Assembly (NCBI GenBank): GCA_020634575.1
Contig: JACKBM010000015.1
Span: 48,380 to 112,379, forward strand
DNA: 64,000 nt
Reading direction: 5' to 3'
Source of the DNA: Ardenticatenales bacterium
GTDB lineage: Bacteria; Chloroflexota; Anaerolineae; Promineifilales; Promineifilaceae
Position numbers and translations under genes: made by a program. Numbering within the stretch: the stretch's first letter is position 1; each line of letters opens with the position of its first letter. The notes below the pieces were generated by a model. That model was not told the DNA's origin, searched no databases, and saw only the letters and a list, made by a program, of their open reading frames with translations. Below, piece by piece: positions 1 through 64,000 of this stretch.

Positions 1-1776
1 GTGCCCGGCAAACTCGTCCCAACCTTCAACCGCCAGCTCCTGCAGCTCTTCCTTCGAGCCGACCACCCAGATCGTCCCATCCGGGAACTCCCAGATCGGC
101 AGGGCCAGGCCGTAGACCCGCTTTTTGGAGATCATCCAGTCGCCCATGTTGTCGAGCCAATCCTGCTCCCGGTCCTCACCCCAGCTGGGGAACCAGTTGA
201 TGTCAGCGACGATATCCTTGATCTTCTGGCGCCAATCCATGTTGATGTACCACTCGTCCACCAGGCGGAAGACCAGCTCTTCGCCAGAACGCCAGCAATG
301 CGGGTAGACGTGCGGATATTGCTCAACATGGACCAGGAAACCGCGCTCCTTCAGGTCGTCGATGATTTCGGTTTTGGTGTCATACTCGCTGGCTTGTTTA
401 CCCGCCAGCCAGCCAAATTCCGGCCAGAAGCGCGCTTCCTCATCCAGCGGGGCGACCAGCGGCATGTCATATTTTTTGCCGATTTTGTGGTCGATATCAC
501 CAGCGCCCGGCGCCATGTGGACAATGCCGGTACCTTCGCCGGCCACGACGATCTCGCTGCCATCGCTGTCCCGACCGCCGTCGACAACGCGGTGGCTGGC
601 GGCGTTGGTCCGCCCGTCAGCCTTGGCTGATTCGTTGGCGATGGGGAAACCACCCGGCATCTGATTCGGCGCCATCTCATCGTAGGGGCCGGTGTAGGCC
701 AGGCCAACCAGATCAGCGCCCTTGACCACTTCGAGGATTTCGTAGCCGCCCCGCTCCTTGAAGATCTGCTCCAGCGTCTTCAGGCGCGGCACGCCCTCGA
801 TCCAGCCCTGACCGGTCTTGAAGGCGCGGTCCAAGCGCTGGTATTTCAGGTTCTCTTCGGCGAAATAGTAGATGGCGCCATCAGCGGCCTGCAGTTTGAC
901 GTAATTCAAATCGACGTTGACGGCGGCCATCGTGTTCACAACCAGCGTCCAGGGTGTCGTCGTCCAGACCAGCAGGTATTCGTTTTCACGATCCAGCAGC
1001 GGGAAGCGGACAAAGATGGCCCGGTGGGCGACCAGCTGGCGGCCGTCGATGACCTCCATCTGCGAGTAGGAGGTCCCGGATTTAGCGCCCCAGGGCACCA
1101 CATCCGTGCCGCGATACAGCTTGCCCTCGCCCCACAGCTTCTTCAGGAGCGCCCAGATGGTGTAATTGTTCTCATCCGAGAAGGTGAAATAGCTGCCGCC
1201 AACCTCAGGCGAGCCGAGCTTGCCGACCAGTTCCGTTACACTGCCAGTTACCGGCCCTTTGGGTCCCTGGATCGTCACTTCCTGCATCGGGTCTTCGAGC
1301 AGCTTCTCACGCAGCGCCAGGAGCGTGTCCGTATCGTTCCAATCCATCCAATAGCCGAGCCGGACTGACTGCTCCGTTTGCTTGGCCGAGAACTGCAGGA
1401 CGCGTGCCTTGCAATCATTGGTAAAGCGCTCCACGCCATAGTCGAGGATCTGCTTCTTGCTGTCAAAGCCCAGCGCCTGCTCGACATTGACCTCAACCCA
1501 GAGACCCTGGCAATCGAAGCCCTGCTGCCAGCGCAGCTTGTTGCCCAACATCGCCTGGTAACGGTTGAACAGGTCCTTGTAGGTTCGACCCCAGGCGTGA
1601 TGTACGCCCATCGGGTTGTTGGCCGTGATGGGGCCGTCGACAAAGCTCCATTGCGTTTCACTTTTGGCGCGCAATTCTCTCAGCTTCTCGAAGGAACCCT
1701 TTTCCTCCCAGAGCGCCAGGATGTCGCGCTCCAGCTGGACAAAATCGGGTTTGTTACTGACATCGTTAAAGCCCAT
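1..1776 (-). CDS. ileS: Isoleucyl-tRNA synthetase, 3' end outside window
   Basis: Class I synthetase that charges tRNA-Ile in the cytoplasm. The visible 592 residues begin MGFNDVSNKPDFVQLERD and carry the nucleotide-binding signature in the variant form NPMGVHHAWGR, then DCQGLWVEVNVEQALGFD. The editing (CP1) domain includes LVWTTTPWTLVVNTMAAVNV and GTGIVHMAPGAGD. The C-terminal half, with the KMSKS loop and anticodon-binding domain, lies beyond the window edge, so the frame has no stop here. The start is the ATG at 1776, about 20 residues before the HIGH-type motif. It is the last visible gene of a minus-strand run (AlaX-like, 220-aa protein, ileS) headed by a T-box leader, which suggests control by uncharged tRNA. 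A 150-bp palindromic spacer separates it from the preceding gene, so a second promoter cannot be excluded. Confidence 0.95.
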   Translation of the reverse strand, partial: MGFNDVSNKPDFVQLERDILALWEEKGSFEKLRELRAKSETQWSFVDGPITANNPMGVHHAWGRTYKDLFNRYQAMLGNKLRWQQGFDCQGLWVEVNVEQALGFDSKKQILDYGVERFTNDCKARVLQFSAKQTEQSVRLGYWMDWNDTDTLLALREKLLEDPMQEVTIQGPKGPVTGSVTELVGKLGSPEVGGSYFTFSDENNYTIWALLKKLWGEGKLYRGTDVVPWGAKSGTSYSQMEVIDGRQLVAHRAIFVRFPLLDRENEYLLVWTTTPWTLVVNTMAAVNVDLNYVKLQAADGAIYYFAEENLKYQRLDRAFKTGQGWIEGVPRLKTLEQIFKERGGYEILEVVKGADLVGLAYTGPYDEMAPNQMPGGFPIANESAKADGRTNAASHRVVDGGRDSDGSEIVVAGEGTGIVHMAPGAGDIDHKIGKKYDMPLVAPLDEEARFWPEFGWLAGKQASEYDTKTEIIDDLKERGFLVHVEQYPHVYPHCWRSGEELVFRLVDEWYINMDWRQKIKDIVADINWFPSWGEDREQDWLDNMGDWMISKKRVYGLALPIWEFPDGTIWVVGSKEELQELAVEGWDEFAGH

Positions 1777-1787
1777 GGTTTTCTCCA

Positions 1788-1932
1788 AATATAGATTTAC
1801 GATTTACGATTTGGGATTTACGAGGCGCTTGACGCCTTTGAGGCACGACGGAACATGCACTCTGTAAAGGTTTGCGTGCTGCTTTCGACGTTTCAGGCGC
1901 CTCGTAAATCGTAAATCCCAAATCGTAAATCC
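1788..1932. repeat. Palindromic spacer built from GATTTACGA units
   Basis: The spacer between the 220-aa gene and ileS starts with several copies of GATTTACGA and ends with their reverse complement. The arms GGGATTTACGAGGCGC (left) and GCGCCTCGTAAATC (right) enclose about 75 bases. Transcribed, it would fold into a long hairpin at the 3' end of the 220-aa gene. No U-tract follows. It belongs to a class of gene-end palindromes seen several times in this window. A terminator or mRNA-end stabiliser is an inference. Confidence 0.6.
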
Positions 1933-1934
1933 CT

Positions 1935-2597
1935 CTAATTGTTTCGCCGGACGTATCTCACTTCGTCCGCTTGCCAGGCCCCGGCGTTGATGCGGCGGGG
2001 CCAGTTGTGTTCGTCAAACCAGATGGTGCGCGTCTGCTGCGCCCAGCTGATGGTGCGCTTTTGGGCCGGAACCGGCCGGTCGCGCCAATCCAACCCATCA
2101 GTCGCCACCGCCCCTACCGAGACCAGCACCGGCCGGGGCGCAAAATCCGCATCAGGGTCCAGGTAAATCAGCTCATGCGTCCCGGCGGTCAGCTCGGCAA
2201 AGGCCGCCAGGCCAGTACCGGCCGGATACCACCAGCGCAACGGCTCAGGCCGGGGCAGGTGGACATCGGGCAGCCGTTCGCCGTCGCGTGTCCGGCCGCA
2301 GACGAGCTGGTCGGCGTCAAAAAAGAGGTTGCCCTCCAGCTTGCCACCGTCGGCCGCCCAGGCACGAAAGGTGAGGCGCTCGGGCTGACCGGCCGGATCA
2401 AGCAGCAAATGCAGCAGCAAACTGTCCGCCCCCGCCGCCCGGCCATCCAGATCCACGCGCAACACCCGGTAGCCCTGGACGGCCTCATTCAACCGCCAGC
2501 TCTCCACAATGCCCGTCGGCGCCCCGTCCCGGCTATAACGCAGCTGCCCCGAAGCGACCGCCCGCTCATACCCCTGTTCCCTGACTAAAAACCTCAT
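1935..2597 (-). CDS. Hypothetical protein, 220 aa
   Basis: I do not recognise this family. The product is soluble, with no signal peptide or membrane segment. It is rich in aromatic residues in its second half, for example PEPLRWWYPAGTG, and ends with IWFDEHNWPRRINAGAWQ. Alternating hydrophobic and polar residues suggest a beta-rich fold, such as a lipocalin-like or glycolipid-binding barrel, but this is only a guess. It lies between the AlaX-like gene and ileS on the same strand and probably shares the T-box-led transcript. No catalytic motif is evident. The start ATG (MRFLVREQGYERA) follows an A/T-rich stretch adjoining the palindrome at 2606-2734. Confidence 0.7.
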   Translation of the reverse strand: MRFLVREQGYERAVASGQLRYSRDGAPTGIVESWRLNEAVQGYRVLRVDLDGRAAGADSLLLHLLLDPAGQPERLTFRAWAADGGKLEGNLFFDADQLVCGRTRDGERLPDVHLPRPEPLRWWYPAGTGLAAFAELTAGTHELIYLDPDADFAPRPVLVSVGAVATDGLDWRDRPVPAQKRTISWAQQTRTIWFDEHNWPRRINAGAWQADEVRYVRRNN

Positions 2598-2605
2598 TTT
2601 TTTCT

Positions 2606-2734
2606 TTTTTTGCCGCAGATTTCGCAGATTGACAGGATTTATGAATTCACTTTAGCGTCCTTTCGCGACGTTCAGAAAATCCCCAAAACTTGTGCTGAGC
2701 GAAGCGAAGTATCTGCGAAATCTGCGGCAAAAAA
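2606..2734. repeat. Long inverted repeat (CGCAGATTTCGCAGA family)
   Basis: The arms TTTTTGCCGCAGATTTCGCAGA (positions about 2607-2628) and its exact reverse complement (about 2712-2734) flank an 80-base centre containing CTGAGCGAAGCGAAG. Each arm contains a short tandem repeat, CGCAGAT. It sits directly after the AlaX-like stop codon and has T-runs outside the stem, so it could act as a terminator or 3'-end hairpin in either direction. The same architecture with different sequence recurs near 8336, 16859 and 57675. Confidence 0.75.
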
Positions 2735-2735
2735 C

Positions 2736-3446
2736 CTATTCCACCAATTCGATGTAGATGCGTTTGTTGATTTTGCCTTTGCTTTTGTATTCCGGGATGC
2801 GGATCTGGCCGACTTCGCGGGTGTTGGCGACGTGGGTGCCGCCATCCGCCTGCAAGTCCAGCCCTTTCAACTCGACCGTCCGGACTTCCTGGATGCCCGG
2901 GGGCAACAGGTTGATCTTGGTCCGGATCAGGTCGGGAATTTCGAAAGCGACCTCACGCGGCAAAATCTGCACGGCTACTTCCCGCGCCGCAGCCACTTCG
3001 GCGTTGACCGCCGCCTCGATCTCGGCCACCAGGTCGCCGGACATCGTCTCAAACTCGAAGTCCATGCGCCCCTTGAGCGGATCCATGTTGCCGCCGGTCA
3101 CCTGGGCGCCGTAATCACGCCAGACCACGCCGCAGAGGATATGCATGGCCGTATGGGTCCGCATCAACTGGTAGCGGCGCTCCCAGTTCAGCACACCGGT
3201 GACGGTTGTGCCGGCGGCCGGCAACGGGCCATCAATAAAATGCACCAGCTGGCCATCGACCCGTTTGAGGTGGCTGACCGGGTAGTCAACCCCGTCAGCG
3301 CTCAGGGTGCCGGCATCAGCCGGCTGGCCGCCGCCGCCCGGGTAAAACGCGGTCCGATCCAGCACCACCCCGCCAGCGACCACAGCCGTGACGGTCGCCG
3401 TGAATTCCTTACAGTAGGCATCTAACGGATACAACAATTCAGTCAT
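2736..3446 (-). CDS. AlaX-type alanyl-tRNA editing protein
   Basis: Stand-alone editing domain related to the C-terminal editing region of AlaRS. The family hydrolyses mischarged Ser- or Gly-tRNA-Ala. The first half has the AFYPGGGGQPADAGT motif typical of the N-terminal part. The zinc site follows as THTAMHIL (HxxxH), and the distal motif reads ADGGTHVAN. In many homologues this last motif is CxxxH; here the Cys position is Asp, so the fourth zinc ligand appears changed. Length (236 aa) fits the AlaX-M/II type. AGGTGA lies four bases before ATG 3446. The gene is the first reading frame after a T-box leader whose likely specifier reads as Ile, so its regulation is tied to the ileS transcript rather than to alanine. 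Confidence 0.85.
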   Translation of the reverse strand: MTELLYPLDAYCKEFTATVTAVVAGGVVLDRTAFYPGGGGQPADAGTLSADGVDYPVSHLKRVDGQLVHFIDGPLPAAGTTVTGVLNWERRYQLMRTHTAMHILCGVVWRDYGAQVTGGNMDPLKGRMDFEFETMSGDLVAEIEAAVNAEVAAAREVAVQILPREVAFEIPDLIRTKINLLPPGIQEVRTVELKGLDLQADGGTHVANTREVGQIRIPEYKSKGKINKRIYIELVE

Positions 3447-3742
3447 AAATCACCTGAAAATAAAAAAACCTTCATCCCATGCTTGGGACGAAGGTTTACA
3501 CTCCGCGGTACCACCCAGATTCCCTGGCCAGTTTGCCAGGGCACTCAGTCGATGACCAACATCATCGTCAGCCGGATAACGGCGGCTGGGGCCGGTTGAG
3601 TCTAGCCGCTGCGGACAGCGGTTCGGTCAACAGCTCCGGAGGGATATTCAGAAGACCCTTTCTGACCCGGCTTCCACCATCCCGGGCTCGCTTACAGCGG
3701 TATCTGCCTACTCGTCTCCATCAACGCTTGGGCTATCAATTG
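3447..3742 (-). promoter_or_regulatory. T-box riboswitch leader, apparent Ile (AUC) specifier
   Basis: The minus-strand leader contains the near-invariant T-box sequence GGGTGGTACCGCGG (complement of 3503-3516), followed by the terminator at 3466-3497. Upstream elements fit Stem I: GACGAGTAGGCAG near the 5' end, GGGATGGTGGAAGCCGGG as the distal segment, then TCTGAATATCCC. By the spacing seen in other leaders (GAA-N-specifier), the specifier is ATC at 3645-3643, an isoleucine codon. This matches ileS, the third gene downstream, rather than AlaX, the first. T-boxes read uncharged tRNA and allow readthrough when charging is low. The motif and terminator are seen directly. The specifier assignment is inferred and needs a covariance-model fold; the alternative register TAT (Tyr) is less likely. 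Confidence 0.9.
3466..3497 (-). terminator. T-box terminator hairpin
   Basis: On the minus strand the stem AACCTTCGTCCCA / TGGGATGAAGGTT with loop AGCA is followed at once by a T-run (TTTTTTTATTTT). It lies 20 bases upstream of the AlaX start codon and immediately after the conserved T-box sequence. Its 5' arm would compete with the antiterminator, as expected for transcription-attenuating T-boxes. Confidence 0.88.
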
Positions 3743-3748
3743 GGGGCG

Positions 3749-3777
3749 ATTATGCCAGAGGGGTGAGGCGTTGTCAA
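3749..3777 (-). promoter_or_regulatory. Sigma-70-type promoter of the T-box operon
   Basis: Reading the minus strand, TTGACA (3777-3772) and CATAAT (3754-3749) are separated by exactly 17 bases, which is nearly consensus. The predicted start site near 3742 gives a leader of about 295 bases, the usual length for a T-box. It begins just after the stop codon of the LysM gene, so the T-box genes form a separate transcription unit. Confidence 0.85.
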
Positions 3778-3785
3778 CGGTGGGT

Positions 3786-4565
3786 TTATTCTTCTGCCGC
3801 CGGCACCACAAAGGTCGCCTGCACGCTCCCCTCAGCGTCCAGCAGCGTCACCGTCTCACCCGGTTGCCAGAGCGATTCCGTCTGGCCCCAGTAGAGCTCG
3901 CCCAGGCTATCCACGCCGGATTCAGTGTGCAGGATGACGGCGGAACCGTCGCCAAAGAGGGTGAAGAGACCAAACGTATATTCGGTGCCGCCCTCGGTGC
4001 GGATTTTCCAGCCGGAGAGGCCAACCGGCCGGTCGCCCAGATTCGTAATCGTCACTGCTTCCTGGCTCAACTCGCCGGCGCCGGTGACGCCGCTAATCTC
4101 CACATTCACTTCACCGACTTCCAGCGCCTGCGTGGGAATAGGTGAGGGGAGAACCGCTGTCTCACTGGTCGCCGTCGGGGCCGGCGTCGGCTCGGGAATG
4201 CCGCCGATGGGGATGATCAGCTCCTGGCCAACCGAGATAACGTTGGGATCTGATAGCCCATTGGCTTCCATGATATCTTCCAGAGGCACATCAAATTCAA
4301 CGCTGATGGTCCCAAGCGTATCACCTTGCTTGACGGTGTAGGTGGGGGGGCCGTCATCCGCCTCGGCAGTTGGCTCGTTTTCGGCGGCTGACACCGTGGC
4401 GCTCTGCTCGGCGACTGCTGCTGAGGTCGCCACAATTTGGGGCGCCGTCTCCACCGCTTCGGTTTCCGGCTGTCTTGAATCCCACCAGTAGAGGATGGCG
4501 ATGACGGTCGCCGCCGAGACCAGAATGTTGACCAGAATAAACGGAACCATACGCCGCGATGACAT
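3786..4565 (-). CDS. Membrane-anchored LysM / lamin-tail-like protein
   Basis: 259-residue envelope protein. Residues about 7-26 form one hydrophobic segment (FILVNILVSAATVIAILYWW) and act as an uncleaved anchor. An acidic, Ala/Glu/Thr-rich linker follows. A LysM domain at about 75-120 (YTVKQGDTLGTISVEF ... NVISVGQELIIP) should bind peptidoglycan or other GlcNAc polymers. After a Pro/Thr spacer, residues about 155-250 resemble a lamin-tail (LTD) beta-sandwich (EAVTITNLGDRPVGLSGW ... LWQPGETVTLLDAEG). The protein probably holds a binding module at the cell wall. It starts 11 bases after the EAD-like membrane gene, with AGGGG before ATG 4565, so the two are likely co-transcribed. No enzymatic motif is visible. 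Confidence 0.82.
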   Translation of the reverse strand: MSSRRMVPFILVNILVSAATVIAILYWWDSRQPETEAVETAPQIVATSAAVAEQSATVSAAENEPTAEADDGPPTYTVKQGDTLGTISVEFDVPLEDIMEANGLSDPNVISVGQELIIPIGGIPEPTPAPTATSETAVLPSPIPTQALEVGEVNVEISGVTGAGELSQEAVTITNLGDRPVGLSGWKIRTEGGTEYTFGLFTLFGDGSAVILHTESGVDSLGELYWGQTESLWQPGETVTLLDAEGSVQATFVVPAAEE

Positions 4566-4576
4566 CAGAAACCCCT

Positions 4577-5398
4577 TTAGCTACCGGCCGGTGCCGCCTG
4601 AATCAATTTCAGTAGCTCATCGAGCCGATTTCGCCGATACAGATAGAGGAGCAGACCCCGGGTCAACGACTTTTTGTCGCCCGGCCCCAGCTCTTCCCAA
4701 TCAATGTTCAGTGAGGTCGCAAACTGGCGTAGTTGGTCCCGGCTGAAATGCGCCAGCAGGACGTGGCGCAGGACAGTAGGGGGAGAGTCAACCGACAACT
4801 TCTCCAGCCGGGGCAGGTTATCGGCTTCAGGCGGGGTCAGGATGCGCTCGACGGCCAGAGTAAGCTCGCCGCCGATGCCGGTTTCCTCAGCCAGGTCAAT
4901 GATGTTGGTGACGGCGCTCGACAGTGGTTGGCCCGGCGCCACGATATCAGACTCATTCATGCGCAGATCAAACATCAGATCGAGCAGATCATCCGGCCCA
5001 AAGCGATAGCGAATCTGCTCATGCATCATCTGGCGGTCGAAGGCGGTGCCAGCGGCCCGACGTGCGGGCATAGCCCGGGGCTGCGGCGACGGCGTGCCAT
5101 CTTCTGTGCGGAAACGCGGGGTGGGAATGTAGGCGCCACCGGGCGAGGCTACGACCGGCCGGAGCAAGGCCCACAGCCAGAGCGCCGCCCCCGCCACCAG
5201 CGCGCCGCCGATGACAAAGAAGAAGAAGCCCAGATCTTCCTGCACCTGGGCAAAGCCAAAGGTGGACCAGAAAGCATCAAGCAAAAAGGCCGTCGTCACC
5301 GTCAGCAAGCCAATGCCCCAGGGCAACCGCGAGCCGCGCAGGAACATGACAAAAAAGAAAATAACAACAGCGAGTTTCAGTATCAGACCAAGGGACAT
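4577..5398 (-). CDS. Membrane protein with EAD-like helical domains
   Basis: 273 residues from ATG 5398 (MSLGLILKLAVVIFFFVMF). Three hydrophobic segments cover roughly residues 1-75 (about 3-20, 25-45 and 55-75). A Pro-rich linker precedes two similar cytosolic helical blocks. The second, VLLAHFSRDQLRQFATSLN followed by DWEELGPGDKKSLTRGLL and YLYRRNRLDELLKLI, matches the pattern of bacterial effector-associated domains: an [FL]xxxELRxLCFxLGxDYExL-type helix pair, then a YLxRRxRLxEL ending. The first block (MMHEQIRYRFGPDDLLDLMF, then a long helix) looks like a diverged copy. EADs are DEATH-fold-like adaptors in NTPase-linked conflict or signalling systems. This assignment is by eye and needs profile searching. 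The frame continues upstream into the 17-bp minisatellite, but that extension is repeat-encoded and was not used. Confidence 0.6.
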   Translation of the reverse strand: MSLGLILKLAVVIFFFVMFLRGSRLPWGIGLLTVTTAFLLDAFWSTFGFAQVQEDLGFFFFVIGGALVAGAALWLWALLRPVVASPGGAYIPTPRFRTEDGTPSPQPRAMPARRAAGTAFDRQMMHEQIRYRFGPDDLLDLMFDLRMNESDIVAPGQPLSSAVTNIIDLAEETGIGGELTLAVERILTPPEADNLPRLEKLSVDSPPTVLRHVLLAHFSRDQLRQFATSLNIDWEELGPGDKKSLTRGLLLYLYRRNRLDELLKLIQAAPAGS

Positions 5399-5481
5399 AA
5401 AGCGCCCAACATTACATAAGTATCCCGGATCGTCCCGGCGGGATGATTGTAACACCCGCCCCCAAGCCGTCAACTCCCCCA

Positions 5482-5651
5482 CCCGACAGGTTGGGCAACC
5501 CGACAGGTTGGGCAACCCGACAGGTTGGGCAACCCGACAGGTTGGGCAACCCGACAGGTTGGGCAACCCGACAGGTTGGGCAACCCGACAGGTTGGGCAA
5601 CCCGACAGGTTGGGCAACCCGACAGGTTGGGCAACCCGACAGGTTGCCTAC
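5482..5651. repeat. 17-bp minisatellite CCCGACAGGTTGGGCAA, nine units plus a partial
   Basis: Nine identical head-to-tail copies of CCCGACAGGTTGGGCAA begin at 5482. A tenth diverges after CCCGACAGGTTG. Because 17 is not a multiple of three, the array is open in several frames and yields spurious repeat peptides. It lies between divergently transcribed genes (the EAD-like gene to the left, the hydrolase to the right), just upstream of a TATAAT at 5700. There are no unique spacers, so it is not a CRISPR. A regulatory array, nucleoid-protein sites or simple slippage are all possible. Confidence 0.95.
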
Positions 5652-5699
5652 AGAACGCTATCCGTCCCGCCACCTGTCAGGTCGGCGCCATTTTTCCCG

Positions 5700-5705
5700 T
5701 ATAAT
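5700..5705 (+). promoter_or_regulatory. Candidate -10 box of the serine hydrolase gene
   Basis: A perfect TATAAT lies 38 bases before the ATG at 5744 and just right of the minisatellite. I see no convincing -35 at 16-18 bases upstream, so the promoter may need an activator or use an extended element. Confidence 0.45.
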
Positions 5706-5743
5706 CATTGAATTCTTAACTTTGCCCGCAACAGGAAATACCC

Positions 5744-6931
5744 ATGCCGCTCCTCCATTCACCGGCCGCTCATGGTTTTGACCCGCACCGTCTGACCCGT
5801 ATTGATCAGCTGGCCAACCGCTACCTCGACGCCGGCCACTTTGCCGGCCTGGTCACGTTGGTCGCTCGCCACGGTCACCTGGTCCACCTGGGCTGCCATG
5901 GCTATGCCGACGCCGCCAGCCAGCGCCCGATGGCGCCAGACACCATCTGCCGCATCTTCTCCATGACCAAGCCTATTACCGGCGCCGCCCTCATGATCTG
6001 CCTGGAGGAAGGGCGCTGCAATGTGACCGACCCGGTCAGCACCTATATTCCGGCCTTTGCCGACCTGAAAGTGTGGCAAGACGGAGCGCTGGTGCCGCTG
6101 GACCGGCCGGTCACCATCCAGGACCTCTACCGCCACACCGCCGGCCTAACCTACGGCGGCCTCTTCGGCGATCACCCAGTCGACCAAATGTATTCAGAAG
6201 CCAATATCGGCGACCCGTCCCGCAGCAACGCCGAGTTCCTGAACGATATCGCCCAAATGCCGTTGCGTTACCAGCCCGGCAGCCGCTGGCATTACAGCAT
6301 GGCCATGGATGTGCTCGGCGGCCTCATCGAAATCCTGACCGATCAACCGTTTGGCCAGTTTTTGCAGGAACGGATCTTTGGCCCCCTGGGCATGGTCGAT
6401 ACCAGCTTTCGCCTGGATCCGGCCAAAGCGCCCCGCCTGGCCACACTCTACAAAGTCACGCCAACCGATGGCTACACCCCGCTCGACACGATCGGCGTTG
6501 ACTATGGTCCTGAAGCTCGCTTTGAAGGGGGCGGCGGCGGCCTCCTTTCCACACCGCTCGATTACCTACGCTTCGCCCAATGTCTGCTCAATGGCGGCGT
6601 GCTGGACGGCCAGCGCATTCTCGGGCGCAAAAGTGTTGAGTTTATGGCCAGCAATGCGCTCACGCCGGCCCAGATGCCCGTCGGGTTTGATAATGCCGAG
6701 CCTTTTTATGGTTTCGGCTACGGGGTCTGCGTCAAGGTGATGCAGGATCCGGCCGCCGGTGGCTGGTTTGGCTCGGTCGGCGACTTTGGCTGGGGCGGCT
6801 ATGCGGAGACCTATCACGTCATTGATCCACAGGAACAGCTGGTGGCCATCATGATGGCCCAATGCATCCCTTCCATGCATTACCCGATCCGCAAGCAGTT
6901 CCGGGCCGCCGTCTACCAGGCACTGACCTAA
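5744..6931 (+). CDS. Beta-lactamase-fold serine hydrolase (class C / EstB-like)
   Basis: 395-residue member of the beta-lactamase / penicillin-binding-protein fold group (COG1680). The catalytic Ser-Lys pair is in FSMTKPITGAAL (SxxK, about residue 72). A Tyr motif occurs at WHYSMAMDVLGGLIE (about 183). The C-terminal part FGWGGYAETYHVIDP, followed by IMMAQCIPS, corresponds to the third active-site strand. No signal peptide is evident, which fits an intracellular esterase or amidase better than a secreted lactamase. Substrates in this family vary widely (esters, D-amino-acid peptides, beta-lactams), so none can be assigned. The ATG at 5744 is preceded by CAGGAAATACCC. The gene stands alone between the minisatellite and a lipoprotein gene. 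Confidence 0.88.
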   Translation: MPLLHSPAAHGFDPHRLTRIDQLANRYLDAGHFAGLVTLVARHGHLVHLGCHGYADAASQRPMAPDTICRIFSMTKPITGAALMICLEEGRCNVTDPVSTYIPAFADLKVWQDGALVPLDRPVTIQDLYRHTAGLTYGGLFGDHPVDQMYSEANIGDPSRSNAEFLNDIAQMPLRYQPGSRWHYSMAMDVLGGLIEILTDQPFGQFLQERIFGPLGMVDTSFRLDPAKAPRLATLYKVTPTDGYTPLDTIGVDYGPEARFEGGGGGLLSTPLDYLRFAQCLLNGGVLDGQRILGRKSVEFMASNALTPAQMPVGFDNAEPFYGFGYGVCVKVMQDPAAGGWFGSVGDFGWGGYAETYHVIDPQEQLVAIMMAQCIPSMHYPIRKQFRAAVYQALT

Positions 6932-7004
6932 TAGATGAGACCTTATCCCACCTTGGTACCAATTTGCTAACTACTTTATTGGCGCACCGGCCGGTTATGG
7001 TACC

Positions 7005-8330
7005 ATGCTGCCCATGGAGCCAATTTTGCAACGTGGCAAACGTATCCTCGTCATCATCCTGGGCTTGCTCCTGGCCGCCTGCCAGGTACCAGCCAGTACA
7101 GCGCTTATTGCCGAACTACCCACCCAGGCAGCTGCGGCCTCGCTACCCGGCCCTTCCGCCACGCCAACAGCCACGCTGATTGTGCTGGACAATGGGCAGG
7201 TCGTCCCGCCAACCTGGACGCCACAGCCCGGTCACCCAACCGTGGCCAATCCGGGGGCGATTCAGACGCTCTCACCAACCGGCACCCCAACCGTAACGCC
7301 ATTCCTGCCCAGCCGAACACCTCGACCAACAGCGACGGCCACGACCGTACCGGTGATCACACCCACCCTGGGCAGCGCCACCCCGTATTTGCCCCAGGTC
7401 ACGATTTATCCGCCCTCCGCCAATCTGGGCCCCAGTAAGCTCGGCCTGCATGTCATTCGGAACAACGACCCTGACATCATGGAATTTGTGCGCCGGACGC
7501 AACCTGCGGTCATCAAGGCCGTGGATGATCTGGGCTTCCTGGAAGAAGTAAAGCAGGTGTCGCCCTATACCATCACCATCGGCCGGTTCAACGACAACAA
7601 TCAGCATTTTGGCGGCAGCCCGGAAGAGGCAGCGCGTGATTGGGTTGATAGCCAGATGGCCATTTATCAGGCCAACGCCGCCTATGTCGATTATTGGGAA
7701 GGCTGGAATGAGCCAGACCCTAATATGGACGGCATGAGCTGGTACGCCCGGTTTGAGCAGGAACGTACCCGGATCATGTGGCAACATGGGTTTAAAGTCG
7801 CTATCGGGGGATTCTCCACTGGCGTACCGGAATTTGAGGAGTTTCAGCTATTCGTCCCGGCTATCGAAACAGCCCTGGAATATGGCGGCATCCTTTCATT
7901 GCATGAATACAGCGCCCCGGATATCACCTGGCTTTACGGCGGTGCCCTCCCCGGTCGCCCGTCCTACCCGGACCGCGGCGCCCTGGCGTTTCGCTATCGC
8001 TGGTTCTACCGGGACATCCTGGAACCCCTTGGCCTGGTCATCCCCCTGGTCATCAGCGAGGCGGGTATCGATGGCATCATTGGCGGCCGGCCAGGGCCCT
8101 CCGGCCTGGGCTGGCAGGATTTTACGGGCTACTTTGTCGAATCAGGCTGGGGCCCAGATGGCACCACGGCGTACATCAACCAGCTCGGCTGGTATGACGC
8201 CGGCGTCCGCCAGGATGGCTATGTGATCGGTTTCACCGTCTTCACCGCTGGTGGCTACGGCCATTGGGCCAGCTACAACATCAACGATATCCTGCCTGAC
8301 CTCTGGAACTACGTCAACAGCCAGCATTAA
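7005..8330 (+). CDS. Glycosidase-like TIM-barrel lipoprotein
   Basis: 441 residues. A short hydrophobic signal ends in the lipobox LLLAAC, so the product should be lipid-anchored outside the membrane. A Thr/Pro-rich linker (about residues 35-130) spaces the catalytic domain from the surface. The domain has clan-A glycoside hydrolase features: YWEGWNEPDPN (acid/base Glu after Asn), LSLHEYSAPD, and LVISEAGIDG (nucleophile Glu on a late strand). The family cannot be fixed by eye; the substrate is probably a polysaccharide. The same layout recurs in two paralogues at 28118 and 29537. ATG 7014 (MEPILQRGKR) is an alternative start. TATGGT at 6996-7001 could be the -10 box of an almost leaderless message. 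Confidence 0.75.
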   Translation: MLPMEPILQRGKRILVIILGLLLAACQVPASTALIAELPTQAAAASLPGPSATPTATLIVLDNGQVVPPTWTPQPGHPTVANPGAIQTLSPTGTPTVTPFLPSRTPRPTATATTVPVITPTLGSATPYLPQVTIYPPSANLGPSKLGLHVIRNNDPDIMEFVRRTQPAVIKAVDDLGFLEEVKQVSPYTITIGRFNDNNQHFGGSPEEAARDWVDSQMAIYQANAAYVDYWEGWNEPDPNMDGMSWYARFEQERTRIMWQHGFKVAIGGFSTGVPEFEEFQLFVPAIETALEYGGILSLHEYSAPDITWLYGGALPGRPSYPDRGALAFRYRWFYRDILEPLGLVIPLVISEAGIDGIIGGRPGPSGLGWQDFTGYFVESGWGPDGTTAYINQLGWYDAGVRQDGYVIGFTVFTAGGYGHWASYNINDILPDLWNYVNSQH

Positions 8331-8334
8331 AAAA

Positions 8335-8398
8335 TTGGCCGCGAATGGTGCGAATTTTCGCTAATCAGACTTTCGCGGCCATTGGCGTAATTCGCGGC
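8335..8398. repeat. Gene-end palindrome, GGCCGCGAAT family
   Basis: Imperfect inverted repeat between two convergent genes. The left arm contains GGCCGCGAATGG and GCGAATTTTCGC, and the right arm CGCGGCCATTGGCG and ATTCGCGGC. It closely resembles the perfect 26-base-arm palindrome at 57675-57738. It probably terminates both convergent transcripts, or stabilises their ends. Confidence 0.6.
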
Positions 8399-8416
8399 TG
8401 AACCTCTCCTGGCACT

Positions 8417-9172
8417 CTATTTTTGCGCCTGGCTCGCCCGGAGCTTTTCATCAGCCCCTTCAGCGACATACCAGTGAACATCGCCCTGGCGGGGGTGCAG
8501 CCGCTGAGCGGGCCAGTTCAATGGGTCGGCTTCGCCTTCAAGCGTTGCCGCGACGGCCGCCGCTTTTTCCCGGCCGGTAGCCAGAAAGAGCAGTTGACGG
8601 GCCTCGTTCAAGATAAATGGGGTTAGCGTGACCCGGTGAGCGGGCCGGCCATCATAATCCCCGGTCACGGCGCTGGCCGGCCGGTTCAGCGGTTCAGGTA
8701 GCTGTTGCCCGGGAAAGAGGGAAGCCGTGTGGCCATCGTTGCCCAAACCAAGCAAGACCAGGTCAAAGCGAGGCCATTTTTCGGCCGGGCCGGCCAACAA
8801 GGCCAGCGTCCCGCAATAGGCGAGCGCGGCCCAGTCGGGTGGCAATTCACCAGGAATGCGATGGATGTGACCGGCCGGTACCGGCGCCACTCCCAAAAAT
8901 GTCTGCCATGCCTGACCATAGTTGCTGCCTGGATCGTTCGGCGGCACCACCCGCTCATCCCCCCAGCAAAAATGCGTCTCGGCCCAGGGAAACTGCTCCC
9001 GGTACGGACTCTTCAGCAGTTGCTCATACAGGGGTCCCGGTGTCCCACCGCCAGATAATGCCCAGAGGAAACGCCCGCGCAGCGTCAGCGCCTCCAGCGC
9101 CGTGGCCAGAACAAGATCAGCCGCCGCCCGGGCCAACTGCTCTTTGGTCGCAAACGCTCGCAACTCGATCAT
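8417..9172 (-). CDS. pgl: 6-phosphogluconolactonase
   Basis: Hydrolyses 6-phosphogluconolactone in the oxidative pentose phosphate pathway. The product (251 aa from ATG 9172) has the family signatures ALSGGGTPGPLYEQL near the N-terminus, HFCWGDERVVPPNDPGSNYG in the middle, and LVLLGLGNDGHTASLFPG, all typical of the NagB/RpiA/PGL fold. Length fits the family. Start ATG 9172 (MIELRAFATKEQL) was preferred over the upstream extension because GGGAG lies seven bases before it and the family normally begins at this point. No glucose-6-phosphate dehydrogenase is adjacent; the gene seems to be alone and is convergent with the lipoprotein gene at 7005. Confidence 0.93.
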   Translation of the reverse strand: MIELRAFATKEQLARAAADLVLATALEALTLRGRFLWALSGGGTPGPLYEQLLKSPYREQFPWAETHFCWGDERVVPPNDPGSNYGQAWQTFLGVAPVPAGHIHRIPGELPPDWAALAYCGTLALLAGPAEKWPRFDLVLLGLGNDGHTASLFPGQQLPEPLNRPASAVTGDYDGRPAHRVTLTPFILNEARQLLFLATGREKAAAVAATLEGEADPLNWPAQRLHPRQGDVHWYVAEGADEKLRASQAQK

Positions 9173-9356
9173 GACATGCTCCCTGGGGACGGCGCTCTGT
9201 GACCCCAAACGCCATTCCGGTTTCTAAATGAATAGGCAATGGTAACAGGAAAGGACCCAATATACAGACAGGTAGCACCGTTTACTTTTAAACTGGCTCA
9301 TCATCCCTTAAAATGGATGCAACGGATCATGATTGTCAACGTAGTAAGAGGTGCAT

Positions 9357-9824
9357 ATGGGTAACAAACCTGAGAAACAAGTCGAGGACAACAACATGGA
9401 GTCAAGAGTTGACACCGTCGTCAATCATGCCGTAGACGTTCAGCGTAAACGGATTGGTTTTCTACAGGAAACCTGGGAACAGGCCCAACTGGTCTGGCGC
9501 CTTTTCAAGGATCGCGAAGTCCCCATTTATCTGAAGGCCCTGCCAATTGGGGCGCTGGTTTACCTGATCTCCCCCCTGGACCTCTTGCCGGATTTCATTT
9601 TCCCGCCCATCGTCGGGCAATTGGATGATTTCACGGCGTTGCTGGCTGCCGGCAAACTGTTCATTGAGCTTTCCCCTAAACATGTCGTGGAAAAACATCT
9701 GGCGGCGATTCGGGGTACAGAATACATCGTGACCAGTGAAGCGGAAGCAAAGGTGATCGAAGGCGAACTGGGTGAACAGATTGTCATTCGCCCCCACGAA
9801 AAGGAAGCGCGCGAGCAGGAGTAG
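9357..9824 (+). CDS. YkvA / DUF1232 family protein
   Basis: 155 residues. The centre carries the DUF1232 signature VPIYLKALPIGALVYLISPL followed by DLLPDFIFPPIVGQLDDFTA. It is usually read as a short hydrophobic hairpin that associates with the membrane. The function of the family is unknown. The N-terminal 50 residues are charged and helical, and the C-terminus is acidic. ATG 9357 was chosen because AGAGG lies five bases upstream; an in-frame GTG two codons earlier is possible. The gene stands alone with its own terminator at 9856-9893. Confidence 0.85.
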   Translation: MGNKPEKQVEDNNMESRVDTVVNHAVDVQRKRIGFLQETWEQAQLVWRLFKDREVPIYLKALPIGALVYLISPLDLLPDFIFPPIVGQLDDFTALLAAGKLFIELSPKHVVEKHLAAIRGTEYIVTSEAEAKVIEGELGEQIVIRPHEKEAREQE

Positions 9825-9855
9825 CCCGGTCAGCGCCGCCCAGATAATAGAAACA

Positions 9856-9893
9856 AAAAAGAGCGCCGGGCCCTTGGCTCAGCGCTCTTTTTG
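9856..9893 (+). terminator. Rho-independent terminator after the YkvA-type gene
   Basis: Stem AAAAAGAGCGC / GCGCTCTTTTT with a 15-base loop, T-rich on the right and A-rich on the left. It could therefore serve both the plus-strand YkvA-type gene and the minus-strand FHA/microprotein operon. Confidence 0.85.
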
Positions 9894-9913
9894 TTGCATT
9901 TCAAGCGGACAAG

Positions 9914-10066
9914 CTATACCAGGGAACTGGCCAGACGGCTCATCTCTTCCATCACGGCTGGACCAAGCAGGTACCAGCCCACACTGATGGCCGAACAGCA
10001 GATACAAAGTAAAACAACAACGGCTACGATGATGATGATATTTCGCTGACGATTGTCTTTAGGCAT
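9914..10066 (-). CDS. 50-aa membrane microprotein, copy of FHA-protein tail
   Basis: Reads MPKDNRQRNIIIIVAVVVLL, then CICCSAISVGWYLLGPAVME and EMSRLASSLV. A basic N-terminus precedes one membrane segment with a CICC motif and a short outer tail. The first 32 residues align with the neighbouring 39-aa microprotein and with the C-terminal tail of the FHA protein (RRNVIIAVVAVVALCICCAS). It is the third gene of the FHA operon, 21 bases after the 39-aa gene. No clear ribosome site is visible, but conservation between the copies supports real coding. Function unknown; a partner or competitor of the FHA protein in the membrane is a reasonable inference. Confidence 0.7.
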   Translation of the reverse strand: MPKDNRQRNIIIIVAVVVLLCICCSAISVGWYLLGPAVMEEMSRLASSLV

Positions 10067-10087
10067 GTCTCACATCCCGGATCTGTT

Positions 10088-10207
10088 CTAGAACGAAGCT
10101 GGCGCCAGATAAAAATAAGCGCCCACGCTGACCGCGCAACAGATGCAGAGCGCGACGGCGACACCAACACCAATCAAAATGTTACGGGTACGATTGTCTT
10201 TGGGCAT
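10088..10207 (-). CDS. 39-aa membrane microprotein, copy of FHA-protein tail
   Basis: Reads MPKDNRTRNILIGVGVAVAL then CICCAVSVGAYFYLAPASF. It shares the MPKDNR-RNI start with the 50-aa microprotein. From the Arg-Asn onward it matches the last 30 residues of the FHA protein encoded 25 bases upstream. It is predicted to be a single-pass protein with its N-terminus inside. Three versions of one membrane tail, one fused to a signalling domain and two free, suggest tandem duplication with a purpose in membrane assembly. No database family is known to me. Confidence 0.68.
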   Translation of the reverse strand: MPKDNRTRNILIGVGVAVALCICCAVSVGAYFYLAPASF

Positions 10208-10232
10208 GTTTTAGTCCCCGGATTCGGTACTG

Positions 10233-11297
10233 CTAGAAGCCAACAAAGTAAGCATAAGCGCCAATAGATGACGCACAGCAGATACACAAAGCAACCACCG
10301 CAACCACCGCAATGATGACATTACGCCGGTTGCTGAAGAAGCCGCCACCGCCTTCACTCTTGGCACCACCGCTCTTGCTGATTTCGGCAGCGGCCGGCTC
10401 CGGGTCAAAGGACGGCAATGGCGGCGGCTCACTCTTGGCCATCATTGGCTCTGCCTTGGCCGGTTCGTCAAAGGATGGCAATGGTTCCGGCTCGCCAAAA
10501 GAGGGCAACGGCTCCGGCTCGCCAAACGACGGCAGGGGCTCCGGCTCATCGAACGAGGGCAGCGGATCGGGCTCGTCAAACGAGGGCAGCACTTCTTCGG
10601 CAGCTGCGGCGGGTTTCTCCGCAACCGGCTCGTCAAATGATGGCAAAGCTTCATCCATCGACTCTGAGAAGATCATGGTCGCATCATCAGCAGGCTGGTT
10701 GAACGCCGGCAGCGCGTCTTCAACAGGGGCGGCCACCTCTTCAATCTCGGCGACCGGTTCGTCAAACGAGGGCAGCGGTTCGTCGAATGACGGCAACGGT
10801 TCTGGCTCCTCGTCCTTTTCATCAAAAGCAGTGATGGAAGCTGGCTCAGCGTCAAAGGCGGAGTCAGGTGGGCTTTCCAGCACGCCCGTGTCAACGTCTT
10901 CCTCTTCTTCAGCTTCTTCAGCCATCGCAGCGCCCATACCGGGCAAGGCGCCCATCGGCGCAACCATTGTGGCCATTGGATCAACGCCTTCAATGACCTG
11001 GTAGACCAGTTCCACATTGCTACCCAGCTGAATCAACTGGTTATTTTTCAGTGTGACCGCATTGCCTTCCAGCCGGCTGCCATCGATGAAAGAGCCATTG
11101 GTGGAGCCCATGTCCTGAAGCTGATAACTACCGCCGATCAGGGAGAGGCGGGCATGTTGACGCGAAACTTCGGCATCATTGATCACAATGTCAGAATTGG
11201 GATCACGCCCAATCACCATGGAATCGGAAATGAGCGTGTAGACGTGACCCGGTTTGGGGCCGGTACGTACAATCAGTTGGTAGGAATTATCAGACAC
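10233..11297 (-). CDS. FHA-domain membrane protein with LPSFDEP repeats
   Basis: 354 residues from GTG 11297 (VSDNSYQLIVRTGPKPGHVY), chosen because AGGGG lies before it and the FHA domain starts at once; an upstream ATG at 11375 adds 26 residues that look non-coding. Residues about 1-95 form an FHA phosphothreonine-binding domain: VIGRDPNSDIVIND, VSRQHARL, MGSTNGSFIDG. Residues about 120-310 are acidic and disordered, with about ten copies of a (P/A)LPSFDEP motif and one DDATMIFSES segment that resembles a phospho-Thr ligand. The C-terminus is a single membrane helix ending CICCASSIGAYAYFVGF. It is probably a cytosolic scaffold tethered by its tail and acting with a Ser/Thr kinase. The operon includes two microproteins that repeat the tail. 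Confidence 0.88.
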   Translation of the reverse strand: MSDNSYQLIVRTGPKPGHVYTLISDSMVIGRDPNSDIVINDAEVSRQHARLSLIGGSYQLQDMGSTNGSFIDGSRLEGNAVTLKNNQLIQLGSNVELVYQVIEGVDPMATMVAPMGALPGMGAAMAEEAEEEEDVDTGVLESPPDSAFDAEPASITAFDEKDEEPEPLPSFDEPLPSFDEPVAEIEEVAAPVEDALPAFNQPADDATMIFSESMDEALPSFDEPVAEKPAAAAEEVLPSFDEPDPLPSFDEPEPLPSFGEPEPLPSFGEPEPLPSFDEPAKAEPMMAKSEPPPLPSFDPEPAAAEISKSGGAKSEGGGGFFSNRRNVIIAVVAVVALCICCASSIGAYAYFVGF

Positions 11298-11468
11298 GTT
11301 GCTTACCCCTATTGGTTGGTTTTTGGCGCCAACTGGCGATGGAACTGTCCCCACATGAAGCCTGCCGGTAGGCAAGCGAAGAAAAAACTATGTCAAATAG
11401 ATGATTCATTCTACCCGATTTAGGCTTAAGGACAAAGAAAGAAAGTGACAGATTGCGTGCGGTTCAGG

Positions 11469-13064
11469 TTACCGGCGCAGGAATTGCCGGCGTAGGGCGT
11501 GAGCGTCTTTCATATCGAGGAGGAAAACGGCGGCGAGGTAAATCAGCAAGCCTGCCAGACCGGGCAAACCGACCAGCAGCAGCTTGCTCCAGAGGAGACC
11601 GGCCGGTAACCAGCTCACCAGCAGCTCCCACAGAAAATAAGCCACCGCCCCCATAACCAGCGAGGCCGCCAGCGCCTTGCTCAGCGCCGGCCCAATGCCA
11701 TAACCGCGCAGCCCACCCTGGGCCCGCCCCAGCACCCAGATCATCAACACCGTGTGGACGATATGTTTGACCGTATCAGCGACCATCAGGCACAGGTAGC
11801 TGAGCGGCCCGACCAGCAGCAGCGCCACCACCATGTAAACCGCAACGCTGATAACGCCAATTAAGGCCGGTCGCCAGGTATCCTGCCGGGCATAGGAGGC
11901 AAACACCAGCATCTGATCCACAGCGGCGAAAGGGAGACCGAAAAGGTAAAAGCGCAACACCAGGGCCACCACCGCTGTGTTGTCCGGCGTGAAATTATCC
12001 CATTCAAAGACCAGGGCCACGATGGGGATCGCCAGGGCAAACAAGCCCAGCGTTGCCGGCAAAATGAGCGTTAGAACGAGGCGGATGCCGCTAGCCAACG
12101 TCTTGCGATACGCCTCCCAACTGCCATTGGCCTGTTGGGAAAGCGTCGGCAGCGTGGCGATGGAGAGGGCCGTGACCACCAGCCCTAGGGGAAACTGCAA
12201 CAGGGTTGTGGCAAATTGCATGGAGGCAATCGCTTCATCAGCTTCACCCGCAGCCAGCCGGTAGCTAAAGCCAATGGCCAGTTGATTGACCACCAGCCCG
12301 GCCACGATGGGCGCGTACAGGATCAGGATGCGGCGCAGGGCGGGATGGCGCCAGTCGATGCGGACAAAACGTGCGTCCCGCAGCGCCGGTAGCTGCACCA
12401 CGACCTGCAACCCCGAACCCAGCAGCAAGCCCCACACCAACCCGCTCACGTCCCCGTGCAGCAGCGCCACGACCACGATGGTGCCGTTGAGGATGGCGGC
12501 GGTGAAGGCGGGCAGGGTAAAACGCTTCATGGCGTATAAAACGCCGCTGATCAGACTGGCCAGGCTGAGGAAAAGCACCGCCGGCGCTGCCAGGCGCATC
12601 AGGCTGACAGTTGTTTCCAGCAGAGCGGGGTCGCTGAACTCGTCCGCCCCCAATAACATTGCCAGCGGCTGGGCCAGCAATTCAATCAGGACAACACACA
12701 GCGTCAATACAAAAAAGGCCAGGCTGAGGAAGCTGGTAACCACTTCCCATAGCTCTTTACGTTCAGGATCCTCGGCTCGATTGGCATATTCGGAGAAAAC
12801 GGGGACAAGCGAAGAGTTAACCATCTCCCCACCCACGATGAGCTGGAAGATGCTGTTGGGCACATAAGTGGCGATGGTAAAGGCCCCCAGTAAGCCAGAG
12901 GCGCCAAACAGGCGCGCTTTAACCATCTCGCGAACCAGCCCGAGCAGCCGGCTGGTTACATTGCCCAGCGACAGCAGCAGCGCGGCCCGCAAAATACCTC
13001 TATTCTCGCTGATAGGTGCCGGCTCCGACTCCGCCAACACCGGAGCCTCGCCTGGTTCCGACAT
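11469..13064 (-). CDS. murJ: Lipid II flippase MurJ (MviN family)
   Basis: 531-residue polytopic protein of the MOP exporter superfamily that moves lipid II across the cytoplasmic membrane for peptidoglycan synthesis. The diagnostic N-terminal block is present: LLSLGNVTSRLLGLVREMVK followed by ARLFGASG and AFTIATYVPNSIFQLIVGG. About 14 hydrophobic segments are visible, as usual for the family. The first 23 residues are acidic and variable. The gene starts at ATG 13064, next to a block of palindromic repeats, and ends about 170 bases before the FHA gene on the same strand. Together with RodA and MinCDE further on, it marks this window as rich in cell-wall functions. Confidence 0.93.
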   Translation of the reverse strand: MSEPGEAPVLAESEPAPISENRGILRAALLLSLGNVTSRLLGLVREMVKARLFGASGLLGAFTIATYVPNSIFQLIVGGEMVNSSLVPVFSEYANRAEDPERKELWEVVTSFLSLAFFVLTLCVVLIELLAQPLAMLLGADEFSDPALLETTVSLMRLAAPAVLFLSLASLISGVLYAMKRFTLPAFTAAILNGTIVVVALLHGDVSGLVWGLLLGSGLQVVVQLPALRDARFVRIDWRHPALRRILILYAPIVAGLVVNQLAIGFSYRLAAGEADEAIASMQFATTLLQFPLGLVVTALSIATLPTLSQQANGSWEAYRKTLASGIRLVLTLILPATLGLFALAIPIVALVFEWDNFTPDNTAVVALVLRFYLFGLPFAAVDQMLVFASYARQDTWRPALIGVISVAVYMVVALLLVGPLSYLCLMVADTVKHIVHTVLMIWVLGRAQGGLRGYGIGPALSKALAASLVMGAVAYFLWELLVSWLPAGLLWSKLLLVGLPGLAGLLIYLAAVFLLDMKDAHALRRQFLRR

Positions 13065-13089
13065 AACGGTTGGATTCTAGCTGAGTGCT

Positions 13090-13345
13090 GGGGGTGGTGC
13101 CATACGGGGAGACTATCAGTACGCTGCGCTTACAGTACGGCCTGCGGCCTTTCAGTGGTCAGCACGTTCGCTACGCTCACTTTTAGTGGTCAGCACGGGC
13201 CGGTGGCCCTTTCGGCAGTTAGTACGGCCTACGGCCTTTCAGTACTCAGACACTGACGGCTGAAAGCGCAGCGTACTGACGGCTGACAGTGAGCGTAGCG
13301 AACGTGCTGAAAGTGCAGCGTACTGAAAACGAGCACAGCGAGTGT
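13090..13345. repeat. Intergenic block of short inverted motifs (CAGTACGCTGCGCTT type)
   Basis: The spacer between murJ and icmF consists of variants of two modules, CAGTACGCTGCGCTTTCAG and CAGCACGTTCGCTACGCTCA. They appear first in one orientation (13120-13250) and then in the other (13255-13340, for example GTGAGCGTAGCGAACGTGCT). The whole block is thus a large imperfect palindrome. A second block of the same type lies at 49390-49552. No open frame of interest. It is probably a dispersed miniature repeat. Confidence 0.8.
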
Positions 13346-13357
13346 ACTGACTGCTGC

Positions 13358-13363
13358 TATAAT
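13358..13363 (+). promoter_or_regulatory. Candidate -10 box of icmF
   Basis: TATAAT, 32 bases before the icmF ATG at 13396, just right of the palindromic repeat block. No clear -35 consensus lies 17 bases upstream. Confidence 0.45.
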
Positions 13364-13395
13364 GTCCCCAGTGAACCACATTCCCAGGAAACACC

Positions 13396-16300
13396 ATGAC
13401 CAACCCTTCTGTCTACCAACCGAAAAATAAAATCCGCATTGTGACGGCGGCTTCTTTGTTTGATGGCCATGATGCGGCCATTAACATCATGCGGCGCATT
13501 CTGCAGGCGTCGGGGGCGGAGGTGATCCATTTGGGGCATGACCGCTCGGTCCAGGAGATTGTCGATACGGCCATCCAGGAAGATGCCCAGGCGATTGCCG
13601 TGACCTCTTATCAGGGTGGCCACATGGAGTTCTTCCAGTACATGTATGATCTGCTGGAAGAGAAAGGTTGCGGCCACATCCGCATCTTTGGCGGCGGGGC
13701 GGCACCATCCTGCCGGAGGAGCAGCAAGCGCTGCATGATTATGGCATCGCCCGCATCTACTCGCCGGATGATGGCCGGGCCATGGGGCTGCAGGGGATGA
13801 TCAATGATCTGCTGGCGAAGGCGGATTTCCCGACGGGCCAACTCAACGCCGATCGCTGGCTGCAGGCGATCGACGAGGTGTATCCGCCGTTGAGCGCACC
13901 GGCCGGTTCCCCCACCGAAGTCGCCGTCAGCCACGAGATCAAGGGACGGATCGAAGCCCGCGCCCTCGGCCGGCTCATCTCCGCTGTAGAAAATGAGCCG
14001 GACCTGGTCCAACCCATCATGGACGAGGTCCACCGGCGTATGGCCGGCCTCGCCCTGCCCCCCATCTTAGGTATCACCGGCACCGGCGGGGCGGGTAAAT
14101 CGTCGCTGGTGGACGAAATCGTGCGCCGCTTCCTGCTGGATTTTCCCGAGCACCAGATCGCCATCATCTCCATCGACCCCTCCAAACGGCGGACCGGCGG
14201 CGCCCTGCTCGGCGACCGGATCCGTATGAACGCGGTCTACAACGAGCGCGTCTACATGCGCTCACTGGCCACCCGCCAGGCCAACCTGGCCCTCTCGCGC
14301 CATCTGCCTGAGGTGCTCAACGTCCTCAAAGTGGCCCAGTTTGACCTTGTCATCCTGGAAACCTCCGGCATCGGCCAATCTGACACGGAGATCATCGATT
14401 TTTCCGACGTGGCCCTCTATGTGATGACGCCGGAATATGGTGCGGCCTCCCAGCTCGAGAAAATCGACATGCTGGATTATGCCGACGTCATCGCCATCAA
14501 CAAATTTGATAAACGGGGCGGCCCCGATGCCGTGCGCGACGTCAAAAAGCAGTATCGGCGCAATCATCAATTGTGGGACGCCGCCGAAGAAACATTGCCC
14601 ATCGTCGGCACCATCGCTTCCCAGTTCAACGACCCCGGCACCAATCAGCTTTACCGGGTGCTCATGGAAACGATCAGCCCCAAGACCGGCGCCGACCTAA
14701 CGCCGAGCCTGGACCTTGCTGAGGGCGAATCAGCTAAAGTCCACATCATCCCGCCCCGGCGGGTCCGCTACCTGGCCGAAATTGCAGATACCATCCGCGG
14801 CTACAACCGCTGGACGGACGAGCAGGCGCAGCTGGCCAACCAGCTCTACAGCATCCGCCAGACAGAAGCGGCTCTGAGCGATGCCGGGGACGCGCCGGCT
14901 GAGGTGGCGCTGACACTTGCGGGGCTATACGAAGGGCTAGCGCTGGCGCTGGACCGTCAAAACCAGAAGTTGCTGGACGATTGGGCTGAAAAAGCCGCCA
15001 ACTATGAAGCCGAGATGTACACCTACACGGTACGCGGTCGGGAAATCCGCATCCCCACCCGGGTTAAAACGTTGTCCGGCAACGAAATTCGCCGGGTCAG
15101 CCTGCCGAAATATTCTGCCTGGGGGGATATTCTGAAGTGGAATTTGCAGGAGAATGTGCCGGGTGAATTCCCTTTACAGCCGGCGTCTTCCCCTTCAAAC
15201 GGCAGAATGAGGACCCGACACGTATGTTTGCCGGCGAAGGCGGCCCGGAACGGACCAACAAGCGCTTCCATTACGTCTCCCTGGGCATGCCGGCGCGGCG
15301 CCTGTCGACTGCGTTTGATTCGGTGACGTTGTACGGGCAGGACCCGGATTACCGGCCGGATATCTACGGCAAAGTCGGCAACTCCGGCGTCTCCGTGCCC
15401 ACCCTGGACGACGCCAAGAAGCTCTACAGCGGCTTCGACCTGTGCGACCCGGCCACCTCGGTCTCCATGACCATCAACGGCCCGGCGGCGACCATCCTCG
15501 CCTTCTTCCTCAACGCCGCCATTGACCAACAATGTGAAAAATACATTCTCGAGCACGGTCTTGAGGATGAGGTTGAGGCCCGGTTGCGCGCCAAATACGA
15601 CAACCGCGGTCTGGAGCGCCCCCGCTACAACGCTGAGTTGCCCGAAGGCAACGACGGCCTGGGATTGATGCTGCTGGGCGTCACCGGCGACGAAATCCTG
15701 CCGGCTGACGTCTATGCGCCGATCAAGGCGGCGACGTTGCGCCAGGTGCGCGGCACCGTCCAGGCGGACATCCTGAAGGAAGACCAGGCCCAGAACACCT
15801 GCATCTTCTCGACCGAGTTTTCGCTGCGGCTGATGGGCGACGTCCAGCAATATTTCATCGACCACGATGTGCGCAACTTCTACTCCGTCTCCATCTCCGG
15901 CTACCACATGGCCGAGGCCGGCGCTAACCCGATCACGCAGTTGGCCTTCACCCTGGCCAACGGTTTCACCTTCCTTGAGTATTACGCGGCGCGGGGATGG
16001 ACATCGACGACTTTGCGCCGAACTTTTCCTACTTCTTCTCGAATGGGATTGATCCGGAGTATGCGGTCATCGGCCGGGTGGCGCGGCGCATTTGGGCCAA
16101 AGCGTTGAAGCTGAAATATGGGGCTGGCGAGCGGGCGCAGAAGCTGAAATATCACATTCAGACATCCGGCCGGTCGCTCCACGCCCAGGAAATCGGCTTC
16201 AACGATATCCGCACAACCTTGCAGGCGCTCTACGCCATCTACGACAACTGCAACTCCCTGCACACCAACGCCTACGACGAGGCGATCACCACCCCCACCG

Positions 16301-16847
16301 AGGAATCGGTACGCCGGGCGATGGCGATCCAGCTCATCATCAACCGGGAGCTGGGGCTGGCCAAAACGAAAACCCGCTGCAAGGCTCCTTTGTCATCGAG
16401 GAATTGACGGACCTGGTCGAAGAGGCGGTGCTCATCGAGTTTGACCGCCTCACTGAACGAGGCGGCGTCCTGGGGGCGATGGAGACGATGTACCAGCGCG
16501 GCAAAATCCAGGAAGAGTCGCTCCACTATGAGCACCTGAAGCACAGCGGCGAGCTGCCGATTATCGGCGTCAACACCTTTTTGTCGGACGAGGGCTCGCC
16601 CACGGTAGTGCCGGGCGAAGTGATTCGGGCCACGCCTGAGGAGAAAGCGTATCAGATCGAGCGGCTACAGGCGCTGCAGGCGCACCGGCCGGACGAAGCC
16701 GCCGCGGCCCTGGCCCGACTACAGACAGTCGCCATGCAACAGGGCAACCTGTTCGAGGCGCTGATGGCCGCGGTTAAATTCTGCTCTTTGGGCCAGATCA
16801 CCCGCGCCCTCTTCCAGGTCGGCGGCCAGTATCGCCGCAGCATGTAA
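13396..16847 (+). CDS. icmF: Fused isobutyryl-CoA mutase IcmF, interrupted by four frameshifts
   Basis: One gene of about 1,150 codons spread over several frames. Domains in order are: a B12-binding domain ([35 protein letters not shown]); a G-protein chaperone domain ([17 protein letters not shown]alker [20 protein letters not shown]); and the mutase barrel ([39 protein letters not shown]). This is the IcmF order, so it should isomerise isobutyryl- and butyryl-CoA, linking branched-chain or fatty acid use to central metabolism. Reading frame is lost at about 13696 (GGGG), 15173 (TTT), 15993 (GGGG) and 16363 (AAAA). At each site one extra base of the same kind restores a perfect family sequence. 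That pattern points to sequencing error, although true decay is possible. Substrate specificity cannot be read by eye. Confidence 0.9.
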
Positions 16848-16858
16848 GAAAAAGAGAA

Positions 16859-16935
16859 GCCACGGATTGACACGGATTTATCACAGATTCTTTTCTTAAA
16901 AGAAAATCCGTGTCGAATCTGTGTTAATCCGTGGC
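16859..16935. repeat. Gene-end palindrome, CCACGGATT family
   Basis: Long inverted repeat between the convergent icmF and SRPBCC genes. GCCACGGATTGACACGGATT on the left pairs with AATCTGTGTTAATCCGTGGC on the right, and the centre TCTTTTCTTAAAAGAAAA is itself palindromic. Likely a bidirectional terminator. Confidence 0.75.
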
Positions 16936-16963
16936 CATATTGTTCCCATCAACCTACTCGAAT

Positions 16964-17881
16964 CTAGGCCATCAACCAGTCCTGGCGCTCGATCATCGCC
17001 TTTGGGTACATGAAGGCGAGGGATTCGGGCAGCGCCTTGACCACCGGCGACCAATCTGCGCCTAATTCCAGCAGGGAGCGTAGCCGGACCATGTAGTTGA
17101 GCCAGCCTTCCTGCTCTGGGGCGTCCGCATCCGGGGCGAAGCCGCTGTGGAAAAGGGTCAGCCGGCTTTTACCGCCGCTGCGGGCGATGGTCCAGGTTAC
17201 GGTCGTGGCGGGCTGGTCACCCCAGGCCGCCCAGCCGAAGCTGATTTTTTCGCCCGGCACCAGCTCAAGCAACTTCGTGCCGCCATCGTCGCCCCAGCCA
17301 ATATCAAAGCGTCCGCCCACAACCGGTTCGACCCTGGCGTTGCTGGCGATCCACTGTTCCAGTTGGTCCGGCCGGATGATGGCGTCATAAATGGCCTGGG
17401 GCGGCGCGTCGATTTCCAGCGACCAGCTGATGTCGCCTTTGACGAAGGCGCGGTAGTCGCAGCGGGTGACCGGCCGGTTCAGCAAATAGCGGCGCAAATT
17501 TTCCAGAGTCAGGAACCAGAAATCCTCAGCCAGCCACGGCACCGGCTGGCCCTCAGCGGTGACCGCCTGTTGCTGCAAGATCAGGCGCGTGCCGTCACCT
17601 GCCGGCCGCAACGTGATGGCCACGTCCGTGGTCACCTTTCGAGAAGACCAGGTAAACGCAAGCCGCTCATTGAGGACAACTTCATGCAGCGGGTTGTGGC
17701 CTTCGGCTTCGGGCAAGTCCACGGGCGTGTAGCGGCCCCAAAAATCATACCGGCCGGTGGCCAGATCAACAGCGGTGTGCTCAGCAAACCAGCGCTGCAA
17801 TTGCCCATTATCAGTCAAGGCTGCGAAGACCTGTGCCGGCGCAGCGGCCAACTGCACTTGCAGATGCAAAAGATCATTCAT
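16964..17881 (-). CDS. Tandem SRPBCC (AHSA1-type) protein
   Basis: 305 residues made of two AHSA1-like START/SRPBCC domains. The first (about 1-145) includes FAALTDNGQLQRWFAEHTAV and an FTW strand. The second (about 150-290) includes DISWSLEIDAPPQAIYDAII, LEQWIASNARVEPVVGGRFD and FGWAAWGDQPATTVTWTIA. The fold makes a hydrophobic cavity, but ligands are unknown for this group. It lies directly downstream of an ArsR-type regulator on the same strand. ArsR/AHSA1 pairs are very common, and the regulator probably controls this gene. The start ATG 17881 is preceded by a purine-rich AGGAAACAG at five bases. Confidence 0.85.
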   Translation of the reverse strand: MNDLLHLQVQLAAAPAQVFAALTDNGQLQRWFAEHTAVDLATGRYDFWGRYTPVDLPEAEGHNPLHEVVLNERLAFTWSSRKVTTDVAITLRPAGDGTRLILQQQAVTAEGQPVPWLAEDFWFLTLENLRRYLLNRPVTRCDYRAFVKGDISWSLEIDAPPQAIYDAIIRPDQLEQWIASNARVEPVVGGRFDIGWGDDGGTKLLELVPGEKISFGWAAWGDQPATTVTWTIARSGGKSRLTLFHSGFAPDADAPEQEGWLNYMVRLRSLLELGADWSPVVKALPESLAFMYPKAMIERQDWLMA

Positions 17882-18000
17882 CTGTTTCCTCCAGGGAAAG
17901 CGTTACTGGGCCGAACAAGAATGGCCTTGCGGAACTTCACGCCATCGGCTCACTCTGCTGCCCAGGTTGGTTACGATAATTTCAGCGTGGGTGACAGCGG

Positions 18001-18582
18001 TCAACCCAGATTGCGATCCGGGTAGCAGGCCAGGATAAGCCTGAAGGGATCGGCCGGTTCTCCAGCCGCTGCGTCTACACTATATTTCTCGGCCAGATCG
18101 TTGAACAGTTGCTGCACTTCAGCCAGGAAAGCGGGCCGGACAGCCGCCGGCAGCGAGATTTCTGCCGCCAGCCCCAACGACGGCACATGCTGCCCCACCT
18201 CAGTCTGCTGACCCAGGCGGCCAATATCTGCCTGGACTTCTTCTACGAGCGAGAGCAATAAGCGCAAACTGGCCTGGTCTTCAGCCTGTTGCGGCGTCCC
18301 AACCTGGCCCACCAGTCCGGGCGCCAGCCAATAACTGCGAGCCGCAGCCTGGTAATGCCCCTCCACCGTCCCCCGCACGCGCCGCTCCGCCACCTTCACG
18401 ACCAGACCAGCATGCTCGAGCGCCTTGACGTGGTAATAGATCTGCTGCGGCGTCTGCTCGAACAGCTCGGCCAGCTCCGTACAGGTTCGCGGTTCCGCCA
18501 ACTGCTGCAAAATGGCCACCCGTCGCGGCTTGAGCAGCTGCTGCGCCTGATCCAGCGCTTCTATGTATAACGAATCTTTCAT
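18001..18582 (-). CDS. ArsR-type winged-helix regulator
   Basis: 193 residues from ATG 18582 (MKDSLYIEALDQAQQLLKPR); ATG 18597 is an in-frame alternative close to the predicted transcription start. The first 90 residues form a winged helix of the ArsR type: RRVAILQQLAEPRTCTELAE, then QIYYHVKALEHAGLVVKVAE. The C-terminal half is longer than in minimal ArsR proteins and carries an unknown ligand or dimer domain with no Cys metal site. It probably regulates itself and the adjacent SRPBCC gene. It has its own near-consensus promoter (18614-18641), and an array of ACCCGTCGGGT palindromes lies just behind that promoter. Confidence 0.85.
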   Translation of the reverse strand: MKDSLYIEALDQAQQLLKPRRVAILQQLAEPRTCTELAELFEQTPQQIYYHVKALEHAGLVVKVAERRVRGTVEGHYQAAARSYWLAPGLVGQVGTPQQAEDQASLRLLLSLVEEVQADIGRLGQQTEVGQHVPSLGLAAEISLPAAVRPAFLAEVQQLFNDLAEKYSVDAAAGEPADPFRLILACYPDRNLG

Positions 18583-18613
18583 ACGTAAACAGCCCATTTC
18601 AAAGATTTATTTT

Positions 18614-18641
18614 ATTATAAAAAATATTTTGTTTAAATCAA
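18614..18641 (-). promoter_or_regulatory. Promoter of the ArsR-type gene
   Basis: On the minus strand TTGATT (18641-18636) and TATAAT (18619-18614) are 16 bases apart in a very AT-rich stretch unlike the surrounding DNA. The start site would be near 18607, giving a leader of only 10-25 bases. Confidence 0.7.
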
Positions 18642-18653
18642 CTCCCAAGATGT

Positions 18654-18731
18654 GGACCCGTCGGGTGGTCGGACCCGTCGGGTGGCGGACCCGTCGGGTT
18701 GGTAGGCACCCGTCGGGTTGGTAGGCACCCG
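18654..18731. repeat. Array of ACCCGTCGGGT palindromes
   Basis: Four full units and a partial fifth, each 16-19 bases, each containing the 11-base palindrome ACCCGTCGGGT with spacers such as GGTCGG, GGCGG and TGGTAGGC. It lies between the ilvD terminator and the promoter of the ArsR-type gene. It could be an operator array for that regulator or a minisatellite. ACCCGTCGGG also occurs in the loop of the hairpin at 44189-44239. Confidence 0.85.
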
Positions 18732-18734
18732 TAC

Positions 18735-18768
18735 AAAAAAAAGAAGCATCCCAACTGGGATGCTTCTT
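18735..18768 (-). terminator. Rho-independent terminator of ilvD
   Basis: On the minus strand AGAAGCATCCCA / TGGGATGCTTCT with loop GT is followed by nine T. It sits about 30 bases beyond the ilvD stop codon. Confidence 0.93.
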
Positions 18769-18799
18769 CACAAACAACTAACTAAACTGCGTAAACGCC

Positions 18800-20479
18800 C
18801 TACTCGTCCGTCACACACCCTTCAGACGCTGACTTCACGTTTTTGATGTATTTGTAGAGCGTACCGCGGGTCGCCTTGTAGGGCGGCATCTGCCAGGCCG
18901 CCCGCCGCTGCGCCATCTCGTCGTCAGAGATCGCCACATCAATTGTGTTGTTGATGGTGTCGATGGTGATCAGGTCGCCGGTCTGGATGAGGCCAAGCGG
19001 CCCGCCTTCCTGCGCTTCCGGCGTAATGTGACCGATGATAAAACCGTGGGAACCGCCGGAGAAACGGCCATCGGTCATCAGCGCCACGTCCTTACCCAGC
19101 CCCGCGCCCATGATGGCGCTGGTCGGCGTCAGCATCTCGGGCATGCCCGGGCCGCCTTTGGGCCCTTCGTAGCGGATGACAATCGCATCCCCTTTCTTGA
19201 TGTTGCCCTGCTCCAGCGCCGCCAGCATCTCTTCCTCGGAGTCAAACACGTTGGCCGGGCCTGAAAACACCTCGCCTTCCTTGCCCGTAATTTTGGCCAC
19301 GGCCCCGTCCGGCGCCAGGTTGCCACGCAGGATTTGCAGATGGCCGGTCTTCTTGATCGGGTTATCCAGCGGCCGAATAACCGCCTGCCCTTCCGTCAGG
19401 TCCGGCAAATCAGCCAGATTCTCGGCGATCGTCTTGCCGGTCACCGTCAGGCAATCGCCATCGAGGAACCCCTCGCGCAGCAGATATTTCATCACCGCCG
19501 GCGTGCCGCCCACTTTGTGCAGATCTTCCTGCACATAACGGCCGCTCGGCTTCAGATCGGCCAGGAACGGCACCCGTTCACTGACGGCCTGGAAATCGTC
19601 AATCGTCAGGTCGATGTCCACGGAACGGGCGATGGCAATCAGGTGCAGGACCGCATTGGTGGAACCGCCCAGAGCCATCACGACCACCATGGCGTTCTCA
19701 AACGCCTGGCGGGTCATGATATCGCGTGGTTTGATATCTTTTTCCAGCAGGAGCTGAATCGCCTCGCCAGCGGCACGGCACTCGGCCACTTTCTCGGCAG
19801 ATTCGGCCGGATTGGAAGAGCTGTAGGGCAGCGACATGCCCATCGCTTCAATGGCGCTGGCCATGGTGTTGGCGGTGTACATACCGCCACAGGCGCCGGC
19901 CCCCGGGCAGCTATGGCGGACAATGGCGCGCCGCTCTTCTTCGCTGATGGCGCCGGCCAGGTATTCGCCGTAACTCTGGAAGGCAGAGACGATATCCAGC
20001 ACCTTGTCGCCGACACAGCCTGGTTTAATCGTGCCGCCATAGACCATCAGGGCGGGCCGGTTCAACCGCCCCATCGCAATCAGGCAGCCAGGCATATTCT
20101 TGTCGCAGCCCGGAATAGAGATGTTGGCATCGTACCAATGGGCGCTCATGGCCGTCTCGATGGAGTCCGCGATGATCTCGCGCGATTGCAGCGAGTAGCT
20201 CATGCCGTCCGTCCCCATCGAAATGCCATCGCTGACGCCAATGGTATTGAAGCGCAACCCCACCAGGCCGGCGGCGACAACCCCTTCCTTGACGTAGGCG
20301 GCCAGGTCGTTGAGGTGCATGTTGCAAGTATTGCCCTCATACCAGACACTGGCGATGCCCACTTGCGCCTTGTTCATATCCTCTTCGCTCATCCCGGTGC
20401 CATACAGCATCGCCTGAGAGGCGCCCTGGGAGGCACGCTGGGTGATGCGCGAACTGTATTTGTTTAATGAATCTGCCAT
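18800..20479 (-). CDS. ilvD: Dihydroxy-acid dehydratase
   Basis: Fe-S dehydratase of the branched-chain amino acid pathway; it converts 2,3-dihydroxy-isovalerate and its homologue to the 2-oxo acids. All three cluster-ligand regions are present: [27 protein letters not shown] and [20 protein letters not shown]. The C-terminal part has [20 protein letters not shown]. Length (559 aa) is normal. The gene seems monocistronic, with a strong terminator and about 490 bases of non-coding DNA upstream. No other ilv or leu gene is in the window, so the pathway is dispersed in this genome. No attenuator or T-box is visible before it. Confidence 0.97.
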
Positions 20480-20967
20480 TCTTCCTTCCTCTGCATAATC
20501 TCACCGTGAAGCCATCTACGGGTGAAGCCGGCCGCACAACTTGCAATAAAAGAGGGGCATATCCCCGTTGGCCGGTTACTGTATTCCTTTTATCAGAGGC
20601 GGGCAAGTCAGAAAATATTTAAGATTACTTCTATATCATGCCCAGGACATTGAACTGAAATGTGTCACGTTGTCATTAGACGGAAATAAGGATATAACTT
20701 TTCAAGCGATTGTCTTAATGAATACCAGTTTTTGGCGACTTTCTGCCAGCAGCTCAATGGCGGAGAGACATTGGACGGTTGTCAAGTTTCATGTTGCGAT
20801 TCTCTGATAAGGAAGCGGCCCTACGCAACACAATTCTGCACCGACAGCTTCGCACCGCTGGCCAAATCCCACCCGTACTCATTTGACAAGCTTGATTTGA
20901 TTGGTTTACACTCCGTCCGAATTTTCCCAGGGAGCTACTCCTGAGGTAAAGACCGAGGTTTTGCACG
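20480..20967. other. 488-bp intergenic region between divergent ilvD and response regulator
   Basis: Relatively AT-rich for this genome. No coding region that I would support: the short open frames have no family features or ribosome sites. It should hold the ilvD promoter (not recognised) and a candidate promoter for the response regulator at 20883-20911. Confidence 0.6.
20883..20911 (+). promoter_or_regulatory. Candidate promoter of the first response regulator gene
   Basis: Perfect TTGACA at 20883-20888. Seventeen bases later TTACAC gives only a weak -10. The next gene starts at 20968. Confidence 0.4.
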
Positions 20968-21366
20968 ATGGCCGAGTCAAGAAAGGTTGTTTGCATCGAA
21001 GACGAACAGGAAATGATAGACCTGGTCAAGTTGATTTTGAGTCAGCATGGCTTTGAGGTCGTTGGAGCCGTCGGCGGCCAGGAAGGTTTGGACAAGGTTG
21101 CTGAGCTAATGCCGGATCTGATCCTGCTGGATCTGATGATGCCAGGTATAAACGGCTGGCAAGTTTATCAAAAATTGCGGGCGTCACCGGAACTCCGTCA
21201 CATCCCCGTCATCATGGTTACGGCCAAAGCACAGAGTATTGACAAGGTATTGGGACTGCACATTGCCAGGGTGGATGATTACATCACCAAGCCATTTGGC
21301 CCACAGGAATTGGTTCAGAGTGTGCAGAAGGTCCTGGAAAACGCCAGCAATCTGGATACAGAGTAG
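20968..21366 (+). CDS. Single-domain response regulator
   Basis: 132 residues consisting only of a CheY-like receiver. The acidic pair is in VVCIEDEQEMIDL, the phospho-acceptor Asp in LILLDLMMPGINGW, and the conserved Thr and Lys in IMVTAKAQ and YITKPFGPQEL. It has no output domain, so it must act through protein contacts. It precedes a metallo-beta-lactamase-fold gene by 74 bases. A second receiver-only gene lies 1.6 kb downstream, and a GAF histidine kinase near 25 kb may be the partner. The start ATG 20968 gives the usual short N-terminus. Confidence 0.92.
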   Translation: MAESRKVVCIEDEQEMIDLVKLILSQHGFEVVGAVGGQEGLDKVAELMPDLILLDLMMPGINGWQVYQKLRASPELRHIPVIMVTAKAQSIDKVLGLHIARVDDYITKPFGPQELVQSVQKVLENASNLDTE

Positions 21367-21440
21367 CTGCTATGGCCGGTATGACCGGCCGGTTCCCTCG
21401 CCTCAGCCAATGACCATAACAATCGCCTAAGGAATCTATC

Positions 21441-22289
21441 GTGCGAATCCGCTTCTGGGGCGTTCGTGGCACCATCCCGTCTCCAGGCCCTGACACTATC
21501 CGTTACGGAGCCAACACCCCCTGCATTGACATATTCACGACAGACCAGCAAGTCATTATTCTGGACGCTGGTACTGGCATTCGCCCCCTGGGCAAGATCC
21601 TGGAAGAGGAACATCCGAATCGCATCGTCGCCACCATCCTCATCAGCCACACCCATTGGGATCACATTCAGGGCTTTCCTTTTTTTCTCCCCCTGCTCAA
21701 GCCACGCAACCGCTTTGTCGTCGTCGGCCAGCGGCGCATGAATCAGGCGCTGGAAGCGGTCCTGGCCGGCCAGATCAGCGAACCTTACCTGCCCTTTGCC
21801 TACAAGGAGCTGGCGGCTGACATCCACGTCAAGGAAATGAGCCATCGCGAATATATGGTCATCGGCGATGCCACGTCCGTGCGCGCCGCCAACCTGAATC
21901 ACCCGGGCGGCTGCCTTGGCTACCGCATCGAAAGCGACGATGTCGTCGTCGCTTACTGCACCGACACCAGCCACCAGGACAATAAGCTGGATCCCAACGT
22001 GCTCGACCTGGCTGCCAAAGCAGACCTGCTCATTCACGAAGCATCTTTCTCGCTGGAAGAGCGTAATCGCTACCCGGATTGGGGGCACAGCAGCTGGCTG
22101 GAAGCGGCCCAGGTGGCCGCCACCGCTGACGTCGGCTGTCTGGCGTTGTTTCATTATTCCCCCAACGCCACAGACAACGAGCTGGAAAAGATGCTGCTCC
22201 AGGCCCGCCAGATCTTTCCCCGCACGGTTCTGGCCCGCGAAGGAATGGAAATTGATTTGCCCTTGCAACCAGGCAAACTACCCAAATAA
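21441..22289 (+). CDS. Metallo-beta-lactamase-fold hydrolase (PhnP / phosphodiesterase-like)
   Basis: 282 residues with the motifs of the Lactamase_B_2 group: RFWGVRGTIPSPGPDTIRYG at the N-terminus, LDAGTGIRPLG, metal motif SHTHWDHIQGFPFF (HxHxDH), NHPGGCLGYRIE, and late Asp and His ligands in YCTDTSH and HEASF. Related proteins cleave cyclic or ribose phosphodiesters, and many sit beside two-component genes with unknown roles. Placement between two receiver-only response regulators suggests nucleotide-type signalling (inference). Start ATG or GTG near 21441 agrees with the family's N-terminus MRIRFWGVRG. Confidence 0.88.
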   Translation: MRIRFWGVRGTIPSPGPDTIRYGANTPCIDIFTTDQQVIILDAGTGIRPLGKILEEEHPNRIVATILISHTHWDHIQGFPFFLPLLKPRNRFVVVGQRRMNQALEAVLAGQISEPYLPFAYKELAADIHVKEMSHREYMVIGDATSVRAANLNHPGGCLGYRIESDDVVVAYCTDTSHQDNKLDPNVLDLAAKADLLIHEASFSLEERNRYPDWGHSSWLEAAQVAATADVGCLALFHYSPNATDNELEKMLLQARQIFPRTVLAREGMEIDLPLQPGKLPK

Positions 22290-22303
22290 AGGTGGACATT
22301 TCG

Positions 22304-22813
22304 ATGGGTAAAGCTGATCAGAAATTGAACTCCGGCAAAAAACGGTACCAGGTCGTGCCCCGTTCCCTTATCTTCTTGCGCAATGGGGACGATGTGTTGC
22401 TGCTCAAAGGGGCGCCGACCAAGCGGCTCTGGGCCAACATGTACAACGGCGTGGGCGGCCACATCGAAGTGGACGAAGATATCTACTCGGCGGCCCAACG
22501 CGAACTGCATGAAGAAACGGGCCTGGCCGTAGACCAGTTGAAACTGCGCGCCATCACCAATCTGGACGCCGGTAGCGAAGACCAGGGTATCATGATTTTT
22601 GTGTTTGTGGGTTGGACGGCTGATCGCCAGACCCTCGCCTCAGTGGAAGGCTCACTCCATTGGCTGCCTGTGGCTGAGCTCGCTGACCAACCACTCGTTG
22701 AAGATCTACACTGGCTGCTCCCCAAACTGTTTGCCGACGACCGCTTTTATTATCTGCATTACAGTTACGATGAGCAGGATAAACTGGTCATTCGTGAACA
22801 GGCGTCGGACTGA
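22304..22813 (+). CDS. Nudix hydrolase (MutT-like)
   Basis: 169 residues. The Nudix box is complete: GGHIEVDED ... AQRELHEETGL, fitting GX5EX7REUXEEXGU. The strand VVPRSLIFLRNGDDVLLLKG before it and the short C-terminal part fit MutT/NTPP-type diphosphatases that clean damaged nucleotides or similar substrates; the substrate is not assignable. ATG 22304 was chosen because AGGTGG lies seven bases upstream; an in-frame GTG at 22292 is the alternative. It follows the hydrolase gene by 14 bases, so both are probably on one transcript. Confidence 0.9.
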   Translation: MGKADQKLNSGKKRYQVVPRSLIFLRNGDDVLLLKGAPTKRLWANMYNGVGGHIEVDEDIYSAAQRELHEETGLAVDQLKLRAITNLDAGSEDQGIMIFVFVGWTADRQTLASVEGSLHWLPVAELADQPLVEDLHWLLPKLFADDRFYYLHYSYDEQDKLVIREQASD

Positions 22814-22883
22814 ACTTGTAAAAATCGGGTAAATTCCGGCACTTATAGTCCTATGGTACCATTCCGCAAATTCGTTCTTTCAA

Positions 22884-22911
22884 TTGCAACTTGGGCGGAA
22901 TTGTTTACAAT
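22884..22911 (+). promoter_or_regulatory. Promoter of the second response regulator gene
   Basis: TTGCAA (22884-22889) and TACAAT (22906-22911) with a 16-base spacer, 37 bases before the TTG start codon at 22949. Confidence 0.6.
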
Positions 22912-22948
22912 AGCGTGGTTATTTTGAACGATCAAAGCAGAGGCTAAA

Positions 22949-23332
22949 TTGACCTGGTCTGTACTAGTAGTAGACGATGAACCAATGGCCCGCACCTTAC
23001 TGCGGTTAATGCTCGTGCGAGCCGGGTTCGAGGTACTCGAAGCGGAAGATGGCTTCGATGCCCTGGACCAGATCAAGCAGCGCTTACCCGATGTCATGAT
23101 TCTGGACGTCATGATGCCCGGCATGGATGGGTTCGCCGTCTGTGAAACATTGCGCAATGATGATAATACGGCAGAGCTGCCCATCATCATGCTCAGTGCC
23201 AAGACGGACCTGGATAGCGTCAACCGCGGCTTGCGCGCCGGCGCCACCAAATATTTGACCAAGCCCGTCTCGCCAGAGGATCTGACCCGAAATGTCCGGG
23301 ATGTCTTAGGAGAAAATGGGGCGCTGGACTAA
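22949..23332 (+). CDS. Single-domain response regulator with TTG start
   Basis: 127-residue receiver: VLVVDDEPMARTLLRLML, phospho-Asp in VMILDVMMPGMDGFAV, IIMLSAKTDLDSV, and YLTKPVSPEDL. No effector domain. The start is TTG 22949, supported by AGAGG seven bases upstream and by the tight fit to the receiver N-terminus. The next gene, a small membrane protein, follows within 36 bases. It differs from the first receiver of this cluster at many positions, so the two are not recent duplicates. Confidence 0.92.
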   Translation: MTWSVLVVDDEPMARTLLRLMLVRAGFEVLEAEDGFDALDQIKQRLPDVMILDVMMPGMDGFAVCETLRNDDNTAELPIIMLSAKTDLDSVNRGLRAGATKYLTKPVSPEDLTRNVRDVLGENGALD

Positions 23333-23368
23333 ATACGGCTTCGCTCTCAGGGATTTGGAGGTTTAACT

Positions 23369-23590
23369 GTGCTTGTAAAGCGTTTGATTTTGCTGGTGAT
23401 TTCGCTGGCCCTGGGTTATGCAACAACCTATGGGATCGTCATTTTTGTACTGGGTACCACGGTGGCCGAGTACATGTGGGGCCCGGAGTTCATTCCCTTG
23501 CCCTACTGGCACCTGACCGGTCTGACCCTGACGATTTTCTGGGGCCTCATTCTGGACAAGTTTATGCAAACTGAGCTACTGCCTAAGTAG
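23369..23590 (+). CDS. Small membrane protein, 73 aa, GTG start
   Basis: Two hydrophobic segments: residues about 2-29 (LVKRLILLVISLALGYATTY, then GIVIFVLG) and about 45-64 (HLTGLTLTIFWGLILDKFMQ). They are separated by a short aromatic loop. GTG 23369 is preceded by GGAGG at seven bases (GGATTTGGAGGTTTAACT), so translation is well supported. I do not recognise a family. It is co-directional with the response regulator and ends with a terminator, so it may be an accessory of that unit. Confidence 0.72.
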   Translation: MLVKRLILLVISLALGYATTYGIVIFVLGTTVAEYMWGPEFIPLPYWHLTGLTLTIFWGLILDKFMQTELLPK

Positions 23591-23608
23591 CCAGCTCTTT
23601 CGTAAGAG

Positions 23609-23637
23609 GAAAGCCCTGACCCAGTCAGGGCTTTTTT
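23609..23637. terminator. Bidirectional terminator between response-regulator unit and hemW
   Basis: AAAGCCCTGAC / GTCAGGGCTTT with loop CCA, followed by a T-run on the plus strand and preceded by purines. The hemW stop codon overlaps its end, so it may serve both convergent transcripts. Confidence 0.88.
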
Positions 23638-24817
23638 ATTCCGGCAGAAATCGGTAGAAAACCTGGTTACTCAACAATCTGCCCCGGTCGGTCAGGAACA
23701 GACGGCCGCCGCGCCAGACCAGCAAACCCCAGTCCGCCAGCTCGGCCATTATGGGACCAAACTGCTCTGACAGCGGCAAACCAAAGCGAGCCTCAAAACC
23801 GGCCGGATCCAACCCCTCGCGCAACAACCGCAGCTGCATCATCAGCTGGGTCGCCATCGCCTCACCCGTCTCCTCCCGGTGCCAGTCGGCCACCGCCGTA
23901 CTCAGTGGGAACTCCAACGCCTCAGCGGCGCCCGCCAGCCGGCGGATGTAAACGCGTGGCTGCCGCACCGTCTGGTAGCGCACGCCATTCACAAAACCAT
24001 GCGCCCCCGCGCCCAGCCCCAGGAACGGCTCGTTGCGCCAATAGGTCAGATTATGGCGGCACGCCTCGCCGGGCAAGCTCCAGTTAGAAATCTCGTACTG
24101 CTCAAAGCCCGCTTCCCCTAGCTTCGTCCCAGCCAGCTCATACTGGTCCGCGGCCAGGTCCGGGTCCGGCGCACTCATAGCACCGCTGTCCAGCCAGCGC
24201 CCCATCGGCGTACCCGGCTCGACCGTCAACGCATACAAACTGAGATGCTCCGGTGCCAAAGACAAGGCGCCAGCCAAACTCTCATCCCAGCTGGCCAGCG
24301 TCTGCCCCGGTACCCCGTAGATCAGGTCCAGGTTAACGCGCCGAAAGCCGGCCGCCCGGGCGTCAGCCACCGCCGTCCGTACGCGAGCAAAATCGTGCGT
24401 ACGCCCCAGCAGTTCCAACTCAGCCGGCACCACGCTCTGCACGCCAAAACTCAATCGATTTACCCCGGCCGCTCGCAGGGCCGCCAGATAGGGCTCGTCG
24501 ACCGTCTCCGGGTTTGCCTCCATGGTGATTTCCGCCCCCGGCTCCAGGCTGAACTCTGCCTGCACCGTCGCCAGGATCGCCTCGATTTGCGCCGCCGTCA
24601 TCAGTGTCGGTGTACCGCCGCCAAAAAAGATAGTGTGTACAACCGGCGCCATGTCCCCCGCTGCCCGGGCCGCCGTTCCAACCTGGCGGATCTCGGCCAT
24701 GAGCGCCTCCGCATAGGCCGACTGCAGATCATTGACCGTCGTGTAGGTATTAAAGTCGCAGTACGAACAGCGATGGCGGCAAAATGGGATATGGAGATAG
24801 AGACTGTAACGCGTCAT
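23636..24817 (-). CDS. hemW: Radical SAM protein HemW (HemN-like)
   Basis: 393 residues from ATG 24817 (MTRYSLYLHIPFC). The radical SAM cluster motif is CRHRCSYC. Next come HTIFFGGGTPTLM, EANPETVD, RLSFGVQS, LDLIYGVPGQT and HNLTYWRNEPFLGLGAGAHG. The CxxxCxxC spacing lacks the additional Cys and C-terminal features of true coproporphyrinogen dehydrogenase HemN, so this fits the heme chaperone HemW. A longer frame up to 24952 is open, but its extra N-terminus has no family resemblance. The gene is isolated on the minus strand, convergent with the signalling cluster. Confidence 0.92.
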   Translation of the reverse strand: MTRYSLYLHIPFCRHRCSYCDFNTYTTVNDLQSAYAEALMAEIRQVGTAARAAGDMAPVVHTIFFGGGTPTLMTAAQIEAILATVQAEFSLEPGAEITMEANPETVDEPYLAALRAAGVNRLSFGVQSVVPAELELLGRTHDFARVRTAVADARAAGFRRVNLDLIYGVPGQTLASWDESLAGALSLAPEHLSLYALTVEPGTPMGRWLDSGAMSAPDPDLAADQYELAGTKLGEAGFEQYEISNWSLPGEACRHNLTYWRNEPFLGLGAGAHGFVNGVRYQTVRQPRVYIRRLAGAAEALEFPLSTAVADWHREETGEAMATQLMMQLRLLREGLDPAGFEARFGLPLSEQFGPIMAELADWGLLVWRGGRLFLTDRGRLLSNQVFYRFLPE

Positions 24818-25025
24818 GATGCAGCTTGCCGGACCGGCCGGTCCCCGAGGTAAAATAAGCCATGAACCGTCGGTAATGCACAATACAGCTGGTTTACAAT
24901 CCGTGAAAAACAATACCGCTTTATTGTGCCGCTCGACAGCATAACGTATCATACCGTGGGTGGCAAAGCTTTGTGGTCTGCTCTAAGCATTCGGCAACGC
25001 ACCAAACTTTGTACGGTGAATCAGG

Positions 25026-26282
25026 ATGACATTCAAACCCGATAGCAACTTACCGGTAGACCGGCTGCAACGGCTGGTGGAGATTAGCCGGGTACTGAAC
25101 TCCACAACTAAAGAGTCCCAGCTACTGGAATATATCCTCAACGAAGCAACTGCCCTCACCAACGCCCAATCCGCCTCGTTGCTCATGTTTGACGAGAAAA
25201 CCCGCCAGTTGCGCTTTAAGGCAGCCGACCAGAGTATGCCGGAAATCCTGACGGCCAATGCCGTCCCCATCGACGGCAGCATCGCCGGCGCGATATTCAC
25301 CGCTAACAAGCCGATGATCATCCAGGATGCCCAACAGGATGAGCGCTGGCATTCCAATATCGACCGTAAAATCAATTTCCGCACCGAATCCATCCTCGGC
25401 GTCCCCATGCACGATGCCGACAACAAGACCATCGGTGTCCTGGAGACAGTTAATAAGAAAGTTGGCCTCTTTAACGAAGATGATGTCAATACCCTGGCTA
25501 TCCTGGCCGACATCGCCGGGGTCGCCATTGAAAAGCAGCGCCTCTTCGCCGAACTGACCAACGCCAACCAGCGGCTCAACGAGCTGGATGAGCTTAAATC
25601 CAACTTTATCTCCATCGCCTCCCATGAGCTGCGTACGCCGCTTTCGGTCATCCTGGGTTACGCCTCGTTTCTGAAAGGTTCCGGCGACCCGCAGGTGGAA
25701 TCTCAGATCGACAGTGTGTTGGATGCGGCCGTCCGCCTGCGCAGCCTGATCCAGGACATGGTCAACCTGCGCTATGTCGACTCCGGCGCCGTCAGCCTGC
25801 AGGCTGAGCAGATTGACCTGGTGGCGATGGTGCGGGGTATGGTGGAGCGGCTGGATGAGACGTTTCAGGCGCAGCGCCTCGTCAGCCGTCTGGATTTGCC
25901 CGATTATCCGGTCCTGGTCATGGGCGACCCGAAGATGCTGGAGCTGATCGTCGGCAACTTGCTGAACAATGCGATTAAGTACACACCGGCCGGTGGCTAC
26001 ATCCGGGCCAAAATCAGCCTGCGCAATCAGGATGAGGTCTGGCTCAGCATCCGCGACACCGGCGTCGGCATCCCCCAGGACAAGCTGGAGCAGATCTTCG
26101 ACCGCTTCTACCAGGTGGAAAATCCCCTCGTCCGCAAATACGAAGGCATGGGCCTCGGCCTCTCCCTCGTCAAGGAGCTGACCGAAATCCACCAGGGCCG
26201 CGTCTGGGCCCGCAGCGAGGTCGACCAGGGCAGCGAATTCTTCATCGCCCTGCCCCTGGCCACCGTCCCTGCTGTCTCCTGA
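25026..26282 (+). CDS. GAF-domain sensor histidine kinase
   Basis: 418 residues, soluble. A GAF domain covers about 20-180 (LLEYILNEATALTNAQSASL, ... AIEKQRLFAELTNAN). After a short coiled linker comes the HisKA domain with H-box FISIASHELRTPLSVILGYA. The ATPase domain follows with N-box LIVGNLLNNAIKY, G1 IRDTGVGIPQDKLEQIFDRF and G2 GMGLGLSLVKELTEIH. No transmembrane segment, so it senses a cytoplasmic signal. It lies close to two receiver-only regulators (20968, 22949) that may be its partners (inference). ATG 25026 has a weak AGG upstream. Confidence 0.93.
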   Translation: MTFKPDSNLPVDRLQRLVEISRVLNSTTKESQLLEYILNEATALTNAQSASLLMFDEKTRQLRFKAADQSMPEILTANAVPIDGSIAGAIFTANKPMIIQDAQQDERWHSNIDRKINFRTESILGVPMHDADNKTIGVLETVNKKVGLFNEDDVNTLAILADIAGVAIEKQRLFAELTNANQRLNELDELKSNFISIASHELRTPLSVILGYASFLKGSGDPQVESQIDSVLDAAVRLRSLIQDMVNLRYVDSGAVSLQAEQIDLVAMVRGMVERLDETFQAQRLVSRLDLPDYPVLVMGDPKMLELIVGNLLNNAIKYTPAGGYIRAKISLRNQDEVWLSIRDTGVGIPQDKLEQIFDRFYQVENPLVRKYEGMGLGLSLVKELTEIHQGRVWARSEVDQGSEFFIALPLATVPAVS

Positions 26283-26448
26283 GCCTCCTTCATGGGGTGC
26301 CAAGGTAATTGAGAGCAGGCGAAGGACCCCTATCCAACTGTCATCCTGAGCCTTCCCCGTGGGGAACGGTGCTCAACAAGAAACGGCGCAGGACTCATCC
26401 GCCCCTAATGAGCATTAATCCCCGTTTGACGGCATAATACCCTCACGT

Positions 26449-26958
26449 ATGAAGCTGGAATTGCAATGGCCCACGGGCCAACAGACCATCGAAGCAGAGC
26501 GCCGCGGCGATGAAGCTCACGTCACTATCGACGGGCAATCGTACCGGCTAACCCTGGTTGAACGGCAGGGCGCGTTGCTAACTTTCGCTTTTGAGGAAGC
26601 CGACGGCCGGCGGCGCCTGCTACGTGTCGCCCAGAGCGCCAGCGGGCCAGCACGCCACGCCTGGGTTGACGGGCATCATTATCGTTATGAACGGGTGCAG
26701 ACCGGCCGGTCCGCCGGCCAGGCCCACGCGCCCGCCAATGCCCTGTCCCCCGCCATTCCCAGTGTCGTCAGCCAGATACTCGTCACGCCTGACCAGCAGG
26801 TCAAAGCCGGCGACAAGCTCATTCTGCTGGAATCGATGAAGATGGTCATCCCCATTCAGGCGCCGCATGACGGCACCGTGACCGCCATCCATTGCGCGGT
26901 CGGTGACGCCGTCGAGCCGGGCACACCCCTATTGAAGCTGGAGCCGTCGTCGGGCTAA
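26449..26958 (+). CDS. Biotin/lipoyl attachment (biotin carboxyl carrier) protein
   Basis: 169 residues. An N-terminal beta-rich part (MKLELQWPTGQQTIEAERRG) and a Pro/Ala linker precede a C-terminal biotinyl domain: VVSQILVTPDQQVKAGDKLI, then LLESMKMVIPIQAPHDGTVT. The ESMKM motif has the Lys that carries biotin. The layout resembles the carrier part of acyl-CoA carboxylases, but no carboxylase subunits are next to it. CATAAT at 26433-26438 lies only ten bases before ATG 26449, so the message may be leaderless. It probably acts with a carboxylase encoded elsewhere. Confidence 0.85.
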   Translation: MKLELQWPTGQQTIEAERRGDEAHVTIDGQSYRLTLVERQGALLTFAFEEADGRRRLLRVAQSASGPARHAWVDGHHYRYERVQTGRSAGQAHAPANALSPAIPSVVSQILVTPDQQVKAGDKLILLESMKMVIPIQAPHDGTVTAIHCAVGDAVEPGTPLLKLEPSSG

Positions 26959-27024
26959 AATAGAGCCTCCGGCGCCCGCGACACACAGGGGCGACCAGCC
27001 ACCCTTGTCAGGAAAGGAGTACGC

Positions 27025-28125
27025 ATGAACGCAGAACGGTTGCAACGATTAATGACGGTAACGCGCCAGCATGGGCTGGCCGGCCTCGCCCTGGTCCCCG
27101 GCCACAGCATGGACTATGTGAGTGAGATCCACTCCCACACCAGCGAACGGCCCATCGTCCTCTTCCTACCGGTGGATGGCGAACCCGCCATCATCATCCC
27201 CGCCCTGGAAGCGATGAAAGCCTCTGCTGATGGCATCCCCCCGGAGCGCATCTTTGCCTACACGGATGAGGAATGGTACCCGGCCGCCTTTGCCCGGGCC
27301 GCCCAGGCGCTCAACCTGAACGCCCAATGGGGTGTCGAAGCGCTGCAAATGCGCGTCGTGGAACTGGACATGCTGACGGAGATGGCCCCCGGCTTCCGCA
27401 GCGTTCATGCGGAAGAGATCATCATCGCCGTGCGCGGCGTCAAGGATGAGGCCGAGATCGCCAAAATGCAGGTCGCCGTCGACATCGCCGAGAAGGGCAT
27501 TGAGATGCTCTTGCCTACCATCAAAATTGGCGAGACGGAGAAGGAAATTGCCAACCGGCTGCGCGGCATCCTGCTGGATCTGGGTGGCGATGGCATGGCA
27601 TTTGGCCCCATCGTCTCGGCCGGCCCCAATAGCGCCTCACCCCACGCGGTACCCACCGACCGACCACTGGCTGCCGGCGACCTGCTCATCATCGACTGGG
27701 GGGTGACCAAAGATGGCTACGTCTCCGACATCACCCGCACCTACGCGGTCGGCGAAATCAGCGACACGGCGCGTACCATTTACGAGCTGGTAAAAGGGTC
27801 CAATGCGGCCGGCCGCCGGGCCAGCCAGCCGGGCGCTTCCGGCCAGGATGTGGACCGGGCGTCCCGCGCCGTCATCGTCAACGGCGGCTACGGTGATTAT
27901 TTTATCCACCGCACCGGTCACGGCCTGGGCAAAGAAGCGCATGAACCACCCTCAATCGTCGAGGGCAACACGACGCCGATGGTGCCGGGCAACGTTTTTA
28001 CGGTAGAGCCGGGCATCTATGTGCCAGAACTGGGTGGGGTCCGCATCGAGGACGATGTGGTCATCACAAAGGATGGTCATATTTCCCTGACCTCGTTGAG
28101 TCGGGAGCTGATTCAGGTTGGTTAA
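27025..28125 (+). CDS. M24 family Xaa-Pro aminopeptidase-like protein
   Basis: 366 residues with a creatinase N-terminal domain (about 1-125) and a pita-bread M24 domain. The two-metal ligands are visible: LIIDWGVTKDGYVSDITRTY (two Asp), FIHRTGHGLGKEAHEPPS (His), FTVEPGIYVPELGGVRIEDD (two Glu). This complete set supports an active Xaa-Pro dipeptidase or aminopeptidase in the cytoplasm. AAAGGAG seven bases before ATG 27025 is a good ribosome site. Its last codons overlap the start of the following lipoprotein gene by eight bases, which implies translational coupling. Confidence 0.94.
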   Translation: MNAERLQRLMTVTRQHGLAGLALVPGHSMDYVSEIHSHTSERPIVLFLPVDGEPAIIIPALEAMKASADGIPPERIFAYTDEEWYPAAFARAAQALNLNAQWGVEALQMRVVELDMLTEMAPGFRSVHAEEIIIAVRGVKDEAEIAKMQVAVDIAEKGIEMLLPTIKIGETEKEIANRLRGILLDLGGDGMAFGPIVSAGPNSASPHAVPTDRPLAAGDLLIIDWGVTKDGYVSDITRTYAVGEISDTARTIYELVKGSNAAGRRASQPGASGQDVDRASRAVIVNGGYGDYFIHRTGHGLGKEAHEPPSIVEGNTTPMVPGNVFTVEPGIYVPELGGVRIEDDVVITKDGHISLTSLSRELIQVG

Positions 28126-29434
28126 AGGCTCCCCTGCTGGCAAGATTCTGGCTGGACTGCCCTTCATCCTGCTGACGTTAATCTGGCTCATCACTGGCTG
28201 TGACGGAGAGGCCACACCGACACCGGCCGCCTCCGCCATCGCCGGCATCACAGAATCGCCTACTGCCACGGTGCTGGCCGCGACGCCACGCGCCACAACA
28301 GGTGAAGCGGCTGGTACCGCTCTGCCGCCGCCGGCGCAGACACGGACGGCATCGGCAACCGTCGCACCGGCCGATCCCGATGCCACCTACCAACTGTTCC
28401 TGCCCGCCGCCAACAGCGCCGGCCCGACCACCACGCCCACCCCCTCGGCGACCTTCACGCCGCTCCCGACACCCACACCCACCATCGATTTTGGCCAGGT
28501 TCGGGCAAACCTACAGGCGGGGGGACAAGAGCTGGGCTTCGTCAAAATTGGCTTCCATGTTGGCCCGGGCGGCAACCGCAATGGCCTTGGCATCTGGATG
28601 AACCGGCTGGATGCGGCCGGTGTTCCTTTCTTCCTCAAAAGCGTGGACGATTCCGGCGCGTTGGTAGAGGCACAAAACATCATGGCCAACAGCGATGTGC
28701 CGCACACGCTGGTCTATCGCAAAAGTGGCGACGCCTATGACACGCCGGATTACAACCTGCCCCCGCGTGACGCTGCCGCCCAGCATTGGGCGTTGCACAT
28801 GGCCGCCTGGCCGCCTGAGCTGGACCCCTCCCGCGTCTGGCTAGAGACCATCAACGAAGTCGACAAAACGCGGGCGGCCTGGCTGGCTGAATTTGCCCTG
28901 GCTACGGCTGAATTTGCCCTGCGCGACGGGTACCGTTGGGCTGCTTTTGGCTGGGCCTCCGGTGAGCCGGAAGCGGTCGACTGGCAATCGCCGGCCATGC
29001 TCAGCTTCCTGCGCCTGGTCGCTGCCAACCCGGACCGCCTGGCCATCGCCCTGCACGAATACAGCTACATCACCGACGACATCGGCCACGAATACCCGTT
29101 CAAGGTAGGCCGCTTCCAGACTCTTTTTGCTATCTGCGATGCGCAAGGCATCCCGCGCCCTACGGTCCTGATCACCGAGTGGGGCTGGGAATATCAGAGC
29201 GTACCCGACATTGATAAGGCGCTGCAGGACATCGCCTGGGCGGCCCAGCTGTATGCGCCCTACCCGGAAATCCGCGGGGCGGCCATCTGGTATCTGGGCC
29301 CTGGCTACAACAACATCGCCGGGGCGACGCAGCGGCTGATCAACCCGGTCACTGAATATGCGCTCGGCAATTATTTCCCTATCCCGCTGCCGCCGGCTCA
29401 AGCGCCCATAGTCCCAGAGAACTATCGACCGTGA
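28118..29434 (+). CDS. Glycosidase-like lipoprotein, first of a tandem pair
   Basis: 438 residues from TTG 28118, overlapping the M24 gene by eight bases. The hydrophobic signal ends in the lipobox LITGC. A Thr/Pro-rich linker covers about residues 35-125. The TIM-barrel-like domain then shows GFVKIGFHVGPGGNRNGLGI, IMANSDVPHTLVYR, WLETINEVDKTRAAWLAEFA (acid/base Glu), IALHEYSYITDD and VLITEWGWEYQSVPD (nucleophile Glu). The next gene is a close paralogue, and 7005-8330 a more distant one. Function is probably surface polysaccharide hydrolysis or modification; the exact GH family is unknown to me. Confidence 0.75.
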   Translation: MVKGSPAGKILAGLPFILLTLIWLITGCDGEATPTPAASAIAGITESPTATVLAATPRATTGEAAGTALPPPAQTRTASATVAPADPDATYQLFLPAANSAGPTTTPTPSATFTPLPTPTPTIDFGQVRANLQAGGQELGFVKIGFHVGPGGNRNGLGIWMNRLDAAGVPFFLKSVDDSGALVEAQNIMANSDVPHTLVYRKSGDAYDTPDYNLPPRDAAAQHWALHMAAWPPELDPSRVWLETINEVDKTRAAWLAEFALATAEFALRDGYRWAAFGWASGEPEAVDWQSPAMLSFLRLVAANPDRLAIALHEYSYITDDIGHEYPFKVGRFQTLFAICDAQGIPRPTVLITEWGWEYQSVPDIDKALQDIAWAAQLYAPYPEIRGAAIWYLGPGYNNIAGATQRLINPVTEYALGNYFPIPLPPAQAPIVPENYRP

Positions 29435-29536
29435 AAAAGACGTTCAGGTTTAATTAGGAATAGCCTGAACTGACAATCAGATTACAGGCGATCCCATCTA
29501 CACTGCCTAAACTCGCTGTCGAAAGGAGTAAAGGCT

Positions 29537-30685
29537 ATGAAAGGAACGCAAGGACGTGTCTGGCGGCTCGTCTTTTTCGGGTTGGGTCTGCTGTTTGTGC
29601 TGAGCTGGGGGCGACCGGCCGGTCAGGCCGGCGCCAGCGAACTGCACACCAGCTATCTGCCGATTGTGGCGCGCAACTATTTTTCCGTCGGCCCAACTTT
29701 GCCGGCCCCCCAAATCTTGAGTGGCGCCCCGCCACTCAATCTGGCTGCGATTCAGCAGCAGCTGCAAAACCAGGGACTCACTCTGGGGCTCAACAAAATC
29801 GGCTTCCACACCGGCTACGGCGGCAACCGCGACGGGTTGCTGGACTGGATGCAGGGACAGGATGCGGACGGCATCCCCTTTTTCCTGAAAGCCGTCGATG
29901 ACCCGGAACCGCTCGTGCAGGCCCAGGCCCTGATGCAGGCCAGCGGCGTACCGCACACCCTGGTTTTCCGGCGCACCGGTACTGGCTTTGACGTGCCTGA
30001 TTACAATCTGCCCCCGGTACAGTCGGCCCAGGAGCATTGGGCGCGCCACCTGGCCACCTGGCCGGCAGAGCTAGACCCCAGCCTTGTCTGGATTGAAACG
30101 CTCAATGAGGTCGATAAAAACCGGTCGGAATGGTTGGCCGAGTTCGCCATGGAAACGGCCCGGTTGGCCCTGCGCGACGGCTACCGCTGGGCAGCCTTTG
30201 GCTGGTCTTCCGGCGAGCCAGAGCAATTTCATTGGGAAGGCCCGCAAATGCTCAACTTCCTGCGGCTGGTCGCCGATCATCCGAATCAGCTGGCCATCGC
30301 CCTCCACGAATACAGCTATGATCGGACCAATATCGGCAACGCTTACCCCTGGCTGGTGGGACGCTTCCAGCATTTGTTCCAGGTGGTAGATAACAACGGT
30401 ATAAGCCGGCCCACTATCCTGATCACCGAATGGGGCTGGGAATACCAGGATATCCCGACCCCGGCCGAAGCGATGGCAGACATCCAATGGGCGGCCTGGC
30501 TCTACGCCGCGTATCCCCAGGTGAAGGGAGCGGCGGTCTGGTATCTGGGCGGCGGCTATAGCAACATCGCCGACCAGACACAGCAGCTCATCGCCCCATT
30601 GAGCAGTTACTCACGCAGCCACTACTTCGGCGTCACGCCCGGCGTCGGCGCCGTCAACCCCAGCCTCTTCCCACCGCCGCCGTGA
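29537..30685 (+). CDS. Glycosidase-like secreted protein, second of a tandem pair
   Basis: 382 residues. The signal peptide (LVFFGLGLLFVLSWG) has a probable signal-peptidase I site after GQAGAS rather than a lipobox, so this copy is likely secreted and not lipid-anchored. The catalytic domain parallels the upstream gene nearly motif by motif: NKIGFHTGYGGNRDGLLDWM, ALMQASGVPHTLVFRR, WIETLNEVDKNRSEWLAEFA, ALHEYSYDRTN, ILITEWGWEYQDIP. The anchored/secreted pair suggests duplication with changed localisation. GAAAGGAG lies nine bases before ATG 29537. A weak hairpin (29450-29478) in the spacer may reduce readthrough from the first copy. Confidence 0.75.
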   Translation: MKGTQGRVWRLVFFGLGLLFVLSWGRPAGQAGASELHTSYLPIVARNYFSVGPTLPAPQILSGAPPLNLAAIQQQLQNQGLTLGLNKIGFHTGYGGNRDGLLDWMQGQDADGIPFFLKAVDDPEPLVQAQALMQASGVPHTLVFRRTGTGFDVPDYNLPPVQSAQEHWARHLATWPAELDPSLVWIETLNEVDKNRSEWLAEFAMETARLALRDGYRWAAFGWSSGEPEQFHWEGPQMLNFLRLVADHPNQLAIALHEYSYDRTNIGNAYPWLVGRFQHLFQVVDNNGISRPTILITEWGWEYQDIPTPAEAMADIQWAAWLYAAYPQVKGAAVWYLGGGYSNIADQTQQLIAPLSSYSRSHYFGVTPGVGAVNPSLFPPPP

Positions 30686-30693
30686 TAGTTTTG

Positions 30694-30718
30694 GGGTGAG
30701 GGTCCCCTACCCCTCACC
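30694..30718 (+). terminator. Candidate terminator hairpin after the glycosidase-like pair
   Basis: GGTGAGGG / CCCTCACC stem with an 8-9 base loop, followed by TTCGCC but no U-tract. It lies shortly after the stop codon at 30685. Confidence 0.5.
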
Positions 30719-30769
30719 TTCGCCGCAAACGCCATTGGCAAACCCGCCCATCTCCGCTAAAGTGGGCGG

Positions 30770-31846
30770 ATGAGCGAGCGGCTGCCCCCCTGGCCCCGGG
30801 CCATCCTCCATCTGGATATGGACGCTTTCTTCGTCAACGTTTATCTCCTGGAACATCCGGAAGATAAGGGGATCCCGCTGGTTGTGGGCGGGCGGCCGGA
30901 TGTGCGGGGCGTTGTCGCTTCGGCCAGCTACGAGGCGCGGGCGTTTGGCGTTCGCTCGGCCATGCCCGCCGCTCGGGCACTCCAGCTTTGCCCTGACCTC
31001 AAATTTGTCGGTCACAACTGGCCGCTCATCCGCAGCAGCTCGCGCGCCGTCATGAGCATTTTGCGTGAGTATGGACCGGTGGAGCAGATGAGCGTTGATG
31101 AGGCGTATGTGGATCTGACTGGCACCCCCCTCCCCGCAACGATGGCCGCCCGCATCCGCGAGCGGGTCAAGGCCGAGACCGATCTGCCGGCCTCAGTCGG
31201 CCTGGCGACATCGAAGCTGGTCGCCAAAGTTGCCTCAGATCATGACAAGCCGGAAGGGTTTACCATTGTGACGCCAGGGCTGGAAGCGGATTTTCTGGCG
31301 CCGCTACCGGTGCGGGCCATCCACGGCATTGGCCCGCGCACAACGGAGCGATTGGCGCAGCTCAACATCCACACCTGTGCTGAGCTGGCCGGCGCTGAAT
31401 TGGCGATCTTGCAAGGCGCCTTCGGCAACCAGGGGCCGCTGTTACAACTGCGCTCGCGCGGGGTTGACGACCGGCCGGTTGAATCTGAACCCGGCCTGGC
31501 CAAATCCATCAGCCAGGAAATCACCTTCAACGAAGATATCAATGACGCCGATTACCTGCGGGATCGGCTGCAGTCGATGTCGATCAGTCTGGGGGAATCT
31601 CTGCAGGGCCGGGAGTTGGTGGCCCACACCGTCACGGTCAAATTCCGCTGGTCTGATTTCACCACGTTCACCCGGCAACGCAGCGTCGTCGTGGGCATTG
31701 ATGATGGGGATGAGATTTACCGGCTGGCGGAAGCGATCTGGCAGGAAAACTGGCCGCCAGGCCAGCGTATGCGCCTGCTGGGCGTTGGCGTCAGCAAGAT
31801 TGAAGCGCCCCAGGAGCGCCAATTGCGGCTGGATTTTCAGGGATAA
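30770..31846 (+). CDS. dinB: DNA polymerase IV (Y family)
   Basis: Translesion polymerase, 358 residues. Catalytic acids lie in LHLDMDAFFVNVYL (first Asp pair) and EQMSVDEAYVDLTG (Asp-Glu). SYEARAFGVRSAMPAARAL is the usual nucleotide-binding block. The thumb has VRAIHGIGPRTTERLAQLNI (helix-hairpin-helix), and the little-finger domain follows to the end. Length is normal; there is no clear C-terminal beta-clamp peptide of QLxLF type, though RQLRLDFQG at the end is close to it. TAAAGT six bases before ATG 30770 suggests a leaderless message. No GAAC-N4-GTTC box is seen near its start, so SOS control is not supported. Confidence 0.94.
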   Translation: MSERLPPWPRAILHLDMDAFFVNVYLLEHPEDKGIPLVVGGRPDVRGVVASASYEARAFGVRSAMPAARALQLCPDLKFVGHNWPLIRSSSRAVMSILREYGPVEQMSVDEAYVDLTGTPLPATMAARIRERVKAETDLPASVGLATSKLVAKVASDHDKPEGFTIVTPGLEADFLAPLPVRAIHGIGPRTTERLAQLNIHTCAELAGAELAILQGAFGNQGPLLQLRSRGVDDRPVESEPGLAKSISQEITFNEDINDADYLRDRLQSMSISLGESLQGRELVAHTVTVKFRWSDFTTFTRQRSVVVGIDDGDEIYRLAEAIWQENWPPGQRMRLLGVGVSKIEAPQERQLRLDFQG

Positions 31847-31922
31847 TGGGCTTGTGCCGCCCCTTGTCAATTCTGACAGTCAGTTGGCCGGTGGGTATCT
31901 CCAGAATCGGCAAGCTGAGATA

Positions 31923-33275
31923 TCAATCCATGGCGCCGATGGGCAGATCGATGGGTTGATCTAACCGGCCGGTCTCTCGCGCAAAACCGAGAATCTCCTC
32001 GCTACGCAAAATCAGGACGGCGGCGGCCAGACCTATTGAGGCGATAAAGAATATCAGGGCATAGGTAACGCCATTGGTCAGGCCGAACGCAAGCCCCAAA
32101 TCGCGCATCAAGCCGCCCGCGAATGTCCCCATCCCCTTGGATACCAGAATACAGATCGACCAGAGGCCAAGGTATGCGCCGGCATTCGGGTCTGGCGACA
32201 TCACCGCCATCAAGCTCAAACCACCAAAAGTGTAAAAGCCAAAACCGGTGCCGAAAATGACCAGGCCGGCGTAAAAAACGTGGGTCTGGGCCATCAGGGC
32301 GCTGAGGCAAACAAGCACCAGGCCAGACGCCATGATCAGCAGGCCAATACGGGCCACACCCGCCTGTCGTTCGGGCCGCCGTTGCCGCCAGATGGCAAAA
32401 CAGATAACCAGCACCAGGATCGTCGCCGTCCCCCAGTAGCTGGTCAGCCGGGTCGTCTGTTCGACTTCCAGGCCAAAGACATCAGCGCCAAACGGTTCCA
32501 GGATGTTGTCCTGCATCCAGGCGGCAAATGTCGCCACGAACAGGAATTTGAAAAAGCCGCGGGTGCGCTGGTCTGCCCAGATACGGTCAAAGATGGCCCG
32601 CAGAGGCAGTTCATCTACTATCGTATTCGCAACCGGCCGGCGCTTTTCCACCCGAAAGATGGCGAAAAACCAGAAGAACCCGGCAATGGCCACCACAGTA
32701 ATCAGCAGCTGCCAGAAGGCGGCGCGATCATAACTGGTCAACATCCGGCTAAAACCAATGGCAACGACGGGAAACATCGCAATCAAAATGGTCTCAACCA
32801 GGCCGATGGCGATCCCCTGCTTGGACGGCGGCGCTGAGTCCCGCACCAGGGCCAGGAAAACGCTACCTGACAGCAACGTCCCCATGCCATACAACAGGAA
32901 ACTGGCGAACGCCAGCGCCCAGCCAGCCACATAATTGGCAATTTCCAGCTCAACGGTGGCGGTGCCCAACACCAGGAAGGCAATCAGCATCAGGCCACGG
33001 CCCAGCCAGATGTAGGAGGTCCGGTAAGAGCCAAATAGGGGCCGGTTGTCTGAGCGATTGCCGGCCCAGATGCTAAGCGGCGTCATGAAATAACGCATGG
33101 CGATAAGCAAGCCCACGGGCCAGGCGGGCAAGCCAAAATCCGAGATCACAATCCGGTTCCAGATACCGGCCAGCAAGACATCACCCATCGCCGAACCGAC
33201 CTGAAATGTGCCCAGGCGCAAAGTACGCCAAATGCTGAAGGTCTGTTCGCCAACTGGTTCTTTAGTCACGGTCAT
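31923..33275 (-). CDS. PucC / BCD-family major facilitator transporter
   Basis: 450 residues, about 12 membrane segments. It follows the pattern of the BCD group of MFS proteins (PucC, LhaA, bacteriochlorophyll synthase 44-kDa protein): FQVGSAMGDVLLAGIWNRIV, LPAWPVGLLIAMRYFMTPLS, WAGNRSDNRPLFGSYRTSYI, WLGRGLMLIAFLVLG. Members assist antenna complex assembly or pigment delivery in phototrophs, but homologues also occur outside phototrophic clusters. No bch, puf or puh genes are present in this window, so a photosynthetic role is not shown. It could serve heme, chlorin or another lipid-like substrate. It is followed at once by a convergent dinB. Confidence 0.8.
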   Translation of the reverse strand: MTVTKEPVGEQTFSIWRTLRLGTFQVGSAMGDVLLAGIWNRIVISDFGLPAWPVGLLIAMRYFMTPLSIWAGNRSDNRPLFGSYRTSYIWLGRGLMLIAFLVLGTATVELEIANYVAGWALAFASFLLYGMGTLLSGSVFLALVRDSAPPSKQGIAIGLVETILIAMFPVVAIGFSRMLTSYDRAAFWQLLITVVAIAGFFWFFAIFRVEKRRPVANTIVDELPLRAIFDRIWADQRTRGFFKFLFVATFAAWMQDNILEPFGADVFGLEVEQTTRLTSYWGTATILVLVICFAIWRQRRPERQAGVARIGLLIMASGLVLVCLSALMAQTHVFYAGLVIFGTGFGFYTFGGLSLMAVMSPDPNAGAYLGLWSICILVSKGMGTFAGGLMRDLGLAFGLTNGVTYALIFFIASIGLAAAVLILRSEEILGFARETGRLDQPIDLPIGAMD

Positions 33276-33440
33276 AGAAGGGTCTCATTGATAACAATAA
33301 TATGGCAGAGCCACAGGACTAATTCTACACAAAGTTACCAAAAACTACATAGGAAAGTCAGGGGATTGTATAAGCTCGCTCACATTTCAGCAATGGAGTA
33401 TGAATTCCAGAATTGAAGCCGATTTACGGTCGTGGCAGGT

Positions 33441-34613
33441 TTACCAGTAGGCCAGGAAATCGGCGAGATCTGCGGCAGAGAACTCGAGGTCTGTGATATG
33501 GGGATGGGCCATCGCCAGCTCCCATTGGCGATGCTGACCGTTGTGCCAGAGGTCAGCCGTGATGGCACACCAGCCAAAGCGGGATGCCTCCGAACGGGGT
33601 TCGAGCTGAAGCCAGAAGGTCGGCTGTGGCTGGCCGGCGGCCCACCGGCCGATAATCTCCCGCAGCGATGCCCCCTTGTCAGGCAGATAAGTGGTCATGT
33701 AGGTGTTGTAGATGACGAGGGGAGCGTCACCGGCCGGTCCTTTCGTCGCCAGAAAATCTGCCAGCCCATCCGGCAGAAAAACCTCATGCAGAGCAATAGG
33801 CGTATCGCCCTGCTGTACCTGATGGTACGCCGTCAACCCCTCACGCAGCCGGCCCATGCGCTCCAGCTGATCCGCCCAGATGAAGGAGAGCAAGATGCGC
33901 TCCTGTTCTTCCGAATCGAGATAAAACGGCTGCATATCGATGCCGGTCCGGCTCAGAATGCGCGGCAGCGGCTTCAGGTCGCCCAACGGTAAATCAGGCA
34001 CAACGCCCTGGGCGCGAATACGGAATTGCGGCGCGGCCATCTCATCCGGCCAATGGCCCAGGCGCATGAGCGAACGGCCGGCAACATCGGCTACCTCATA
34101 GCGGCGCAACGGCGCCACCAGGTTGAGGCCGGCGCTGGCGCCCAGATCCAGCAGATGGACCGACTCCCAGCCCACGTAGTGCAGCGGCCAGAGCCAGGTG
34201 AAGCCCCGGCTGGTCTCATTGGTCTGCACATTGGCCGTCTGCATAAACGGGGTCAGCTTTGTCCGCGTCGCCAGGATAGCCTCGCGCAGGACCATATCAA
34301 ACCGGTAATTGGCCCGGCCAAAGTGGGCTGAGCCGGGATAAAAAGTGGCCAGGTCAGCCACAAGCGGGTCATCGGCCAACACACGTTGATGCAAGCCTGC
34401 CGTGAGCAAATTAGGGCCAAGAAAGGGGGATCGCCCCGCCAGGGTCGCTTCCAACCAGGTGACGATGGGGTCGCTGTCCGCCGTCACGGCATCCAGCCAG
34501 GACGAAACATGACGATGTATACGCCGGTATAGCGGCGAATATTTGCGGGCAAAATCAGCTTGCTTTTGGAAGTTATAATGCAGCTTCTGCCGAAACGTGT
34601 AACTCTCGGCCAT
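33441..34613 (-). CDS. DUF2332 family protein
   Basis: 390 residues, soluble. The N-terminus FQKQADFARKYSPLYRRIHR and the central Gly-rich block LLDLGASAGLNLVAPLRRYE resemble DUF2332 proteins, whose function is unknown. The LDLGASAGLNL stretch resembles a nucleotide or SAM-binding glycine loop, so a methyltransferase-like core is possible (inference). The start codon follows the kinase stop codon of the upstream gene with zero spacing (TAG-ATG), which indicates translational coupling with the GAF-GAF histidine kinase. Confidence 0.65.
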   Translation of the reverse strand: MAESYTFRQKLHYNFQKQADFARKYSPLYRRIHRHVSSWLDAVTADSDPIVTWLEATLAGRSPFLGPNLLTAGLHQRVLADDPLVADLATFYPGSAHFGRANYRFDMVLREAILATRTKLTPFMQTANVQTNETSRGFTWLWPLHYVGWESVHLLDLGASAGLNLVAPLRRYEVADVAGRSLMRLGHWPDEMAAPQFRIRAQGVVPDLPLGDLKPLPRILSRTGIDMQPFYLDSEEQERILLSFIWADQLERMGRLREGLTAYHQVQQGDTPIALHEVFLPDGLADFLATKGPAGDAPLVIYNTYMTTYLPDKGASLREIIGRWAAGQPQPTFWLQLEPRSEASRFGWCAITADLWHNGQHRQWELAMAHPHITDLEFSAADLADFLAYW

Positions 34614-36569
34614 CTATGCTTCGACCTGGGTGACAGTTTCCGGTTGAATGACAGGCAAGCGAATGGAGAAGGTTGCGCCCTGCTGGTACTTGCTGTCCAC
34701 CATGATGGCGCCACCCAGCCCTTCGACGAAATCCTTGAGCCAGAACAGGCCAAAGCCCATCCCTTCCTCACGTGTGCTCCAGCCCATCTCAAAAATGTGG
34801 TTGAGATTTTCCGGCCGGATCCCCCGCCCGTTATCCCGCACGGTGACAACAATGAAACCGGCCGAATCCAGCCGCGTCGACAACCAGAGCATCCCGCGCC
34901 GCGCCGTCTCCTTGATCGAGTCAATGGCGTTATTCAGCAAGATGCTGAACACCTCGATCAACATCTCCGGCGACGTATTCACGCAGGGCAAATCAGGCGA
35001 CAACTCAAAAATCAGGGCCACCCCAACCTGGCTATCCACCACCGTCTGCCCCGCTTCCACGACCAGGTTGGGATAAATCTTGTTGACCGTCGCGTAAAGC
35101 GCCTGGTTAACATCCGTTGGCACATCGGCTTTCTGCCGCCAGGGCTGGTGCAGGTTATCCAGGATATGGGCCGTCTGATCAATCAGGTCGCCGACATTGA
35201 CCCGGATCTCTTCCACTTCATGGCGCTGCTCTGGCGGCAAATCCTGAATGTGCTCAGCCAGCATCAGATAATTGCCAAAGGCGCCCACATGGTTACGCAA
35301 GGTGTGGACGTAAGCCGAGGCGCTGAACGCCAGCCGGGCCAGCGTCTGGGCGATCTGCCGCTGGTCCTCCGCCTTGCGATACAACCGCGAGTTACGGATG
35401 CCGATGGCCGCCTGCTGGCCAAACGCCGAAAGCATGGCCTTGTCATGATCAGAGAAATAGGGACTACGCGAAAAGACGTAGATATTGCCCAGCACCTCCC
35501 CTTCCAGAAAGAATGGGAAGGCCAGCACGCCGCGAATACCCAGCGAGCGCTGCAGCCGGTCGCAGATATCCTTGTTCACCAGCGGCCGGAAAAAATCATA
35601 AAGCGAGCCGGACAACAAAAAGCGATTCTCCGCGTTATGGCGGGCCGCCTGGATGGCGTGATAGGTCAGATTGGTCTGGAAGCGGGGATCGCGCAAATCG
35701 TTGGTTGTCTGCGGGCCGGCGAAGTAGATGCCGCCCTGCGCCTCCAGCTTTGCCAGCGCGTCTGGGGCGAGGTCAAAGAAGTAGGCTCGGAGGGGAAACT
35801 TCTCATCCGCTTCCAGGGTGCCAACCGCAGCGCCAAAATAATTCAGCTTCTGGACAATCGCCTTAACCAGCGTTTGCAGCATCAGCGTCTCGTCGGTGAG
35901 GTGGGACTGCAGATCAAGAACGGTGCGCTCCAGCGCCTGCATCTGATCCAGCCGGCGCTGGCTCTGGATGGCGTTAGCCGCCTGCTGCCCAAACGCGGTC
36001 AGGAAGTCGATATCCCGCTGGCTAAAATGATCCCGGGTGGCAACCAGCAAATTGCCGACCACCTGCCCCTCGATGAAAAATGGCAGGGCGATGATATGGC
36101 GAATGCCCGTCATCTTCTGCACCATGTCAGCAAACGTGGCCGGCACAACCGGGGAAAAAAGGTCACTCAGCTTCTCGGTGATGAGAAATTTCTCAACCCG
36201 GCCATTCTGGCCAGTGACCGAACGCGCGCTGATGTTATTGCGGTAGCGGGGATGGTCCAGGTAGACCACAGCAGAGGGACCAATCAGGGTGACGCCGGCC
36301 TGGCGCTCCAACCGTTCCAGCAGATCCACGGAAAAACGCAGGGAATAGGCCCGGACAGGCAAAGCATTGCCTTGCTCCAATGTCGTCACCATCGCCCCGA
36401 CACAGCCCAGCTTGGCCACCACATCGGTCACAATTTCCTGGAGAACAGCCTGCAACCGGGGCGAAATCTCGGGGAAATAGCCCTGCGGCACAACCTCATT
36501 GAGCGGACTGGTGCCAAAAAGCTGTCCGGTTGGGATCCGGTTCACATTGGAAGGTGTAGATTCGGACAC
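34614..36569 (-). CDS. Double-GAF sensor histidine kinase
   Basis: 651 residues without membrane segments. Two similar GAF modules (about 25-210 and 225-400) each end with the helix motif FGQQAA-I-S and contain the shared phrase ALPFFIEGQVVGNLLVA or AFPFFLEGEVLGNIYVF. The phospho-acceptor region reads SASAYVHTLRNHVGAFGNYL, a non-standard H-box. The ATPase follows with EVFSILLNNAIDSIKE (N-box), VRDNGRGIRPENLNHIFEMG (G1) and REEGMGFGLFWLKDFVEGLG (G2). It is directly coupled to a DUF2332 gene and lacks an adjacent receiver. Confidence 0.9.
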   Translation of the reverse strand: MSESTPSNVNRIPTGQLFGTSPLNEVVPQGYFPEISPRLQAVLQEIVTDVVAKLGCVGAMVTTLEQGNALPVRAYSLRFSVDLLERLERQAGVTLIGPSAVVYLDHPRYRNNISARSVTGQNGRVEKFLITEKLSDLFSPVVPATFADMVQKMTGIRHIIALPFFIEGQVVGNLLVATRDHFSQRDIDFLTAFGQQAANAIQSQRRLDQMQALERTVLDLQSHLTDETLMLQTLVKAIVQKLNYFGAAVGTLEADEKFPLRAYFFDLAPDALAKLEAQGGIYFAGPQTTNDLRDPRFQTNLTYHAIQAARHNAENRFLLSGSLYDFFRPLVNKDICDRLQRSLGIRGVLAFPFFLEGEVLGNIYVFSRSPYFSDHDKAMLSAFGQQAAIGIRNSRLYRKAEDQRQIAQTLARLAFSASAYVHTLRNHVGAFGNYLMLAEHIQDLPPEQRHEVEEIRVNVGDLIDQTAHILDNLHQPWRQKADVPTDVNQALYATVNKIYPNLVVEAGQTVVDSQVGVALIFELSPDLPCVNTSPEMLIEVFSILLNNAIDSIKETARRGMLWLSTRLDSAGFIVVTVRDNGRGIRPENLNHIFEMGWSTREEGMGFGLFWLKDFVEGLGGAIMVDSKYQQGATFSIRLPVIQPETVTQVEA

Positions 36570-36762
36570 AATTTCGTCTCTTGTTTCACGCCGCGCTGTC
36601 GAAATCCTGACAGTTCATGCTGATTCATCTAGCCCCGGAGCATTATAGCACCCGCGTACTGGTTACGCTGTTAAGATTTCCTAATGGCCTTTGCCCTTTT
36701 CCTACTTCAGACAGCACGACAGCCTCGCCGCTTCCGCTGAGGGTGTAATCTCGCCGGGACAG

Positions 36763-37068
36763 CTATCTCTTTCTGCCATACGTTCCGGAGAACGCGACTA
36801 ACGTCAACAGCGCTCCGCCGACAGGAGCACAGGCATAATACCCTAACGTCTCCGCGGTTGGCACGACACCCACTATCAGAATGACAAAACCTAACCCCAT
36901 GATAGCGCCGGCGAGCATGATGTAGCGTGTCAACCGGGAGGCAGCCTGGGGTGCATCCGGCTCATCGCCATTGTATTTGTCATGAAATCCGGCAATCGCC
37001 AGACCACAATAAATCGCTGGAAACAGCATAAAGGCTACAGCGATTCCAAGGCGCCATGCTCCGGACAT
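36763..37068 (-). CDS. Small membrane protein, 101 aa
   Basis: Three hydrophobic segments: residues about 6-27 (RLGIAVAFMLFPAIYCGLAI), 49-70 (YIMLAGAIMGLGFVILIVGV) and 77-95 (LGYYACAPVGGALLTLVAFS), with an acidic loop DKYNGDEPDAPQAA between the first two. AGAGAGG lies six bases before ATG 37068, which is good support for translation. No family recognised. It appears monocistronic. Confidence 0.72.
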   Translation of the reverse strand: MSGAWRLGIAVAFMLFPAIYCGLAIAGFHDKYNGDEPDAPQAASRLTRYIMLAGAIMGLGFVILIVGVVPTAETLGYYACAPVGGALLTLVAFSGTYGRKR

Positions 37069-37374
37069 TATCTACCTCTCTTCTGGTTCATGTGGGCTTA
37101 CGGTTATGCACAACGCTGGCCCATGGTAAGGGGCTACTACAATACGGGCAAAGCTGGGAATTTGGAGCAGATAGTGTTTTGGATGTTGCTGAGATTGCCA
37201 TCTAGCCAGGATGGACCAAGCCCTGGGCGCGTTAGTGGCTATGGACCCACATCGTGCCGTCGATCCGGCGCTGATTATGAGCAAACTGAGATCCAAGTCT
37301 GCTTTAGCGGACGCAGCCCCAGCGTGGCACTTGAGCGCCTCGCGTTGCCGGCCATAAACGGCTCTGGCTAAGCA
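37069..37374. other. Non-coding or unassigned stretch before the glycan cluster
   Basis: About 300 bases between the small membrane protein and the end of the frame-disrupted glycosyltransferase gene. The open frames crossing it have no family features, and nothing regulatory stands out beyond the ribosome site for the 101-aa gene. Confidence 0.4.
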
Positions 37375-38864
37375 CTACGGCCCAATCGGCACAAACTCAT
37401 AGACCGTCATGTTGTTCAGCCCCTGCTCGATGGTCCAGGCGTAATTGGTGCTGTAGACGATCTGGGCGCCGGAGATGCCGACGATTTCCTCATAGGGCCA
37501 ACCGGGCGCGGTGACCAGGTATTGGGCGCCGAAGATTGCGCAGGTAGGCGAACAGGGAGGGCTCGTGGGCCAGGAACGGCACCAGGTCGGGGGTGATCAG
37601 GCCGGCCATATCCACCAGTTGCCGCTCCGTGAAATAGCCGATGGCGCCGATGTCATGGGCGGCGATGATCGCGTCTTCAGGCGTGTTGTCATTCAGCCAA
37701 TGGGCCACCTGCACCATTTCCCCATTGATAAAGGCCACGTCGTTGAGATAAGCCGTCAGCCCAAGCAAGAAAAAGACCAGGACCATGGCCACGTACACCA
37801 GCGGGATGGCGCGCAGCCACAGGTCGTTGAGCTTGCTCTTTAGCCCCGCCAACAGCGGCAGCCAGCCGGCCACGCCATACAACGTCCAGACGGGCAGCGC
37901 CGCCATCAGGTAGCGGCCGTGCTGGAAGGTGACGGGCAGACGCCAGGCATACAGCAGCACGTGGCCACCCGCCCAAAGCAGGGGCAACGTGAAGTGAAAA
38001 CGGCGCTGGCGCAGGTCGGCGCGGAGCCCATTCAGGCCGGCAGCAATCAAACCGGGCAGCAGCAGCAGATGAGCGCCGCTGATGCCGCGCCAACCGGACT
38101 CCGGCCCGCCCAGGCTGAAATAAAGCAAACGTAGAAAGCGCTGCCAGAGCGGTTCGGCCAGGAGCATGGCATATTCCGATTGTTTGGCATAAAAGGTGTT
38201 GGGCCACCATTGGTCACTGGCCCAGCGGTTGAACAGAAAATAGGGTATCAACGGCAACGCCGCCGCAGCCAGGGTCAGCAGGACATTCGTCAGTCGCTGC
38301 CGCCAGGTCAACCCGGGCGTGCCAACGAGCAGGGCAAGGGCCAGGAGTAGCAGCAGCGGAAGCCATCCGGCCGGACCAGGATCATCATCCCGGCCAATAG
38401 CCCCACCCGGGCCGCCCCCCAGCGGCTCGGGCCAACCTGGTAGTAGGCCAGGATCGCCTGCAGGCCGAGGGCGATGAACAGCAGTGTCTCCATGCCGCTG
38501 TCGGCGGCCCAGATCAGGGGCCAGATGAGCACAAACTATTGCAATAATCTGCCAGCCCCGGTCTGCTTCAGCCGGCCAGAGCGTCTGCCAGAGGCGGGCG
38601 CTCACCAGCCCGATCCAGGCCAGGCTGACGGCACCGGAGAGGAAAACCCAGAAAAAATAGGGCAGGTGCAGGAGGTAGCCCCAGCCAACCAGATGGTCCA
38701 GAGCGCGTTGCTGTCGAACTGGCGCTGACGACGCCGGGGACGTATTCCCACCGGCCGGTCCGCGCCAAATTCCGGGCATACGTCTGGTGAATCCAGCCAT
38801 CGTCCAGCGGAAAACCGGCGCCGCCGGCAATGATGGTCGGCAACAGGTATAGAAACGTCGCCAA
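37375..38864 (-). CDS. GT39-like membrane glycosyltransferase, frame-disrupted
   Basis: Polytopic C-type glycosyltransferase spread over several frames. It begins ATFLYLLPTIIAGGAGFPLD, then DDGWIHQTYARNLARTGRWE, carrying the acidic first-loop motif of GT39/ArnT-type enzymes, which use lipid-phosphate sugars. It continues with LHLPYFFWVFLSGAVSLAWI, then IWPLIWAADSGMETLLFIAL and MMILVRPDG in another frame, and LRLLYFSLGGPESGWRGISG onward. The natural C-terminus in yet another frame is YEFVPIGP, stop at 37375. Frame changes are needed near 38720, 38530, 38355 and 37530. Restored, the gene would encode about 500 residues. Start TTG 38864 is approximate. It closes a four-gene surface-glycan set. 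Confidence 0.75.
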
Positions 38865-38903
38865 GCGCCAGGCGGCAGCCGCAGCAATACGATGTTGGTA
38901 TAG

Positions 38904-41072
38904 CTACCCTGGCCGCCCCGGCCGGTCCCATAGGGCGACTGTTCGCCCAATCTGAGTTGGAAGCGCTGTATCTCCGCCGCAGATGCTTCGCGCTGCAACA
39001 GCCGCCATAAGTTTAGCTCGGTACCGATCTGGCCGCCCTGGCCCACCGAACTCGTTATCCCATCGATAATATCGGCCCGGCGCCATAATCGGCCGGCCTC
39101 GTCGGGCTGGTTCAGGAACAGTGCGGCAATGCCTGCTGTCAGATAAGCCCGGCTGTCATACGGATCCCGTTCACTCTGCAAACGATATTGATCATATAAA
39201 GCCGTCCACGCCTGTTCCGTCAGCCCGGCTGCCTCTGCGGCAGTGGGGCCGAGATAAACCAGGCTGGTGTTATTGGCAGCCGCAGGCGTCGCCATCCTTT
39301 CAGTGAGGAATGGCGCCTGGTGCCAGACGGTGTCGTCGTTGGCCAGCTGGGCGATCAGCGGCTCGGCGGCCTGGCCCAGCGACTCCCGCCACACGATGAG
39401 GTTTAGCGAATAGATAACCACATCCGGCGACATGGCAGCGGCCGATTCCATCATGCTGATGGCCGCCGCCGTATCTCCCGCCTGCCAATAAAGCGCCGCC
39501 AGATTGGCTCGGTGGGCACTCCAGCCTGGCTCCAGTTGAATCAAGACGTTCATATTTCTGTATGGCTGCCGGCAACAGGTCCGGATTCTGGCTGGCCAGG
39601 GCACCATCAACCAGGGCCTGCAGGGCAATAACCGACGTCCGTTATAAGCGCCAGCGCTTCAGCTTGCGCCAGATGTTGGCGAGCTTCTTGCCAGGAACCT
39701 TGCGCCAGGGCGGTGTTGGCCAGGAAATATTGTTGACCGATCAGATAGCCCCAAACTCCGGTGGCGATGATGATGAGCCAGACCATGGCCAGACGTTAGG
39801 CCAGGCCAGCCAACCCCGTTTTGGCTCTCGTATCGGTTCCAACTGGGCCACCAGCGCGCCCATGATGAGGGCGGCCAGCGCCATCAGCCAGGTTTTGGGC
39901 GTATCAAAGAGCGAATGGACCTGATAGGTGACCAGGGCAGCCAGGAGTCCCAGCAAAGGCGCCGCGACCTCACCTTGCCACAATCTGGCCACCAGGCGCA
40001 AACCGGCAACAGTCAGCCAGAGAACGGCAACCAGACCGGCCAGCCCCAGTTCAGCCAATACCTGGAAATAAATGCTGTGCGCCGTGACATACAAAGTTGC
40101 CGGCGGTGTGGGATGGGCCTGCATATAGAAGCTGGCATACGTGTTAAGCCCCTGGCCCCAGATTGGCGAGGCGCGCCACATCGCCAGGGCGACCTGCCAG
40201 AAATTTGTCCGGTAGAGGGCTGAATCAAGCCGGCTGAGAGAAAGCGTTTCGCCGCGCAGGGCGATAACCAGGGTCACCAATATCAGGCCGACGGCGCCCA
40301 TTAATAGGCCAAGGCGCACATAGGTTTGCCGGTTGCCCCGGCGCACCGGGTCGGTTAACAGGCGGCAGGCATGAAACACAACAAAGCCGGCCGCCAGCCC
40401 CAGCCAGCCACTGCGTGAGGCGGGGAAAATCAGCATGGGGGCGACCAGGACAAACCAGCCCCACAGGGGGACCGGCCGGTGGCCGCGATGACCGTACCAA
40501 AGCCCCAGGGCGACCATCGTGCCCACGTTCAGCATGACCGCCAGCACGTTGGGGCCAACCGTCGTTCCCCAAATGCGGGGCATAGCCAGCGGCAGCAGAT
40601 CTGGCCAGGGACCGGCGGCATACCAGGGCGCCAGCCAGTTATAAAGCTGATAATAGGCGCCGATCAGCACCACAGCCAGGGTCAGGAGCAGCGCCTTGCT
40701 GAATGCCGACCGAGAAAAACCGGCCCGAAACACAGTCAGGCTGATGTAGAAAAGCAATATCGAGGCGATCCATTGCCAGCTCATCCGCCAGCTCCGTGAC
40801 GGATCAATGGAGCGCAGGCTGGCGATGACCAATACCAGCAACAATAGGAGTAAGCCATGGTCAAATGAAGATCCCAGGAGTTTGAAACCATGTTGGCGTA
40901 ATAAGGCCAACCAGACCAGGCCGGTGAGCGTAAACAGGATCAGCAACAGCAGCGTCGCCGCCGGCACCAGGATGTTCCAGGAATCCAACAGCAGGATGTC
41001 ACTGAAAACCAGGAACCATAGCGACAATTGCAGCAGCTCAAGACGATTTTTGCGTGGCAAGGCAAGCATCAT
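38904..41072 (-). CDS. O-antigen ligase-like protein with TPR tail, frame-disrupted
   Basis: The first 440 residues are intact and polytopic (MMLALPRKNRLELLQLSLWF). They carry the ligase-type block FPASRSGWLGLAAGFVVF and a periplasmic loop WGQGLNTYASFYMQAHPTPP, then ITAHSIYFQVLAELGLAG-like text as in WaaL/Wzy enzymes. After residue about 425 the frame is lost. In other frames the gene continues VWLIIIATGVWGYLIGQQYF, then ALAQGSWQEARQHLAQAEAL and EPGWSAHRANLAALYWQAGD, a TPR-rich tail typical of long ligase-like proteins. At least three frame changes (about 39780, 39650, 39550) are needed. The 3' boundary near 38904 is approximate. Function: transfer or polymerisation of lipid-linked glycans outside the membrane. 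Confidence 0.75.
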
Positions 41073-42621
41073 TCAGCCCCAATCAGGAATACCTTGACAG
41101 TTGCCAGGTCGGCAATATGGGTCACAGCGGCGGTAGAGTCAGGTGCCTGGTAAAGCTCAGTCAGGGGCTCCGGATGGTTTTCGTCCAGGATCAGATAGGT
41201 CGCTCCATACTGCCGGGCCGCGGCGAGGGTATGACAGCCAGCGGCTCGTTGGGGATGGAAATGGCCGGGTGGCCGGTGTGGTAATAAAAGCCGGGCGGGT
41301 CCCGCACGAGGACAGTAGCCCCGGCCGGTAGCCATTCAACCAGCTGCGGGTAATGTCGCTAACAACCTCATCCTGCTGCCCGCGCAGGCCGCCGGCGGCG
41401 ACCGTCAGGGCCAACGCCAGCACCACCAGGGCCGGCGCAAAAACGCGCCAGGCCGTGGCCGGTTGCCAGCTGGGGCGGCGGGCGGCGATCCACTGGATGC
41501 TTTGCCGGAGACCGGCCGGTGCCAACGCCATCAACCAGGGCCAGATGGCAGTCGTGGAGTGAAATAGACCGCCGCGCATACCAGGGAAAGTAAAGAAAAG
41601 TGACATCGCCACAAAGAGCAGGACCGTATAAAGCGTCAACGGTAAGATTCGGACCCGTGTTTCAGCATTACGCCACAACTGGCGCCAGGCGACGATAATC
41701 AGGGGCGTCAGGAAAACCAGACCACAGATGGCGATAAAGGTTTGCAGAGCAGTCGACAACCCGGCCAGTTTGGAGCTCAGGATGTTGCCGCCACCCCAGG
41801 CAAGATATTCAGCCAGGCTGAACTGCCGTCCATAGGCAAACAGATCATCGTAGTTGGTCAGGAACAGGGTCTGGGAACCGGCGGTTGTGAGCGGCCGGCC
41901 CAGAGCGCGCCAGTTGCGCAGCAGCCAGGGCCCCATCAGCAATAAGTAGCCAACCAGTAAAAAGAGACCGGATTGGACTTGGGCCAGCAGCGTCTGCCGG
42001 TCCCAGCGGCGCGGCCAGAGTAGCAGCCCGCCAATGCCGAGAAAAAGCAGCCCATCAGCCCGGCTGAGATGAGCGAGGGCAGCCAGCAAACCGGCGCCGA
42101 ACCAGTGGCGGCGCTGGTCGCCCGTCCGGGCCAGGGCCAGATACCAGAGACAGACCGCCGGCCCAGGCAAAGGGAGCAAACGTCTCCGGCTGGTTCCAGA
42201 CGGAGGCGTAGAAGCCGCCGGCCGCGGTCAACAGGCCGGCCAGCCAGGCCAGCTGCCGGTCGCGCCAGAGCCAGTTGGCGATGGCAAAGCTGAGCAGCGG
42301 CAGGGTCGCGGTCAGGAGGTAGAAAGGCAGCTGGGCGGCGCGGTAGGTCGGGGAAATGAGCCAGCCGAGGGCGGCCAGCATGGAGGGCAGCGGCATCCAG
42401 TAAGAATGGCTGGGCGTGGGTAAACCGGCCGGTTCATCCAAAAATTGCCAGATGACCTCTTCCGTAAAACCGTGCCCTTCAGCCAGACGAATGCCGTTGG
42501 TCAAATAGTAGTAGGCGTCCATGTGGGTCGGCTCCGGCAGGCGCCAGAACCAGAAAAACTGGGCCAGCAGCCCGATCAGCAGCAGCCAGCCCCAATCCGG
42601 GAGGCGCCGGGCTATTGCCAC
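41069..42621 (-). CDS. GT39/ArnT-like membrane protein, frame-disrupted
   Basis: Starts MAIARRLPDWGWLLLIGLLA and has the acidic loop HMDAYYYLTNGIRLAEGHGF of C-type glycosyltransferases. Continuity is lost near 42160 after WNQPETFAPFAWAGG. It resumes in the next frame as LALARTGDQRRHWFGAGLLA then ALAHLSRADGLLFLGIGGLL. Near 41350 and 41240 two more shifts are needed to reach PQLVEWLPAGATVLVRDPPG, YYHTGHPAISIPNEPLAV and the tail ARQYGATYLILDENHPEPL with stop at 41069. Restored length is about 515 residues. It overlaps the previous gene's stop by ten bases and the following ligase gene's start by four, so these genes are one operon. Confidence 0.75.
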
Positions 42622-44069
42622 GCCACGCCCTCACGAACAAAAATCAGGGCGACGCCATCCTCATAGACCAGGCTCCATTCCGGGCTCTCGGTCAGCAAGG
42701 CGATGATCTGGTGCCCCTGTTCGAGGAGGATGTAGTCGACGTCGTAGGTCTCCAGCGGTTCGCGCCAGCTCGCCTGGCCCAGGTTGGTCTGCTGAAAGGT
42801 AAAGAGAAAATCGCCGTAGACATCCGCCCGACCATCGACAAAAACAGGCAGGTCACGCCAGATGAGATAGCCACCCCAGCCATAGCTGTTGAGCACATTG
42901 GCTTCGGCGAGCGGCGAATCGAGGATGAAGTCGACCGCAGCTACGGGGTAGAGAGCGCCGATAGCCGTCTGGGTGTTGCTGACCCGCTGGAACGACCAGA
43001 CAAAACAGCCCAGCAAGGCCACCGCCAGAACAAACCAGTTGGCTACTTTCAACATGGGGCTGATTTTGGGATCCGGCCGGTCGCCGCTGAGCAACGGGTA
43101 AGCACGGGTATCGGCCAGGGCTGAGAGCAGATGGCGGGAAAGCATCGTCGTGTTCATGACGGCGAAGAGGGGAATGTTGCGGGCGGAGGTGAGACCAGCC
43201 GCGGCGCCGCCGAAGAAAAAGAGGGCGTCGATCCAGGTGACCGGCCGGTTGCTGAACAGCCAGACCAGCACCGTTAACCCTAACATCACGGCAAAAGGCT
43301 GAAACAGGCTCAGGTTGAGATCCGGCGCATGCCATTCGACGATGAATTTCTGCATCGCCTCGCTGCCCAGGGTCTCGAACGGGTAGAGCCACAGCTTGTA
43401 GCCATTGGGATTGAGAAGGGCGGCCAGGAAACTGCCGGCGCCGGCGGCGGCCAGCCAGTACGGGTTGAGCTGGCCCACTTCGGCCGGGTGGCGGCTAAAA
43501 TGCCCCTGCAACCAGCTGCCGGCTACATACACACCGATGATGACGATGCCAAACAGGTAACCGCTGTGCGCAAGGTTGGCCCACAGTACCGTCAATAAAG
43601 GCAGGAGCCAGAGAACTCGCACGGTGTAGCGGCCTTGCTGCCAACCTTCGATCAGGAAAACAAAGGCGGCAGCCAGGAGCAGGTTAAACATCTGCGGCCG
43701 GGCACCCCAGGTTGGCGCGGCCACCACCGCCCCGAGCAACACGACAAATGCGGCCAGGTACGGTTGCCCCGCGCAGCGCCGGTACAACAGCCAGGATGTC
43801 CCGGCGATAATCAGGGCAAAAACCAGCGACAGCGCTGTCAGGCCGGCAGCGCTGTAAATCAGCCACATGAACAGATCGGCGAGCCATTCATGGGCGATCC
43901 AGGGCTGCCCGGCAAAGGTGTAAGAAAAGGGGCCGTGGGGAATGCCGGTCGTCAGGACCAGCTCACCGGTGCGCAAATGCCACCAGAGGTCCGGATCCAG
44001 GGTCTCCCGCACCCCCATGGCGAAGAGGGCAATGGCCAGCAAGGTCTGAAACAGGCGTCTTATACTCAT
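42612..44069 (-). CDS. Polytopic membrane protein of the glycan cluster (GT-C-like)
   Basis: 485 residues, intact. About ten hydrophobic segments. The first extracytoplasmic loop contains RETLDPDLWWHLRTGELVLT, with an acidic D-x-D-x-WWHL motif seen in many GT-C-like proteins of unknown specificity. A large C-terminal extracytoplasmic part includes AEANVLNSYGWGGYLIWRDL, then PVFVDGRADVYGD. First gene of the run 44069 to 37375. It probably participates in glycosylation of surface polymers, but neither donor nor acceptor can be named. No convincing ribosome site before ATG 44069. Confidence 0.8.
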   Translation of the reverse strand: MSIRRLFQTLLAIALFAMGVRETLDPDLWWHLRTGELVLTTGIPHGPFSYTFAGQPWIAHEWLADLFMWLIYSAAGLTALSLVFALIIAGTSWLLYRRCAGQPYLAAFVVLLGAVVAAPTWGARPQMFNLLLAAAFVFLIEGWQQGRYTVRVLWLLPLLTVLWANLAHSGYLFGIVIIGVYVAGSWLQGHFSRHPAEVGQLNPYWLAAAGAGSFLAALLNPNGYKLWLYPFETLGSEAMQKFIVEWHAPDLNLSLFQPFAVMLGLTVLVWLFSNRPVTWIDALFFFGGAAAGLTSARNIPLFAVMNTTMLSRHLLSALADTRAYPLLSGDRPDPKISPMLKVANWFVLAVALLGCFVWSFQRVSNTQTAIGALYPVAAVDFILDSPLAEANVLNSYGWGGYLIWRDLPVFVDGRADVYGDFLFTFQQTNLGQASWREPLETYDVDYILLEQGHQIIALLTESPEWSLVYEDGVALIFVREGVAWQ

Positions 44070-44188
44070 AGCTCAGGGGAAGCGTAACAAGGAACGGTCC
44101 TGGCAACAACCGTTCCCTAGTACTAGCCTCACAAGATGCACGCTTGTTCTGAAGGCTTAAGCGGCTCTCCTGGAGGCAAACAGTTCCT

Positions 44189-44239
44189 CGCCTGGGCGGC
44201 AACCCGTCGGGAGGGGCACCAACGGTTGCCGCCCAGGCG
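44189..44239 (-). terminator. Strong hairpin beyond feoB
   Basis: Perfect 15-base arms CGCCTGGGCGGCAAC / GTTGCCGCCCAGGCG enclose 21 bases that contain ACCCGTCGGG. It lies about 70 bases after the stop of the FeoB permease gene. There is no U-tract, so it may be a 3'-end stabiliser or a Rho-assisted stop. Confidence 0.6.
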
Positions 44240-44307
44240 ATGCGCCCGCAGGGCGCCTGAAGTAGTCACCGTCAAACGCCAACCAGGAGGAGGAGCTGGC
44301 CGCCCTT

Positions 44308-45762
44308 TTAACCAGCCAGCAGCCGCCAAATCTGGGCCACCAGGAAGGTGACCAGGAAACCCATGCCTAGAGGGATAAAGGTGGCCAGGGCGGTCCATTT
44401 GCGATTCTTGGTCTCGTTGAAGATGGTGTAGATAGTCGTGGAACAGGGGTTGTGGATGAGCGAGAAGAGCATCAGGTTGACGGCGGTCAGCATCGTCCAG
44501 CCGCCGGCCTGGAAGAGAGACATCGTTTCCGCCTGGGACGTCGTCTCGAAGATAACGCCGGCGCCGGCGCCCGTCGTGGCCTGGCCGGTCATCAGCACCG
44601 TCAGCATCAGGATGGTGGGGATGACAATTTCGTTGGCCGGGATAGCGACGATGTAAGCGACCAGGATGACGCCGTTCAGGCCGACAAGAACCCCGATAGG
44701 GTTGAGCCAGTTGACCAGGTACGCCGCCAGGCTGGTGCCGCCGATGGTGATGTTCGCGCTGAGCCAGATGACGGCACCGGCCGGTAAAGCAAAAACCACC
44801 GCCCGCCACAAAACAATCATGGTGCGGTCAATGATCGAGGTGTAGATAGTTTGCCAGATACGCGGCGGCCGGTAAGGCGGTAACTCCAGGCTAAAGGTCG
44901 AGACCTCCCCTTTGAGAATTGAATGGGAAAGGCCCCAGGAGACGAGAAACGAGAGGCCCACGCCCAGCAGCGCTACCGAGACCACCGCCAGGGCAGAGAT
45001 CAGGCCGCCGAGGTAAGCCGGCACCAGCGAGCCAAAGAAGAGGCTGGCGATGAGGATTTGCGTCGGCCAGCGGCCATTACAGAGGGCGAAGTTGTTGGTG
45101 ATAATGGCGATGAGCCGCTCCCGCGGGCTGTCGATAACCCGCGTCGCCACCACGCCGGCGGCGTTGCAGCCAAAGCCCATCATCATGCTGAGCGCCTGTT
45201 TGCCATGCGCCCCTGACTTCTGGAAGTAACGGTCCAGGTTAAAGGCCACCCGGGGCAAATAGCCAAAATCTTCCAGCAGGGTAAAGAGCGGGAAAAAGAT
45301 CGCCATGGGCGGCAACATGACGCTGACTACCCAGGCGGTTGCCAGATACATACCATCGATCAGCAGGCCGTCCAGCCACCAGGGCAGATGCATAGCCGCC
45401 GCCAACGACTTCAGCAGCGGGTGGCCCTTGTCCAAAAACAGAGTCGCCAGCCAGCCGGAAGGCACATTGGCGCCAGAAATCGTCAGCCAGAAGATCACGG
45501 TAAAAAGGAGAAGCATGACGGGAAAGCCCCAGCGCCGGCTGGTCACGATCCGGTCGATGGTGTGGTCCAGGTCAAAGCGGCGCTCTTTTTCCGGCCAGGT
45601 GACAGCCCGGTCAGCCAGGTTCGCCGCCTCTGCGTAGATCTCTTCCATCAATTGGTCGTGGAAATTGGGGCCGACTTGCCAGCGCAACATTTCGGCGGTG
45701 CGCAGGATCTCTTCGTTGGCGGGACCGGCCGGTCCGCTGCTGATATGGGTCGCCTCGCTCAT
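44308..45762 (-). CDS. feoB: Ferrous iron transporter FeoB, permease half
   Basis: 484 residues equal to the C-terminal part of FeoB. It starts with a helical segment ([20 protein letters not shown]), then about eight or nine membrane segments with the Gate and FeoB-C signatures: [58 protein letters not shown] and [20 protein letters not shown]. The Cys of GFGCN and of NPCST are in place. It overlaps the G-protein half by four bases (ATGA). This is an arranged split with its own start codon, not a homopolymer frameshift. The two products should form the Fe(II) importer in the cytoplasmic membrane. Confidence 0.93.
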
Positions 45763-46631
45763 GCTTTTGCCTCCAGCGGCGCGGCCTGCAAGGTGACGGC
45801 CCGCTCCCGCAAATCACCCAGTTCGCCTGTACGCACGGCCTCAGCCATGCGCTGGTCGCCATCCAACAAGCGCAGCGCCACCCAGCGGGCGTTGGGCAGA
45901 TTGGGAAACGCCTGCTCCAGCTCGCCAATCAGCTTTTTAAGGGCCGCCTGAAAAGCGGCTGTGCCACCTGAGCGCCGCCGCGGCCGGCAAACGGTTCGGC
46001 CGGAGGCCACCTCGTTCACCGCCTGCAGCAGATCCATAATGCCTTCGCCATAGCGGGCCGCCGCCGGCACCACCGGCACCCCCAGGTCCCGGGCCAGCCG
46101 CCGCTCATCAACCGCCAGCCCATGGCGCCGGGCCTCATCCATCAGGTTGAGGCAGACCACCGCCCGGTCGGTGATTTCCAGGATTTGCAGCACCAGGTTG
46201 AGGTTGCGTTCTAACCGGGTGGCGTCCACCACGATAATCGTTACGTCCGGCTGGCCGAAAAGGATGAAGTCGCGAGCGACCTCCTCATCCAGGCTGGTGG
46301 ACAGGAGCGAATAAGTGCCCGGCAAGTCAACAATTTTGTAACGGCTGTCCGCGTAGACAAAGCCACCCTCGGCCCGGGTAACCGTCTTGCCAGGCCAATT
46401 GCCGGTATGCTGGCGCAGACCGGTCAGGGCGTTAAAAACGGTGCTCTTGCCGGTGTTGGGATTGCCGGCCAGGGCAACAACATAATCCCAATCCGTCATA
46501 TCCACGCCCAGCTTGCGCAGATTACTGGCATGGTGGACCGGGCAGGTCTCACAGCCTGGCCCAAAAGCCGGTTTAAGGCTATCGGTGAGGTCGATGGTGC
46601 CGTTCGTGTTTTCCTTTTGCTCTTTCATCAT
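45759..46631 (-). CDS. feoB: Ferrous iron transporter FeoB, GTPase half
   Basis: 290 residues with the G domain: Walker [32 protein letters not shown] (G2), [10 protein letters not shown] (G3), LNLMDEA (G4, NxxD), and a helical region to the end. The first 35 residues hold a small Cys motif [10 protein letters not shown] typical of some FeoB N-termini. Translation is coupled to the permease half through ATGA. It follows the DtxR-FeoA gene by only six bases, so iron sensing and uptake are in one operon. ATG 46628 is a second possible start. Fe(II) uptake is suggested to be driven or gated by GTP hydrolysis in this family. Confidence 0.93.
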
Positions 46632-46637
46632 GATTCC

Positions 46638-47690
46638 TCAGGCGGCCAGCGCGGTCGCCGCAATCTCTTCGGCGGCTCGTAACTCAATGAGGGCGGCCTG
46701 ATCGTAGCGCAGGGCGATCAGCGCCCCGCGGATGCGGTAGGCAGTGGGGTCACCGCTGGGGCTCTGCAGTTCAGCGGTAATTTTGGTGCCGGGCAGGATG
46801 CCGAGGTCCAGGAAACGACGGCGCTCCACGCCCCGGCAACGCGGCGAGAGGCCGGCGACGACACCTGTTTCATGCAGCGTCAGCGTCGTCAGACTCCGTA
46901 CATCCTCTGACGCCGCCGCAACCTGGCTGGCTGTCAGCAGCCGCACAGTTACGTTGTTGGCCGCCGCTATGGGCAGGGTATGCTGTTCCCCGCCGGCCCA
47001 GATCGTCATTTCAGCCGAGTCCGCGGCGACAACCTTGATGGTCTCGCCGCTGGTCAGGCCGGCCGCGGCCAGCTGGGCAAAGACAATCTCCGGCTCATCC
47101 TCGATATGGATGATGGTGGCGCTACTGTCAGCGGGCAGTTGGGTCAGGGGTAGGCCCCGTTGGCTGCCAAACAGGCCAGAGGCAGAAGGGATCGGGTCAC
47201 CATGAGGGTCATGGGTCGGGTTGCCCAGACGGGCGGCGAGGGATTCAAGTTCAGCGGGGGCCAGGTTGTGTTCACGGTCTTCGGCGCGGGCGTGCCATTC
47301 GGTGGCGTCAAAGCCGGTTTCTTGGGCCAGGTGGTGTTCCCAGAGGCGGTGGGCGCGGACAATGTGGATGGCGGATTCGCGACCGGCCGGTGTCAGCTTC
47401 AGCTCGCCCCCCACCATTTGCACCAGGTCATCTGCCTGCATGGCCTGCAGCAGCAACGCCGCTTCATTGCGACCCATTTCCAGGGCGCCCGCCACGGTAT
47501 CCGCCGAACAGCGCTGACCTTCTTCTTCGCTCAGCAGCAGACGTTTAAGGGCATCTTCGCGCCGGACCCGGTCCGTCAGCTGGCGGACCCGCTCCCAACG
47601 GGCGTAAAGGCCGCGACGCGGCCAGAATATGAGCGCCAGCAGAGCAGCGACAATAAACGCCACAATAAGTGCCAGAGCAGGATCTACCAT
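46638..47690 (-). CDS. Membrane-anchored DtxR-type regulator fused to FeoA domains
   Basis: 350 residues from ATG 47690 (MVDPALALIVAFIVAALLAL), preceded by AGAGG at six bases. Residues about 5-24 form one membrane helix. A DtxR-like winged helix (KRLLLSEEEGQRCSADTVAG, then ALEMGRNEAALLLQAMQADD) and metal-binding dimerisation part (HRLWEHHLAQETGFDATEWH, EDREHNLAPAE) follow. Two SH3-like FeoA domains finish the protein, one at about 195-265 and one at about 275-345 (VERRRFLDLGILPGTKITAE). A regulator with its own membrane anchor and the FeoB partner domain in one chain is unusual; it could sense iron at the transporter itself. It heads the feoB operon. Confidence 0.85.
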   Translation of the reverse strand: MVDPALALIVAFIVAALLALIFWPRRGLYARWERVRQLTDRVRREDALKRLLLSEEEGQRCSADTVAGALEMGRNEAALLLQAMQADDLVQMVGGELKLTPAGRESAIHIVRAHRLWEHHLAQETGFDATEWHARAEDREHNLAPAELESLAARLGNPTHDPHGDPIPSASGLFGSQRGLPLTQLPADSSATIIHIEDEPEIVFAQLAAAGLTSGETIKVVAADSAEMTIWAGGEQHTLPIAAANNVTVRLLTASQVAAASEDVRSLTTLTLHETGVVAGLSPRCRGVERRRFLDLGILPGTKITAELQSPSGDPTAYRIRGALIALRYDQAALIELRAAEEIAATALAA

Positions 47691-47807
47691 CGTCGACCTC
47701 TCTCCAAGATTTAGCCAAGGCGAAATCAAGATTTTGTCTTATTAAACTACATTTGTGACAAAATGAAAAGTGGCAATTTCCCGGCTCGTTTTAGCGCTAA
47801 ACTCAAC

Positions 47808-47845
47808 AAAAAAGAGGCGGTCAGAAAAGCATCTGACCACCTCTT
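47808..47845 (-). terminator. Rho-independent terminator of gltX
   Basis: On the minus strand GAGGTGGTCAGA / TCTGACCGCCTC with loop TGCTTT is followed by a T-run. It lies 25 bases after the gltX stop codon. Confidence 0.9.
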
Positions 47846-47871
47846 CAAGCCAAAGGGTAGCGGCGAACCAA

Positions 47872-49356
47872 TTAGCCTGCCAGCAGGCCGATGAGTTCGT
47901 CCAGTCGCGCTAGCGTCCGGGCTCGTCCCAAAGCAACTATCGATTCAAACAAGGGTGGGGAAACGGCCTGGCCTGTGATACCAAAGCGCAGCGTTCCCAG
48001 GAAGGGGCCGGCTTTGCCACTGGTTGTGTTCTTTTCGCCTATCTGGCGCAAGCCATCGGCCAGCTTATCCACCGTCAATTCTGGCAGCCCAGCTATCAGT
48101 TCTCGAGCCGCACGGAAGGCTGCCAGAGCATTCTCACGGGGTAACTGCTTGTGAGTAATATCAGCCACAGTAACCGGATCCAGTTCATCTTTGAACAGGA
48201 ATTCCAGCTTTTCGACCGCCTCAGTCAACTGCTTAAGGCGCACATTGATCGCCGGGGCAATCGCCAGCAGCGCTTCCATGTTGACCTCATAGCCGGCCGC
48301 TTCCAGGAACGGACGCAGCGCTTTGGCCAGGTCAACCGGCGACATCTGCTGGATATATTGCCCATTCAGCCATTCCAGCTTGCTAAACGGTAGATTGGTT
48401 GGCGATGGATTGATCCCGGTAATGTCAAAGCGGGGGATGCTTTCGGTTACCGTGTACATTTCCGTATCGTCGCCAAATGACCAGCCCACGTTGCTGATGA
48501 AGTTAACGACGGCCTCTGGCAGGAAGCCACTGTCCCGATATTCACGTACCTGGACCAGCACCTGCTGACCATCTTCCTGGAACGCCTGGTCCCGCTTGCT
48601 CAGTTTGCCCTTGCCACTGGGGCTGAGGACCACCGGCAGATGAGCGTAAATCGGGTGCTGCCAGCCGAACGCTTCATAAATATGCAAATGGAGCGGCCCC
48701 GTGTTGATCCATTCATCCGCCCGCAAGATATGGCTGATTTCCATCAGATGGTCGTCAACGACGTTGGCCAGGTGATAGGTGGGAAAGCCATCAGCCTTGA
48801 GCAGGACCAGGTCATTGAGCTGTTTGTTGTCAAAGGTGATGTCACCACGGATGACGTCCGGCAGGACGGTTTCGCCTTCGAGCGGCATCTTGAAGCGAAT
48901 GACATATTCTTGACCGGCCGCTTCCAGGCGCGCCACTTCCTCTGCCGGCGTGTCCCGGTAACGCCGATCATAGCCGAGCGGCAGCCCTTTGGCCTTCTGT
49001 TCTTCGCGCATTTCGGCCAGCTCTTCGGGCGTGGCAAAACATTTGTACGCGTGACCTGAGTCCAGCAACTGCTGGGCATATTGCTGATAGAGCGCCACGC
49101 GTTCACTTTGAATATAAGGGCCAAACGGACCACCAATGTCCGGGCCTTCATCCCAATCAAGCCCCAACCAGCGCAAGGCGGCCATTTGCTCCTCCATCGC
49201 ATCGGGGATAGTCCGCTTCTGGTCAGTATCCTCAATTCGCAGGATGAACTTGCCGCCATGGTGGCGGGCAAAGAGCCAGTTAAACAGGGCGGTCCGAGCG
49301 CCGCCAATGTGCAGGTAGCCGGTCGGGCTGGGGGCAAATCTTACTCTGACAGTCAT
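47872..49356 (-). CDS. gltX: Glutamyl-tRNA synthetase
   Basis: Class I synthetase for tRNA-Glu, and in many bacteria also for tRNA-Gln. 494 residues from ATG 49356 (MTVRVRFAPSPTGYLHIGGA). HIGH motif is HIGG in APSPTGYLHIGGARTALFNW; the KMSKS loop reads GKLSKRD. The anticodon-binding domain forms the C-terminal third. The longer open frame upstream is derived from a repeat block and was rejected. TACACT at 49371-49366 is only nine bases before the ATG and no ribosome site is present, so the message may be leaderless. No gatCAB genes are in the window, so discrimination cannot be judged. Confidence 0.96.
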   Translation of the reverse strand: MTVRVRFAPSPTGYLHIGGARTALFNWLFARHHGGKFILRIEDTDQKRTIPDAMEEQMAALRWLGLDWDEGPDIGGPFGPYIQSERVALYQQYAQQLLDSGHAYKCFATPEELAEMREEQKAKGLPLGYDRRYRDTPAEEVARLEAAGQEYVIRFKMPLEGETVLPDVIRGDITFDNKQLNDLVLLKADGFPTYHLANVVDDHLMEISHILRADEWINTGPLHLHIYEAFGWQHPIYAHLPVVLSPSGKGKLSKRDQAFQEDGQQVLVQVREYRDSGFLPEAVVNFISNVGWSFGDDTEMYTVTESIPRFDITGINPSPTNLPFSKLEWLNGQYIQQMSPVDLAKALRPFLEAAGYEVNMEALLAIAPAINVRLKQLTEAVEKLEFLFKDELDPVTVADITHKQLPRENALAAFRAARELIAGLPELTVDKLADGLRQIGEKNTTSGKAGPFLGTLRFGITGQAVSPPLFESIVALGRARTLARLDELIGLLAG

Positions 49357-49389
49357 AGCGGAAGGAGTGTAACAGGGAATGGGGGTGGT

Positions 49390-49552
49390 GAAAAGCGTGA
49401 GTTTGGTGGTCAGCGCGCTGCGCTTCTGGCCGTCAGCACGTTCGCTTCGCTCACTTTCAGCCATCGGTACGCTTCGCTTTCAGTGACCACTGAGAACAAG
49501 CGTAGCGAGTGGGCTGGCCGCTGAAAGGGCCAGAGGCCCGTACTGACCGCTG
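49390..49552. repeat. Second block of GTACGCTTCGCTTTCAG-type inverted motifs
   Basis: The spacer between gltX and rodA contains the same modules as 13090-13345: CAGCACGTTCGCTTCGCTCA, GTACGCTTCGCTTTCAG and reverse-complement forms (AAGCGTAGCGAGTGGGCTGG). The block is again organised as a broad palindrome. It gives rise to a false N-terminal extension of gltX. Confidence 0.8.
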
Positions 49553-50662
49553 CTAACCAAACTCCTGCTTCCGATGCCGCATCAAAATCGACTGGACGAC
49601 GCCGATGCCGATGAAGAGGGTGACGAGGGCGCTGCCGCCGTAGCTGACGAAGGGCAGGGTGAGGCCGGTGACAGGCACGACCTGGACGTTCATGCCGACG
49701 GAGACGGTGGTCTGGAAGAAAAGGAAGGCGGCGATGCCGACGCAGATAAGGCGACCGGCCGGATCCGGCGTGATCGCCGCCACGCGCAAGATCCGCACCA
49801 GAATAAAGCCAATCAGAAGCAATACCACCAACGAACCAAAGAAAAAGCCCATCTCCTCCGTAATCATGGAAAAGATGAAGTCCGTGTGCTGCACCCGCAG
49901 GAAACCGAGCTGGCTCTGCGTACCCTGAAAATAACCTTTGCCGAACCAGCCACCTGAACCAATGCTGATCAGCGCCTGGTTAATATTAAACTGCTGCTCC
50001 GGATCAGAAGCGGGATCGACAAAAATAGCCAGCCGCGCCAGCTGATAATCCTGCAGAAAAGGCAGCGCTACCGAGACGGCGGCCAGACCGACCACTGCCA
50101 GGACAGCCACATGGGTCATGGGCAGACCGGCCATCACCAGCATGATAAACCAGATGAAGCTGAACAGGATCGACATACCCAGGTCCGGCTGCAAGAAAAT
50201 GAACAGCACCGGCACCCCCAGATAAACAATGGCCAGCAACGTGTTGGAAAACCGGTGGATATACTGCTGCCGTTGGGCCAGGAAAGCACCAAACGTGATG
50301 GCAAAAAAGATACGCCCTAACTCCGTGGGCTGAAAGTTTAGCCCGGGCGCAATCACGATCCAGCGCTGCGCTGAGTTACCCAGCGTACCGGCAATCAAAA
50401 TGAAAATCAGCGTTCCCAGAAAAGCGATATAGATGAACCAATGGGAGGAGGTCAGGATGCGGTAATCAATGGCCGCGATGATAAAAAGCGCCACTACGCC
50501 GGTAGAAGCGAACACAAGCTGGCGCAGCTCGTAGCCTTCAAACTCCGGTGCGCCGGTGATGGCGCTGCGGATCATCACAATGCCGTATGTGGTTAAAAGC
50601 AGAACGGCGGCCAACAACCAGAGGTCGAAGTACCGCCACACTGATGTGTTATTCGGAAACAT
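49553..50662 (-). CDS. rodA: Rod shape-determining protein RodA (SEDS family)
   Basis: SEDS-family peptidoglycan glycosyltransferase, 369 residues, about ten membrane segments. Signatures include FQPTELGRIFFAITFGAFLA, LFIFLQPDLGMSILFSFIWF, FGKGYFQGTQSQLGFLRVQH, HTDFIFSMITEEMGFFFGSL and VVPVTGLTLPFVSYGGSAL. The conserved Asp of the large outside loop (DLGM) is present. It is the last gene of the run minC, minD, minE, rodA. RodA usually works with a class B penicillin-binding protein, which is not in this window. Combined with Min genes it links rod elongation and division-site choice, implying rod or filament cells. Confidence 0.95.
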   Translation of the reverse strand: MFPNNTSVWRYFDLWLLAAVLLLTTYGIVMIRSAITGAPEFEGYELRQLVFASTGVVALFIIAAIDYRILTSSHWFIYIAFLGTLIFILIAGTLGNSAQRWIVIAPGLNFQPTELGRIFFAITFGAFLAQRQQYIHRFSNTLLAIVYLGVPVLFIFLQPDLGMSILFSFIWFIMLVMAGLPMTHVAVLAVVGLAAVSVALPFLQDYQLARLAIFVDPASDPEQQFNINQALISIGSGGWFGKGYFQGTQSQLGFLRVQHTDFIFSMITEEMGFFFGSLVVLLLIGFILVRILRVAAITPDPAGRLICVGIAAFLFFQTTVSVGMNVQVVPVTGLTLPFVSYGGSALVTLFIGIGVVQSILMRHRKQEFG

Positions 50663-50701
50663 CGCTAATTTTCCCGGAAGCCGGCCCGGAAAAGCAATTT
50701 C

Positions 50702-50965
50702 TTAACTGCGTCGCCCGTTGCTCTGCAATGGCACCTCCGCCACAAGGCGACTCTCGGACTGGGTGCGGGTCAGGTTGATCTCCACACTCTCAGCGTCAAC
50801 CGCCAGATGCTTGGCGATCACGTCGATAATATCATCCTTGATCAGTTCCAACAAACCAGGCGAAATGTCACTGCGATCATGGGTCAGGACCATTTGCAGC
50901 CGGTTTTTAGCGATTGAACCGCTTTTCGGTTTCCCCCCTAACAGACGTTCAAACCACCCCATCAT
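50702..50965 (-). CDS. minE: Cell division topological specificity factor MinE
   Basis: 87 residues, typical length. The N-terminus MMGWFERLLGGKPKS resembles the membrane-targeting start. The MinD-contact helix is RLQMVLTHDRSDISPGLLEL, then IKDDIIDVIAKHLAVDAESV and VEINLTRTQS form the dimer domain. MinE stimulates MinD ATPase and makes the Min system oscillate in species that have it. The start codon overlaps the minD stop region (position 50965), so translation is coupled. Confidence 0.95.
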   Translation of the reverse strand: MMGWFERLLGGKPKSGSIAKNRLQMVLTHDRSDISPGLLELIKDDIIDVIAKHLAVDAESVEINLTRTQSESRLVAEVPLQSNGRRS

Positions 50966-51771
50966 TACCTCCTAAAGGCGGCTATTCCCGACCGCAGCCG
51001 ATCCAGGAAACCATCTTTTTGCGCCAGATCCATCATCGGGACTTCCTGCCCTTGCAACCGCATGGCGATGTTGCGGAAAGCCTGGGCTGCTCTGGCAGTG
51101 GAGCCATTCAAGGCAACCGGAGCCCCTTTATTAGAAGATATTAAAATTGACTCGTCATCCGGGATGACACCAATGACATCGATGCGCAAAATATCCCAGA
51201 TGTCCTCGACGGAGAGCATATCCTGACGGGCCACCATGCCCGGCTTTAGCCGATTAATAATGAGCCGCGCCGGTCCTTTCTCTTCCGCTTCAATCAGGCC
51301 AATGATCCGGTCCGCGTCACGCACGGCGGAGACTTCGGGGTTGGTGACGATGAGGACGTAGTCGGCCGGGGCGATGGCGTTGCGGAAGCCCCGTTCGATA
51401 CCGGCCGGTGAGTCAATCAAAATGTAATCCATTTCCTCACGCAGCTGGTCACAGACCAACACCATGTCTGACGGGCTCACCGCCATTTTGTCCCGCGTCT
51501 GCGCTGCCGGGATCAGATAAAGCTCCGGCACCCGTTTGTCCCGAATCATCGCCTGGTTCAGGCGACAGCGCCCCTCAACCACGTCCACCAGGTCGTAGAC
51601 AATGCGATTTTCCAGACCCATAACGATATCCAGGTTGCGCAGACCGATATCGCTATCGATCGCCACCACTTTTTTGCCACCGGCAGCCAGGGCAGCAGCC
51701 AGGTTAGCCGTGACCGTTGTTTTGCCAACGCCACCTTTTCCTGAAGTTATGGTTACGACGCGACCACTCAT
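50965..51771 (-). CDS. minD: Septum site-determining ATPase MinD
   Basis: 268 residues from ATG 51771 (MSGRVVTITSGKGGVGKTTV). AGGAG stands six bases upstream, which decides this start over the longer frame. The deviant Walker A GKGGVGKT, switch DSDIGLRNLDIVMGLENR and IDSPAGIERGF are all present. The C-terminus DGFLDRLRSGIAAFRR is the amphipathic membrane-binding helix. MinD recruits MinC to the membrane to block FtsZ assembly away from midcell. minC lies upstream and minE downstream, completing the system. Confidence 0.97.
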   Translation of the reverse strand: MSGRVVTITSGKGGVGKTTVTANLAAALAAGGKKVVAIDSDIGLRNLDIVMGLENRIVYDLVDVVEGRCRLNQAMIRDKRVPELYLIPAAQTRDKMAVSPSDMVLVCDQLREEMDYILIDSPAGIERGFRNAIAPADYVLIVTNPEVSAVRDADRIIGLIEAEEKGPARLIINRLKPGMVARQDMLSVEDIWDILRIDVIGVIPDDESILISSNKGAPVALNGSTARAAQAFRNIAMRLQGQEVPMMDLAQKDGFLDRLRSGIAAFRR

Positions 51772-51861
51772 TGGCATCTCCTTAGCCAGCAAAATGGGCC
51801 GAAGCAAGCCCCCGGCCGATCCGGGCGGACCGGCCGGGGCTTTTCCGCCTCGTCCCTAAAA

Positions 51862-52578
51862 TCAGCCTCGCCACAGTTCAGCCACGATCTGGCCGTTCTG
51901 GATGGAGGCAATTTCCGGTTCTAAACGCCGGGCTGCTCCCGGCGGTGATATGGTTATCTTATCGGCAATCCGCAGCTGCGTGGGCGCCAACCCAAGGGCG
52001 CAGACGGTGGCGCTTTCGTCGCCCGCTACGCCGGCATGGACCAATCCCAGCAGCCGCCCCCAGACCAGCACATTGCCAGTGGCGATGATCTCAGCGCCCT
52101 TGTTGACGTCGCCAATCACTACCACGTGGCCCTCATGCTGAATGGAGCGGCCGGAACGCAATGTCTCGGTCAGGATGAGGCCGTTGCTGGGAAAATCCTG
52201 GGGAATAGTCTGGGCCTGATCTTCAGCCGCCAGCGTGAGCTCCGGCAGTAGATTCCCTTCCAGGTCAGTCGCCGTGCCGGGTAGCCGCGTGGCCAGTCCT
52301 GCCTGGCGCGCCGTCTCCCGGGTCAGCCCATCCGTCGTCAGGATGGCCCACAATTCGATGTCCAGTTCCGCCAGGGCGCGTTGGGTCGCCAGCATCTGGG
52401 CTTTGTTCAGCCGCCGGTTGCCGACATCCAGCGCCAGCCGGCTGCCGCGCAGAAAATCACCACGCTCTGCCAGCGCCTGGGGCAGTTCGATGGCCAACTC
52501 GTCCGGCGCCAGATGTTTCACCGAGACCAGCAGCCCATCACGTACACCCTTGATCTGTAAATCCGCAACTTGTGTCAT
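51862..52578 (-). CDS. minC: Septum site-determining protein MinC
   Basis: 238 residues from ATG 52578 (MTQVADLQIKGVRDGLLVSV). The N-terminal domain (about 1-100) is the FtsZ-inhibiting part. The C-terminal beta-helix has the characteristic LRSGRSIQHEGHVVVIGDVN, KGAEIIATGNVLVWGRLLGL and VHAGVAGDESATVCALGLAP, the surface bound by MinD. First gene of the min-rodA run. The frame is open further upstream, but the extension has no family features. AGGAG is 14 bases before the ATG, a little far. Confidence 0.93.
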   Translation of the reverse strand: MTQVADLQIKGVRDGLLVSVKHLAPDELAIELPQALAERGDFLRGSRLALDVGNRRLNKAQMLATQRALAELDIELWAILTTDGLTRETARQAGLATRLPGTATDLEGNLLPELTLAAEDQAQTIPQDFPSNGLILTETLRSGRSIQHEGHVVVIGDVNKGAEIIATGNVLVWGRLLGLVHAGVAGDESATVCALGLAPTQLRIADKITISPPGAARRLEPEIASIQNGQIVAELWRG

Positions 52579-52678
52579 GCTCTGAACCTGGCTCCTGGAA
52601 GGGAGTATTGTTGTAATGATACAACACCTGTTGCAGAATTGCAACTGTCTCTTTGGTAAAGCGTGTGCCCAGAAGTGT

Positions 52679-52734
52679 GAATAAGGAGATGTTGCCCGGC
52701 CGCGGCGTTGGAACGCCGCGGTGCATTCTTATTC
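52679..52734. repeat. 56-bp nested palindrome upstream of minC
   Basis: Outer arms GAATAAG / CTTATTC and a perfect inner palindrome CCGCGGCGTTGGAACGCCGCGG (52700-52721). It lies between the hybrid kinase stop codon and minC on the minus strand. No U-tract. It could be a 3'-end hairpin of the kinase message or a dispersed repeat. Confidence 0.7.
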
Positions 52735-52789
52735 GTTTACTTACAACAACAATCTTGTGGATTCGTTTGTTAGCGGGAGACGCCGGTGA

Positions 52790-54817
52790 TTACCCAGCCA
52801 GCACCTTGGCAATCGTCACAGACAGCTGTTCGAGGCTATAGGGCTTGGTCAGGTAGGCCGCCAGGCCCGCCGCCTGCAGTTGCTCCAGCTGACCGTCAAG
52901 CGGATGGCCAGTGACGATAATAAGCGGCTGGACGAGGGCCGCCGTCTGCATCGCCTGGAGAAGGCCAATGCCGCCCATGTCTGGCATGACGGCATCGCTA
53001 ACCACCAGGGCGATCTCATCAGTGGAGTTCTTTAAGATCGCCAGGGCCTCAACACCATTGGTTGCCGTCACGGTCCGGTATTGCAGCGCGCTGATACCAT
53101 CTACCAGGGCCGCCAGGACTTGCGCATCATCTTCGACCAGCAGCAACAGCTCGCCCTGCCCATACACCAGCTCGTCGGGGGGCGCCGCCACCGCTACCAA
53201 CGTCTTTTCCGCCAACGCCGGCAGGTAGATAGTGAAGGTAGTCCCCTTGCCCGGCTCGCTCTCGACCAGGATGTCGCCACCATGTTGCTTGATGATGCCA
53301 TGAACCTGAGCCAATCCCAGCCCTGTCCCTTTGCCGGGCGCCTTGGTGGAATAAAATGGCTCGAAAATGTGCGGCAGCGCTGTCGCCGCCACGCCAACGC
53401 CGTTATCCGCCACGACGATCTCGGCCCAACCGGCATCAGGCTCGGCCAGGCTCTCAGCGCCAAACAGCGCGTCCGGCACCGTCGCCACCTGACGCATTTT
53501 GATACAAATCCGGCCACCATCGGGCAGGGCATCCCGGGCATTGACAACCAGATTGAGGAAGACTTGCTGCAGCCGCGTCTCGTCGCCGTACACCAGCAAT
53601 TGCCCCGGCGATTCGCCCAGTTCCAGCTCAATGTTCTCCGGCAAGATCCGTTTGAGCATCTCGATGGTCGATGTCCATAAGCCACACAGGTCCAGACTGC
53701 GCCGGGACATGACGGAGCGACGGCTATAATCAAGGATTTTGTTGGTTAACGACGTGGCCCGCTCTGTTTGCTCGTCAATGATCTGTAGCTTTTGCCGGCT
53801 GGCATCGTCGATGTTCCCCACTCGGATCAATAACTGGGCATAAATGGATATCACGGCCAGGATATTGTTGAAATCATGGGCAATGCCGGCTGCCAGCTGA
53901 CCAATTGCCGCCAGCCGATCACGCTGTCGCAGCTGCATTTCACTTCGGCGCTGTTCCGTGATATCCCGGCCGACAGCTTGAATGAGCATCTGACCATCGG
54001 CTGTTTCAACGACCTGATCAACCCATTGAATCCAATGCTCCTCATCATCAGGACCAACCCCATGAACCTCACTCGTCATCGGCGTGCGGTCGCTCAGCAG
54101 AAGGGCAATATGCTCGTGGATATCATCAACATTTTCGATGCTTACCAGGTTCAGAAAGCTATGTCCCAACAGCTCTTCGCGGCTGCGGCCAAAGTAACGG
54201 CAATAGGTGTCATTGACAAAAACGAGTCGGGTATCTGGGGTAAAACGACAGATAAGGTCGATGTTACTATTCACGATGGCAGCCAACTGTTGCTCGCGCT
54301 CATGCAGGATGGCCGCCGTCGCCTGCTGGCTCTCGATCTCGCGTTCAAGCTCCTGGTTGGTTCGATAGAGAACCGCTGTGCTACGGGCCACTTGATTGGT
54401 GAGATCCGCGCTGCGCTCACGCAAGAAACGGGTCAGGGCGCGATTCTGATCACGCGTATAGCCCAGGTTGTAGCCAACAATGAACATCAACCCAATCCCG
54501 AGCGCCATCTGGAGAACGCCGCCAGTCAAGGATTGTGGGCCGTAATCAATTGACGAAGCGTAGATGATGAAGGCACTGGCCAGTGACGCCGCCAGGATAC
54601 TGGCCAGACGACCACTTATGGAAGAGGCTAATACGACAGCCGCAAACAGAAGCAAAAAGGGAATTGGGACGACAAAACCAAAACGCCGGCCCAGTTCAAT
54701 GTAAAGAATAACGCCGGGAGTCAGAAGGGCGGAAAACAGCCACAGCGGTTTGTTCCCTACCTGTATTGGGTAGGTGGTGAAATACAAACCGTTCTCACTG
54801 CTGGTGGATGGCCCCAT
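52790..54817 (-). CDS. Membrane PAS hybrid histidine kinase with receiver
   Basis: 675 residues. Four to five hydrophobic segments in the first 120 residues (a MASE-like membrane unit) are followed by a coiled helix and a PAS domain (about 180-300: IVNSNIDLICRFTPDTRLVF, DTYCRYFGRSREELLGHSFL). The H-box is GQLAAGIAHDFNNILAVISI. The ATPase boxes are VFLNLVVNARDALPDG, VVADNGVGVAATALPHIFEP and GKGTGLGLAQVHGIIKQHGG. A C-terminal receiver holds LLLVEDDAQVLAAL, VVSDAVMPDMGGIGL and YLTKPYSLEQL. The HDFNN type is the NtrB/hybrid group. No separate output regulator is adjacent, so signal flow beyond the receiver is unknown. Confidence 0.93.
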   Translation of the reverse strand: MGPSTSSENGLYFTTYPIQVGNKPLWLFSALLTPGVILYIELGRRFGFVVPIPFLLLFAAVVLASSISGRLASILAASLASAFIIYASSIDYGPQSLTGGVLQMALGIGLMFIVGYNLGYTRDQNRALTRFLRERSADLTNQVARSTAVLYRTNQELEREIESQQATAAILHEREQQLAAIVNSNIDLICRFTPDTRLVFVNDTYCRYFGRSREELLGHSFLNLVSIENVDDIHEHIALLLSDRTPMTSEVHGVGPDDEEHWIQWVDQVVETADGQMLIQAVGRDITEQRRSEMQLRQRDRLAAIGQLAAGIAHDFNNILAVISIYAQLLIRVGNIDDASRQKLQIIDEQTERATSLTNKILDYSRRSVMSRRSLDLCGLWTSTIEMLKRILPENIELELGESPGQLLVYGDETRLQQVFLNLVVNARDALPDGGRICIKMRQVATVPDALFGAESLAEPDAGWAEIVVADNGVGVAATALPHIFEPFYSTKAPGKGTGLGLAQVHGIIKQHGGDILVESEPGKGTTFTIYLPALAEKTLVAVAAPPDELVYGQGELLLLVEDDAQVLAALVDGISALQYRTVTATNGVEALAILKNSTDEIALVVSDAVMPDMGGIGLLQAMQTAALVQPLIIVTGHPLDGQLEQLQAAGLAAYLTKPYSLEQLSVTIAKVLAG

Positions 54818-54949
54818 AATGCCCCGAACAATGTTAATCGACTTTGGCTCTGGCTAGGCGCGGTGTGGTGAATCCGCACGGTAACATCATAGTTGATCCG
54901 GGGTAGCCGTGGCAAGTGTACTGGACGGCCATTAAAAGGAGAAAGTTGC

Positions 54950-54955
54950 TACAAT
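54950..54955 (+). promoter_or_regulatory. -10 box placing the start codon at +1
   Basis: TACAAT ends seven bases before ATG 54962, so the predicted transcript starts at or next to the start codon. A leaderless message is likely for the YbaK-type gene. Confidence 0.6.
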
Positions 54956-54961
54956 AGTCCC

Positions 54962-55465
54962 ATGTCTGACAGCCAATTACCTGCACACGATCATCTTGAC
55001 CGGCTCAATATCCCATACGAACGGGCCTCGTTCCCGACCGATATCGACAAAGGAGCGGCTTCGGTGGCCCGGGCCCTGGGGTACGAGGAGCGCCAGATGG
55101 TCAAGACGTTGCTGTTCACCAGCGGCGAGGGTGAGCATTGCCTGGTGATGGTGGGCGGCGACCAGTCTGTGATTTCCGGCCGGTTAAAGAAAGCGGTCGG
55201 CAACCGCAACCTGCGCATGACGGCGCCGGAAACTGTCCTGGAGGTAACGGGTTATGTGGTGGGCTCGATCCCGCCGTTTCATTGGCAACCGGCCGGTTTC
55301 CGCTCCTTCCTCGATGCTGACCTGCGGCAATTTCCCGTCCTTGGCGTGGGCACCGGGCAGTGGGGTGAGGAGATCCTGATCCGGCCAGCGGATCTGATCC
55401 GGGCCAGCGACGCAATCGTCGTCAACCTCACCGACCCGGAGCGGCCCCACGACGCCATCGACTAA
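54962..55465 (+). CDS. YbaK/EbsC-type aminoacyl-tRNA deacylase
   Basis: 167 residues of the YbaK/ProX editing family, which hydrolyses Cys- or Ala-tRNA-Pro. Conserved parts include RASFPTDIDKGAASVARALG, QMVKTLLF (catalytic Lys region), VMVGGDQSVISGRLKKAVG, GYVVGSIPPFHW (GxxxGxxPPF loop) and the C-terminal IRPADLIRASDAIVVNLTD. The substrate is not determinable by eye. Start ATG 54962 gives the standard N-terminus MSDSQLPAHDHLDRLNIPYE. It is the second trans-editing factor in the window besides the AlaX-like protein. The next gene follows after three bases. Confidence 0.92.
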   Translation: MSDSQLPAHDHLDRLNIPYERASFPTDIDKGAASVARALGYEERQMVKTLLFTSGEGEHCLVMVGGDQSVISGRLKKAVGNRNLRMTAPETVLEVTGYVVGSIPPFHWQPAGFRSFLDADLRQFPVLGVGTGQWGEEILIRPADLIRASDAIVVNLTDPERPHDAID

Positions 55466-55468
55466 ACG

Positions 55469-55879
55469 ATGCTCCGCTATTTTCTATCCGTTTTCATCTT
55501 TTCCTTTGGCGGGCTGCTGCGGGTCCTGGGCCTCAGCCTGGGCTCACGGGGCCTGATTCGCGGCGCGATCCGGCTTTTTAGCTGGGCCTACGCAGTCTCG
55601 GACCGGCAGCGCGAAGCCCGGTTGGCGCGCGCCGTCCTGCAATACCGCGAATTGGGCCAGCCCACCCTTGCCCTGGCTGACCTGGATGCCCTACTCGCCG
55701 AGGATGAAAGCTACGCCGCCGCCCGGATGAACCGGGTTCTGGTCCTGCAAGAGCTTGGCCGCTACGCTGAAGCGCTGGCCGATGCCGACTATTACATCAA
55801 CTCCCCCTATGCCGACGACGAATACCTGGACCTGATGCTGCGCACGGCCGTCCATTTACGAGCCTTGCAGGCAGATTAA
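55469..55879 (+). CDS. TPR-like membrane-anchored protein
   Basis: 136 residues. Hydrophobic N-terminus (MLRYFLSVFIFSFGGLLRVL) then about two tetratricopeptide-like helix pairs: ARAVLQYRELGQPTLALADL, then AARMNRVLVLQELGRYAEAL, ending DADYYINSPYADDEYLDLML. No catalytic motif. It begins three bases after the YbaK-type stop codon, so they are co-translated. TPR proteins usually hold protein partners; which one is unknown. A second TPR protein is at 57810-58211. Confidence 0.78.
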   Translation: MLRYFLSVFIFSFGGLLRVLGLSLGSRGLIRGAIRLFSWAYAVSDRQREARLARAVLQYRELGQPTLALADLDALLAEDESYAAARMNRVLVLQELGRYAEALADADYYINSPYADDEYLDLMLRTAVHLRALQAD

Positions 55880-55910
55880 GCCCGCGGGCAACGGACTTTT
55901 GGTCCATTGG

Positions 55911-57575
55911 CTATCGCTTGATAATAGGCAAGTTAACGCCTATGTCCAGAATGGCGCTGTTGGCCAGGCAGAAGAGGGGCGTCACCCCTGTCGGCCCGCG
56001 CAGGGGGGCGTCGCTGTGCACGCGCACGGTCTGTTCAGCAGCCTGGGCGCCGGCCTCGACCCGCACCATCGCCACACCGTTCGGGGCGCTGGCCAGGTAG
56101 CAGAAGGTGAACTGGAAGCTGCCGTTGCCATCCGCCGTCACCTGACCGATGATGACCTCGTTGGCCTTGACGGTGGCGGTGATGTTGGGGGTGAAATACC
56201 GGCCGGTGAACAAAAACTCGCTCCCCGGCTTGCCAATATAAAAATCTGAGCTCAGCTCCGGCGGCGGTATGCGCCGGTCCCGTTCAAAGATGTCGCGGAC
56301 GCCATTGGTGTCGCCGCTGACCAGGTTGGTTGCTTTGGAGCGGAAGAAGACCAGGTCGCCATTGGCCGTCATGGTCGGCTGGTCGCTGGCGTCATTGGCC
56401 TGCCCCCCATCGTTGCGCAGACTGGCGCGCTCGGTGGTCCCGGCTGTCCGGTCGCGCACGAAGACATCGCCAATATTGTTGCTGTCGCCGCTGACCAGGT
56501 TGGTGGCGTTGGAACGATAGGCGACGTAGCGGGCATTGTCGCTGAGCACCGCTTGCTCACTGGTGCCATTGGCCTGGGCCTCATTGGAGTCCACACTGAT
56601 ACGCTCGGTATTGTTGCCGACCCGGTCGCGCAAAAATACATCAGGGTTGCCGTTGGTATCGCTGCCGACCAGGTTGGCCGCGAGCGAGGTAAAAACCACC
56701 GCCGAGCCATCCCCGGCTATGGCGGCATCGTAGCTGTCCCCCAACCCGCCGGCATTGCTGATGTTGACGCTCAGGCGGATGGTAGAAAGTCCCTGCCAAT
56801 CGTGGACAAAAATATCCTTGTAGCCATCCAAATCATTGGCCACAAAGTTGCTGGCGTATGATTCAAAGGCGACGTAGCGGCCGTCGTCGCTGATGGTGGG
56901 ATGGCTGCTGTCGTCATTGCCCTGCTGCCCGTTGCTGGCGACGCTCACGCGGAAGGTTTGGCCGGTGTTCCGATCATGGACAAACACATCTGATTTGCCG
57001 TTGTTGTCCAGGGTAGCCAGGTTGCTGGCGAGCGACCAGAAGGTGATGTAGCGGCCATCTGCAGAGATGTCGGGATCATAGCTGGGGGCATTGGCCTGGG
57101 CGCCGCCGGTGGCCACGCTTACCCGGCTCGTCTGGCCGGTCAGGCGGTCATGGACAAATACATCCGTGGCATTGTTGGTGTCGCCATCGACCAGGTTAGT
57201 GGCGGCGGAGTGGAAGGCGATGTAGCGGCCGTCGCCGGAGACCACGGGGCGCTGGCTGGCCCCATTGCCAGCGGTACCATTGGAGTGGCGGCTGAGACGG
57301 TAAACATTCTGCGTGATCATGTCGCGCAGGAACACGTCAGTCACCCCATTGCTATCACCGCCAACCAGGTTGGTGGCATTGGATTCAAACACGACATACC
57401 GGCCGCTGTGAGAGCTGTCCGGGTAACTACTATCCCCATTCGAAGCGCCACCACCGTTGACGATACTGACAAGCCGCGTGCCCAGAAACTCGGGCACCGC
57501 CTGCCCCTTTTCCGTCAATACCAGAATCAGACCGGCCGCCACCAGCAAGCCAGCCCACAACATCAGCCGTTTCAT
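55911..57575 (-). CDS. Secreted TolB/WD40-like beta-propeller protein
   Basis: 554 residues from ATG 57575, with GGAGG nine bases upstream. A signal peptide (LMLWAGLLVAAGLILVLTEK, cleavage near GQA) leads to about eight or nine repeats of the pattern SxDGRYVAFxSxATNLVxGD, then NxxxDVFVxDRxTGxTxRVS, each about 55 residues. This is a TolB-type propeller (PD40 class). A C-terminal part (about 440-530) adds an immunoglobulin-like beta domain (NITATVKANEVIIGQVTADG). The regular, Asn/Asp-rich loops suggest calcium-stabilised surface binding. No enzymatic site. It is alone on the minus strand, and its palindromic 5' spacer also ends the neighbouring TPR gene. Confidence 0.8.
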   Translation of the reverse strand: MKRLMLWAGLLVAAGLILVLTEKGQAVPEFLGTRLVSIVNGGGASNGDSSYPDSSHSGRYVVFESNATNLVGGDSNGVTDVFLRDMITQNVYRLSRHSNGTAGNGASQRPVVSGDGRYIAFHSAATNLVDGDTNNATDVFVHDRLTGQTSRVSVATGGAQANAPSYDPDISADGRYITFWSLASNLATLDNNGKSDVFVHDRNTGQTFRVSVASNGQQGNDDSSHPTISDDGRYVAFESYASNFVANDLDGYKDIFVHDWQGLSTIRLSVNISNAGGLGDSYDAAIAGDGSAVVFTSLAANLVGSDTNGNPDVFLRDRVGNNTERISVDSNEAQANGTSEQAVLSDNARYVAYRSNATNLVSGDSNNIGDVFVRDRTAGTTERASLRNDGGQANDASDQPTMTANGDLVFFRSKATNLVSGDTNGVRDIFERDRRIPPPELSSDFYIGKPGSEFLFTGRYFTPNITATVKANEVIIGQVTADGNGSFQFTFCYLASAPNGVAMVRVEAGAQAAEQTVRVHSDAPLRGPTGVTPLFCLANSAILDIGVNLPIIKR

Positions 57576-57674
57576 AGAAGATCCTCCGTGATTTCCCGCT
57601 GGCCGGATTGTAACATGAAACGAAGCTGCGCTGGGGCGACGGTGCCCCAACGCTTTGGCGCCGAAAAAGCAAGC

Positions 57675-57738
57675 TGGCCGCGAATGGCGCTAATTTTCGC
57701 TAGATCTCTTTTGCGAAAATTAGCGCCATTCGCGGCCA
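57675..57738. repeat. Perfect gene-end palindrome, GGCCGCGAATGGCGCTAATTTTCGC family
   Basis: Two 26-base arms, 57675-57700 and 57713-57738, are exact reverse complements, with a 12-base centre TAGATCTCTTTT. It lies 3' of the small TPR gene and 5' of the propeller gene. It is the best preserved member of the family also seen at 8335-8398. Confidence 0.9.
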
Positions 57739-57809
57739 ACCCTCCGAAACAAAAAGCGCCGGCCATCTGGTGATAGCCGGCGCCTCAAGATTCGGGGTTA
57801 AACAAGGGG

Positions 57810-58211
57810 TTAAAGGCTGCGGGCCAGCTCCTGCAGGGCCAATTCGGCGCGGGCACGCTGGTCCGCGTCAGGGCTGTGGCGCACAACCTGTTGGAAATCA
57901 GCCACGGCCTCGTTCACATCGCCCAGTTGCAGATAGGCCAGCGCCCGGCGCAGATGGGCCAGCGAGTCATTGGCGACGAAGTTGATCACAACCGAGTAAT
58001 AATCGATGGCTGTCTCATAGTCGCCCAGCACCAGAGCGGCGTTGCCGCGAGCGAAGCAGCCCTGAACGGGATCATCAACGAGCGGTTCCCTGACGCCTAA
58101 CAGTTGCGCCCGCCGCTCCTGGACCGGCCGGTCGCTTGACTCTGCTTTTGTTGGCACCAGCAGGCTGGTAATAATTGGATTCAGGGAAATTGTTTCAATA
58201 CCAAAACTCAT
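57810..58211 (-). CDS. Small TPR protein
   Basis: 133 residues from ATG 58211 (MSFGIETISLNPIITSLLVP), chosen over an upstream start since GAGGA lies eight bases before it. Two to three TPR units: CFARGNAALVLGDYETAIDY, AHLRRALAYLQLGDVNEAVA, then a capping helix to the end. Soluble, no signal peptide. Partner unknown. It lies between the propeller and the VWA lipoprotein genes on the same strand. Confidence 0.8.
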   Translation of the reverse strand: MSFGIETISLNPIITSLLVPTKAESSDRPVQERRAQLLGVREPLVDDPVQGCFARGNAALVLGDYETAIDYYSVVINFVANDSLAHLRRALAYLQLGDVNEAVADFQQVVRHSPDADQRARAELALQELARSL

Positions 58212-58371
58212 GATAATTCGTCCTCGGCTACAGTTGACCTTATTGTAGGTCGCGCCCACATATTGTCAGACGAAAATGGGTCAAAATTAGTTCCCGGCGA
58301 GGGGAAATCAGTACTAACCATAGATAGGATTGGGACCAGATTCCTAGCCGTTTTTCAGCTAATCCTCATTT

Positions 58372-60066
58372 TCAGGGCAATTCAGCCGCTGTGGCGATGA
58401 GCGCCAGCAGTTCGGAAACGGCGCTGTCATCGGGATATTGGCCGGCCACAAGCTCCGCTTCGGCCAGAATAGGCGCCAGCAGCGTGGCGGGCCGATCCGC
58501 CGCCAGCCAGAGAGCAAAATGGGCCGCCAGCGCGGCCAACCGCAGCGAGGCGGGCGCCGCGGCCATCGTGGGGCTGAGATCGGCCGGGGTGAGGACGGCA
58601 ATTTGCTCCAGCGCCGCGCCGCTGGCTGGATCCAGATAGCGTAACGTGGCCATCAGGGCCATCGTAGCCGGCGGCGGATCGGGTACCAGCAAGATTTCAT
58701 AGAGTGCGGTAACGTGGTGGCCGGCGCCTAGTTCGCCACCGGCCGGTCCGTCGTCGCGAAACTCCGTCGCCACCATGGTGCGGTTTTCATAGCCCAACAG
58801 CCGGAAACCGGTCACCAGGGCCGGATTAAATTCAACTTGAATGGCGGCAGCTTCGGCGACCGGCAACAGGGCCGGTGGCAAGGTGGCGGCAAATAACTCG
58901 TCAACCGCCCCGCTTGAGTCGAGAAAAGCGTGGCTGCCGTTGCCCTGAGTCGCCAAGTCCTCCAGCAGCAGGTCGCCTTCAACAGTAGCTCCCAGTCCAA
59001 AGGTATGCAAGCGAATGTCGGCCGCCGCAGACGCCAGAATCTCGTCGGCCAGCGCTGGACCAATGTTGGTCAGCCCGTCCGAGAACAACAGCAGCTGCGT
59101 CTGGCGCCCTTCGCCGAAGGCAGCGGCCAGGTCATAAGCCATTTCCAGACCGGCGGCGGTGAAGCTGCTGCCGTAGGTGGTGAGGTCGAGAATGGCGGCG
59201 TTGATAGCGGCTTCGTCGGCCACCAGCGTGGGCGGCAGCGGGATGAGCGCCTGGGTGTGGTAAGCAACGAGGGCTACCTGATCCTCGGGACGGAGCAGGT
59301 TAACCAGGCGGAGCAGACTCTCCTTCACCAGATCCAGGCGGCCGTCCAGCGCCATTGAGCCAGAGACATCGACGACGAAGATGTAGAACTGGGGCGGTTG
59401 TTCGGCGAGCGAGACGAAAGGGGCCTGCACGCCAATACGGACGAGGTAGCTATCCGCGCTATAGGGGGATGGGGCGCCATCGAGATTCAGGCTGAAATTG
59501 GAACCGGCCGGTGGCGCATACTCCATGTCAAAATAGTTGACAAACTCTTCCAGCCGGATGGTGCTCGTCGGCGGCAGTTGGCCGGCCTCGAGATAGGCAC
59601 GCGCCAGGGTGTAGGAGCCCGTATCAACATCCAGGCCAAACGTGGAGATGGTTTGGTCCGCCGTGCTGACGCCGGGATCAGCGCGGAACTCGATGAATTG
59701 GGCCGGCGGAGGCGGGGTAGCCGTGCTATTCGGGTTGGGCGGGCCGCCCGGCGCTGAGCCAGGGCCAGGCACGGCGGTCGCGATGACGCCGCCGCTCCGT
59801 TCGCTGCCAGTGGCGGTGAAAGGCGGCTCGACGCCCGGCAGGACGTCAGGCTGTACTTCAACCACGCGGGTGACTTCCACCTGCACTGTTTCCCCATCAA
59901 CAACCTCAGTGACAACCTCCGTAACGACAACCTCCTGCACTTCGGTCACGACACGCGTGACCTCCACGACTTCAGGTTCCGGTGTGCAGGCAGCCAACAG
60001 CAAAAGTAGCAGTAGCAAGAGCCGTTTTGGCCGGCACAATCGTTTGCCAGTCGATTTGAGCATCAT
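58372..60066 (-). CDS. YfbK-like VWA-domain lipoprotein
   Basis: 564 residues from ATG 60066. Signal with lipobox (LLLLLLAAC), then a Val/Thr-rich linker, VTRVVTEVQEVVVTEVVTEV, characteristic of lipoproteins of this phylum, and a Pro/Gly stretch. A von Willebrand N-terminal domain (about 130-220: GLDVDTGSYTLARAYLEAGQ, EEFVNYFDMEYAPP) precedes the VWA domain with MIDAS IFVVDVSGSMALDGRLDLVK. A DUF3520-like C-terminal domain follows (AAAIQVEFNPALVTGFRLLG). This is the YfbK/YfbA type, whose role is unknown. The paralogue at 60261 lies directly upstream. Confidence 0.87.
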   Translation of the reverse strand: MMLKSTGKRLCRPKRLLLLLLLLLAACTPEPEVVEVTRVVTEVQEVVVTEVVTEVVDGETVQVEVTRVVEVQPDVLPGVEPPFTATGSERSGGVIATAVPGPGSAPGGPPNPNSTATPPPPAQFIEFRADPGVSTADQTISTFGLDVDTGSYTLARAYLEAGQLPPTSTIRLEEFVNYFDMEYAPPAGSNFSLNLDGAPSPYSADSYLVRIGVQAPFVSLAEQPPQFYIFVVDVSGSMALDGRLDLVKESLLRLVNLLRPEDQVALVAYHTQALIPLPPTLVADEAAINAAILDLTTYGSSFTAAGLEMAYDLAAAFGEGRQTQLLLFSDGLTNIGPALADEILASAAADIRLHTFGLGATVEGDLLLEDLATQGNGSHAFLDSSGAVDELFAATLPPALLPVAEAAAIQVEFNPALVTGFRLLGYENRTMVATEFRDDGPAGGELGAGHHVTALYEILLVPDPPPATMALMATLRYLDPASGAALEQIAVLTPADLSPTMAAAPASLRLAALAAHFALWLAADRPATLLAPILAEAELVAGQYPDDSAVSELLALIATAAELP

Positions 60067-60201
60067 GGCAAATCCACTCCCCGGTACAACAACCGGGCCA
60101 GCCAGGGCCGCCCGATGTACCAAAATAAAGATGCATCATTCACAGATGTATGCATGTTTGCCAGAGGAAAAGAGAAACAGATAGCTGATTATAGCTGACG
60201 G

Positions 60202-60237
60202 GGTGAGGTGGCGTCCTGAAGTTGACGCCACCTCACC
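60202..60237 (-). terminator. Hairpin after the upstream VWA lipoprotein gene
   Basis: Perfect 14-base arms GGTGAGGTGGCGTC / GACGCCACCTCACC with an eight-base loop, 24 bases beyond the stop codon at 60261. There is no U-tract, so it may be a Rho-assisted stop or mRNA-end stabiliser. Confidence 0.6.
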
Positions 60238-60260
60238 TTCACTCTGGCACGAAAGCTACA

Positions 60261-61835
60261 TCAAGGCATTTGATCTATCGCCGCCAGGGCCAGCCTTACA
60301 AATTCAAGCACTGTCTCATCACCGGGTAATTGACCGGCAATACGCAAAATATCACTGGCCAATTGGGCTGGATCACCGTCCTGGGCCCAGGGACTCTGAC
60401 CCAGCATCTCGGCAAATTCGGCCACCGCAGCGGCCAGCTGGAACTGCGGGCTGCTCGCGGCGAAATCAGACGTAAAAGCCATTGGGGCCAGCGAGGCCTG
60501 TTGATTATGAACCTCGCCATCGGCCGGATCCAGGTAGCGCAGGTGGGTGACGAGGGCTAATTCCTCCGGATCAGCATCAGCCACAAGCTGGATCTCATAA
60601 AGCGCAGTTACGCTGTGGCCAGCGCCAATTTCTCCGGCATCCACGGCATCATTGGTGAAATCAGCATCGGCAACCGCCCGATTTTCGTAGCCCAGCAGAC
60701 GATAGCTGCTAACCACGGCCGGATTGAACTCTACCTGGACTTTGGCATCCCTGGCTATCGTGAGCAACGTCGTTGTCAATTGCGTATCAAAGACACGGAC
60801 GGCTTCATCAATGGTATCGATATAGGCGTAGGAACCGTCACCTTGATCGGCCAATTGCTCCATCAGCGTATCGTTATAGCTGTCCATGCCGAAGCCAAAC
60901 GTACTGAGGGCAATGCCATCTTCAGCATGCTGGAGAATACTGTCGGCGACAGTGTTGCCGACGTTAGCGACGCCATCGGACAGGAGGACCAACCGATTAA
61001 TCTGACCAGGGCTGGCATATTGCTCGGCCAGGTCATAGGCCATGGCCAGACCTTGTTCCACGTTGGTGCTGCCATTGATCGCGAGTTGCTCGATGGCGCT
61101 CAGCAGGTCACCACGCTGCCGCACCGGGGTGGGCGCCAGATGTATCCGGGCCGTATCGCCATAGGTCACAATACCCACTCGATCTGTATCGCGCAGGTTG
61201 GCCACCAGGTAGGTCAGGCTTTGTTTGACGAGCGGGAGCCGGTTTGGCTGTTCCATTGAACCAGAAACGTCTACGACAAAGATGAGCAGGGCATCCGGCC
61301 GGTCGCTTTCAGGCACCTCGTAGCCCTGCAAGCCAACCCGAACCAGATAGTAACTGTCGTCCGGTCCATAAGGAGCCGGTGCCCCTTCAAGGTGTATCTG
61401 AAACACGCCACTTGACGGCGGCGCATAGCCCTGGTCAAAATAATTGACGTACTCCTCCACCCGTACCGAAGCAGACGGCGGCAATTGACCCCGTTCTACG
61501 AAACTGCGCATCACCGTGTACGAACCCGTATCGACATCCAGGGCAAAGGTGGACAGATTATCAATGGTCGTCGGCACAAACGGAGAATTGCCATAATCTG
61601 TAAAATCGTTGTCTGTATCGGCCGGTTCGCCGAACTGCCAGCCGACGTCCGCTACCTCCACGAGCCGGGTCACCTCCACCTGGACCTCCTCGCCCGCGAC
61701 TACCTCGGTTACGACTTGCGAGACAACAACTTCCTGCACCTCGGTCACGACTCGGGTAATTTCTACGACCTCAGGTTCAGCCGTACAGGCTGCCAACAAT
61801 GTCAGAATTAGAACAACAACTCCTGTCTTTCGCAT
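60261..61835 (-). CDS. YfbK-like VWA-domain lipoprotein, paralogue
   Basis: 524 residues. Lipobox LILTLLAAC, then the same linker type (VTRVVTEVQEVVVSQVVTEV). Domains match the neighbour: ALDVDTGSYTVMRSFVERGQ, EEYVNYFDQGYAPPSSG, MIDAS IFVVDVSGSMEQPNRLPLV, NVGNTVADSILQHAEDGIAL, DUF3520-like AKVQVEFNPAVVSSYRLLGY. The two proteins differ in most positions, so the duplication is old. They may form a surface adhesion or sensing pair through their metal-dependent sites. The gene is divergent from the module at 62179 and shares the 340-base promoter region with it. Confidence 0.88.
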   Translation of the reverse strand: MRKTGVVVLILTLLAACTAEPEVVEITRVVTEVQEVVVSQVVTEVVAGEEVQVEVTRLVEVADVGWQFGEPADTDNDFTDYGNSPFVPTTIDNLSTFALDVDTGSYTVMRSFVERGQLPPSASVRVEEYVNYFDQGYAPPSSGVFQIHLEGAPAPYGPDDSYYLVRVGLQGYEVPESDRPDALLIFVVDVSGSMEQPNRLPLVKQSLTYLVANLRDTDRVGIVTYGDTARIHLAPTPVRQRGDLLSAIEQLAINGSTNVEQGLAMAYDLAEQYASPGQINRLVLLSDGVANVGNTVADSILQHAEDGIALSTFGFGMDSYNDTLMEQLADQGDGSYAYIDTIDEAVRVFDTQLTTTLLTIARDAKVQVEFNPAVVSSYRLLGYENRAVADADFTNDAVDAGEIGAGHSVTALYEIQLVADADPEELALVTHLRYLDPADGEVHNQQASLAPMAFTSDFAASSPQFQLAAAVAEFAEMLGQSPWAQDGDPAQLASDILRIAGQLPGDETVLEFVRLALAAIDQMP

Positions 61836-61996
61836 TTTGCACTCTCCCTACGAGTATGGTTGGTATAGTTTCCAAACGCTGACAGTGTGTCACTGGTTCC
61901 CGAGAAAGTCTTTTGCGTGACATTTCAGGGTCACAAGGCTAATTTTTCCCGCGCCAAGTGGCATCTTTCCTCTAGTCAAAATCAATTTCAGAAAAT

Positions 61997-62059
61997 CTGT
62001 TCTAATCTCTTGACAATTTAGAACAGCCGTGCTAATTTTAAAGCCAGAACGGATGTTCT
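61997..62059 (+). promoter_or_regulatory. Promoter with GTTCTAA/TTAGAAC and AGAACGGATGTTCT operator sites
   Basis: TTGACA (62010-62015) and TAATTT (62033-62038) are 17 bases apart. CTGTTCTAA (61997-62005) and TTAGAACAG (62018-62026) are perfect inverted half-sites flanking the -35. A second palindrome, AGAACGGATGTTCT (62046-62059), lies at about +5 to +18. It contains GAAC-N4-GTTC, the DinR/LexA box core used in several phyla. Four GTTC half-sites around one promoter indicate repression by a dimeric regulator. LexA or a LexA-like repressor is a candidate, but this is an inference. Confidence 0.72.
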
Positions 62060-62079
62060 GACCCCTCTCCCCATAGTAT

Positions 62080-62111
62080 GGGGGCTGGTGCCGGGCAACT
62101 CACCAGCCCCC
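62080..62111 (+). promoter_or_regulatory. 5'-leader hairpin of the 62-kb module
   Basis: GGGGGCTGGTG / CACCAGCCCCC, 11-base perfect arms with a ten-base loop, about 40 bases after the predicted transcription start. ACTCCTCTTT follows, a weak U-tract. It may act as an attenuator or stability hairpin. Confidence 0.55.
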
Positions 62112-62178
62112 ACTCCTCTTTCAGGCTTGTGGATGGGGTCACACTATTGGTAGTTAGAAAGCAGAAGGAGCTATGGAC

Positions 62179-63129
62179 ATGCGTAACAAACGGGCAGGAA
62201 ACCCCTTTCAGGCATTATTGAAACAGGTCGCGGTACCCAGATCCGCCATGGTTGGTGTCATTCTGGTTGTCGCGCTTATCGCTTTTGAGATGTTCAACTT
62301 TGATACCACCCAGTACGCGCTACGGAGCCTGCTGGGTGATATTCGTTTTCTGGGACTGGGCTGGGCCACCATTCTGGCAGTTGCGTTTTGCGCCATTGAC
62401 TTTGCCGGTCTGGCCCGCCTCTTCACCCCGGAGCGCGGCTCGGACGAGCCCAAAGAGGTCTGGTATCTGATGGGCGCCTGGTTACTGGGCGCCAGCATGA
62501 ATGCTGTGATGACCTGGTGGGCCGTTTCCCTGACCTTGCTCAACCACCCCTTCGGCAACGAAGTCTTGAGCCGCGAGGAGTTATTGCGCTCGGTGCCGGT
62601 GTTTGTCGCCATTCTGGTCTGGCTTACCCGCATTCTGTTTATCGGGTCCCTGACTGTGACGGGCGAGAAACTACTCTACGGTGAAGATTATGAGCCGCGG
62701 AGCTTTGGCCGCCGCGCCAGTAGTTCGCGGCCGGCGACAGCCAATAATCGGGTCGCCACAAATAATGTCAGCAGCGCTCGGCCGCGGCGGGCTGTTCCCA
62801 AACCACAGTCGCGGCCGGCACCGGTCACAGGTGCCCCGGCAGAGGAGTATGTTCCCTACTACGCTTCCTCAGCCAGCAGCCCGCGCAGCATGGGTGAACC
62901 GGCTACCAGCGCCGCGCGTATGGCCTCAGCCTCAGCCCCAGCCGCGGATAACAACAGCAATGAACCGTCTCGGCCGACAAATAATGGCTACCGGCCGGCT
63001 TCCCCGATTCGCCCAACTGCCTCGGCACTGCGCCAGCGGGCGCCCCGAGCCGGTTACATGAGTGGCAACAACCGCTCTTATTACAGCAGCCCACAGAAGC
63101 CAAAAACGGTGGGCAAAAATCTCGATTAA
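62179..63129 (+). CDS. Membrane protein with disordered basic tail
   Basis: 316 residues from ATG 62179, since AGGAG stands eight bases before it and only two before ATG 62173. Four membrane segments lie in the first 160 residues: SAMVGVILVVALIAFEMFNF, FLGLGWATILAVAFCAIDFA, WYLMGAWLLGASMNAVMTWW, VPVFVAILVWLTRILFIGSL. The remaining 150 residues are Ser/Ala/Pro/Arg-rich and disordered. I do not recognise a family. Its position before a membrane lytic transglycosylase and behind a repressor-type operator suggests a secretion or conjugation component, but this depends on genes beyond the window. Confidence 0.75.
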   Translation: MRNKRAGNPFQALLKQVAVPRSAMVGVILVVALIAFEMFNFDTTQYALRSLLGDIRFLGLGWATILAVAFCAIDFAGLARLFTPERGSDEPKEVWYLMGAWLLGASMNAVMTWWAVSLTLLNHPFGNEVLSREELLRSVPVFVAILVWLTRILFIGSLTVTGEKLLYGEDYEPRSFGRRASSSRPATANNRVATNNVSSARPRRAVPKPQSRPAPVTGAPAEEYVPYYASSASSPRSMGEPATSAARMASASAPAADNNSNEPSRPTNNGYRPASPIRPTASALRQRAPRAGYMSGNNRSYYSSPQKPKTVGKNLD

Positions 63130-63174
63130 TGGTTTGACTGTACTGGGCAGCGGGACTGCCCTGCAACATCCAGA

Positions 63175-63215
63175 GATGCAGTCGGTGAAACGTCTTCGGC
63201 CGGCTGCATCTTTTT
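63175..63215 (+). terminator. Terminator between the two genes of the 62-kb module
   Basis: Stem GATGCAGTCGG / CCGGCTGCATC with a 14-base loop followed by TTTTTGTTT. Full termination would cut off the transglycosylase gene, which starts 22 bases later, so partial readthrough or a hidden promoter is expected. Confidence 0.75.
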
Positions 63216-63236
63216 GTTTGCCTTGGGAGAAAGAAT

Positions 63237-64000
63237 ATGCGATCCTACCCGTATTCGCCGAATGATAGCGATCAACTTATTTACCCTCCTTATCCGCGCC
63301 GGCGGAGCCGTGCCCGTCTGCTGCGAGTAACGTCGATTTGGCAGGATATGCGCGTTGAAGATCAGAGGATGTTGTTCATCCTGGCAACGGTGGGCTTTTT
63401 CATCATCGTCTCAGTTGGAGCGCTGCTTGACCTGGGCAGCGAGCGACTTATTGAAGAAACAGCTGGCCTGCATGTGGATAGTCCCGGCATCTTTGATGTC
63501 CAGGTTGAGGCAGTAGCGGGTCTCTCACCCGTTTTCACCCGGGAAGTGCTCTATTGGGGATCTGATATCCTGCGCTGGGCCGCCCAGCACGATCTCGATC
63601 CCAATATGGTCGCAACGGTGATGCAGATTGAGTCTTGTGGCGATCCCCAGGCTCTGTCTCATGCCGGCGCCACCGGCTTGTTCCAGGTTATGCCTTTTCA
63701 TTTCCAGCCGGGTGAGAATATGTTCGACCCCAACACCAACGCACAGCGGGGCATGAACTATCTGGCCGAACGCCTTGTTCAGACCCAGGGAGATGCCGGC
63801 CTGGCGTTTGCGGGCTATAACGGCGGTCATGTGGCCGCCGCCAATGGCTGGGCATCCTGGAGCGACGAGACCAGGCGCTACTTCACCTGGAGTACCGGCA
63901 TTTATCAGGACGCTCAGGCCGGGGCTACGGATAGCAGCACTTTGCAGCGCTGGTTACAGGCTGGCGGAGCTTCCCTGTGTCAGCAAGCGGCCAGTCGTCT
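63237..64000 (+). CDS. Membrane-anchored SLT-type lytic transglycosylase, 3' end outside window
   Basis: Begins MRSYPYSPNDSDQLIYPPYP at ATG 63237, preceded by GGGAGAAAG. A basic cytosolic start leads to one membrane helix (MLFILATVGFFIIVSVGALL, about residues 48-68). The outside domain from about 110 is a Goose/SLT lysozyme fold: MVATVMQIESCGDPQALSHA (catalytic Glu in IES), GATGLFQVMPFHF, MNYLAERLVQTQGD and AFAGYNGGH. Such enzymes open peptidoglycan for type IV secretion, conjugation or phage entry, or serve general wall turnover. The frame is open to the last base. It was identified by direct translation of the end of the window. Confidence 0.88.
   Translation, partial: MRSYPYSPNDSDQLIYPPYPRRRSRARLLRVTSIWQDMRVEDQRMLFILATVGFFIIVSVGALLDLGSERLIEETAGLHVDSPGIFDVQVEAVAGLSPVFTREVLYWGSDILRWAAQHDLDPNMVATVMQIESCGDPQALSHAGATGLFQVMPFHFQPGENMFDPNTNAQRGMNYLAERLVQTQGDAGLAFAGYNGGHVAAANGWASWSDETRRYFTWSTGIYQDAQAGATDSSTLQRWLQAGGASLCQQAASR

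What the first reader, a model, noticed from the sequence alone, without database searches (positions are those of the whole stretch)
9914..11297. FHA scaffold and two free microproteins sharing one CICC membrane tail
Two small genes, missed by length cut-offs, encode MPKDNR-RNI...CICC proteins of 39 and 50 aa. They are homologous to the last 30 residues of the adjacent FHA protein. A tandem set of one fused and two free copies suggests that the tail is a membrane assembly module, for example a hetero-oligomer whose composition is tuned, or a decoy that controls FHA protein placement. I know of no described system like this.
Basis: partly seen in the sequence, partly recalled or inferred. Interest (0 to 1): 0.72.

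Follow-up and report, generated by a model that had tools for sequence, protein, structure and literature searches.

The report
Cysteine-cluster membrane microproteins beside FHA protein
Two real, tiny membrane proteins lie behind an FHA signalling protein and share its cysteine-rich membrane anchor, which belongs to a wide and little-studied family of free and fused anchors in Anaerolineae bacteria.

Summary
On the minus strand an FHA protein (10233-11297) is followed by 39- and 50-aa ORFs that share its last ~26 residues. No shuffle of 5000 per pair reaches the similarity. Synonymous sites are far more diverged than amino-acid sites (39/50 aa: pS 1.00, pN 0.19), so the ORFs are old, coding and under purifying selection.

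The idea that such microproteins go with the FHA protein mostly fails: among 72 tail-anchored FHA proteins only the window's has them. The same helix (RN, hydrophobic run, Cys cluster) is a wider module of Anaerolineae. It occurs as free microproteins, mostly behind DUF4126 (22 of 31 free ORFs examined). It is the C-terminal anchor of proteins, nearly all FHA, encoded directly behind MurJ, the lipid II flippase (30 of 38 genomes). Other proteins carry it too. Eight other genomes encode a free copy next to a tail-anchored, non-FHA copy.

Best reading: a self-associating membrane anchor; here free copies probably co-assemble with the FHA tail. This is inferred, not shown: only 2 of 38 genomes with the fused form also show a short-frame match. 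My limited searches found no description.

The parts
10233..11297 (-). FHA protein, 354 aa, GTG start: FHA domain (res. ~5-100), long low-confidence acidic/Pro linker, C-terminal membrane helix
   Evidence: PF00498 E 1.5e-19; model: beta domain res. 4-103, block pLDDT 86-97 up to res. 100, linker mostly under 60, helix 323-353 with block pLDDT 70-93
10236..10331 (-). C-terminal Cys-cluster membrane tail of the FHA protein (NRRN...CICC...)
   Evidence: R325, N326, I329, L337, C341 invariant in the alignment of 38 FHA homologues that I chose from 112
10460..10802 (-). repeat-bearing part of the linker of the FHA protein (EPLPSFDEP-like units)
   Evidence: 27-nt repeat x4.9 at 10460-10590 and 21-nt repeat x2.3 at 10755-10802
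10088..10207 (-). 39-aa microprotein, single membrane helix with CICC
9914..10066 (-). 50-aa microprotein, single membrane helix with CICC and a C-terminal helical extension
   Evidence: one helix 5-49 in the model, mean pLDDT 78, last 20 residues 68
9855..9893 (.). hairpin with T-runs on both strands, likely terminator shared with the convergent DUF1232 gene
   Evidence: read from the sequence; part of it listed at 9875-9859
11469..13064 (-). MurJ (lipid II flippase), 5' neighbour of the FHA gene; this gene order is conserved in the order
   Evidence: PF03023 E 2.2e-75; module directly 3' of MurJ in 30 of 38 genomes, FHA confirmed in 29 of these 30
9351..9824 (+). convergent DUF1232 gene, not part of the unit
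   Evidence: PF06803 E 6.4e-10

Best explanation
Shown: the two ORFs are genuine coding microproteins of a class-wide family of single-pass membrane helices with a cysteine cluster and an N-in charge pattern, and the FHA protein ends in the same helix. Inferred: the three genes (FHA, 39 aa, 50 aa) form one transcription unit behind MurJ. The shared helix is a self-associating anchor, so free helices and FHA tails assemble together in the membrane. The free copies would set the spacing or valency of FHA heads, which read phospho-threonine marks near the peptidoglycan machinery, as mycobacterial FhaA does around MurJ. In this lineage the free copies are an optional addition, not an obligate subunit.
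For: Coding and purifying selection; homology above shuffles; G-rich start sites, 25- and 21-nt gaps, terminator-like hairpin. The Cys variant C-[ILVFM]-CC is rare elsewhere: it occurs in 5 of 91 FHA tails, 4 of them the window protein and its three nearest relatives (P0001-P0004), and in 5 of 121 microproteins (the 120 listed plus the 39-aa one), all of this lineage. So tail and free copies share the change. N-in charge pattern: K+R before the helix exceeds that after it in 118 of 121 microproteins and 82 of 82 FHA tails. Free copy beside a tail-anchored copy in 8 other genomes and two free copies in tandem in two more. MurJ directly 5' of the fused form in 30 of 38 genomes. FhaA-MurJ-CwlM in mycobacteria (PMC6180346, PMC11898655, passages).
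Against: Beside FHA only 1 of 72. Of 38 genomes in the order with the module in a frame of 150 aa or more, only two (G001, G047) also show a match in a frame of 95 aa or fewer (hand count; G047's is weak, E 3.5e-4), so FHA tails do without free partners. Free copies occur without FHA nearby: no FHA match in 36 of the 37 stretches L166-L202, the exception being the FHA locus L186. No physical interaction was tested; only single chains were modelled. The MurJ in the window has no extra intracellular domain such as the mycobacterial partner has (only PF03023).
Confidence: 0.42

Rival explanations
1. The microproteins have their own membrane function, for example as small partners of MurJ or another envelope protein. 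They share only an evolutionary origin with the FHA tail and do not bind it.
For: Free copies live mainly behind DUF4126 without FHA (22 of 31 free ORFs have DUF4126 as same-strand 5' neighbour). The 50-aa protein aligns best to other free copies. FHA tails occur without free copies in most genomes.
Against: Shared CICC variant with the adjacent FHA tail; tight gene spacing; free-plus-fused neighbours recur with a non-FHA protein.
Confidence: 0.36
2. Decoy: free helices compete with the FHA tail for a membrane partner or insertion site and so limit FHA placement.
For: Same helix in free and fused form in one likely transcript.
Against: No partner is known and there is no sign that the free copies are regulated apart from the FHA gene; beside FHA in one lineage only.
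Confidence: 0.1
3. A stereotyped single-pass anchor of Anaerolineae that recurs by convergence; the likeness of the copies is mostly composition.
For: 45 of 747 membrane-like segments in ORFs of 180 aa or more carry a Cys cluster (the loci were mostly fetched for the module, so this is inflated). Other Cys-rich tails (GCGC and similar) end FHA proteins elsewhere.
Against: 0 of 5000 shuffles for each pair; MPKDNR start shared by both free copies, 18 of 24 residues identical at saturated synonymous sites.
Confidence: 0.08
4. Decaying fragments of a duplicated FHA gene.
For: Adjacent, same strand, homologous to the tail only.
Against: pS much above pN in all three pairs; conserved 50-aa length and start in three relatives.
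Confidence: 0.02

Closest known systems
CYSTM (cysteine-rich transmembrane module) small tail-anchored proteins of eukaryotes
   Same: Small proteins with a C-terminal membrane helix holding 3-4 consecutive Cys and then an acidic residue (as described in PMC10217909, passages); short proteins, with tandem gene clusters in Arabidopsis (PMC8049917, passages). Here 114 of 121 microproteins have GD after the Cys cluster.
   Different: Bacterial; 3 Cys in each window copy and a cluster of up to 4 in the family, against 5-6 in a CYSTM helix; no CYSTM profile match among 26 members at E <= 10, though HMMER's filters limit that. The 39-aa copy and the FHA tail have no acidic residue after the helix; the 50-aa copy has EE further on.
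Mycobacterial FhaA / MurJ (MviN) / CwlM / CwsA
   Same: An FHA protein tied to the lipid II flippase MurJ; here the tail-anchored gene follows MurJ in 30 of 38 genomes.
   Different: FhaA binds an intracellular pseudokinase region of MurJ (PMC6180346, passages); the window MurJ (531 aa) matches PF03023 only. Here the FHA domain is N-terminal on a tail-anchored chain. Binding not testable here.
SLMAP, eukaryotic tail-anchored FHA proteins
   Same: FHA domain plus C-terminal membrane anchor (search listing and starts of abstracts only).
   Different: Eukaryotic; no free copies of the anchor mentioned in what I saw; homology not tested.
Pfam PF27818 (precomputed label on P0155, P0156, P0222)
   Same: Three of the 120 listed free microproteins carry it, so part of the free family is apparently catalogued.
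   Different: No match to it in the local Pfam copy for these three; name unknown; no paper with that accession in the library. The window's P0113 does not carry it.

Membership tests
FHA domain protein (PF00498) | FHA profile over the curated cut-off | tested here: met
   70.7 bits against 20.7
FHA domain protein (PF00498) | conserved phosphopeptide-binding residues (GR, S, H, NG; motif recalled) | tested here: met
   G30, R31, S45, R46, H48, N67, G68 invariant in 38 homologues; binding itself not tested
CYSTM | match to the CYSTM profile | tested here: not met
   not among the families matched by any of 26 members at E <= 10, nor by the window's three proteins at E <= 0.1
CYSTM | 5-6 Cys in the helix, 3-4 of them consecutive, then an acidic residue | tested here: not met
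   window copies have CICC, 3 Cys each. In the family CCCC in 114, CCC in 2, CICC in 5 of 121 (Cys outside the cluster not counted); GD follows in 114 of 121 but not in the window copies
Mycobacterial-type FhaA-MurJ module | MurJ with an intracellular pseudokinase region | tested here: not met
   531-aa MurJ with PF03023 only
Mycobacterial-type FhaA-MurJ module | FHA protein binds phosphorylated MurJ or CwlM | not testable with these tools
   -
Bacterial lipoprotein | lipobox [LVI][ASTVI][GAS]C (motif recalled) | tested here: not met
   0 of 121 microproteins, nor the window FHA tail
NF040945 CCC motif membrane protein | score over the curated cut-off (65 bits) | tested here: not met
   no match for the window copies; the N-terminally anchored L193 protein scores 17.3 bits
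Anaerolineae Cys-cluster microprotein family (described here) | basic N-terminal side, RN-like turn, hydrophobic run, Cys cluster, N-in charge pattern, 39-95 aa | tested here: met
Anaerolineae Cys-cluster microprotein family (described here) | gene directly behind DUF4126 | tested here: not met
   the window copies lie behind FHA; no whole genome is held to look elsewhere in it

The most novel reading that the evidence does not exclude
A class-wide bacterial plug-in: one cysteine-cluster membrane helix that self-associates, made free as microproteins and fused to different cytoplasmic heads (FHA, acidic Pro-rich chains). The ratio of free to fused helix would set how many heads sit in a membrane patch, a tunable membrane scaffold that here couples Ser/Thr phosphorylation to the MurJ site.
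Probability: 0.25. Interest if true: 0.78.

Novelty: new variant of a known kind. Interest (0 to 1): 0.52.

Why it matters
It points to a large, almost unnamed family of tiny membrane proteins in Anaerolineae, with a conserved gene neighbour (DUF4126) and recurrent free-plus-fused gene pairs. If the helices co-assemble, bacteria would have a general way to tune membrane signalling assemblies with microproteins, and a new link between FHA signalling and lipid II flipping. It also gives a bacterial counterpart, by design if not by descent, to the poorly understood CYSTM proteins.

Tried and rejected
Rejected: lipoproteins (0 of 121 with a lipobox); defence system (no PADLOC match at E <= 0.01 for FHA, the two microproteins or MurJ); decayed FHA fragments; recent duplication (synonymous sites saturated between the two free copies); known family (no NCBIfam match at E <= 0.01 for the window microproteins and three relatives; only sub-threshold Pfam noise); phage origin (viral-contig scan: 16 pattern matches, none confirmed as a relative); solved homologue of the microprotein (only noise at E 0.52).

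Led nowhere: equal contig lengths as a sign of linkage. P0003 (FHA) and P0115 (50 aa) both report a 1,214-base contig, but P0116 and L011 both report 8,392 bases and the genome of L011 (G007) has no strong microprotein match (best E 0.005, its FHA tail), so equal lengths prove nothing. The first motif scan missed the 39-aa ORF because its pattern was too strict; one search used hydrophobicity instead. UvrC and DUF402 beside the free copies look like plain neighbours. No whole genome is held for the window, so whether it also has a DUF4126-linked copy is unknown.

Papers: searches are search listings. Passages were seen of PMC6180346, PMC8049917, PMC11898655 and PMC10217909. The original CYSTM paper is not held. 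'No description found' rests only; searches had 122 and 828 papers with enough of the terms, of which 15 and 8 were listed, so it is a weak absence.

Full report
WHAT IS THERE. On the minus strand the order is MurJ (11469-13064), FHA protein (10233-11297, GTG start), 39-aa ORF (10088-10207), 50-aa ORF (9914-10066), then a hairpin with T-runs on both sides near 9855-9893 and a convergent DUF1232 gene. Gaps are 25 and 21 nt and every start has a G-rich Shine-Dalgarno-like stretch. The FHA protein has an FHA domain (PF00498, E 1.5e-19), a long linker with EPLPSFDEP-like repeats and one C-terminal helix (res. 323-353). The nearest solved FHA chains by sequence are GarA/OdhI. The 50-aa protein is modelled as one helix, residues 5-49.

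REAL AND CODING. Pair scores exceed all 5000 segment-wise shuffles for each of the three pairs. Between the 39- and 50-aa genes pS is 1.00 and pN 0.19 over 24 codons; 39 aa against FHA tail 0.77/0.27 over 26 codons; 50 aa against tail 0.65/0.23 over 17 codons. For 39 against 50 aa, identity is 18 of 24 in frame and 6 and 7 of 23 in the other frames; for 39 aa against tail 17 of 26 and 6 and 7 of 25. These are short stretches, so the numbers are rough, but the direction is the same in all three. The copies are old and kept at the protein level. The 50-aa protein has three relatives of the same length, 72-86% identical, with the first 24 residues unchanged. No orthologue of the 39-aa protein was seen: it is too short to search alone and only 120 of 712 matches were listed.

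THE FHA TAIL. Of 112 FHA homologues found, 91 have a Cys cluster of some kind in a hydrophobic stretch of the last 80 residues by my pattern (53 CCCC, 20 CCC, the rest variants). The order of G001 holds 56 genomes, not named by the tool; locus titles speak of Chloroflexota, Anaerolineae and Ardenticatenaceae, and one FHA homologue is named Candidatus Promineifilaceae. That the window belongs to or near this order rests on protein likeness only: 54-62% MurJ identity for most genomes, a mutase frame at up to 70%. In this order 39 of 56 genomes have the module at E <= 0.001, 38 of them in frames of 150 aa or more. In 30 of those 38 it lies directly 3' of MurJ on the same strand; in the other 8 the best MurJ match is on another contig (coordinates copied). 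Of the 30, 28 frames match my FHA profile and carry a Cys pair or cluster in the last 75 residues; G046 matches FHA but has one Cys there; G044 shows no FHA match. Of the other 8, 7 pass the same test; G003's frame is cut off. So MurJ then FHA-tail is a conserved gene pair.

ARE FREE COPIES TIED TO FHA? Mostly not. From 154 FHA-bearing frames in the loci then fetched I kept 72 distinct ones with a hydrophobic C-terminal stretch, dropping the rest (no such stretch, or the same tail twice). Up to 700 nt downstream was scanned for ATG-start ORFs with a membrane-like stretch. Only the window has such microproteins; two others have unrelated longer hydrophobic ORFs; four had under 500 nt of DNA. 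In one search only G001 and G047 of the 38 also have a match in a frame of 95 aa or fewer (G047 weak), and G049 has a free copy without a long-frame match.

WHERE FREE COPIES LIVE. A profile of free and fused copies matched 712 proteins at E <= 0.1 among the 7984 candidates scored, 120 listed. Of 396 genomes sampled from the class, 114 have a match at E <= 1e-5. By hand count 46 of the listed matches, in 44 genomes, lie in stop-to-stop frames of 95 aa or fewer; some free copies sit in longer frames (G144, G337), so this is a lower bound, and not every short frame was read. I fetched 40 stretches of my own choosing, some for fused or weak hits, and found 31 free ORFs in them. DUF4126 is the same-strand 5' neighbour of 22 and the 3' neighbour of one more; a DUF2085 gene often precedes it (cluster representatives checked with Pfam). 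In the order of G001 itself DUF4126 is in 47 of 56 genomes, but of the 28 loci with a recognisable frame, out of 30 fetched, only G001's has the microprotein. So free and fused forms are largely spread over different lineages.

FREE PLUS FUSED ELSEWHERE. In eight genomes (loci L166-L172 and L174) a free copy of 71-74 aa is followed on the same strand by a tail-anchored protein whose acidic, Pro-rich N-terminal part is not FHA and whose last helix is the same kind of module (no FHA match in these stretches). Two genomes have two free copies in tandem (L173, L175). Behind the PGK gene of six further loci, with GAPDH before it and TPI after it (in three of them with a protein-kinase gene before TPI), the module is an N-terminal anchor of an otherwise unnamed protein (names from representatives). 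This recurrence is the best support for a role in assembly; it also shows that the helix can serve as a plain anchor.

CONCERTED CHANGE. The Cys cluster with a hydrophobic second residue (CICC, CLCC) occurs in 5 of 91 FHA tails, four of them the window protein and its three nearest relatives, and in 5 of 121 microproteins, all of this lineage (121 is the 120 listed plus the 39-aa protein). The best-scoring microprotein for the window's FHA tail is its own 39-aa neighbour (98; next 92), whereas the 50-aa protein scores best with other free copies. This fits either origin within the lineage or joint selection; I cannot separate the two.

TOPOLOGY. K+R before the helix exceeds that after it in 118 of 121 microproteins and 82 of 82 FHA tails that fit the pattern, so N-in, C-out, as an FHA domain in the cytoplasm requires. 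No lipobox in any of 121.

MECHANISM. Shown: coding, homology, charge pattern, gene order. Inferred: one transcript; helix self-association; co-assembly of free helices with the FHA tail; FHA heads reading phospho-threonine near MurJ. The MurJ link is strengthened by mycobacteria, where FhaA binds phosphorylated MurJ and phosphorylated CwlM (PMC6180346, PMC11898655; passages), but the domain FhaA binds in MurJ is absent here.

NOVELTY. CYSTM proteins of eukaryotes are the closest in design; membership fails. The label PF27818 on three relatives shows that part of the free family has been catalogued under a name I could not see. I found no paper on it, which is a weak absence.

Noticed in passing
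window 13396-16847 (+): The fused methylmalonyl-CoA mutase gene (B12-binding, MeaB and mutase parts) is split over several overlapping frames, while 11 of the 13 genomes matched have one frame of about 1158-1181 aa. Assembly indels or decay; a caution on base quality.
   Followed up: partly
window 13100-13360: Intergenic block of diverged, partly palindromic repeats (CAGTACG..., CAGCACG...) between MurJ and the mutase gene, seen by eye.
   Followed up: no
L179, L183, L193, L200, L201, L202: Behind PGK and before TPI (with a protein-kinase gene between in L200-L202) sits an undescribed protein with the Cys-cluster helix at its N-terminus and a further domain after it.
   Followed up: partly
L121:9281-11278: A dynamin-like GTPase gene (PF00350) runs convergent to the free microprotein in G049.
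   Followed up: no
L173:6082-6494 and L175:5841-6353: Two different free Cys-cluster microproteins in tandem behind DUF4126.
   Followed up: partly
L012, L018, L025, L046, L048 and others: Some other FHA proteins end in a different Cys-rich helix (GCGC... or CxC types), so Cys-rich FHA tails are wider than this module.
   Followed up: no
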